A stretch of DNA of 64,000 nucleotides. Origin: Neelides folsomi (lineage: Eukaryota > Arthropoda > Collembola > Neelipleona > Neelidae). This document shows positions 1 through 64,000 of the stretch, one piece after another. The position numbers were made by a program, and so were the translations under genes. How positions within the stretch are numbered: position 1 is the first letter of the stretch; every line of letters begins with the position of its first letter. A model generated the notes under the pieces. It did no database searches and was not told the origin of the DNA. It saw only the letters and a program-made list of their open reading frames with translations. The stretch is from contig JAQGBZ010000095.1 in assembly GCA_034687125.1 (NCBI GenBank), positions 62,001 through 126,000 of the forward strand, read 5' to 3'.

Positions 1-1942
1 AAAGGCTGTTGAGTTGAGTCAAGGTCTCAAGGCTTCTTCCAATTGTCTTTGATGGAATAACATAGTATCATATATCTCAATCCGAAAGAAATATTGTCAA
101 TATATTATAGTAGGTATGCATATTCAATGACCAATATGTATAAATATTATGGTACATGGTACATCACTATACACAATACAAATAAAGATAAAATGGATAC
201 CCTTTATCCATACAGTATGGATAGTTACTATTTACCATACTTTAAGATATGTATGAACCATTCTGCCTTCACGTATAAAATAAACCAAGTGGAACCTTCC
301 TTGTCGAAAAAAGATAAATATACATAAACACTACTATAGATTTGTATAAGTGGTTGTAAAGGCTAATACCAGTAATATGAGAGTTGAACCATTAAAATAT
401 ATGTGGTTGTTTGAGTTAAAGGGTTTTACTCAATGACTTGCGCCTTTTCATTAATTTCCTCGTCCACATTCAACTCTTGGAAAATATAATAGTTATAATA
501 TAATAGTTTTCCTATTATTCAAATTCATCGTAAAGTTGAGACGAGCGAGGTTAAAAAATTGAGTGTGTTGTAACAGGTTGCGCCTCGAGCTCTGGGATTC
601 CTCAGTATCGATACTCTAAATAGGCGAAATTTGGCTGTGCAGCTGACGACGTGGATCACCACAAACAGTCACCAGTTTACCTCTCAAAGGGGTTGAGTTT
701 AATTTATTTAATACACGCACTTTCCTCTTCTTTTAATCGTCGACTCCATTGTGAAAAAGAGATAACCAATCTCGACAAACAATCCCTATTATTAATTTAC
801 TAAAAGAGCTTTAAATAATTTTAGAAAAATAGTTTTAGTTAGCGATTCAGAATTGTTGTGATTAAGAAAAATGTTAAATTAGATTTTAAAAAGTGTTAAT
901 TATATCAAACTAAAGTGTGATAATTCAACTACGTCCATAATTTTTTTAAAAAAGTTTCTAATTGGTTGAATCCGTGAAATATGCTGCATTGTTTTTACCT
1001 ATTTTTTACCTCATCGTGTAGATTCTCGAGCTTTTAATCCCAAGTGTAAATACGAAACGGTGAATGGTGAGTATTCGGATTTTATATTTTGATTTTTAAC
1101 ATTTAACATTTTTGGTCATCAACCTACTTCATTTAATTTAAATACCTTATAATTATTTATAACATTAAATTTCAAAAGGTGAAAGTTTTTCAACCGATTC
1201 TAATGAATAACAAAATAACATTATGTATGTATTTAGATATTTATTTTTTATAAAGTCCTTCCTGGGAACTTGATTGTGACAAATTCTTGGAAATGTGTTT
1301 ATCAATCAAGTGTCAATAGTTCATATTACAGTGAATAAACCCATGTACATACTCCATAAACATTTACTTATAAATATCATATTGCAAAAATATGCAAATA
1401 ACTAAAAGTAAGTACCATATCATATTGATAAGCAATTAAATCCAATTCCATTTATCCTTGCCGTATGTATAACGTAAAATGGAAGCTTTAGAAGGCTATA
1501 TGATAACTACATTAAATCAAAATACTGATAAAGTCGACGATACAAGACCTACAAATAAAATTTAATGAATATACCTACCTATAAAGTACCTAATAAATAC
1601 AAATAGATAGACATCATTTAGCATATTATGCATATGAAAATTATTAAATGAACACAATACTTTTCATATTATAATATTAACTGCCAATATTTATCATTGT
1701 ATATTCAGTGGTATTACTATTTCACGAATAAAAGTAAAATATTCTGCTGATATATGATTTGTTGATTATAAACATTAGAATTAGTTGTAAAGTAATTAGG
1801 AAAGTCATTCTTACATGGTAAGTGGTTCTTTAATGCAGGCCTCGTTCTTTCCAGATCAATCCCAGACCTTTTGAAGAGGCTTCAGTAAAGTTGAGAGACT
1901 TCAGCGTGAATTTAAGTGAGGGATGACTCGTGATCGAAGAAG
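1..1942. other. Upstream region and probable 5' UTR of first zinc-finger gene
   Basis: No protein-coding exon is supported here; the small open frames are AT-rich and lack codon structure. The stretch around 560-800 is less AT-biased than its surroundings and may hold the promoter. A good splice donor follows position 1066 (GAATG then GTGAGTATT). Candidate acceptors end at 1838 (tgcag) and 1853 (ttccag), which suggests a 5' UTR exon ending at 1066 spliced to the exon carrying the ATG at 1943. The rest is AT-rich sequence with no recognisable element. Confidence 0.4.
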
Positions 1943-4900
1943 ATGAGGGAAATGTGTTCAAAAATTCGTAAAGGAATGTTGCCGGTGGACGTCGACGGGA
2001 AGGCAAATTACTTTTCTCCTAATAACCCTTTGCCAAATCTCGGGTCTACTTCTCCCACCGGAGCTGCAATGAAGGCTAAAAAACAAAAGTAATTATTTGA
2101 TACCTTTTACATAAATAAATAATTCATTAATTATTAAAATTAAGTCAATTATAATATTTAATAAAATTAAAGAATAAACGATTGACATTTTTGAACACAT
2201 ACATATGTAGATAATATACATTTTCATTGTTTCAATAATAATAATAATAATTAATAGTATATAAATATCGTTTTAAATGATATCTGCTACCATTACCTTT
2301 CTTTATATTTCTTTTGCCCGACATTGGGCTGAAAGGACGATTCCAATTGAATGGAGATAATGAGAGTGAATTTTGAAAGATAGGCAAAATAGTAGATTTG
2401 AGATATGTGTATATACCTACTTAGGATCATCACTCATCAGATTTTCAAACAAGTTTATGAGACTCATGACTAATTGTAATAGGAATGACTTGAGAAAGAA
2501 CCATAAATACTGTACATAGCATATGCAAGTACATATAAGTTGATAATTTTAAATATGCACATTCAATCTTATTGAAACACACATTTTTGTCTCGAATAGA
2601 AAATACACAGGAATGTCTTATCCCGTAAATAAAAACTTACAATTATACCATTACAATTAGAGTAAAAGCTACATAATACCCAACAATATTTTATAATATC
2701 AATAACTAACCAATCCAGTATATTATAATAATATAAATACCTAAATCATATCAGAATTGAGAATTAATCACTGATTGTAAGAGTGAGATTATTTTTTATA
2801 ATATATAAAATATCAACTATTGGGAATCGTCCAGAGTGAGTCATTTATATACATAACTAGTTTTGCAGCAGATTATCAGACGGATTCAGGTATAAATTCC
2901 TTAAGTTAAATTATTTAATGCAGTTTATTATTTTATTAAATAATTACAAATATTAATTATTTTTATTAATCAAGTTATTAACGACATTTTTATTGATTTC
3001 CAGATTTGCTCGAATTTACTTGTGCAAATTTTGTAAAAAGACTTTTACAAATGAATCAGCACTCTCAAACCATGAAATTGAATTTCATAACAGTAAACTC
3101 AACAAACCAGTGAATGTGCTCAGAATTGTTCGGAAACTTCCGAAAGACAAACGAATCCTTGTCGAACATGGCGACTACGGCCCTTCGTCACGACGTTTCC
3201 TGACCATCCCTCTCCAACGTGTTCCTCCCAATCCACCGCCTAGTCCATTCAAAGGGTTAATTTTTTGTCCACGGTGTCCACGATCGTTTTTTCAATCAAT
3301 TCCGCTCATACGCCATTTACAACTAGCTCATTTTCAAAGTGAAAAGAAAGAGGAAACGAAAAGCTCAATCCTTCAGGACAAGACAGAAAACAGCGACCAA
3401 ATGCCCCTAATCTGCAAAAAATGTGATACTCCTTTCGGTAAATATTTTTCATATACCAGCCATGTCAAGAAGTGCCTTATTGAGAATCCACGGGAGTCAA
3501 ATGCCACTCAACTCACTCAAGTCCCAGTCCCATCCCATGTCAGTCAAAGTCGGCGGAAAAGTAATGAGGTGGAATATGTTTCTGACAAGTCCGAGGACGA
3601 GGACGCGGACGATTCCGGCGACCCCGATTACTCTAGAAACAACACAAGAAAGCGGAAAAGGACATTGAGGAAGAGACGGAAAACTCGGAAAAGAGTTCTC
3701 ACAATTCCCGTACGACGCCGTCCAAAAGAAATTATTAAACAGTCCGATTCTCCAAGAAGTAATTCCATAGAGAGTTCAACGACCATTGAACTGTTAGAAA
3801 TTGAGGATTCTCCAGATGAAAAAGAAAGCCATTTGACCCCAATTATCTCAGGCCCAACATCCCCACCATGTTCATCGACATCTCCGTCCAAGTCAACATC
3901 TCTAACCGAAACAGCTTCACCGCCTTCACCGTCCACCTCAGTCATAATAATGTCATCCCCTTCAAGTCCAATGACAGAAGAAATCCTCTCCGACTACGTT
4001 CCGTCCGATTGCGAAGACGAAAAACAGACCCTCTTTGGAGAAATTGCCTACGACATCCGGAACCGGAGAAAAACAATGCAAATGGCTGCTTTGGAACAAA
4101 ATATCTCTGCACAAAAGTTGAGAACAATGCTTTTGTCCTTTGGCTTTGCAATAAAAAAGATCCCTTTAGACCAACTCCCTCCGGCCACCGTAATCCCGCT
4201 CAACTTTAATGAAACAAGTGCTAGGTGTTCTATTAAACATAAACAAATTAAGGAAATTAGGAAACGCGGAAGGCCAAGAAAACACCCTCTTCCAGATCCA
4301 CCCCAGACGCAACACTCACCAAACCGAGTGAGTTTCAACAACAACTTTCAAGGTCAAAGGTCAAAAACTGTCCTAGAGAGCAAAAATGGTGAATTCCTAA
4401 TACTCACAATCGATGACAGCAATGGGAGCGAAATGGAGAATCCAAGGAACAATTTCGTAAAGAGTGAGATCGAAGAGAAGAAGAAAGTTGGAAGAAAACG
4501 ATATCCAATCAGAGTTGACCGAGAAGCCTTGAAGCGAGCCATAATGTCCAAAGAGTCCATTAAAAGCATTTCTCGACGATTTGACCTTCCCTATTATGTG
4601 GTCAGAAGGGTGAGAAATGACGAAACTCCGTGTCCACCAACGTCCACTAGTCCAAACGATGTCGCCTTTAGCTCAATCGTTCAAATTCAAAATCCGCGTC
4701 CGATGCCAATACCTGTACAAAACGGCTACTACAAGGTAATGGATTAAATAAACTTACATTTACTTTTATAGTATTTCGTTAATTTATAGATAGTATTTAA
4801 ATACAGTAGTCTCCGGATGTAATGAATTTGAAGGGACCGGCCATTTTAATTCATTAAAACCGAAGTTCATTATATCAGGAGTATTGAATTTAATTAATGA

Positions 4901-6931
4901 AAATATCTTTATATGAATAGGAGTTAAGAAAATAGGGCTAAACGGTAAATAAAGGTTTAAAAAGAATTGATTTATTGTTTAAAATAATCTGTAATTGATG
5001 TTTAACGACGAGAAATTACAATTTTCTTTAGTATTTCACTTTCCATTTCTCCCAACAAATTAATTAAAGATTCGCACCTATCATTATCATCAATATTACA
5101 CATTAACCAACTTCTAAGACTATTCACACATTGAACTGCTTCATGAGAAGTTGTGATGGTCGGATCTTCTGTAATTTCGTCTTCCTCCTCTGAAACAAGG
5201 TTTTCGTCCTGTAAACTTTTAATTATTTCATCATCTGAAAAATCTCTCGTGTTTCAATGTCATTATCGAATGATTCAAAGTAGTTATTGTACCATTGACA
5301 ATATTAAATTTGGCACATATAACCTTTCTCTCTACTTTATTATCTAACATTTCAAAAATCTTAGCCTTACCCTTTAAACTTAATTGAGTTCTCGTTTGTT
5401 TAGACATTTTAAGTTTGTAAATGATTTAATTCAAACTTAGATTTAAACTGAACACGTTTTATCAAGAATCCGTACATCCAGGCGCACAAAAAGTTCATTA
5501 TATAACGAGTAGTGCTTTGGGGGGATTTCAAATTCATTCATTATAGCCGAAGTTTCATTACAACAGAAGTTCATTATATCAGAGCCTTTTAGCATTATAT
5601 AGCCTATCTTTTTGCCGGGACTTCTTAATATCATTCATTATAACCGAATTTTCATTACATCCGGATTCATTACAAAAGGATTCCACTGTAGTTTAAGTAA
5701 ATCATTTTTTTAAATGTTTTTTATATTCTGTTTAGTATAATCATTATCTTGGGACGAAAATGCTTCGGAAGTCAGTAAAGAAAAGTTCACTAATTTGGAA
5801 GAAATTTAATCATTTGCGGTATCGACGTTTCATTAAGATTCCAAACAGCTCTGCTCCTTTCTCCAGATTCAATATCAAAACATTGATGGTCAATGCCGCC
5901 AAACGACATAGAATCTTTTGTTCACCTGCCAAAAAGCTACTGAATTATAGTAAATATATCCGGAAATTCCAAGTGATGAAACACAAATTGAATAGAGTTC
6001 TTAGAAGCGAAGACATTTCAAAAATGTAATTATTGATTTACTAACCATAATTCTAAATTAAATATCATTAAATTAACCATTTTTGTAAAGTGAAGAATAA
6101 AATATTTCATATCGAAAATTATGTTTCTTGTTAGAATGGGATTGAACCCGGATGAAGTATCAACTGAGGAATCAGACGAAGAGATTCTTGAAGAAGACTG
6201 CAGTGGTGAGCTGAGGGTTTTGTCGTATTACTGCAACGATTGCAGAAGATATTTCTCAACATTGAAACGGCTCCAAATTCACAATCGCAATCTTCATTCT
6301 CATCTAATATCAAGGTTCGTCTAAATAAGATTTTAATTCTGATAGTATTACATAATATTTACTAATTCTTAATTTTTAGTTAACTCATTAATTTTATATT
6401 TTAAACAGTGGAAGCTTTCACACAGGAGAAACACAAATCACAAATGACCTCCCCGATGGAATGATTAGATGTGAATTTTGTGATGTTCCTTGTCTCATGG
6501 ATTCACTAGAAGACCATTATTTCATTAGTCATTATAAGGAGATGTTGAATGAATCAACTGACCAAGAAAATCTTCTCCGTCCTAATCAAAACGAACCAAG
6601 TGAGTTGGATAATGAGTTCATCGAAGGCCAGACGTCGACAATCGAATTAAAAAATGCGTTTATTCCACCTACTCCCGTCCCCTTTGTTGACTTGGACCAC
6701 GGGAGCGTTTGGGAAGTCGAGGACGAAGCATTAGGAGGCGATGAAAGAAAATATTTTTATTCTAATTGCGATTGCAGCATGAGGAACGCATTTCCAAATG
6801 AGCAAATGAGAGATGAACATAAAGAAATTGTCCATGGTTCTCGTCCATTTTTACGCTTGGAAGACTTTGGAACTCGTTTTAATTTTACGAAAACGGCTCA
6901 AGTTAAATTGGACAGATTTCAATTCCGATGA
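1943..6931 (+). CDS. C2H2 zinc-finger / AT-hook / psq-like HTH nuclear protein (multi-exon)
   Basis: Modelled exons are 1943-2088, 2869-2889 (a 21-nt microexon), 3004-4735, 5736-6025, 6135-6314 and 6409-6931, giving 963 codons plus stop. Every junction has AG and GT and keeps the frame; the 6314 donor (GTTCGT) is the weakest. Fingers: C63-x2-C-x12-H-x4-H; a second at about 144-165 (FCPRC...H-x4-H); a C2HC-like one at 193-213; one at about 763 (CNDC); one at about 811 (CEFC). An AT-hook (KRGRPRKH) lies near residue 475. A helix-turn-helix-like block at about 553-594 (SIKSISRRFDLPYYVVRRV) resembles the psq/CENP-B N-terminal fold. Acidic and Ser/Pro-rich linkers lie between. It is probably a nuclear DNA-binding protein; I recognise no specific ortholog. 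Alternatively it is two genes, one ending at the read-through stop at 4747 and one starting at the ATG at 5760. Confidence 0.7.
4804..5688 (-). mobile_element. Non-autonomous pogo/Tigger-like DNA transposon, internally deleted
   Basis: The 885-bp element begins CAGTAGTCTCCGGATGTAAT and ends, read on the other strand, CAGTGGAATCC...CCGGATGTAATGAA. It is flanked by TA on both sides (4802-4803 and 5689-5690), as expected for the Tc1/mariner superfamily. Subterminal copies of TTCATTAtAnC-type motifs recur in both orientations. On the minus strand two transposase remnants remain. One starts at 5407 (MSKQTRTQLSLKGKAK) and matches the psq/CENP-B-type N-terminal HTH. The other is an acidic C-terminal tail ending at 5002 (TSHEAVQCVNSLRSW near its end). 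The catalytic DDE core between them is gone and the frame breaks, so the copy is dead. In the single-gene model it lies in the intron 4736-5735 of the zinc-finger gene. Confidence 0.75.
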
Positions 6932-8498
6932 TACGAATCTCTAATCAACTAATTGTAAAATATTTATATTCGCATTAGTTTTACAATAATTGTTATTTAA
7001 TCATATCTTGTCAATTAATGGTTAATGTCAGATGAATTAATTATCCCATTTCCATTTTAATCATGAATTTGTGTTATTATTCTTACACTAATTTTTATTT
7101 TTTATTACCTATAAATGGTTAATATATAATATTCAAATGATCCCATATTCCATTTGAGAAAAAATATATTCTATGAATTTGTTATGGCTAGTGTTAAACG
7201 CGTGGTTCCAGTATGTACAGAGATTTAATTATGTAATTACATATAAAGTTATCTTAATAAATTGTTATCAAGTCGATACGAAATCCTTTATCCAATTTTA
7301 AGAAAATCGTATTTTTGATTTATCGTGGATAATAAAAAATATATGATATATTACATTTATATGGTAATTTATCCATCTTCTGTGTTGTGTCCGATGAATT
7401 AATTCTTGGTACGGTTGTTTACAATGTAATAAAGTTCAATTTTTTATATTAAGTATAACATACCTATATGTGAGAGTGTTTTATAAGTTGTCAGTTATTT
7501 AAGACGTTGAATTGAAGTAACCTATATTTAATATTTTAATTCCTATATTTAATATTTCATTAGTTTTAATTTATTTTACATAACTGGAATTGAAATTTAA
7601 CAAATCAATACCTATTGTTACTATTGCAAATGTGAATTATTATATTTAATATACTTTAATACTAAAAGTATATAAGGTTTAATAAACGAAGATGATGAAT
7701 TTATTCGATACTGATTTCTTTATTTTTAAAATTGCATTCATATAAAAATATATATTTTGTTTTTAAATAAATAAAATATTAATATAATTAACCAATAAGA
7801 TTATTTTATTATACAAAATGAATATACAGTATGTTCATCTCGAGATTCCATATATATATCAGGGTATACAGGGCCTTGCATATATATATATATGGTTTTT
7901 ACGTATATTGTGAGATATTCCATGTTTACCTCATCCTACACATTTCAAAAGGATGCGAAGGAGAGAGAAATGAGCGGCTCCTTCTTTCAATGCCAAACTC
8001 GTTGTGCGCTTTTTATACAACAACAATCGTAATTATCTCTCGTAATTTTCACTCGGATCGGATAGGGGAAAATCGGGAGCCTCGTCCGAAGGATGGAAAT
8101 CGTTCCTCTCTAATATCACAATTAAAAATTTAGTTATGATTGAGCCACATGTCATCTTAATCATCTTAATCAAGTAATTCTTAAACCAATTCTCCAATTG
8201 AGGAAGCTTCATAAAAAGCTTATTCCTATTTAAATTCAATTTTACTCTAAAATTAATAAAAACATTTTTAGATTGCATCACACAGTGGAACAACTCCGGT
8301 GATACAATTTTAGAATTCCTCTACTTTTGCACCATATTTGCAATAATTAACGGTATGTCCTCCCACAATGATTTGTAAATATTTTATCAGCTTCAAACAA
8401 CTCAACTATTTAATAATTTTGGAACACTTTATTATTTTCGTTCGAACAATTGGCTTCATATTTATTTATTTTCAAATATTCACTATCATAATTAACAG
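6932..8498. other. Intergenic: 3' UTR, poly(A) signal, simple repeats, upstream region of second zinc-finger gene
   Basis: A candidate poly(A) signal AATAAA lies at 7256-7261, downstream of the stop at 6931. Short AT dinucleotide runs occur around 7850-7893. The ATG of the next gene at 8499 directly follows an AG with a weak pyrimidine stretch (aattaacag), so a 5' UTR intron may end there. The open frames in this stretch look random. Confidence 0.45.
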
Positions 8499-11400
8499 AT
8501 GGACCTTGATCTCGATGGGCTTGGAATCCCACTGAAGAGGGAAGAAGCTCGCCAAGATGGTGCTTGGAATTCAATTTCAACGGTGTATGCTGGCCTCGAG
8601 TTCGACCCGAATCAACCGATTCAAGAGTCAATAATAGGAACCGATGGTCAACCTTACAATCCTTTTCCACCACCTGAACAATATGCATACGGGAATGACT
8701 ATTACAACAATGGCCAATACAATTCTTCTCCTGCTCATGATATCCATCATGGTTCAGGACCTCCAGTACCACCCTATTTCTCACCACACCATTCGAGTCC
8801 TCATCATCAGCAGAATTCTCAAGATGGTTTCTATTCTCCACAACCACCACCATTTGTCCCAACCTTCTCAGGAATTCCATCCCACACACCTGAAAGACTT
8901 CCCAATAGTGAACCTTTAATTGTCACATCACCTTCATACGTGGCAGCGACGAGTCAAACTTATTCAACTAGCCCTTACAGTATTCCACCAACACACTATT
9001 CTCAACAACAGACCATGAGCCCAACGTATGCTCCATTGAACTCACATAATCCGATTTCCTTTACTCCTCCTCATCAGCCATATCCTCAATCTTATTCTTC
9101 ATCTCCAACTCAAAATTTCAATTATCAGTATCAACCTCCTCATCCTTCTTCTCCGACTGGGACTCCTCTTCACGGAAATAACACTGGAGGAAATTACTCA
9201 CAATCAGACATTAATAATTCTCCGACTTCTTCCATGTCAAATGGATATTCCCAATACCCACAATACACACAGCTTGCCCCACCACCATCGTCTTCGACTC
9301 CTGCAGGATCATTGAGTTTGAATGGAGATGTTGAAAAGGTTGTGAAAGTGAAGAAAGGCCGAGGCCCAAATAAAAAAAATAAAGATAGGCCGAAATTTGA
9401 GCTTGAACCAATTCCAATGGCCGATCCAAATAAAGTTAAGTGCCCACAATGTGAAAAGATATTAAGTAAAGGTTCCTTCCCCAGTCATAAAATGATCCAC
9501 TCTGGAGAAAAACCCCACAAATGTGAAGATTGTGATAGATTTTTCCGGCAAATGTTTCAACTCCGCCTTCATCGCTCTCGAAAACACACGGTCGGGAAGG
9601 ATCACAAATGCGAAATTTGTTCAATGTGTTTCAAACTTGGCGATGCCCTGAAACGTCACTTGCTCACTCACAATGAGCCAATTGTTGCTCATTGTAAAAT
9701 CTGCAAAGCTCCTTTTAACAATAAGCGTTCTGCGACTCTTCACCAGAAGGAAGTTCATTCTCGTAGGGAGAATGCGGAAAATGTTAAAGGAATTCCCATA
9801 TCAGATCCATCAGTCAAAGTGAAATTGTCGAGGGAAGAAAAACGTATTCGTCTGTTGAGGAAGGTCGAAGAGGACGAAAGAGTCAAGAAGGATAAAATCA
9901 TTGGACTTAAGGCTGAATGTTTGGGACGATCGGTGAAAGTGTTAATCGAAAGGATCCCCCAAGACCAATTTGACAAATTGTTGATCAGGGCAAAAGAACT
10001 ACAAATCGAGCTTGAGAATTCCTTGGAGAAGGCAAAGGAAGTAAAAGAGACGGCGGCGAACCTGAGTTGTAAACATTGTGGTGATTCTTTTTCTGCCACG
10101 TATCAATTACTTGACCATTTGAAGATCCATCGGAAAGGAGAAGAAAAAACCAACAGTATGAGTAATGTAAGACATAAATATTCCCATGGGCTTAGCTGTG
10201 GTACGGGCAATGGGTATACAATAAAATACAATATGTAATTTAAATGCACTCTTGAGCTCAAGTTTCCTCTCTCCTAACTTATACCATAAAAAAGGGAATG
10301 TGAATGATAATATGAAAAATCTATTTCAATCTTATGGTGTAATTTTGGGTAGATAAATAATTTCAAATCTTTCATTACCTGCCCAGCTATGTTCATAAAT
10401 TCTTATTGGAAAAATTATCTAACATTTTCATTATCTAAAATTTCAGATGAGGAAGAAGAACCCGAGTCCCAAGATGAGAGTTTCAACGAGACTTCAAAAG
10501 ACCAATCAGTAAAAATAGGAATTTCGTTAAATCTTCCTTCTCCCAACGAGATTGTCATAGAAGAAGGGAAACCAGCAAAATTAAGTATTGAACCCAAGTC
10601 AAAATCGATCTTACATGAGCTGAATAAAAAGAAACCAAATGTTTGTAATATTCATTCAAATCTAAAGGAAAAAGTGGAAACTCCAATTAAAAAATCTTCT
10701 CAACTGTCAAATAAATTAAATTCGAATTTCCCACAATCAGATAAAACGAATATGTCTTCCACTATGTCACCAGATTCAGTCAACAGCGTAGATGTTCCTA
10801 TTAACTCACGGGGAATTCGAAGAGCCGCAATGGAAAATAAACTGGTCAAAACCAAACCCCTTCGTTTCAAACCTCCCGAAGTGCCCGAGCTCGAAGCGGC
10901 CCCCAAAGCTCAAATATCGAAGAAATCTACAACACCCAAATTGATGCCCCTTTTCGAAGCATCATTGAAATCCTCAGTTCAAAAAGACATTGCCAAGGGC
11001 AGGTCAACATTCAAAATAGTTCCTATTGAATCTCCGGATCACCGACGACGCGATAGGAGGAATAAACAATTGGAGAAAAAATATTTACCAGGCCCTGCAT
11101 CCCAGAAAAGGAAAGTCATTGAAGAAATTACAATTGATTCGTCCGAAAGTGAAGGAGAACCTACACCTAAAAAAGTTGTTAAGAAGCCACCTTCAAATCC
11201 AAGTAAAGTTCAATCTATCCCATTAAAAAGTCAATCTGTGAAAACGGTCAATGTTAAATTAATTGATACCGCTAAGAAACCTGTCATTAAATTAAGTCGA
11301 ATGACTTCAGATATAATGAAAAACTTAGTAAAAAAGAGATTAGGCGTCAACACCGAGAGCAATGTTGAGGATTTAAAAGAAACTTCAGAGGAAAGTGTAG

Positions 11401-14400
11401 AGGAAGAAGGCGGAGAAGAAAAAAGTCCATTGAGGAGATCTGGAAGAAATTCAATACAGTTGTCAGCTAATATCCCTCTAAAATCGAAAAAAAATAATAA
11501 GGGAAAGAAATCGAAAACAAGGAAAGAGCCAACAAATGAATCCCAGCAGGAAAAAGAATCATTAGAAATCGATTCACAGTCTGAAATATCCGAAAAAGTT
11601 TTCCAAACTGAAAAATCTGAAAAACAATTCCAATCGGGAAAGGAATCTCAATCAGAAACTGACTCTGAAATTATGGTGCGACAAATTAGAATAATAAATA
11701 TTGAAGAAGAAATTCCAAACCCTCCTTCCAATGAGTCAATCATGTCATTAAATAGTGAATTAAAAGAATTCGAAGAAAAGGAAATTACGATAACAACAGT
11801 TCGATCTCTTAAAGAAGATAAAGAATCGGACTTAATTCATTTCCCAGTTGACTCGAGACCAGCTTCCCCGAGCCTTATTAAAGAAGAAGACTTTCTAAGC
11901 ATGAAGGAAGTTGATAAAGAAGAACCTAAAGAAATCACAGAATCAACTAATGAGACCAACATTGAAGAAATTGAAATCAAGGCAGAAATGAAACAAGAAT
12001 TGAATTCGAGCACAGAATTAAATGACAACCTTACAGAGGAAGATGAAGCCGATGAAGAAATTAAAAAAGAGACAAATGAAGAGGATAAAAATCCACAAAT
12101 AAAAATTGAAGCAAATGAAATCAAGGAACAAATTGAAATCAACTCAAAGGTAAAAGTTTCCCTCACCCCTGTCAAAATCAACCTGGAGAAATTGGACGAA
12201 GCGACGCTGAAGGCCCAAATGGTTATTAACAATAATTGGCGAGAGAAGGTGAGAAAAGAAAAACAAAAGCGAAAAAAGAATCTCATCCCATTTAGCAAAC
12301 AACAGCAAGAGAACGAGGCAAAAGTGAAAGAAATGATGAAAAAAATGCAATGTTCTTATTGCTTTCGAACCTTCGACTTACCCCAAGCCTTGAAAAATCA
12401 TTTAAAGTGTATTCACAAGGAATTTGGGTTCTTTGCCGTTAGCAATCAATACAAAGAAGTTGAATGTAAAACTTGTGGAAAATTTTTCTCTCAGGCCTCA
12501 TCCCTTGCACGGCACAATACCGTTTCCCATTTGAAAATATTGGAAAAATGCAAATTTTGCAAATGGAGTTTTAATACTTTCTATATGAAAACTCACGTCA
12601 AAATAGTCCACGAAAGGGAAAAGCCATTTATGTGCCAATTTTGTGGGAAGATGTTCGCTCTGTCAAACTATCTAAATATTCATTTAGCCCAAAATCACTC
12701 AAAACAATTTGAAAATGAAAATGAACTTTTGGTGTACAAAATTATAAATCCAGTACGGAAATTTCGAAAACCGAGGCGAAAATTTGTTGAGCCTCCAACT
12801 CCTCCACCTGAACCAGAGCCAGAACCAGATCCAGAACCAGAGACTGAACCTGCAAAGACAGAGGAACAATCTGAATTAAATCAAGAGAATGATTCGACTA
12901 CTCGTCGAAGAAGGCCTAGAAGAAGTGCAATTGAAATGCTCATGGAAAAACCTAAAATTAAAACTGGTGGGAGAGGGAGCCAAGGAAGGAGATTAGGAAG
13001 GCCGAGAAAATATCCTCGTCCACTTTCGCCAAGCTCAAATGAAGAAGGGAAAAAGGTAACTAGACGGAAAAAAGATGTTTTTTCATCAAGCGAAGAAGAA
13101 GTGATAAAGAAGAAAGGTCGGCCGCGGGGAAGGCCACCAAAAAATCCACGTACGAGTGAGGGAGAAGAAGATAAAAAGAAGGTGACTCGACGGAGGAGGA
13201 AGAAAACTCCTGTTGATTCGGAAGATGAAGAAGAGAAAGATGAAGAGAAAAAGGAGAAAATAGAGAAAGATGAGAAAGAAAAGAAGGGGAAGTATATGCA
13301 TCATCTCACTAGAATGAAACTTGAAAGACCAGAAGAATTTAAAGCAATGTGGAAAAGGCGAAATGAAACGAGACTTGCAAGAATTAAACGGGAAAGGGAA
13401 ATACGAGTTGAGGCAGTTAAAAAACGATATGAGATGATGAAAGAACGGGATGAAAAAATTGAGGCTCGAATTAAAGCGCTTGAAAATGATGAAGAAGCTT
13501 CGAGTGATGAGGAAGGAGGTGGGAAAAGAATAAGCATAGATGAAAAGATGAGAATGAAAGAAGCAATTGATGTCATGGAGGGAAAAGATCCAAATGATCT
13601 TGGAAGCAAATTCATTATGTAAGATCTTAAATAATTAAACAAAAATATTGTATATTTAATATTATATATTAGTAGATAAATAAATATTAATATTACGATA
13701 ATTATTTAATTTACTGATGATTTAAATTTTAGGCCGGATGATGGAGATTCGAGTAAAAATTATGAAATTCGGCGACAGAGCTGTCGGGAGAAAACGCAAA
13801 AAAGATCAGTAAATTATGCCAACAGTTGGTACACGAGAAGGAGATTCTATGCAACTACAACTCCGGAATCTCCGAAAGAAATAATGGGAAAAGGCACAGA
13901 GAAAACCGATGAGGAAAGGATCAAATGCCGATTTTGTTACAGGAAGTTTCTGACTGATGCCGAGGCTTCAGCCCACTTGGACTATCACAAAGATGACAAG
14001 TTTAATTGCCCAGCATGCGGGCACAAATTCAGTCACAAACATCGACTCAAAACTCATTTTGGCCGAGTTCATAAAACTATAAAAATGCCAGAATTTTTAA
14101 ACATTCACGGTGCAACGGAAGAAGACGATGTCGTTCGTTTCAAGATCTTTGAGGGAGAGAAGGTGGCAAGGGTTCCCAAATTAAAGTATAAATGTAAATC
14201 TTGTGAAGCAATGTTTTCCAATATCCATAAATTCAAGGCTCACGAGTTTATTCATAAGAAAACGAGCTACGGATGTACGAGATGCCCCTACAAGGCTTTT
14301 TTGCCTATCATGGTCAAGAAACATATTACTCATGCTCACGGTGGTCAAGGGTCAGTTAAAAGATTCAAAACGAAGGGTCCAGCTAAAGAGAAAGAAGGAG

Positions 14401-14897
14401 AGGAGGAAAAGAAAGAAAATGAAGTAGAAAATGAGGCTGGAGAAGAAATCGTTTTTGGGAATAGTGAAGAAATTGAGATATACAAGAAGATCATGAGTTC
14501 TGAAGATAATGTTCGGTACAATTGTGACGAATGCACGGCATCGTACAACAATACATTCAACATCACACGTCATATGTTTCGTCACCACGGTGTGACTGTG
14601 AGTTTTAAACAGATTTGCCGATGTAAAAACTGCGGAGTCACGTTTAAACAAAGGAAACATTTGTTCTTGCACGTGATTTCAAAAATATGTACGAAGGGAA
14701 GGGAAGTGGATCCGTTCTTGTGTGAGAAACCGGGATGTAACCATGTGGCCAAACACGTTGTCGATTATAGGAAGCACATTGAGGAAGCTCATGAGGAAAT
14801 TCCTAAAATGGTCCTTCGACCCAACGATGGATTCCTTCAATGTTTTAAGAAAACCCTGACAATTGATGTCCACAAGATTGAAGTGTTGAGACATTGA
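8499..14897 (+). CDS. Giant multi-C2H2 zinc-finger protein with AT-hooks (three exons)
   Basis: Exons 8499-10161, 10447-13618 and 13733-14897 join in phase (1, then 2), giving 1999 aa. Residues about 50-280 are Pro/Ser/Tyr/Gln-rich. Four fingers at about 314-421 include a TGEKP-like linker (HSGEKPHKC), and a fifth is at about 522-544. A long Glu/Lys-rich segment follows. Fingers 6-9 lie at about 1189-1308. A PEP/DPE hexanucleotide repeat is encoded at about 12806-12850. Two AT-hook clusters follow (LGRPRKYPRP near 1405; KKGRPRGRPPKNP near 1445), then a charged helical region. The last exon carries about seven more fingers from about 1675, ending with an unusual C-x4-C finger (CEKPGC). It is probably a chromatin or DNA-binding nuclear protein; I recognise no named ortholog. 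Exons 2 and 3 lack credible start codons next to coding-like sequence, which supports one gene. A poly(A) signal AATAAA is at 15003-15008. Confidence 0.78.
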
Positions 14898-15002
14898 AGT
14901 CTACCAAGTACCTTTTGATACCGACGTTGAATCCAAGGAGGAAAAATCAATTTTTTGTTATATAAAGAAATAATTATTTTTTTGAGAATAATTCTTTCTT
15001 TG

Positions 15003-15008
15003 AATAAA
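15003..15008 (+). terminator. Poly(A) signal AATAAA of the giant zinc-finger gene
   Basis: A canonical AATAAA lies 106 bases after the stop at 14897. The next gene runs towards it from the right and its stop is at 15671, so the two genes are convergent. The 15.0-15.67 kb interval holds only AT-rich 3' UTR or spacer sequence. Confidence 0.5.
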
Positions 15009-15670
15009 TCGAAGATTGGATTTTCATAAATGTGATGATAATAATGTAAGCAAAAACTTTTCAGTGCGCAATGTAAACTTACGCATTTGTGTTATGATGC
15101 CATTTTTGTTTTATAAAACATATTTATAATTTTTTAATTAAGTAGTATTTGAAAATTTAATTTACTTATATAACTCTACTGTCAAAATATTGTATGACCG
15201 TATTGTACGGTATATAATATGTAAATAGGTAATGAATGATTGTTATACATTTAATGTATAAAGACGACTGAATATTTTAACAAAGAATTTTTTATGTTTT
15301 AAGTGTTCAATTATTTAGTTAAAATATAACGTAGCTTTGTGAGCTACTTCTCTTTTGTTTTTAAAAATAAGTCCAACCTGCCTTAGTTAGTAAATAGTTA
15401 TTTATCTGTAGATCTTCATCAAATTATCAAATGAATCAACTTATTTTACTTCTGTTTTAATGGTCAGATTAATTTTTATCAACTTAATGATGTCAGAATT
15501 TAATAATTACATGCATATACATAGAATAAGTGTGTAATGCATACAAAATATTAACTTTTGATAAAACTTTATCTGTTTAATAAAAATACATTTTTTACCA
15601 TTATATTATCTTTGTTCATCATTCGAGAAAATATAATGTGAAAGAGACATGTGAAAGTAGTTAGGAGATT

Positions 15671-18575
15671 TTAATCATTCCTCTTGAATTTCCTTATAGG
15701 GACTTTGCTCTTGGAGATGAAACTTCTAGAGCTTTTCTCTCCTTCCAACTTTGCAATTTGCTTCTTGAGAAATTCATATGCCATTTTCCCCTTTTCATAC
15801 AATTCAAGGGATTTGTCAAACTTTTTCTCCCTCTTCTCGAACACGACGTAGAGATAGCCTTGATTTATATATCGTACATATCATATTAGGATTAGGTATT
15901 TGTTTATAAATGAATTCCACTGATTCAAACAAGATTATATTGTATACCTAATAATAAACTTATTTTAAGAAGTAAAAATTATAAATTAGAATTATGTTAC
16001 CCAAATCGTAGATTTTGATAAGCCAGTCGTATAATACTGAAAACATAATGATACAACTTTCAAAATAATTTCAAAATTATAATATTATAGTAGTTTGGTT
16101 ATGGTGTATAATTATAAATTGATCAAAATTGAGATTGACTAAAATTACTAATAATTTTTTATTTTTTACACCTGCGGATGGAGGGAAAGCTTTGGCTATT
16201 TCATTTCTATTGAATCCTTTGCTATTGAGAACGGTGTCAACAAACTCCCGGGTGTTATCTGGTTCTAAAGCACCAGGAACCCTCATTCCTTCCAATACTC
16301 CCACAAAATTCCCTGCAAGGATTTTCTTTGATGTAGGCCAATAGTCGACTTTGAGAACTTGTTGAGCCACTCGATCAAACGTTACATGAGGCTCAATTCC
16401 TTTTAACACGCAAATAGCCTCCATTACAATCTTCACCGCTTTGGGTGGATTTCCTCGGAGGGATTTCATTGAATTGGCAGCTTTGCTTGGAACCTTGAAT
16501 TAACATTAAGAAAATCGGATTGGATAATTTCAACTATATTTAATTTGCAATTAATGTTTAATTTGCCATTAATGTTTAATTAACTTACAATTGCAGATTC
16601 CAGTGCTGATTTATACATTGCCTCAATTTCTTTAAATTCAGCATGGGCCACTTGCATTATAATTTTGGCTTCAGCGACCAATTTACCTGCTTCTTCAAAT
16701 TCCCCTTTAAGCTCAGTTAGTCGAAGACGGTCTTCGTGACTCAAATGACTCACTCCTTCGGCTTCAAGATCTCTTGCTATTTTTTCCGCTTCGCTTTTTG
16801 CCTCATTTGAAATATCTTTCAATTTGGTCATAGCATCTATTTTCTCTTGGCGGGATTGTCGGGAGACTGAGCCAGAACGTGAACCTGGACGAGAGTTGCC
16901 CAAAGTCACATCCGTTTGAGTCTCTTGGTCAATTCCGGTCAAATTTCGGATTTCGACTCCGTCTCTTAAAAGACCCGATCCCAATGTTTTTCCATTGCCT
17001 CCTTTTGCATCTTGGAGAGCTTGGGCGTCTCTTCCAAGCGAAGCCATGCTGTTTGTCAACGATCTATTAATTATTTATAACAATTTTCATTTATTTCATT
17101 TTTATACCACTTTTGAACAACTATTGAACAGATGGAAGATTGATATAAAGCTAATTATTTTTATATTATTCTTATAAAATATATTATTTTAAAAAAATTG
17201 ATTGAAATCTTTATAATACTTCATTGAGTTCTTGGCTTTGTTTTGCCATTGAACAGAAGCTCGTTTAATCCCAGCCAACTTGAGAAGACTTTTTGGAAAA
17301 AGGCTCCTATTTAAAACACGTTAATTATGAAGACATTTACCATTTATGAATTAGTTTAACATTTTATTAAGACTTTAAAATTGGCATTTAACTAAACTTA
17401 ACATGTTTAATAAACACACATAAGTTACTAAAAAACTACTATGTAGTATTTGCTATTTCACACTCACGTTATTTTTTTCTTAAGCCATGCTTTAACATTC
17501 TTTTTAATTTGTATGAGCTTAAGAAGTCCAACAGGCTGTTCTCCAGGAGCTCTCGGTCGTGTTAAATTGCTGTTAAATTAAATTATACTTTTATTAATAT
17601 TAATTAGAGTAATGATTGGTTAAATATCAGCACAGATAGTTGTAAAAATTTGATTCATTTTGAGCTCTTGCACATACTCTTTTTTGTTCTTCAACCACCC
17701 TCGTATGCTGTTTTTCATTTTAATCAGCTTTATGATGTCAATTGGTTTCCCAAACCTCGGCCGATTCAAATCAATTGATTTTCTGACAGAGATACAAAAA
17801 TTAAGCGTTTTTTCATTTCCATGAATTAAATTCTTACGTTCGTTTCATCCAGCTCTTGAAAGATCTCTTAAGTTTGATGACTTTCAAAAAGTTTGCATCC
17901 TTTCCAAATGCCCCGCAACCTTCGAGCCCGACAAGTTCTTCTAAACTCAGTTCTAGCAACGCTTCTTGAGCTTCAACTTGCTCCAAATTGCTCTTACTTG
18001 GATATTAATATTTTTATCATAATAACTTACATCATTCAACGTGAATATTACTTATGCTAATATTACACAATTAATGATAACTTAATCAATTTACCTTTTC
18101 TCAGCCCAGTCATGAATTGATTTACGGTATTTAACCACTCTATACATGTCAGGATTCGGGCCAGATGAACTAAATATACAATTGGTAATGTATTGAGTTG
18201 TTTATAAATACTGTAGATTCAAAAGCAAAATAAAACTCATAAGGAAAACAAATAATCTTTGATATACAAAATAATGTATACTAGGTATTTAGGTATACAA
18301 ACCTAAGTTCTCCACCAGTTGCCCAAAACTTGATAGCTTTTGTGACAGATTTCCGATCGAATCTTCTTCTAATTGCTTTTGGAATTGTTTTGAAGCAACT
18401 AAGGATGGGTATTTATCAGAAAATATATTTATAAAATAGAAAACAAAACAGTTATATCCCATTAACAGCATTATTCAATGAGCAATACACAAAAGGGTAC
18501 TTACTTGAGATCAATGTGAGACATCCAAATTAGCAATTGCTTGAGACGAGTCGGTTTCAAATTGAGTTGGGACAT
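15671..18575 (-). CDS. Stand-alone dynein stalk/microtubule-binding-domain protein with N-terminal W-x-x-K exon repeats
   Basis: Eleven exons (5' to 3'): 18575-18505, 18398-18303, 18169-18095, 17996-17838, 17782-17678, 17569-17468, 17306-17220, 17063-16589, 16493-16172, 16036-16001 and 15858-15671, all phase-consistent; 571 aa. Residues 1-231 hold repeated motifs such as LKVIKLKRSFKSWMK, IIKLIKMKNSIRGWLKNK and LLKLIQIKKNVKAWLKKK, one per exon. Residues 232-300 are low complexity (SRPGSRSGSVSRQSRQ). Residues 300-390 look like stalk coil 1. Residues 391-509 match the dynein heavy chain MTBD: the NPPKAVKIVMEAICVL junction, a DYWPTSKKIL helix and the LYDWLIKIYDL segment. Residues 510-571 form coil 2 and a basic tail. 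No AAA, linker or tail domains are present, and dynein heavy chains are normally about 4000 aa or more. It probably binds microtubules without motor activity, which is inferred. The Met at 18575 is the first in frame, but the frame stays open upstream. Confidence 0.75.
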
Positions 18576-20365
18576 TTTCTTGAGCTTTTCGGTCTTTCTT
18601 TGAAGAATGTTAAATGATGAATAAAATGAAAATCGGGGCTGTGAAGCCTTTTATAATCAAAGAGGAAAGTGATTGGTTTCTTCATTTAAATTCCTCACCT
18701 TTACCTTCAAATCTCTCCAATATAAATTTTATAGAACTTATCATTGAATTGAAATATTTCTCAAGTCCTTTGTTCTTCCGAAGGTTTCAAAACTAAAAAT
18801 TTAATCTGCAGAAATCGACCCTCAATATTCAATGTCTTAACTTTTCAAGTTTTATGATAATGTAAATCAATAACCAATTATTGCCAATCAATTTATAGCC
18901 TATATTTTGTATATGGCCCTAGCAAGTCCATAAACGATTCTTGTTATAAAAGTCATTTGATTCGTTATTCTTATAGTACATCTAAAGATTCTAACTTTGT
19001 ATACTTTGTAAATAGTTTTAAATTATCCAAGTATTAGTATTTATGTAATGATTGTAATATGATTTTAAATGCATTGATGTACTATCTATATATTAAATGT
19101 GTATAGTTTTATGGATAAATTAAAGTGTAAAGAATAACGATTAAATCATTTGGGATGATTTGAAGTTTGAAGCCCAATTAATTACATATGAATGGAATGA
19201 ATGAAGTAAAGAATGAAGAGATCAAATTGTTTGAATTGACTTTTTTATTCTCTAGATATCAGGTTAAATTAAGTTATAATAATTCATTACATCTCATTAT
19301 TGAGTTTATTTAATGACAAATTGATAATTGAGACAAAAGTATAAAATCGTAAATAAATAAAACTAAAGGTAAGAAATGGGAACGGGTGGTTCGCATTATT
19401 AAAAAAAGTCTTGTTTACTCATGAGATGGAAATTAATTCAAGAAAAATTATTTAAGGTATTCTAATTAATTCTAAAGTGAAAGTCATTAATTTTAATAAT
19501 ATGACAATCTAATACCTAACATATAAATCATAATGTTACGAATTCGGAAAAAGAAATACTCATATAAAATTATGCTTTAAATTCTTAAGATTATTTGGTC
19601 AAATAAATAAAATTGCATTATTATGCTTATTTCATTGATTAATGTGAGAATGTAATATGTTTGGTAAAATGGGGGAAATTATCGAAAAGTATAGGTATTC
19701 AGTATTGATTAAAAATTACATATAATAATCCATTTAAGCAAAACGGGTTAAGGCATCACAAGTTATTTAAATACTTCTTTAAATCCCAACTTTGTTCCAC
19801 TTAATTATAAATAGGTATCCATATTTTTCAACATATTACTTATCATCATAATTAAGAATATTAGTAGGATTTTCACATAATTATTTATTTTGACTCGAAA
19901 CATTAACTTTAAAATTTAAATTATCTCACAGCAGAGTTAAATTTTCCTTAAAAAGATCTAACTTTACATTTTGATAAAGGTGACCAATTAGGTAGTTGAG
20001 TTCCATTAAAATTAATACACACTTAAATAATACAAGGCTGAGACCCTAATTCAATTATTTACAACGATCATGAAGCGACGACGTATATATTGTGACATAT
20101 GTAATCATATTTTTTGAGCCCGAATGTTAAAAGACTCCAAATTCGCGAATGTTTTAAAACTACCTTCTATACTGAAGGACGAATAAATGCTTAGCGCTCC
20201 TAATATGGATATAATAATATACTTACATATATTTATGTATAAATGAAATTAGTTTTTTGTTAGTTAGTAAAAAGTTCCCACACGGTGGTTACTTGAATTA
20301 TCATCTTGTAAATTTTTTGATCTAAAAATTTTTATAATGAAAGAAATACAAAAGAGGTAATTAAT
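18576..20365. other. Intergenic and probable 3' UTR of the kinesin gene
   Basis: AT-rich sequence between the start of the dynein-stalk gene and the stop of kinesin-13, both on the minus strand. It must hold the stalk gene's promoter, but no TATA box or other clear core element stands out. No exon-like open frame or repeat was recognised. Confidence 0.4.
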
Positions 20366-31254
<10,889 letters not shown>

Positions 31255-33822
31255 GGCCAAAGAGAAAGCCTTTTTAAGAGATCACTTGTCCCACACCACA
31301 CAACGAAGTCAATGGCTTATCATACAAAACACCTTCTTCACAATTCAACATCCACAAACCCTGCCGGATTTCCACACAGGCTCGAACAAATACTTTGATA
31401 ATTCGATTTGCGTAAAGACAATGAAATGAGAGAGGATGTGAGGAAGAATGAGCCCCAATGAGATAAAAATTACTTTCTTTATAAGATGCACTTCTCAAAG
31501 TGCATTGTCTAATTAGGGAATTTCGCAAGGGTGACCTTCTCACCTTTCATGACCAAATGAACATAAAGGTTCCTCACTCCATGAGGCTCAATTACCTAAT
31601 GGCTTTTCATATACCTTTCATTTGATTACAAATTAGGGATTTCATAAAAATCTATAATCGGCGGATATAAACTAAATCATATTTATTTAATAATAATAAT
31701 AGGTAATAAAAATAACGAGCTAAACATTCTCTTCAATATTGTGTAATACTAATCGTAAGTAATAAGTAGTTGAGCTAATCCATTGGGGCTTAAAAATAAA
31801 ATTTACTTTTAATCGTGGTTTAAGTTAAAGGGTAGTAAGAGTATTTGAAGCGTCAGTTGAGCTCTTGTATTTTACAAATCTAGGGCGGACAGTGGACAAA
31901 TAACAAAGAGAATGTGAATCGGTAAATGTCCGTGTAAAGTAGAGATGTGGAATGATACGGTTAATCGAATGTAACGTCAAAACACCCACCTCAATCGAAA
32001 ACTCGATTGTAAATAAAATTCACTTCAACAATTTTATGCCCTGATTCCGGATCAATTCAAATGTTGAATCCTCAATTGTCAAAATCTGTGGATGTTGAAT
32101 TATGAACAAACCAAATTGACTCGCCAATTTGCGAATCCCCAAATCGTGACTCTTGAACACAATTCAATGGCTTCAATATTTCCCTATTAATTTTTTTAAT
32201 ACAAATCAGTTATTTCCAGCTAATGTACAATTTTTAAAAGCTACTATTTAAATGATAAAATCACAGAGATCTCCAAAATTAAAAAATACTAATAATCACA
32301 AACACAATTCTCTTGTTAAAAAAATGTAAGAAAATATAAAAGTAAAAAGATTGCGATTCCACAGGGTCAGCTCTCCACTCCGACCCTTGTAATAAGAGTG
32401 ACAAAGAAAACCCTCCTACCGGCTGATTACAAGGAAATTAAATTAAAATTCAGGTTCAAATATACATTTTCCTCTAAATGCTAATCGACGTCTTTGCGGT
32501 TGCCTTCCACAATGCATGCAAAGTTAAACACATTGAAAATTAATAAAAATTGTTACAAAAGAAATACAAGGTATTCCATGAAATACCTTTTAAAATAAAT
32601 ATTCATATACAAAATAATAATAATTTATGTAATGCATAGACATTCACTTCATTTCCAGACATTGGTTATTTAGAAATATCTGATTCACAAAGGCGACTTC
32701 CATTAAACATCACGAACGACACGAAGTCCTCAGTGACATTTAAGGGAAATCTCCATATAGGGATATAAGAAGTAGACCATTGAATTGAAATCAAATATTG
32801 TTCTACATAACATTAAAATACAGTAACATAGGACCTCCTCTGTGACAAACAAATCAATCGATGAGAACTCACCTTTTCACCAAAAGACAAAACGAATATA
32901 GGAGTCGAGTCAATGAAGGACGAGGACGATGCGAACAAACAGATAAGAAATACGTTGAGAAAATGAAGAAAATGTGAGATAAAAGAATTAATTTACATCA
33001 TTTTGTGATCTTAATATCAAAGAAGACTACAAAATTAGAGGAAAAATTATAATATTTCGCGAATGTTTCCGAGGCGTGGAAGGGAGCGAACTGCCGAGCG
33101 ACCGTTGAGACATTTCTCTCCCATACACAAATACACAGAGTTCAAATCTCTCTTTTGGGGGATTTCCTGCGCCTGCCCCCCTTCCCCCATTAATCATTCA
33201 ATCCCTTCTCCCTCCCCCACATCTTCTCTTCCTCATCAATCCATTTATTCTTGTCCATCATGTCATTAAACAATTAATTGGTCCCATTTAACAATTAACT
33301 ATTATTGTAAATATTTGAATGGAGAAAATTGGTTCAACATTGCATGAGGTATAAGAGGAATGGCAAATCTTTTGATTTAAGTGCAACAGAGGGCCTTGAA
33401 CAAATTCACCTGCTATCAGCTACAAATGCATAAGAAACGACCTTTACGTTTCTACTCCATAAGGAATCCCACCTTTGGGGTGCTTTAAACTAATTGAAGG
33501 GATGCATTAACATGGATGCTGGATGGTTATTTAACTTATTTAAAATGCACTAGTATTATAGTAATGACTTTAAATAGCTAGTAATAAAATTAATAAGATG
33601 GTAGGATTATGATTCTAAAATAATTTTATTCATTTATTTGATTTTTCAATGTACTGATTGAAGTGAGGATGATATCCTTGGGTTTTCTAATAATGAACAT
33701 CTCGGATAAGGTGACTAGTCATTGATTACTAAGAATTCTAAAAAACATTAAAAGGTAAGAAAAGTTCATAGAGAGCTAACTATAACATTATTAAAAGGTA
33801 GAATACTAAATGGACAGTGTCT
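31255..33822. other. Kinesin-13 5' region with a probable 5' UTR exon, then spacer to the hydrolase gene
   Basis: On the minus strand a strong donor (GAAAAG then GTGAGTTC) ends a candidate exon at 32873, which would be a 5' UTR exon starting near 33.06-33.11 kb, where GC content rises. The intron would run to an AG just upstream of the ATG at 31254; the best candidate acceptor there is weak. From 33.1 to 33.8 kb nothing coding is visible; it includes the 3' flank of the hydrolase gene. Confidence 0.4.
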
Positions 33823-35660
33823 TTATAAACCGGATTTTTGACGAAGGAGAAGGTCGTTGATCATTGGAGCAATCTTCTCGGGCTCATTAAGATGAATAAA
33901 ATGATTTCCATCAACTTCAACAAATTGAAATGAAGAAGCATGTTCTCGATAAATTTCGAGAGCTTTATCACATATTTCTTTGGGCTCAAACCATGGAGCA
34001 TCTTTGGCTTTGATTACAAGCATCTGGCACCGGATCTCCCGTAAAATACTATTAATATTCCATACATTCACTTATTGTAAATAGAAAGCAATTATGTAAA
34101 ATATTAATAACTTTTAATTATGCATATTCTATACCTAAAACATTGTTCGTGGCTAAATCGCATAATAGAAGGATTTCGAAGTCGCAAATCTCTTGAAAAG
34201 CACCATTGCTCTTCATCAACTTGACGAGAGCCTCTAACCTGTAAATCAGAAATATTTCGCACACTGAATTAAACGAAAAATTATAATGAAATATATTCGG
34301 TATAATTAATATTTGATATAAAGAACAAATATTTTTTAAATGTATATAAGTACAAGAAGAATTTTAGCAGCTTCTTCATTCAAAGAATCGTCAGTAGCTT
34401 TCATCAATCGATCCAAAGCATCATGATAAGAATAAGAAGGAGGAACTGGAGAAATCTTCGCTTCAGTTTTAATGAACGTGTCAATGGCCATGGATATTTT
34501 AGCAGCATAGTTGTTTGAGTCTCCAGTTATTGGTTTAACAAGATCAATCATTATTAGTTTATCTACCTGTATGGAGGAATAAGTAGATTGTGTAGATATT
34601 GGTTTAAAGCAATTTCTTTAAGCGATTTATAAATAAAGTTATTTTAAAAAATATTTTACATTACGTCTGAAGGAAAAACTGAAGCGTAGAGAGCTCCCAA
34701 CCCCGCACCCATCGAATGCCTGTTATTTATAATAGCAAATAATAATTTTCAAAAATAAAATCTTATGATAAAACTTACCCGATCCATGAAAATTTAGTCC
34801 ATTTGAAATAATTTGTTATACGACGAAGAGACATTACAAAGTCCTGAAAATTATATTAATTGTTATATTTTGAATATTCCACAACCCTTAATGACAAATC
34901 AAAGTAGGTAATTCTAATTATACCTAATTTTTAAAATTCTTACAGAGTAATGATAAGGGATGCCAGGAGGTAAATGAGAACTTCGACCATGACCTGGAAG
35001 ATCAACTGCAACGAGGTAGAATGATGAAGGAAGATACCGAGCCAATTTGTCGAAACTCCCCGCATTATCCATCCATCTACAAACATAAAACATGATAATT
35101 TCTAGATTAAAAATTTGATTTAAATTAAGAATTTTTGTGAATTAAAAAATGTTTGATAAAAAATTTAAAAAATAGATAAATATAATAAATACCTTACCCA
35201 TGAACAGCCAAAATGGGACTTCCTTTAGAATCTCCAAAACATTTGGCTATAATAAATTAATTACAGCATAAAATTATTTAGTATCTTGTACTGTTTTTTA
35301 CTTTTCAGGTACTTGTAAATATTTAAAATAGAGCAAATAGTTTATGATGAGCATTTAATTTACCTGAAATGTGACCCCACGGGACCTAAAAATCATGTTC
35401 GAAAATTAATAAAATAATTTCGCCGGTTAAAATATTTTAAATATATTCCTCAATTAGTATAACTATTTTTAATATCTAGTATAACAAACATTAAAAATCT
35501 TTCTTACTGGAATTCTCATTTCAAATGGTTTATGCTCATTAATCTTCAATCTTGTAATTGGAATTGGGCTCTCTTTATTTTCGTCTGTGTCTGTTTGGTT
35601 TATTTTATTTTCTGCCATATTCATCGTGAGTTCGTCCAAATACTTTCCTGCGTATGACAT
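33823..35660 (-). CDS. SERHL/kraken-like alpha/beta-hydrolase (probable serine hydrolase)
   Basis: Exons 5' to 3': 35660-35508, 35385-35364 (22 nt), 35246-35198, 35076-34944, 34843-34779, 34719-34665, 34566-34354, 34238-34142 and 34070-33823; 344 aa. The fold is clear: PWGHIS/AK near the start of the domain, the oxyanion motif HGWMDNAGSF, DLPGHGRSS, the nucleophile elbow GHSMGAGLG (Ser), and the C-terminal VDGNHFIHL (catalytic His). This order and the VRGSRQVDEEQWCFSRDLRL segment match the serine-hydrolase-like (SERHL) and Drosophila kraken family. Substrates are unknown; family members are cytosolic or peroxisomal. The exon 8-9 junction is uncertain: the frame requires a T-GTTTTAG donor rather than the better-looking GTATAG seven bases on. 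A 5' UTR intron is likely, with its acceptor just above the ATG (ttacag, about 35672) and its donor near 35833. Confidence 0.85.
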
Positions 35661-37042
35661 AATGACTCGACCTGTAATTTGTAAATAAATTACTCAAATT
35701 AATGACAAAATTAAAATGTAGGATTAGTTATTTTGCAAAATTGTTAATATGTAATATAACGAGGATTAATTTGACAAAAATAATATAAAATATACGTGTG
35801 CACTGCACGAATTAAGATTACAAGGGATTACCTCGGATATTGTGAAATATTAAACTTTACAAGATTTCCCGAAATCACAGCATAATAAACAGACAGCACA
35901 GTGGATGCGAAACTTCCGAGAGTGAGAGTGTTGCAATTAATAAGCAAAAAGAGTAAATGAAGTTTAAATGTGAAGTAATAAAAAAGCAAGGTGGTAGCGC
36001 TTCTTTTTTCTTCCCTTTAGCAAGTTCTAGATGTTTCTCAATTGACGATCGATGTTCCGAGTTTTAATTTGTGAGATTGGGAGACCTAATGAGATTTAGA
36101 CAAGTTTTCTCACCTTTGGAGCGTAAATATGAGAAATGAATACATCTCCAATGAAAACAGCAAATGATTGTAAAAATCCATCGAACGATCAATGAACAAA
36201 GAACAATCTCTGATGTGTCATGTGTTGTGAGTGTGTGAAGTAGCATGAATTGTATGAAACTACATCTACATACATATAAGAATCAAGGTCGTTTATAAAG
36301 TAGAGATACTTATCGTATGCTATACATGTATATGAGATATAAATTAATCTCATTATTAGGGTTAAACCTAGACTTATAAAGTTGTTAGACCCACACGTAC
36401 ATACCTTACATAGTAAATTGCCCAGTATGATTTCAAATATAACAAAATCAATTTACCAATCTGAAATTTTTTATTGCTAAATAAGCTCGATAAAAGAAAT
36501 TACAATTAAGTACTAGCACCTTTATCTAACCTTCCATTATAAACATTGAATGATTGTATCATTGATTTTTATTTTGTTAAATAATTTGTTAACTCTTTAT
36601 GTTAGAAAAAACTTAATGGTAGTAATAAAGTACATATATTAATATTGACATTATTGACCAATTAAAAAATAATTACAAGTAATTTATATAATTAAAGCTA
36701 TTTATAAGGGTAAAATATTATGCTAAAATATGAAATTCAAAACCTTTGGAATATTTAATAAATGATTAAGTTGAATTTATTAAATAAAATTATCTTATGA
36801 AAATTAGTGGAAATTATCCATCATGCCTTTAATAATTTATTGAGTATAAATATAATTTTTAACATAATAATGTGAATTGACTTAATTACGAATTATTGCA
36901 CAGTTGAAAATACCTGCAAGATATGCCGGATTTCAATTTAAAATAGATATATGTAAATCATAATTATTTTGCTGAATTAAAGATATGAGATACTAACCTT
37001 AACATAAGATTTAGAGCATGTAAATATATTGGAAATTGGGAA
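35661..37042. other. Promoter and 5' UTR of the hydrolase gene; 3' flank of the Trx-UBX gene
   Basis: A minus-strand donor (ATCCGAG then GTAATC) near 35833 and an acceptor near 35672 suggest a non-coding first exon for the hydrolase gene. Further right the sequence is AT-rich up to the stop of the Trx-UBX gene at 37043. No repeat, RNA gene or additional exon is recognised. Confidence 0.4.
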
Positions 37043-38003
37043 TCAACCGAGTTTTTGGACAATCATCGTATTGGCAATTTGAGCAGCATCAACCGTTAGA
37101 GTTTCATCTGACAATTCTTTTGTTGGATGAGTTGTGATTAAAGAGAACGCCTTTTCCGCATATTCGGGGCGAGAAAGTGTCACGAACTCCCGAATTTGCT
37201 GGATTGTGTGATTCAGATTAACCTTCGTTTTGAGCCTAAGAAAAAAGATAAATATATCATAGAGATTGATCTAATTATGCATGGATTATGATATCTTTAT
37301 TAAAATATGTTAATTACTTGGCCCCATTGGCTAAGCGAATTTGAATGTTTGCAGTCGGCTTGGACTCGTCAATTTGGAGCATGGCTTTGGCAATTTCCTC
37401 ATTTTCTAAATTGGCTTGGGAATCTTGTGTTGGAAGTCCCGCACCCGCACCTCCAAATCCAAGCAAGTTCCCAACGCTGCTCAAGAATCCTCCAGAAGAA
37501 GTCGAAGTATCAGATCCTTTCCCCCCAAGAGTCATTCCTTGACCAACAAATGTCTCGTTTCCTCCGAGGTTCACAATGTTCTTCTCAATAGCACCGGGAT
37601 CAGCTCCTCGTACACGTCCGACCTCTTTTCCAGATTTCAAGAAAACGAAAGTGGGCATTGCCCGCACGTCATAATCTCCAGAAATGTCTGAACATTCATC
37701 AACGTCAACTTTGAGGAAGACAGTCCCCTTGTACTTATGGCTAAGACTCTCGAAAAGCGGTGCAATTTGTTGACAAGGCCCGCACCTATAAAATTTTAAA
37801 GAATTTTTTAATCTCAAACTTATTTCACTATTTTATACACCATCAAGTAAAATTCAATATTATGGAATAAGTGTTCTCTTATATTCTAATGTTTTCAATC
37901 TAAAAAATTACCATTTTGCCGTAAAATCAATTACAACAAGTTTTTGATTTGCGGACGCAAGTTGAATTTGGAGTCCATCTTTTCCTTTAACTTCATGAAC
38001 CAT
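37043..38003 (-). CDS. Thioredoxin-UBX fusion protein
   Basis: Three exons (38003-37912, 37785-37318, 37235-37043) join in phase to 250 aa. Residues 1-108 are a thioredoxin domain with an intact active site, W31-C32-G33-P34-C35 (the W/C codons are split by the first intron). It also has the conserved DVDE and MPTF segments (cis-Pro) and a VRGADP motif like that of TXNL1-type thioredoxins. A Gly/Ser-rich linker (about 109-160) follows, then a UBX domain at about 169-249. This starts TANIQIRLANGAK and ends ANTMIVQKLG, closely matching the UBX of p47/NSFL1C. Thioredoxins reduce disulfides in clients, and UBX domains usually dock on the AAA ATPase p97/VCP. The p97-contact loop reads THPTKEL rather than FPNKEL. 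There is no signal peptide, so it is probably cytosolic or nuclear. The Trx-UBX combination is unusual to me. Confidence 0.88.
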
Positions 38004-38946
38004 GATTAAATCGAACGAAGTACTTTAAAAACTACTTGGATTAACTTACGATAAGCTGAATTACGAAACGAAAGTAAAAATTGCAAAACTTCAAATCAAC
38101 TTTCCACAATTCCACATATTACGAATTTAGCTAATCGCGATGTTTAGCATAGAGTCTCTCGAAATTTCTATTTACCCTGTTAACTTGATCGCTGCTCAAT
38201 TCCGATAATGTTCGGCATTGAGATTTAAATAAATATTATAGAATATTATATTTAATTATTACTAAATAAATATTCAAATAAGGTATAGCTATGTATAATG
38301 AAAAACCATTATTATGTCAATATTTCAATTTATTCGTTCAAAATATTATATGATAGTTTTCTAAATAGTGTTTATATTTATCGTAGGAATACTGGTATTG
38401 GAATTGGTATGAAACTTTTATAAAAGTAGTAAGATTTAAGAGTCATATCACACATTTAGGATTCTACAATTATATTTCTTTGTTGGTCCAATCATTAAAG
38501 CATTATTAGCAATACGTTTGGCGATTACAATTATAAATTATATAATGAAATAGATTTAAATCCTTATTAAATAGATTTAAATTAAAGTATTAAGTCATTA
38601 TTTAATAACATACTATAAATTAATTGCATGTAGAAATGCCACAAAGTTCAATTAAATAAATATTTCAAAAATACACAACAAAATCTAATTTAAGTAGTAG
38701 ACTAAAAATAACATATAATTATAATAGAGTATATAACAAAAACAATAATTATTGGTAATCCATCTTCGGAATTGGTAAAGAATTTGCCTTAAAATCTAAC
38801 TCTTAGATATTTTTTGTTATCTTAAAAGCCAAATTATCATCTTCATCATTATATAGGTATTTTGCAATATTTAATTACTTAGTTAATAAGCTAATAACTT
38901 TGGGTTAAGCGTTATGATACTTTGGCTTTTGGATTGTTTTTGGATT
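38004..38946. other. Intergenic spacer
   Basis: AT-rich sequence between the Trx-UBX start codon and the GXYLT stop codon. It holds the promoter of the Trx-UBX gene (around 38.05-38.23 kb, where composition is less AT-rich) and the GXYLT 3' UTR. No element is recognised. Confidence 0.4.
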
Positions 38947-40687
38947 TCACTGGCCAGTTGAATACTTGTTTATAAATGATTGTACTTTCGCGAATATATT
39001 TTTTACATTCAATTGAGTGCAGTCTTCTTTCTTTGATTGAATATGATTGAAATCTCTTTCGAGTTGTATTAAAAGATCTCTTGGTTTATTTTCGTTTAAC
39101 TTGTACTGCAATTTAAATGAAAATTTCGTTTAACTCAAATCAATTTAATCTAAGAAAATAATATAATACTCAACTACTCACCTTTGAAAATGCCCTGTAA
39201 ATGTTCTGGCTGAATTCGAAACTCCGATGGAAGTTTCCCCGTGATCCGTGGTAAACAGAAATACCCTCGTTCTCTGCAACTTTGCAACTACAATCACCTT
39301 TGTAATCACATTTGCAGTGTTGAATTCGGTAATTGAAATCACATGGAAGGAGGTACATGGTATCTATTTATAAATAAACATAACAATCTTGAATTACGTA
39401 TACTCTACTAATAAAATAAATAAAATAATTTTATTGAATTTTTAATTTATAAGTATGCTTGATTAGTGTTTAAACTCACCAGGAAAGAAATGAAAGAAAA
39501 TGTTCAAGAGATCTTGATCAGCCCAGTCAATGCCTTTGCTATAAACTTCATAATAATCAGACATGTAGTATTCTAAGTTTACTTCTCTCATGCGTGTAAG
39601 CTATTATGAAAAATTAAAAAATATCAATAACATCCAAATATTCCAATGCGCTAATATATTTAAATTAACGCTAACCATATGTAAAAATAATTAAAAATAT
39701 AATATAATCATAACTATTTATGACATTACATTCATGAGAAGAATTCCAGCGTTGAGCCCTCGTTCTCCATAATAAGGCATTCGAGCATGAAGATTATACC
39801 ATCCATCACCAGGAAGTTCATGTTCTGGAGCCATTGCGGCAATTTGTGATTTATTCATTTTTTTAAAATGGGCCCAAAAGTCTTCAACATTAGACATAAG
39901 AACCGAGTCAGAGTCAAGATATATTAACGAGTCCACATGAGGTAAAAGACTCTAAAAACATGTTTAGGTAAATAATATTTTGTAAAATGTTAAAGAATAT
40001 AAAGTTTCGCAATGTTCATGTATCTAAATATTTATAAAAATTCTTTCTCACAGGAAAAAATAAACGTTGTGTTGAACAAGGCTTAAACATTTCTTGCCAT
40101 TCATTATGCTTTTCTTGAGGAAACCATGCTGGATGAACTTCATAGTCGAAAGATAAGCCTGCAATTTGAGCTTCGACTCTCAATTCTTCAATTTTTTCAG
40201 CCAATAGTGTATAATTGTCTTCATCTCCAAATGCAATGATGATTAAATGGATATGTGAAGGTGTGAAAATAACAGCAGATTTGATTGCCGTGATTGCTTC
40301 TTCTAATCTTGAACCACATCCAACAACTCCAACTGTCACTCTCTCTTTCCTATACGACAACGTTAATTTTAAAACATTAGCTTGAAAGTTATTAGAGTTA
40401 TTTTTAAAATAGATAATCAATTAATAAATCAGATATTTTAAATCTTACCATGCATTCTTTAAATCGGGTGTGATTTCACTTCGAATAATCTTTGATGGGA
40501 TTTCTTTTCTTTCCGGGAAAGAGACAAGTGCAAAGACAATGCATATGACCATCGAGGTGATAAGGACGGAGAATAAAGCTCGATTTTGAAATAAGAGAAA
40601 TAGTCGTCGACTCGCCAATCTTCTTAAGCTCCGATGAATAGATGAAATGACGTTATTGGTCTTATTGGTAATATTGGCACGGACCAT
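38947..40687 (-). CDS. GXYLT: Glucoside xylosyltransferase (GT8, type II membrane)
   Basis: Six exons (40687-40449, 40349-40052, 39951-39730, 39600-39480, 39363-39182, 39105-38947) give 406 aa in consistent phase. The N-terminus is short, basic and cytosolic, followed by one membrane anchor (about residues 36-56, FSVLITSMVICIVFALVSF), typical of type II Golgi/ER enzymes. The catalytic domain has the metal-binding D-x-D (YLDSDSVLM). The GXYLT-like AMAPEHELPGDGWYN, GLNAGILLMN, IDWADQDLLN and VYHGSRGNFH blocks follow in the family order. GXYLTs transfer xylose from UDP-Xyl onto O-linked glucose of EGF repeats, including those of Notch. A 5' UTR exon ending at 41797 (strong GTGAGC donor) is likely. 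The divergent neighbour PLEKHJ1 starts about 1.9 kb away. Confidence 0.9.
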
Positions 40688-40739
40688 GATCTTTTAAAAA
40701 AACAATATTCGTCATTATTAAAAATTATTCAAGATTGTA

Positions 40740-40814
40740 CAGGATGGGCCATAAGTATCTTTCTTTTTAAATAAACAATCGTATAAAAAAGAAAGATACT
40801 TATGGCCCACCCTG
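40740..40814. mobile_element. Palindromic mini-inverted-repeat element (mariner-like ends)
   Basis: A 75-bp near-perfect palindrome: about 30-bp arms beginning CAGGATGGGCCATAAGTATC and ending with its complement (one A/G mismatch), separated by a short loop. TA flanks both ends (40738-40739 and 40815-40816), as in Tc1/mariner insertions. A related single end occurs at 45755. It would sit in the 5' UTR intron of GXYLT and would fold into a long hairpin if transcribed. Confidence 0.75.
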
Positions 40815-41797
40815 TATATAGACATAGACTATAATAAATATTTTATGGTACAATAATAATTTTCCAAACTTATACAAATACAGCAAACAACAATAACTTT
40901 TGCGCTTTTGAGGATTTTAAATTATAGCACAAAATACGTTCAAATTATTTCCCTTTCTCAATAAGTTCCTAGAATATATATGTTAACTATATAACAAGAT
41001 GTAAGTATTTTGGAAAAGTTAAATGCATAGTATGTATGATAAAATAATTAATAAATATTTTCTCTACAAGATGTAGGCTATTAGGCTAGGTACTAGAATT
41101 AATAATAATTAATGTGTGTGTATTATAGCTTTATTTATCATCAGCAAGGAGGACCAAAATAATATAAAGCATTACAAGCATGAATTTTTGTCCGAGAAAC
41201 TCTAAATGATAATTTAACCAGTTACTTTATATTAGTTTATATACTGAATGGAGCATTTTGACACAGTTTAAAAAGAATTTAAACAATAAAAAGCATAATT
41301 CTGAAATAAAGCATTGGTACAAAGGTAAAATTATAAAGAATTCTTCTTTATTTTAATGTACAATGTACTTAGGCAAATCAATTAAAATTGGCTAAAATAG
41401 CTTGAAAATAGCTAAAATCGTTAAAACTTTTAGTTCTTTTCACGTTTACTTATAGTTTTCTTTTAATGCTGTTGGCGAATACTCGTAAAAGTAGTCTTCA
41501 ATAATAATAACCTATTAGAATAAGAAGATTTAGAATAATTCGATAAAAATCATGACAAAAAAGAATAATTTACATTATTTTATAAGGCAAATAATAAAGC
41601 ATTTAAAAGCATTTAAAAAAATAAAGCATATTTTGGTTCTCCTTGCTTATCAGTCAGTTTTGTGTTGACTGGCATTACAGATAATCCGATACATGTCTTA
41701 ATACCTTAATGGTAGTATGTTAAATAGCTCATAATAATGCATATAAATGAATAGTAATTTCTGACTTTGTGACTGTTTAATTTAATGATAGCTCACC
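40815..41797. other. Probable GXYLT 5' UTR intron and exon
   Basis: AT-rich sequence between the coding start of GXYLT and its probable upstream exon. Apart from the mini-element at 40740-40814, no element or coding potential is seen. The exon itself, if real, ends at 41797 and extends to the right. Confidence 0.35.
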
Positions 41798-42542
41798 TGT
41801 TTTTCCCAATCAAACGAAAGTAGAAGTGAAAAAGGACGAGGGCCGAGACCGAAGGGATGAACATAAGTAAACGTTGAGAAAATTGCGAATGTTGCGAAAT
41901 GAGGAATATCGGATGGAGGGAATTTTCGTCTGTCGCGTCTAACAGACTATGCTGCCGATTGTCAATGAGTCGATTCAAGGAATGAGGAATCTTTTGCGAG
42001 GATTTTACATCTGACCATCCCCCTCATCTGTCATATCCTATCCCATAAATACTTACATGGAGTCAGAATCTCACCTGTATATAAGTCACCTGTATTTGAG
42101 AATTGTTATGATGAGATATATGAGGATTGATATATCTTTTGATTGGGGCACAAGAGGGCCTAGAAGAAATACACTTGCTATCATGGTAAACAAGACGGCC
42201 TTCATTCCATTCCAGCGGGAATTCACTTTTTTGGGAGAACTTTACGCGAACGAAGATCGAGAATGAGAGACGACGGATTTTAATGGTAATTTGAAGTTAC
42301 TTTGTTTAATTTTAACTAACATTAATATTTATATCACATTTATCTCGTTTAATTATATAGGAGGCTAAATAATTTAAAAAAATTCATTTAATATCAATGA
42401 TTCACTTGTTGCAGAAAGTTACACTTTCATTTTCCATTTTTTCAGGTTCTAACTTCTAACAGAACACTCGCCATTCGGCGTCCGAAGATGTAAAATTGTC
42501 AGTAAAATCTTGATTGGAAAATATTAGAAATTGATATTGACA
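41798..42542. promoter_or_regulatory. Shared divergent promoter region of GXYLT (-) and PLEKHJ1 (+)
   Basis: On the minus strand a strong donor (AAACAG then GTGAGCTA) ends a probable GXYLT 5' UTR exon at 41797, reaching to about 42.0 kb. On the plus strand a probable PLEKHJ1 5' UTR exon ends at 42285 (TAATG then GTAATT) and rejoins at 42447 (ttttttcag). That leaves about 200 bp near 42.0-42.2 kb for both start sites. A direct repeat CACCTGTATnTnAG occurs at about 42074 and 42089. No TATA box is obvious. Confidence 0.4.
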
Positions 42543-43902
42543 ATGCGAGTAAATGAAAAGGAAATGATTATTCTGGCCCAGAAGAAGGGTCAATTTGAGG
42601 GCAGACTTCAATACAGAGAACCTCCTGGAACATTTAGAGATATTGGTAATATGTAATAATAATCACCATTAGGAAAAGACAAAAAAAACTAATAAACTAT
42701 TCTGTTTAGAATTTTGTTCTGGATTTATTTATTAATTTATTCTGAATTAAAAAAGTTAATCGGGTTTTTAACGGATTGGACTAATCTTTGTTTTATTATT
42801 CATTAAATAAGTAAATTGTATTCTGTCGTATGGATTTTGTTGTAAATTAACAATAATTTGCGCGAAATATGAGATAAAATATAATATTTTTTTAATTTAA
42901 AGGATTCCGAGAAAGATTTTTCCGTCTTGTTGGGAATTTACTTTTCTATTTTCGACTCACTGACCTTGGGTTAATAGATTTCAAAGAGGTACATAGACAG
43001 ACGTGTAAACTTTTATTTAATAATAAAATAATGAAACTTATTAACTTATTAATAATAATACTTATTTATAAATTGTAATCAATGTATTAAACATTAACAT
43101 TATCTATAAGATTCAATTACCAAACTTATTAAAATAGAATTATATTTATATTTTTTGTTTAGCCTGTCGGAATGATGATACTTGAGAATTTTAGCGTCCA
43201 CATCGAATCAGAATTAGATATACCTTTTGCATTTGCCATTCTCTTCTTTAACGAACCTGACAAAAGACACATATTTACAACGAGAACAGACTCTGATGTT
43301 ATAAGTTGGGTGAACGCATTAAAGCAAGCGAGGTTAATTTCTTATAATTTTTAATATAAAATTACTTACATTTAATGTAAATCTTGTAAAATTCTAACAA
43401 AATTTCGTTTAAAAAATCTCTAGTTTACAACACTGGAAAGGAAGGCTTAGCGAAATGCAAATGAAAATTAAGTCCATCGAGTTTCAAAAGGAGATCGATG
43501 TAAGCCAAGTTCTTTTAAATTATCTCATTAGCGAACATTTCCCGTCTCAGGCCTGGACCATAGAGAAAGTTGGAGGAAAATTTATTTAAAAATTTAACTT
43601 TCTCAACCCGTCGAGCTCATATTCCTCCATACATTATGAAATATGTAGAGGAAAGAAGGGGGCTTAATGGCCAAGGATATTTTTCTAATGAAAATGTATC
43701 TAGAAACTAACGTTGTGTTCTGCAGGCAAAAAGGAGATCAATGGAAGGGTCGTTGAGAGAAGTGAATTTGAGCCATGATGTTCAGCCACCCTTCATCTCC
43801 CGCCCATCCAATTCTCGGGGAAATGATGATGGACGTTATTATGATGGAAGGAAACCACAAGAAGAAGCAGAGGACTCTTCGCAAGATCTCATACAATTTT
43901 GA
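42543..43902 (+). CDS. PLEKHJ1: Pleckstrin homology domain-containing family J member 1
   Basis: Five exons (42543-42645, 42903-42988, 43163-43332, 43424-43499, 43726-43902) join in phase to 203 aa. It starts MRVNEKEM, like vertebrate PLEKHJ1 (MRYNEKEL), and continues with a single PH domain: FFRLVGNLLFYFR (beta strands), PVGMMILENFSV, and the closing helix with its invariant Trp (VISWVNALKQA). A short helical segment and a polar, acidic C-terminal tail of about 60 residues follow, longer than the human protein of about 149 aa. PH domains bind phosphoinositides or proteins; PLEKHJ1 has been tied to endosomal traffic. The start is chosen because the conserved N-terminal motif begins exactly there. 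Confidence 0.85.
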
Positions 43903-45431
43903 CTTCCCAACGACTCTACACTCTTCAATTACTCTCCCTGCTGCTCAAATTCCACTCCTCTCTCAAAAGCCGTTTCCTCTCAAACTTTGTGAAATGGCTT
44001 ATTCCTAAAGACCTTCTCTCGCGCTTCCTTTGACTTTCAAAGAACGTCAATTGTAGGATCAAAGGAGTCAAACACCTCGGTTCGTGTGCATTCCATAGTC
44101 ATAATTCACTTAAATGACCAACATGCCAACATACCGTTGCATTGCGATTTGATTGAATTCAGTTTATGGTTATATTATTGTCTGCTAAACGAATTCTTTT
44201 TTTTTATTTTTTCAATGAATGATATAAAGAAAGCGCAGATTTTCTAAATGAAATTAGATATGTTACCTAATTGCAACAAAGATTTACTAGATTGTCTAAT
44301 GATCTAAACAATTCCAGAATTTAGGTAAATTATATATTTATAATCACCAACTCTTTCCTTATTAAAAATGATAAGTCATTTAAAAGATAGTCAAATTACA
44401 AAAATTTTATTGTATGTCAGTTCATCGATTCTTAATTTTCTTATAATTAGAAAAAATACTATGTTGTATATCCATTAAAATAATTCTTCGGGATACTAGA
44501 TTACCTATATTATTTTAAAGGAAAAAATATATTATATATAATATATTATATAATAAAACCTATATGCTACAATATTCTATAATGTGTGCTACATTATACT
44601 CTAACTTTAAGACACGAGTTGTTCACTCAACACAACGATTCACCAGATCAACAGCCTACTAAAGCCTAAAAGAGTACCTTAATACATTATTAATTATTAT
44701 TACACATGTATCGAATTATTAATTAAAACACTCTAAATTGTTCATCAAATCTGAGGAAATAGAATACTGATATATGGTAAATAAAGATCAATTTTATGTA
44801 TATACAGGTACTTACACTTATTTATCTATTTAATGTATAAGGTAAATACAGTGTAAATACATTAAATTGTACATACATTCATGTTGTATATTATATAATG
44901 TACATATTACCTACAAAATATATTTAAATGTTTAGTTCATATTATATAGTAACTTATTAAACTGGATTTCCCATAATACTTCCAATTTAAAGCAAATTCA
45001 AAAGAAATACAAAGGAGTCACCTTTTTAATGAAACTGAAATTATTGAAATCAAGTTTTAAAGAATTTTTTGCCATAATTTATGTATTCAAAATATTTTGT
45101 ATTCTAGAACAAACGCATTATTAATTATACGAATCATTAAGCATCGTTAATTTAAGTTTAACATACATACATGCTAAACATCATATATGTATGGTATGTA
45201 TATGAAATACATTCTTTATATAAAATGTTTATTATACAATTAAGGATAACCATAAGAAAAGGTTCATATTCGATAGTTTCAACGAAGGCCATTCTAGAGA
45301 GCCTTTGCAAAAGCTGATGAACGTGTTGAACGTAGTTTGCTAAACTACGTCAGATTGTTCGTGAGTAAAAGTCAAAAGAAGAAAACGGACTGACATTGAG
45401 AATTAAATTTCACATAGTTAAAAGGCGAATG
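43903..45431. other. Gene-free AT-rich spacer
   Basis: 3' flank of PLEKHJ1 followed by very AT-rich DNA, including an AT palindrome around 44526-44552. A small perfect inverted repeat ACGTAGTTT-gct-AAACTACGT lies at 45330-45350. No exon is recognised. Confidence 0.4.
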
Positions 45432-45640
45432 AGCTCCAGTAACAATAAAGAAAGAAGGTTCGTGTGTACTAAAATGTGAATATTAATATTAAATCGCTAG
45501 ATTCACTTAATTAGCCTCTGTAAGAAATGATTTGGGGATTTCTTAACTCTAAAGGTCTTCTCATCAATTTCCTCTATTACGTTATCCAAGTCCTTCCAGC
45601 ATTCCAAGTGCTTGCATAAAACTCTTCGAGTTTTTTTTAA
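45432..45640 (+). repeat. Diverged duplicate block, copy 1
   Basis: Similar to 55658-55890. Both contain a TTCGTGTG...TACTAA segment, then C(T)CTGT(A/G)AGAAATGA, GGGGATTTCT, AAAGG(T/C)CTTCTCA, and a final TTCGAGTTTTTTTT. It lies upstream of the decayed LDLa copy, just as copy 2 lies upstream of the intact one. It is non-coding in both places. Confidence 0.6.
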
Positions 45641-45727
45641 ATACACACAATACGAGGCTTTTAACTATTTACTTTAGATTATTTGCAACTAACTAACTAA
45701 TATTATAATGAATTAAAAATTTATTTT

Positions 45728-45795
45728 CCCTGTACTAGATATTATATACTCTAGTACAGGGAGGGCCATATGTATCTTTCTTTTTTTAATCAGCT
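45728..45795. repeat. Back-to-back mariner-like terminal repeats
   Basis: CCCTGTACTAG at 45728 and CTAGTACAGGG at 45751 form an inverted pair around an AT spacer. The right one runs on as GAGGGCCATATGTATCTTTC, matching the arm of the 40740-40814 element. It could be two abutting relic ends or one rearranged copy; no second arm is visible to the right. Confidence 0.5.
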
Positions 45796-46173
45796 CGTAT
45801 CTCTTTTAATCTTTAACCAATTTTTCTAACATTTGGCAATGGTAATGCTTATATATTATATAATATATTCACCATACTGATCATCAACGAATGTGTCATG
45901 TGACTGTGTGCCAATTCCCCGCGAATCGGCATGCCTCGTGTCAAGCCTTTCTTATCTCGGTCTTCTGCCTTCATGGTGAAGATGCATGGTGCTGGTGCAT
46001 CTAATTGTAATCAAGTAATTGAATCAGTAAAAAGGAAATTCCATTGTCATAATTTGTCAAAGCAAAATTTTATTTTTACATCATAGTAGTCTTATTTTGG
46101 CATTTAACGCACTTCCGGTATGTGCTGCTACTGAATGATCACTATAATTTTATAATTATCTAAAGGCCAAATG

Positions 46174-46496
46174 TGCCCATTTTTTGTTCATCTTCTTTTG
46201 GATTTTTTGCATTATAAAAACATCTTCCGCATTTCGGGGTATGTTTAACGTAAAAATATATTAAACTTTTATTATATCGAGTTTATTTCTGTTCCCGAAG
46301 ATTTTTATTTTCACTATTCAACTCACCGGGAGTTAATTTTTTAATAATTAATTTTTTGTTGATGATTAATCGTCAGCTTGCGCATCAGTGCAATTCGAAT
46401 GAGAGAATGAAAGATGTTTTCCTTTCTCTTGGCTCTGCGACTCGGATGATGATTGTGGCGACAACAGCGACGAAGATCGACCTGAATGTGTTGAAG
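46174..46496 (+). pseudogene. Decayed copy of LDL-receptor-class-A gene (signal exon plus LDLa exon)
   Basis: The block 46174-46238 keeps a hydrophobic frame (HFLFIFFWIFCII) and a GTATGTTT donor. It aligns with the signal-peptide exon at 57254-57350 but has no start codon in frame. The LDLa exon 46377-46496 (cgtcag acceptor, GTAAAG donor, phase 1-1) encodes [20 protein letters not shown], but its second cysteine codon is TGA at 46400-46402 and it is one codon shorter than the intact copy. Loss of the start and a nonsense change at a disulfide cysteine argue for a pseudogene created by a local duplication. Confidence 0.65.
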
Positions 46497-49400
46497 GTAA
46501 AGTACACCATTGCTTTAGTTCGCATCACATTTTACAGAAATGGACAGTTTTGCAGCTTTAATCGATCTTATATAATCAAAAGTGCCAATTTCCACAACTT
46601 TGTCAGGTTATTTTTCTGATTCTGATTTTGTATGCAATTCCGTACTTTGCATACTATATTTGTATGGTGTATGGTATAACATTATTTCATCCATTGCGAT
46701 GTTAATATAGTCTTTTCCCTTTTATATTGTATTAGAGATTGGATAAATATTTGAACAAAAGCTTTTACAATGTATAATGCCTTGTGCACACTTTTCTTAT
46801 TGAAAGAGGTACAAAGAAAGGGTATTTAAATAAGGAGTGGTCGTAAATATCATCAGTTTGTAGTTTTCTAACAACTCAATGGAATCTGGAAGGAAGGAGA
46901 GGTTTGAATAGTTGAAACTCTCTGGCCGAGTGGAGAGTGAAAAGAAGGGATATTTAAAAGAGGTAATAATAATGTTCCGTCGTCGTCTCTATCTCTCTCA
47001 TTCCAGCTTCCAGGAGTCGGGAGATGGAGAGATACCAAAGCGAGGTTTGGGAACTTAAGAGCTTTTCTCAACTCTTGGATTTCTTCATGTTTTTATTTCA
47101 CGTATTTCATTAGGGGGGAGTCGTCCGTTCTTAATCTAATTAAAAGTGGAGTTTTAGGGGTCGTTTTGAGTCGAGGCGAGAATCAGGCAGTATTTCTTAA
47201 AAGGGCTGAATCAAGACGGCTGGTGGGTCCAACACTCTTATAAGTATAAAAGGAACCTAATTGATATCATCTCCGCGTTTGTGTGTAGGGATTTAAGCGG
47301 AGTTCGGCCCTACAGCACTACAACATCCGAGTCCAATTACGAGCAGCGATGAGAGTATAAGGAGGAGGAAATTAGAATTCTTTAAACTGAAACTGGAGAC
47401 TTGAGAGAGGATGAAAGGAAGAGATGGTTCAGGCTTGTGAAGCCGAACCTCCCCTTAACTCATAATTCAATTGGAATTTCAATCAAAACCCTCTTTTATT
47501 TCTTTAATTTAAATCCACTCTCAGACTTTTGTGTGCTTACCTCATTACCTACCAATTTTCGGAGAATGGGACGAGTCTAGTTATGCAAAGCATCCAAGAT
47601 CCGCTAAAGGGGAACATGAGCAAATACACATAACCCATGATTTTTATAAAGGAAAGTTTATACTATAACCTAACTATGTAAAATAAAAAGGATGAGTTTT
47701 TTTATAAAAGTATATTCTGCATAACTGCATATGAAAATGTTAGGTTTTTAGTTGAAGGCAAAGGCAGACCTACTGGATCCGTCCATGATTAAATGGGATG
47801 CTGGTAGGCCGTAATGTAATCAGAGATTCTAGTAGATAAAATTCATTTCATTAATGTCTAAAGGACTTACTTCACTCCCATAAACTTTCTTATCAACTTC
47901 AGGCTTTTTTAAATCAACCCACTGCTCAATTTGGAAATTCGGGTTTTTTCATTCAATAAATAAAGATGTTAATCAATTCTTTATGGTCCAGAAAAGAATT
48001 CGATTTCTCTAAAAGAACTTAATTTTTAAATTGAATCAGAAGAGTTGAGCACGGAAAGTGCTTTTAGCTTCACAAAAGATCCTGGATTTTATAATTTAAT
48101 TTTGCTGGGTTTTAAAGGGGAAATGAGGAAATTAGTGAAAATGTATTTAAATGTATTTTAAATTACTTTTGCATCAAGTAAACAATTAGATTTTAAATAT
48201 AAAACACATTTGTTATTTGATGTTTTTGCCGAGAGTGATTAAGCCCTTAAGAGCGAATTTTCCCAATTCAATCACCGAAATGAGGGGAATGGAGCAGACG
48301 AGGGATATAACATATTCATAATGAATGAGTAAAAGTTACTGGAGTGAATCGGGGCTTAATTGTGAGTAATTTGCATTAACTCTCTCGGAGAGTCAGGGAA
48401 GTCTGCGGTGAGATGGAGGGAGACGAGAATTTCTGACATTCATCTTTATTTACCCATTTCTGCTCAATGTGGGAGTAATTCTGGAGGGATGGAGGGATTT
48501 GCTGGATTTACGATTCCACGGATCGGTGAAAGTAAATTCGACTTCTCCTTATATTGCTCGTTTTAATTATGTATTAAATCCTTCGTTCGACGCTCCATGG
48601 TTCGATGGCCATTTCCCCTAAATTAGTTTTTACCTTATGTTCCAATCCAGCCATTTTATCTTAAAATAATAGCGCATATATACTCGCTTAAGTACACCTG
48701 CAATATATAGTTATACATACTTATTATACTCACTATGAATTTTCATATGGGAGAAAATCAATTTCGCGACGTAATTCAAAACTCCCGTGATTTCTTATCG
48801 GAATTTCAAGAAATCTGAGGGTTTTTTAGATATTGGTAATTGAAATGTCATTCATCAGGGATGAATCAACACTTTCAATTTTCAGATTACTAAAAATGGG
48901 TCAAATTTTACATATAAAGATTCTTTTGATATTTTCAACTTCCGGTTTTTTACGTTGATTGTTAGTAACTGATATGACGTGATGATTGAAAATGATAAAA
49001 AACATAATAATGGGTTAATGGGAGTTGTGTAAAGGATACGACGTATTAGGGCTAATATAATAAGTGCATAAAAGTGGAGTGTCGGAAGTTAGAAGATCCT
49101 CTCGTGCGGTCTGGTTGATGGGAGTTAGTTCTTTTATGAATTATACCAAGAACCACACACCTGCTGGTTTCTTTCTCCTATTGGCTCAGCTACCATGAGG
49201 TGTTCGCATCGTATGATCCTTCTCCCAACCTCAACCTCCCAAATAAACAATGGGGAAACGGACGAAGAAATCCAACGTAGTATGACTGCCTGAGTCTTAC
49301 TTACTATTTACTACATGGTTTAATAATATAGTAATTGACAATTACATAAAGCGTGTATGTTATACTGGTTTTAATAAGTACTCGTATAAGGTCCTAATCC

Positions 49401-52400
49401 TATCTGTCTTCTTAAAAAAACATTATTGTAACTACCAACTTGTCTGGACCGTCTTAATAATTTAACTATTGCTCGTACACATTCTTTATGTACTATGAAT
49501 CGATTCACTAAATTGCTAGATTGAACTCTTATGAATTGGGTTATTCATTGTTCTTATATTGCTCGTTTAATCCCCTGATGTCTGAGAGTAGTAGATAAAC
49601 TAGAATTGAATTTAATAGAAAAATTGTTCTTGAATCTACTACATCAGCATCTTCATATGGGTAGGGAAAAAGTAGCTGTGGATTAGGAAGGAGAGCCCCG
49701 AGCTTTTGCTTTAATAAACGGTTTCTTCCTACATATTTCATCAAAAGAGTTCATCATTCTGTGGAATTTAAATTCTTAATCCTGGGTGAGATAAATAGTG
49801 GAACACGGCGAGTTTTTCTTCCTCTTTTATTAACATGTGATTAAAGTTGTCCACATTTGCATTTCCCTCAGCTCCTTCATTTACTCACAAATTCCGCCCC
49901 TTTCTTGAGAGCATATCAGATAGGAGTGACTTTAATGTTAAGATTACATTCAACTTCAGCCCCTGTCCTTGCAATGTAATATTGTAATTTCTTTAACTCG
50001 GAGGCAATTGGAGAGTCAGGGCTCAGAAACTCAAGAGCTTTCGTTCTGCTTCTTCATTTTAAAGAGAATCATGCGAGAGACAGCCAGGATCTTAATTCAT
50101 AAACATTCAAATTCATATCCTTATAGGTAGAATATGATAGTGATAAAGTATAGTCAAAATATAAATATTAACAAATCGTCATCTCTGTCTTTTGAAACTT
50201 ATCATCATAGCACATTTTTCAATTAACTGTATCAACGTTAATCCATTATCCAATACAAATAATGTCGGCTTATTTCAGCATGCTTCGCTTCACACGGTCC
50301 AAATACCAGATATCATTTCCTCTTAACACTTCAGCTAATCTTTAATTGTTAGGAATGGTCAGAGTATAAACATACACTAATGTTAAATGGTACATGGAAA
50401 TGGTTTAAATTGTTTATTAATAGGCAGCACATTTAATAGCCTCTTGTGTTTGAAGTCTTTGAACAAAATGCTTGTTGTGCATTTGAACAAGGAGGAAATG
50501 AAATCATTTTATAAATACATTCATTGATCGTGTTAAATATTTTATAGCTTAAAGAACCAAGGGTTAATATTCCTTTTCTTGTACATACAAAAGACTAGGA
50601 GGCGTCTTTGACGTGAAAGATCAATTTGGTTCATATATTATGAAGAGATCTGCGGAGTCAGCGTTCACCACCTCTTACACTAATACTCTTTTCACAACAA
50701 TTTGGCTATAAGAGACTGTCGAGACGGCTGGAGTCTCACCAATTAATGATTGATTCAATTCCCTGTTCATTCTCTTGTCCACAAGCTGAGAAGGAAAGCT
50801 TAACAAGTTTACATTGTGGTATCAAGGCACTCTATCTCTTAATGGACGTCGTTGAACTTTAATTTCTGAATTTTATTTCCCTTGTTTTAACGCCTGAGAA
50901 ATTGTGTTTGATAGTTTGATCCCGAATGAAGTTCCCTATGCAAATAAATACTTACAAGAAAAGGAGAATACAATGAGAGTTAATTCTGTGAACTCCTAAT
51001 ATAGTCATTGGGAATAGGAACAATCCAATTCTCATTTATGCAGTTGAATTAGCAATTGAAATGAAATGTTCAAAACGTCTTTATCGTTTAGCTAGCTAGT
51101 GGAGAGAGGTAATGTCATGTAAAGTGTGAGGAGTGGTAATTAAATTTTACTAGAATACCTAATTAGAGTAATTACAATATTCATTATTTCATTGGAGTAT
51201 AGGTATATTATATGGTACACCACTATATGTAATATCTATACTAAATGTAAGTATTTAGCGAACAATGAATTTGTATTAGCGATTTTACTTACTCTTGTTT
51301 TGACTAATAGTGGATTTGGCTATAGCTGGTAAAATCGTGTTAAAATCATTTCCTTATTTTCATTCATTGATTTTCAATATTTTACATCCTCATTCTTCGA
51401 GGGAGAGGAAAAATTACATTACGAGATTCATTTTCCATCAGTTTTATCCTAGGGGCTTTTATTACCTTTGGTTTAATTATTTTTAATATTTTACAGTTGT
51501 ATGTATAGAGGGTTCAATTACAGGTCAAATCCTTTATCATTTTGATGCAATTATAATCAAAGATTAAAAAACCAATACTACAAAAAGTTCAGTGACTCAT
51601 AAATCATAGTTTTTGAAAGGACTCAGATATTAGACTAACATTAAGTATTCTCACTAACTATACACATACACGCGTCTCATATTTCATTATTCACTTAATG
51701 AATGGAAAGGAAATGCTGATAAGTAATGCGATGTGAAGGAATGCAAATATTTATATTAAGTAATGTTTGAATAAGAGTCTTGTTACTTTTTTTAATATCT
51801 GTCTCGCCATCCGTCTCTCCCGGTCTTCTTCCATTGTTAACACCCGCACCCTGGAGAATCTTTGAGTTTCAATGGACCATAGCTTTTTATATAATAGTAT
51901 GGATAATATAGAACGTGTATGCATTGTGTGATGTACGGTTGCTCTTTAAACCTTCAGCTCCTCATCAATAATTTGAGTTATTACAAGAGGAGTTGAGTTG
52001 TTCGGGTGAAGTATCCATTCGGAACATACGGGTAACTCCATTGTCCAATATATGAAGTGCTGGGAAAGTGTATTACATAAGATCCTCTTCGGCCGGCCAC
52101 CTCTCCTATTATTATCCACTCGAGAGCAGTAAAGGGAGAATTGGACCCACTGGGATCCAAAAGCTATACCTTAACAAACTAACAACCTTACAATGCTTTT
52201 TTCATACATCGCTCACATATAAATGAATTCACACTCTTCAAATACGGAACACACACATTGAACAATAGTAGAAGTGATCGCGCATTCGTTCATGGGATCT
52301 ACGAGGAATTGGTTCAGGGTCGAATAGTTTCTCATATAGTTATTATTTATAATATGGGTGTATTATGTATTTGATTTAAAGGGGGTTCCTTATTTTGTGG

Positions 52401-52865
52401 CGTGGTAACGCTCTCTCGGCATGAGTTGCACTTTTTCGGAGCCGTGTGGCATTTTTGGGTGAAGGGCCCCCTCCGAACAACCCACAATAGACCTTTTCTT
52501 CCCCTGCCTTGTAATTGACATCGAGCCGTACGCTCGCTCCTCATCTATTGTAATCCTCAAATCAGTCAGAACAAGGCCGTTGAGTATTGAACCTCAAAAA
52601 TTATTTTAAAATGTGGTTTGTTGGGAATGCCGGGAAAATCCCTTTCCTTCAATTGCATCATTCATTATATAAAAACACAATACATGGGTACATTGAATTG
52701 AAGTTCAAAAGGAACATACCTAATTATGGCTTTAATATCTTCATTAATTTAATGCACGAGCATTAGTGTATATCCTTAAATTCATGTAAGGTTAAAATAC
52801 TTGCATAAGGCATACAAGGATAAAGAAATACAGATAGTAGTAATATGTGGAAGATTAAATACATA
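46497..52865. other. Gene-free stretch with one candidate core promoter
   Basis: Over 6 kb with no exon that I can support on either strand. A TATA box (TATAAAAGG) lies at 47245-47253 in a less AT-rich island (47.2-47.46 kb) that also holds a hairpin at 47426-47449. The purine-rich and pyrimidine-rich patches have no recognised homology. Confidence 0.35.
47245..47253 (+). promoter_or_regulatory. Candidate TATA box
   Basis: TATAAAAGG is a full consensus match, followed by about 200 bp of mixed-composition sequence that contains a small inverted repeat. No coding exon is seen immediately downstream, so the transcript, if any, would be non-coding or would start with a UTR exon. Confidence 0.3.
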
Positions 52866-53393
52866 CCGGTTTGTTTCGAGAATAAGGGTTATTTTAAATT
52901 TCTCGTGTCAGCCATGGGCTAATTTTTGAGCACGGGCTTATTTTAAAAGTTTGGAATTAAATTAAATTTTATTTAATCAATTAAGATAATTTTATCTGAA
53001 TCACTGTCCTAGGCTTCCATCTTCTTCTCACAGTTAAACACATACCCAATTGAAACCGTTGTTTCTTCCACTCTCTAACTTGTTTGGTGCTATTTTGAAG
53101 TGTGAAGCAGTAGTAATTCCAATTGAGTTTGGGAATATTTTACAACTTTAAGCTTAAATTCTATCTTAAGCTGTCTCCTAGTCATTTTAAAATGGTTACG
53201 AAATTGTAGATATTTTATTTTATGTATTAAAGTGTTCCAACTTCATAAATAAGGGCCATATCTTAAGCATAGTCATATTTAAGGGGGCTAATTCTTGAAC
53301 ATGGGCTTATTTTAAATTTCTTGATCAACTCATGGGCTAATTTTTGAGCACGGACTTATTTTTGAGCATGGGCTTATTCACGAGCCAAACCGG
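52866..53393. mobile_element. MITE with CCGGTTTG terminal inverted repeats
   Basis: The 528-bp element begins CCGGTTTGTTTCGAGAATAAG and ends CTTATTCACGAGCCAAACCGG, giving about 21-bp imperfect terminal inverted repeats with TA on both sides (52864-52865 and 53394-53395). Inside both ends are direct copies of ATGGGCTAATTTTTGAGCAC and GGGCTTATTTT. It has no transposase frame and is therefore non-autonomous. The TIR sequence is not one I can assign to a named family. Confidence 0.72.
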
Positions 53394-56300
53394 TAATATA
53401 ACTATATACTCTAGTTATATAGAATTTTTTTATAAAAGGGGGTTTCGGTTTGATTTCAATTGTTTGAAAATCGGAGAGAAAAGTGCTAACTGGGGAGTTG
53501 TACATCTTTCTTTTTATCCGGGATATTTCAGGGCGGGTGAATATCCCATGTGCCTGCAGATAATGGCTCAATTGAATGGTGAAACTTGGATGGAAGAGAA
53601 ACGTCGCCGTTTTATTCTAAAGGCTTCTCCTTTCCTTTTATTTTCTCCGCTAGTCATCTGTATGGAGAAGAGGTCGGGCGAGGTCTTAATAAATACAAAG
53701 AACGAGAACTTTGGTTTTAAACTCGACGGAAAGGGAATTTAGAGAGGGTTCTGAGGACCACAATTGGAAAAATATTATTTTCCTCTCCCATTTCCGTCCC
53801 CTTTCTCTCTTTGAGGATTTAATCATAACGTCCCTTTTCAATCGCTCCTTCTCTTAAATTGAGAATATTAGAATGCAATGAAGCATATTCGACTGCAGAG
53901 ATATTACCAGCTTTATGACGAACCTTCCCTTTCTCTCTATCCTCCAACTACTAAATATGGGCTTGATGGGAGAAAGAATGGGAAATAAATTAAATTGCGT
54001 CTTCCAAATACCATTGACGTGGATGCTCAATATGCTCATTTTTCTATCAATCCTTATCTCAACATCTCTTTTATAATAATTCGGAAAGTTAGAGATATAC
54101 GCATTAGGCGGAATAACATTGGAGATTGGATCTCTTCTGCGTATGAGGAATATGATGAAAGGAGCGAGGGGTAAATGAGGAAGTGAAATTCCGTATTCTC
54201 CTCTTCAACTCCCGATGATGGAAGGAGAAGAAAGGACCAAGTCGTTCGTTTCCTCCCTATCAATTTCCCTCTGTGAGAGTGAGCAATGCAATTACGGGGT
54301 ATAATAGGACGAAGGCGGTTCTTGTATTAAGGTCTAATGCCAAGTTTTCTTCTTGTGGATCCTTCCTTGGATTTTTTATAGATATATGGACTTACTTATA
54401 CCTTAGGAAGGATTTCGCGTGTGTGTGTCGGAGAGAGATTCAATGGGGGAATCTTGGGTGAAATTGTGCGGAAAGGCCGAGATAAATGTGCAGGAGGGTA
54501 GTTGGAAGAAGAGAGGGGAACAATCAACTATCCATTCGCTCCTCTAATCTCCCCTTTTACATAGCCGTCGTACGTCGACTACGTCTACGTACAGCGAAGA
54601 TTCGTTCCGCTGCTTCGTCTGCTTCTGAAGTTTGTTGGTCGCATTCTTCAAATATTCTATTTACTTCCCGCCCTCCCCCGGCTACTCTTAACATGATACA
54701 TGTAAAATATATTACCTACCCTAACAAATATAATTCGGATAAACAGAGAAGCTACTCATATACCTATAGTATAAAATGTATGGTAAAATTAGCATGCTTT
54801 TCGAATTTATAGATTTATAGCTATCTTGCATTAATGTATTTTCTATCGACTTGATCTGTACAAATATAGTATACAACTTTTTTTCTAATGTACAATGTCT
54901 GGGTCGAACTGGTATTTATGCATTTAGTTTTCATTCATATTAGAAATACATTATACGAGCACTGTACTCATCTGTTGTAGTTATGTAGCATTTGTTAAAT
55001 GTACTGATATAAGTATATCAATACTTATTGTTGGCTGTTGTTGAAGCTGGAGTGTTCAGAAGAGGGGAATTTTGATTTGGATGTTCGGGAAAGAGAGATA
55101 TGAGGATCTGAACTCTTCGCCTTGTCTCGGAAGGAAGAAATGAGGAATGGATGGGAATTTTGTTCGGAAGGGATGATGATGATGGTCTTAATGCTCTTCC
55201 TCTTCTTATCTCCGAATCATGAGGAGAAACATTGAATAAATGTGGAGGGGAGAAAGGGAAATGGTAAAAGCTACATGTCAACTTGTTTGAGAGAAAACCT
55301 CTTGACTTTCCCCCTCATGTCTCTTCCCTTCAACTCAACTTATTTTTTAAGTAGCTTAGCTATATATTACTTAGATGCACAACTTTTGACTCGAAACTTT
55401 CAAATGCGATGGGATTTTTTTACCGGAATCTTTAATCCTCCTTTAACATTTCCTTTTATCCTGCGGATTACATAAAAATGTCTATTTGCATATAAATATT
55501 CTTGACATTTCAATAACTTGCAATTTATTGTATCACCAAATGCAATATTTATCATGACAGTTAGCATAAAACTAATCGTAATTACAAATAATACAATACA
55601 AATTGTATTTTTATTGCATTTTTTCAAACTTTATTTTATATGTAAGCTCGATCAAATCAGCTCGAGTTATCATTATAGAAAGATAGGAGATTTGAAAGGA
55701 TGTTCGTGTGTGTGTACTAACTACAGATTAAATGTGGCTATAATTTAAAATCCAACAATCATTAAACTTCCTCTGTGAGAAATGACCTGGGGATTTCTAA
55801 AGGCCTTCTCACAGTAATTCCTTATTCAAATCATTCCAGAATATCAAGTTTTTGCGTAAATCTCCTTATTCGAGTTTTTTTTGAAAAAAAACCCACCTAA
55901 TGCTCACAATTAAAGTTAAAATATTTTTACATACCTTTTATAAAAAAGTTCCAACTTATTAATATGCTAATTAAAGAAATTTAGGAATTATCGTATAAAA
56001 ATTCCATACATAAATAAACTAATATGCCATTGTAAGGTATGTATTATGTAAGTATGTATATCCCATATATCGTATAATAATTATTAGATACTGATAAGAT
56101 AGGACTCCAGAATAAATTACGTACCTAATACATACATATAATATCTAACCTGATTTAGGTAAATGTAAACATGAGACATATTCGCCAACATAAATATTAT
56201 GATGACGAAGAAATAAATGACTAATGGTCTGTTGGGCGTGAGATGAGACACTAGAAGACGTGTGATGTAACAATTTAAATCTCACTACAGAGATCACCTC

Positions 56301-57253
56301 ATCGGCTGTGAGCAGAGGATGAGTAGAGTGCCAAGTGAGTCAAGCTAAAAGTATACCTAAACATTAGATCGTATGACTCGAGTCTTTTTTTGCACACAGA
56401 CGTGGAAGTTGAACCAGAGGTTCGCGAAACCTATTTTTTGCAGCTACGGGAAACACAGAGGAGTAGAACTCATTACATCCATAGGTGTATTGCATTTGGG
56501 GTATTACAATTAACGTCCCTCATTGCACCATTGAAGGATTGTGGAGGAAAAAAGGCGCGCTTGGAATGACGCCGGTTCTTTTCTAACATCGTACGATCCT
56601 GTTGATCCACCATTCACCGTCCAAACATCCTCCCACCGGCTCCCCTTCTTATAATCCCATTTCCTCTCTTCTCAATCCTTCTTTCCTCTTCTGGTCTTCA
56701 AAAGGTTCTCAAGAACCAAAGGTCCCAAACAAGGACCAGTTTATTGACACGTGTCATTTTGGTGCCAAAGGTGAAGGGCAGTTTGGGTAGGTCAGTTGGA
56801 AGGGCGTAGACGCACTCATCGTACCGGCTTGGGGAATGAATGAGGGAAGGAAGAAGTGCAATGGTCTGGGATTTCTTACGTGGTGATATCTAAAAGTCAA
56901 GTTGGAATATCACATATATCCACCATCCCCCCTTCCTCCTTTTATTATTCCCCCAGACTGATCAAATCTTTTGCCTCGTTGTCGTCTCCCCTCACTTACC
57001 GGCCTGTCTCAGTCGGTGCAGGCAACCTCGTGCTCGTGCTTCTAATTCAATTGTTTTCAATTACCAAAACCGATTTTTAATCGTTCCATTTGTGCATATG
57101 GGTTATTATTAAGAAGTTTGGAGTTAAAGTGTCTGGCATTGATGGTAAAGTTATCGTTGGAGATTGAAGGATACTTGATCTGTCAATAACCCTTACATTG
57201 TCACTTACCGGCATGTGCTGATAGAATCTCATAAAAGTTCTTGTTTTATTACA
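53394..57253. other. Gene-free stretch and upstream region of the LDLa gene
   Basis: No supported exons. A 132-residue open frame (53344-53742) overlaps the MITE end and has no family similarity. The duplicate block (copy 2) is at 55658-55890. Around 56.9-57.06 kb the sequence is more GC-rich and includes CTGTCTCAGTCGG near 57005, a possible arthropod TCAGT-type initiator for the LDLa gene. Confidence 0.35.
55658..55890 (+). repeat. Diverged duplicate block, copy 2
   Basis: Partner of 45432-45640, with the same order of motifs: GTTCGTGTG...TACTAA, CTCTGTGAGAAATGA, GGGGATTTCTAAAGGCCTTC, TTCGAGTTTTTTTT. It lies about 1.4 kb upstream of the intact signal-peptide exon, versus about 0.5 kb for copy 1 and its decayed exon. 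This implies an insertion here or a deletion there after the duplication. Confidence 0.6.
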
Positions 57254-57820
57254 ATGAAAATAATGGCACGATCCCCTTATTTTTTGTTCATTGTTATTGG
57301 AATCTTCATCGGGATTTTTTCAACTGTCAAAGTCTCGTCTGTACCTCTTGGTATGTAACACCTTTAATTCATTCAAATATTTTTATATAATTAATGTTAA
57401 ATATAAATTACAATGCTACCTTATGTAAATTTTAATATTTTTTCTCCTTGGAAATTTTTGTAAAGACTTTTCATTTTCATGAATCATTTGACTCTTAGAT
57501 TTCCAGAAGTTTCAATCAAATTTAGTGATTGAAACTTCTGTTCATTGTAACTTTATACTAACATTTTTCTGTTTATTTTTAAATTCGTGAAGAACATACG
57601 AAGCATTCGCAAGTTTAGGTCTTTACTTCTTTTTATTCACTTTGTTTTTGTTAAAACGATGTGGGAATTTGAGATCTTCTTTGTTTTTTATTTTAAGTTT
57701 GCGCGTCGGGGCAATTCCAATGCGAGAATGAAAGTCGATGTATTCCGCTCTCGTGGCTCTGCGACTCGGAGGATGATTGTGGTGACAACAGCGACGAAGA
57801 TCAGCCTGAATGTGTTGAAA
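57254..57820 (+). CDS. 5' part of a secreted or membrane LDL-receptor class A domain gene (continues beyond the window)
   Basis: Exon 1 (57254-57350) encodes a signal peptide: [10 protein letters not shown], then a hydrophobic core ([11 protein letters not shown]), then small residues. It ends in phase 1 at a GTATGT donor. Exon 2 (57698-57820) is phase 1-1 and is exactly one LDLa module: six cysteines in order, with [13 protein letters not shown], the acidic calcium-binding signature. LDLa modules bind protein ligands or lipoproteins through calcium-stabilised acidic loops. Only the first two exons are identifiable; the exon-2 donor (GTAAGC) points to further exons, probably outside the window after a long intron. 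The full product cannot be named. A second possible start is the Met three codons on. Confidence 0.72.
57504..57540. repeat. Perfect 15-bp hairpin in the LDLa intron
   Basis: CAGAAGTTTCAATCA and TGATTGAAACTTCTG flank a 7-nt loop. The stem is perfect. It sits in the intron between the signal-peptide and LDLa exons, and no TA or other target duplication is obvious. Confidence 0.6.
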
Positions 57821-60800
57821 GTAAGCACGACTTTGACTTCCCCTTTTAAAACCCTATGCAATTTTGATGTTCTTTCAATTCACTCGTCCGCTGGAGGATG
57901 AATACATTATTCATTATGCATTTTTGCATCTTGAGAGTGTCAGTTCTTTAATTCATGACTTGAGAGTTCATTTTCCTTATATAAAAGTACAGTAAGTTTA
58001 CAAACGCAGTTTTTCACGAAATGCTTTTTGAATTCTAATTACGCATTTGTCAAAATTTCGGACTTCATAAACATATTAATTATTGGTTTGAATAATCATT
58101 CGCAAGTAAACGATTGATTTTACTCTAACAGTATGGCATTATAGATACATTGTATGTATTAAATATTAGTATCGTATATGGCTTTATTATTGCATTCTTT
58201 ATGGTAAAATTTTTTAATATGGGTAATATTTATACAGGTACTGATAATTATTAAATATTGCCATATTTGACAAATTATTCCATAATTATTTATGGATGTG
58301 TACCTGTGTCCATTTGTATAATGACAATGCAAAATACATAATGAATGGTTTGATAAGGCTCTTATTCAAACCTCTTACGAATTTTATTAACTTAGGATTC
58401 TATTCGTTTGATTTGGATTTATCTATATATTTGTTGACTTTTATCTTATATTACCATATAGGTAATTTGGCTTCCTTTTTGAATATCTTAATGGGTTTGT
58501 CTTAAAAAATGAAAAAATTGTGGGTTTGAACCATCATCAATCCAAGTTGGAAGGTTCAATCTTAATTTAACTCCTAGTGACAATTTAATAACCTCTTACG
58601 TGACTCGTTAGATAAATAAAAGGTTAAATGAAAGGGTACACATAAAGTTAAAAATTGTTCCATGGTACTTTTCTCTTTGCTCAAGTGAGTGAGTGTACCG
58701 GTTTGGGGTTCTTTGAACAACACCACTCTGACCTTTCCATTTATCATCTATCTGGAGAACATATGTCATAAAGGGGATGAGATGCTTTTCCTAATAGCTT
58801 CTCTTTTTACTACCTTACCTAACTGATATGTACACGGGGCAGGATCAGTTTATATAAAATATCTCGTATAAAGTGGGATTAGAGATGAGTCCGATGGGTG
58901 GGTTAATCCATTACACAGTGGGGCCCTTCTTGAGTGGAAGGAATAAATTCAACCAACGGGGTCGAGTCCATTCATTATCATCATTATGTAATTAAGTCTT
59001 TTCGCTTCCTCTCCACTCTAGTCTCCTATTAAAAGAGGAAGGAAGGAGGTGGAAGTAATGGAAGCTCAGAAGGTATTCCTCTTTGGAAGTGGATGTTTTT
59101 AAAATGTTCTCCCAACTTCCCCGGCGATTTATTTAACCTGTCCCTGTGGTGGTTGGATAGACATAGTGGCTGAAGAAGGGGCCTTCGACTCGAATTTACA
59201 TTCCTACGAACGATGAATGTAAATCGAGCTAATTTATTAGCTTGGGCAAGGATAGCTCTTCCCTATGTGCAACTACATATTACTTTTCTTCAATATCCAA
59301 ATAATTCCTTCCTTAAATTAAATGGTTCAAATCACGTACTTTTGACTTTCTTATCACTTCCTATTATTCCTATATACTTACGTACGTACAAATACAAAAG
59401 TATTATTCTTTCATAGACCTGAATTTCTTATTTTTCGTATATAATTCTTTGACATTCAGAAATTTTACCTTCTACCGCAATTTAAAATTTTAATATAAAA
59501 TGTGCTATTGATAAGACAAAAGGTAGTCTGATAAATTCCTTTGATAAAGAATGTACAAAGTTGGAAAACCTTCAAATATTATGTAAACAATGTTCATTTA
59601 ATGTATTCGGTTCATTGAAGAATCCCTTTTTGAATTTGACATTTCACCGCATGTTTATTGACGTAATGAAAACATCATTGGTCTGTTTGTACGTATAAAT
59701 GGAAAGATTCGAGAAGAACAAGCTCGGATCATTTTCAAACAAAGGAAGATGAAAGAAGGGAATTCAAATGGAATTCTTTTCGGGGAACTTTGAACACGAG
59801 ATGTGAATTCCATCATGCTGTGGTTTTGATACGCGCTTCTAGTGGAGCTGCAAGGAAAGTTGTAGCCGTTAAATATCTATGAACTTATCTTCTACGTACT
59901 GGCTGTTTATGGCTTCAATTCACGTGTGCCTTCATTATCATTCGGTCGTATTTCTCTTAGTGATGGGGTTTAGATGGAGTAATGGACGAGCCATGAATCA
60001 GGGAAGGGTCCCTTTTGTTTCAAAGGAATTTATGCCAAGAGACTCGGAATTATCTTTTTGGCCTTTTACCCAATTCTGTCCAATTTACAATTCCAACCAG
60101 GTCGTAGAGTTGAAAGGATTGGAATTGGAACACTTGCATTTTACTTATCCACATCTTTAGGTATTTTCAAAAGTGTGGGCCATTCGTTTACTTCACACTG
60201 AAATCTGATGAATTTGTGATTCGTTTTTTATCCATTAATTCACATTTATTATATAAATTAAAAAAATTCATCTATGCCAAATTAATTCCTGTCAATTTAA
60301 AATGGTTTGTAATATGGAACAATGCATGTTTCAAGCAGATTATTTTTTATCTTTTAAAGCTCTTGAAATCGGATAGTTTAGCAGAGATTTATATATCGGT
60401 TTGATCAAAATGGACGTAATGTTATTCTTGATTTACAAATGTATTTTTCTGTTAAGACGGTATTGTCGTTCGACAAGGGGAAATTTTATTGTTTGGAAAT
60501 TTGGAAGTAAGAAGGATCTTTGGCTCTGGCCTTCGAGGCCTGGATAAACTATTACTTATGGGACAGAGACTTTATATGAATGAAAATTTGGGATTCTGGT
60601 CGAAGTTGAAAGACAAAAGAGGACCATTAATATCCCGCCATGACACGGACATTTGTCTTGGTCACCAGCGGGACCGGAAGCCTTTACAACTTCCAAACTC
60701 TCCCAATCCAAATTCTTTTTAGCTCGGTTTTCTCTCTCGAGGCAGTCAAAGTCTCCAATCTCCATTTGTTTACATTATTAATACGGAATTAACTTATTGT

Positions 60801-63800
60801 TAATATACATGATATATAAGTACATTTATATTTAATTATTCCGGATGCCCCTTTGCATAGATAAATATATCCAAGTTGGATTAATCTCTCATTTTGCATG
60901 AAACCGAATTTAAGTAGAACGGAGGCCCATAGGAAAATATTCAAAATTTGAAGTATTGCTAGTCAAAGTTCCGAGGATTGGAGAGTAGGGAATTGGTGGT
61001 TCTCAACTTATCTCCTTCTATGGAGGATTAAAATGAGGAGAAAAGGATTAGGCGAAAGTACTAAAAAGCTTTCATGTTCAAGTAGATTAAAACCTGTGGG
61101 AAAGGAAAATAGAACCAAGTTAGTATTTGACTGTTTCATTTCATTTGAATCTCTGTGCTCTTCCTTCATTTGTCCCAGTGAAAGGGAGATTAAATGAGGA
61201 TTTAAATGTTCGGAATTAAATCCATGCTTTGGTACAAAGGTACAATACATAAGTTTGTATTTATGTAAGTATGCTAAACATCAACTACTACCTATACAAC
61301 ATGCGTATGTTACATGCATGCGATATTAGTTGGAAATTTAGTAAAGACAGAAGTCCATAGGTTAATGCAAAAGATGTTATAATTTTAATAAATAATAAAT
61401 ATTTATTAAAATAACTCTATGTATGGTATATATCTGTATTTTATTTATAGTTAGTTAATTATACTCTTATAGGTAAAATGTATTCTGAAATATTTTTAAA
61501 GATGTTCTGTTTCGATCGAATTCAAGAACATGAGTTGAAAAGTAGGCTCAATGTAATATATCAGTAAATTATAGGGCTAAAAGTTTGGCCATATTGTTCT
61601 GCCAACTTTTTTTTTAACTGAATGTCTTTGAGGTTGCTCTGCTGTGAATGATTCCCCAGAGGAGTACCTTTGGAATTCTTGACAATTTGTAACTGAACCT
61701 GAGGACCCCAATGAGCTTCAACTTTCATCAGGGGAGAAAGTTAATAATGCTTACCTTTCTGCTTATTCATTATTTATTTACAATTGAGCTCGGATTCTCT
61801 CCACCTTCACTTTACGCCACGGATGAGACACGGATGGATTTTTCCCATAGGAAAACGGCTCTTTTCTATCCTTATAGCGTTTCGCTCTTTTTCCTAAAGA
61901 TTGAGTATTTCTAATATAAATTTTTAGGTGTAAGATTTAGAGTATATAATACATTCTATGTATGGTACATATACCGTTATACAATACATGTGCTTACATA
62001 ATCTTAAGTTACATTTTTGAGAAAAAGTGTTCTATAAAATATTCTCATCCCTTTTCATTTGATATTAAATGCGAGGAATTGGGGAAATAATTGAAGGAGA
62101 TTTGAGCAACAAAATTTTATTATGCTCAGCTCCAACCTTTTATTTTTCTATTATGTACTGGTACATCCTTAAATTATTTACCTAGTAAGGTAGAGGGAAA
62201 TTGAAAAGTTTATCTATCAATTTATTTCGTAAATTAATAACTACTACTACTTTATTATATTATGTGTACTACTACCATATGTATGGTTTTGAATATTTTA
62301 ATGTAAGATCTTGTACATGTACCTAGTTTATTTAACCAATACAAACTCAAAATTTAGTTTAAAAAGTCTACTTTTTATTATTTTTTATTTATCTTCAAGC
62401 TTAAGTTTTCTATTAAGAAATGATCAAAAGAAGTAAGTTAAATCTTAACTTAAGGACTTCCATAAAGGTAAAAGTTTTCAATTAGGACTATGTATACTTA
62501 CTTAACTATCAGTATTTAAGGTTCTATACTTATTATTGCAAATAAGAGGGTTAAGGGCAATGGAGAGGAAGGAATAAATTTTCTCATTATTTTATGTTTT
62601 GGAAAGCATGACATTGATGAGGAAAGTGAGCCGCGGAACGTTCGTTCTTGAGTCGAGCAAAGAAGGGAAAACTGGGAAATCCTCTTTAATAAGTTTTCCT
62701 CGGCTTATAGATGGAATAAAGGATAATAACAATTTACGAGTTATATTTACGGGCGTAATAATAAGAAATGGGTCTTTGTTGAAGGAATTTCCTATTTTTT
62801 CCCTCTCTTCAACGTGTGATCCGAAATATCGATCGATTTCTTTCTCGGGGTCTGAAGATGAAAGAATGTTTTTTCCCAAGTGTAGATGACTCCCGAGGAG
62901 ACTTTCACTTTCAGTTCTTTCTCACTTCTTTCCTTAATAATAAAACCAAGTTCTTCTCATTCTTGGGGGAGAGTGAAGAGATGAAGAGGATGGGGAACGT
63001 AATGACGGGATCGGTCTTTCCTCACACTTCTTCAAATGCAATCAATCTTAAATGTTATTAACCCTTTATCTTCATTCCTACTCAAGTTATTGATGGTGAT
63101 AAGGTCGGAGTTGATAGAAAGGGACGTTGAGAGCTCTTCACTTTACAGCTTAACTTTTGTCCCCTAATCCTTCTCATTAGAATTCCGCTTCAATCCCCAG
63201 CTCTGAAGAAACTCGTTTACTTTAAACTAAAAATTATACAGGGTCTTATATTTTAAAATTTGAATAGCTCTTTTATTTTTAAAAATTCAATATTTCTCCC
63301 ATATTTACTATTACGTATATGGGAATTTCATGACTTTTTGAGTAGCTTAAAACTTTTTGAATTTTTCCCCGTTATTCTTTTTTACATTTTAAATCAATTT
63401 TTTTTACATAAATGGTTTGTGTTATCATATTAATTTTTTTGAAATGGGCCTTAATATTGACACTATATTATGTAATCGATCTGTTTTGTAAAGTCTTATG
63501 TATGATGTTATATCAGATACAATTTAAAAAATTTATAAATATCTACATTTAATTTTATACTTAAAGTTAGGTATACGCACTATTACTGGTAGTAAAGATA
63601 AGAATTGTTTTTGTTATGTTCACGAGATGTTGTAGTTTGATATTTCTAAATGGAATTCGAATCAATCCATTTTCCTTACAATTCATTTTCCACATTCTTC
63701 CTTTTTCCCCATTGTGTTGAACCTGAGAGAAGTCGTGTTGGGTCTCCGGATGTTTCGCGAAGAGACGCGTAGGGAAAATTGAAGTGACTAGGATTGAAGA

Positions 63801-64000
63801 AAAGCCTCAGAGGCTCATGAATATTGAGAAGATTAGGAGTCGAAGGGATCTCATCTTTCTCCTCTCCCTCTATCGATGTTTTCTCAGACAGTTGAAGAAT
63901 TATGGAAACTTTTCACTTCCCATCTCATTCTCCACTTATTCCTTTTCAATTTTGACTTTCTAAATTTTCACTTCCGTTGTTGTTCCTAGAGATCTTCAAC
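57821..64000. other. Probable long intron of the LDLa gene, otherwise gene-free
   Basis: No exon with convincing splice context or family similarity was found on either strand in about 6 kb. A mariner-like terminal sequence TACAGGGTCTTATATTTTAA starts at 63237. The remaining open frames are short and random-looking. Confidence 0.35.

Follow-up and report, generated by a model that had tools for sequence, protein, structure and literature searches.

Can the microtubule-binding tip of a dynein persist in nature without the motor that works it? As far as is known, the dynein microtubule-binding domain (MTBD) forms the end of a giant ATPase, which adjusts its grip by making the stalk coils slide. 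The question is raised by a gene for a 571-residue protein in the window, the 64,000-nucleotide stretch of DNA analysed here, which forms part of contig C95. Our best reading is that this protein is a domesticated, non-motor member of a stalk family that would bind microtubules and probably cross-link them.

Rebuilt from the letters, the gene occupies 18575..15671 of the minus strand and comprises 11 exons that join in phase across 10 introns, all GT-AG and 55–161 bases long. The product has a predicted mass of 64.4 kDa and a pI of 9.9, and the stop codon lies 62 residues beyond exon 10; the length, the in-phase exons and the early stop given by the first-pass annotation thus stand. Coding GC is ~41% (GC1/2/3 0.48/0.37/0.39), compared with 21% in the introns, and the peptides NPPKAVKIVMEAICVL, DYWPTSKKIL and LYDWLIKIYDL are all found in the protein. 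Introns 1–7 are all in phase 2, so the exons are symmetric. Exon 1 (18505..18575; all exons on the minus strand) carries the start methionine behind an upstream in-frame stop and fails a strict pattern for a tryptophan (W) repeat; exon 2 (18303..18398) is basic and holds a degenerate repeat in which the tryptophan is present and the pattern failed. A W repeat is found in exons 3 (18095..18169), 5 (17678..17782), 6 (17468..17569) and 7 (17220..17306), and follows an acidic stretch in exon 4 (17838..17996). The adjoining gene (20366-21991, minus strand) encodes a kinesin motor whose best PDB match is Drosophila Klp10A (1.9e-167), followed by KIF2A/KIF2C, and which we take to be of the kinesin-13 type. 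Four long open stretches on the plus strand (2957-4747, 8496-10238, 10353-13622 and 13710-14897) match Pfam C2H2 zinc fingers, the last below the Pfam cut-off.

The remaining exons encode the dynein-like part, in which residues ~339–550 match coil 1, the MTBD and coil 2. Exon 8 (16589..17063) passes from a Gly/Ser-rich linker into stalk coil 1 at about residue 339, and exon 9 (16172..16493) completes coil 1 and contributes most of the MTBD, including NPP at residue 405 and a flap-length insert. The LYDWLIKIYDL segment of exon 10 (16001..16036) corresponds by alignment to the last MTBD helix, and exon 11 (15671..15858) supplies a short coil 2, a basic tail and the stop. A phmmer search of the PDB with the whole protein gave DNAH12 as the best match (5e-7, residues 313–521). 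At E≤1 it returned 21 sequences, 15 of them named dynein and two DHC2/DHC_N2; of the other four, three are called "AAA+ ATPase domain-containing protein" and one "putative malate dehydrogenase 1B", a chain of 4069 residues that aligns at the same stalk position as the dyneins. The reversed stalk sequence, used as a control, matched nothing at E≤1. The likeness of the C-terminal half to a dynein stalk and MTBD, first seen by eye, is therefore homology, although one route proposed for checking it gave a mixed outcome: the Pfam MT profile (PF12777) does not match the 571-residue protein at E≤1. Ordinary annotation would consequently overlook the gene. PF12777 matches two of the seven family members described below (best 4.1e-5), and its exon-by-exon search of the genome gave 15 matches, none on the contigs carrying the seven stalk genes. 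An AlphaFold2 model of exon 9 only was uninformative (pLDDT 52, pTM 0.36).

With the 571-residue protein as query, a tblastn-type search across the 840 contigs of the genome (75.1 Mb) revealed six further loci, two on C360 (C360a and C360b) and one each on C157, C486, C3 and C724. The C724 and C3 proteins, used as queries, recovered the same seven loci together with weak matches on C122 (E 0.29), C399 (E 0.17) and C89 (E 0.41). C89 was not counted, as no stalk-like exon was apparent on reading, and C399 and C122 were set aside as dynein motor genes. The family thus comprises at least seven genes on six contigs; the true number may be higher, since scoring was confined to the best candidates. 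Splicing of the stalk exons preserves the phase in all six paralogues, whose reading frames each stop after coil 2, and the aligned proteins share 25–43% identity with that of the window. A family profile matched 48 PDB sequences at E≤0.001, the best being DNAH12 (5.9e-27, profile positions 14–223 of 233); by name, 40 are dynein, three DHC/IDA heavy chain, four "AAA+ ATPase domain-containing" and one "putative malate dehydrogenase 1B". The MTBD core alone (105 positions, coils excluded) still retrieved 30 PDB sequences with the same kinds of name at E≤0.01 (best 7.8e-14). We reject chance or a coiled-coil artefact as the source of these matches, because the core without its coils finds dyneins and the reversed stalk does not. 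Pattern searches matched 10 stretches in prokaryotic genome contigs and 16 in viral contigs, none confirmed as relatives; as these sets hold prokaryotes and viruses, the misses say little. One paralogue, on C157, has a 47-base GT-AG intron within its MTBD exon (L039, reverse strand, 5510-5556) that the other six do not show.

The paralogues, and likewise the tandem exon repeat at the N-terminus, go beyond what had been claimed for this locus. Residues 1–232 of the window protein carry a net charge of +34.7. Four strict W repeats occur, against a mean of 0.55 in shuffled sequences (0.13% of 20000 shuffles had as many), for a pattern that was picked after viewing the sequence. Under a looser pattern, basic/hydrophobic residues precede a tryptophan in five of exons 1–7, in 5/5 segments of C360a and 4/6 of C157, and in none of those of C360b (0/4) or C486 (0/5). 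For C360a and C157, similar repeat exons can be joined in phase from start codon to stalk in a heuristic model with some weak donors; in C360a a very long glycine-rich linker separates the W repeats from the stalk (L037, ~2184-2520, reverse strand reading). C360b and C486 carry LAK-type basic repeats in open stretches, which we think are related to the W repeats. C724 and C3 look like the stalk alone, with upstream exons possible. A composite repeat query of the genome matched C95 and C360, gave a weak match on C128 (E 0.65) and failed to recover C157. No PDB sequence matches the basic repeats at E≤1, so any role given to them is a guess. Among the three members whose coils were analysed, coil 1 shows a clear heptad in each; the coil 2 heptad is weak in the window protein (625/2000 shuffles as good) and C360a (608/2000) and clear only in C724, which makes a short or loose hairpin possible.

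How much of the MTBD tip has been kept? According to the available text of a structural study (PMC6629372), DNAH7 carries a 13-residue insert, the flap, that contacts the adjacent protofilament. All seven stalk genes have an insert of ~13 residues relative to cytoplasmic dynein, and C122 shows a gap at that place; in the alignment C399 also carries the flap insert, and C500 has one of like length. We take the insert of the stalk genes to be the same H2-H3 flap as in DNAH7. Its residues are altered, however: the length is kept and the DPSG turn of DNAH7/12 is gone. This loss suits a reading in which the MTBD fold was retained while microtubule binding was lost or became secondary, the hairpin serving for structure or dimerisation and the W repeats binding, for example, membranes or nucleic acid. 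So do conserved residues specific to the stalk genes (FPPCAxLYDW, LPWxA) that stand in place of dynein ones, and basic W helices also suit membranes. Yet mean column identity among members is higher in the MTBD core (60%) than over the whole stalk (46%), as expected if selection keeps the tip, and we regard this reading as rather unlikely.

In a tree of the seven stalk genes and six of the seven motor genes, a branch with support of 100/99 sets all seven stalk genes apart, and they form a clade if the root lies among motor dyneins. Within it, C95, C360a and C157 group together (99/99); C399, an axonemal dynein gene of the flap class, attaches nearest to the seven, with weak support (85/80). 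The gene structures point the same way. A phase-0 intron at CILK|G is present in five of the seven stalk genes and, at the same place and phase, in C399; a phase-1 intron at the junction between the MTBD and its last helix occurs in all seven and again in C399. Among the six motor genes read (C44 left out), the CILK|G intron is common to C399 alone, the C453 motor dynein (L008) having an intron a few residues after that position, and the last-helix intron is apparently also present in C117. These common positions and phases argue that genomic exons, not an mRNA, were copied. Descent from the flap class would befit a protein that acts on axonemal dynein as a decoy or regulator, filling its sites on doublet microtubules but producing no force. 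Dynein motor domains persist on seven contigs of the genome, and from their stalk sequences we read most of these as axonemal. Against a decoy, repeat arms newly gained at the N-terminus would suit a tether better than a simple competitor, and we consider this role improbable; a non-motor tether or cross-linker remains the favoured reading.

Are the seven genes truly separate from motors? We searched the genome exon by exon, scoring best candidates, with three motor profiles: AAA_8 (AAA4, PF12780) gave 18 matches, AAA_9 (AAA5, PF12781) 19 and Dynein_heavy (the D6/AAA6 region, PF03028) nine. None lies on the six stalk-gene contigs; all are confined to C44, C66, C117, C122, C399, C453 and C500. 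In the 571-residue protein itself, hmmscan detected no AAA1-AAA3, linker or tail domain at E≤1. On the search with the three profiles we reject the view that the window gene is part of a full dynein gene. For the family as a whole, the genes could be pieces of complete dynein genes that the assembly broke up or whose other exons have diverged beyond recognition, as the search reports best candidates only and C486 and C724 are short (41.6 and 16.1 kb). Such splitting is nevertheless highly improbable, given that every member stops after a short coil 2, that three AAA families are without a match on all six contigs and that the C95 gene has a zinc-finger gene on one side and a kinesin gene on the other. 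Nor are the copies decaying pseudogenes, a reading to which we give hardly any credence: open frames and splice phases are kept in 7/7, and in 21/21 gene pairs synonymous change is saturated (pS 0.70–0.87) while pN stays at about half of it (0.35–0.53). The proteins are thus constrained, and the family is under purifying selection. Homology, the missing motor modules on the contig and this selection together bear out the earlier proposal of a stalk and MTBD detached from their motor.

We think it likely that the family, at least seven motorless proteins, derives from an axonemal dynein stalk of the flap class (DNAH3/7/12/1-like) and that its members are static proteins that tether, stabilise or cross-link microtubules. 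With less assurance, we lean towards a fuller account of a natural family in which the stalk was cut from the motor by genomic-exon copying and its members, bearing arms of tandem basic W repeats, now cross-link microtubules statically. A stretch of the genome containing the stalk exons would have been duplicated away from the motor of a flap-class dynein; the copied exons would yield a free-standing antiparallel coiled-coil hairpin with the MTBD at its tip, which then multiplied. In the window gene and its nearest kin, the hairpin would stand behind tandem exons, each encoding a tryptophan-containing basic motif that is short and helix-like. We infer that the proteins are expressed and that the MTBD sits in the intradimer cleft of tubulin, with a flap that extends to the neighbouring protofilament, as that of DNAH7 does. 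As there is no AAA ring to shift the coil register, binding would be static. The strongly basic arm (about +35 over 232 residues) may hold the acidic tails of tubulin, whether on the microtubule already bound or on a second one; the protein would thereby tether, stabilise or cross-link microtubules, perhaps in sperm. If so, these proteins would be a new kind of microtubule-associated protein. With a natural, conserved MTBD free of its motor, one could ask which register of the coils selection favours in the absence of a motor, and seven divergent copies in one genome offer a ready alignment for such work.

The closest known stalks and MTBDs are those of the flap-class inner-arm dyneins DNAH12, DNAH3, DNAH7 and DNAH1 (PDB 8j07, 9fqr, 6rza, 8i3j). 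Coil 1, the MTBD core and the start of coil 2 align with them end to end; the family also has the flap-length insert, and two of its intron positions are common to the genome's own C399 dynein. Unlike these dyneins, the stalk genes lack any AAA4, AAA5 or D6 match, run through a short coil 2 to a stop and have new N-termini. DNHD1 is a long heavy-chain-like gene. In the accessible portion of the consensus dynein nomenclature (PMC8754002) it is called an "orphan" or "ghost" dynein heavy chain gene, possibly a decaying remnant, and motorless stalk proteins find no mention there. Like DNHD1, the stalk genes are dynein-derived and stand outside working motors; unlike it, their proteins are short, constrained and present in seven copies. 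SRS-MTBD fusions made for cryo-EM, as the available text of PMC6629372 describes them, show a dynein stalk tip bound to microtubules without a motor. Both they and the family are motorless stalk tips, but the fusions are artificial, with the register locked by seryl-tRNA synthetase. Among kinesins, a domain turned non-motor would find its dynein counterpart here. Yeast Vik1 is a kinesin motor domain of this kind in which the track-binding part was kept; its fold is unrelated, and it is retained as the partner of a true motor. Titles and abstract openings in the open-access literature yielded no publication on a motorless dynein-stalk family, in line with the first-pass annotation, which knew of no described family with this layout. 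If the reading holds, the family would be the first of its kind.

The genome offered some further observations. Only seven contigs show dynein motor domains, which is few for an animal in which axonemal dyneins persist, and C122 is a cytoplasmic dynein by sequence. Two features suit an arthropod: the 39 Chitin_bind_4 profile matches in the genome and the gene order nad2-cox1-cox2-atp6 on the mitochondrial contig, where cox1 was identified by profile and the other genes by eye.
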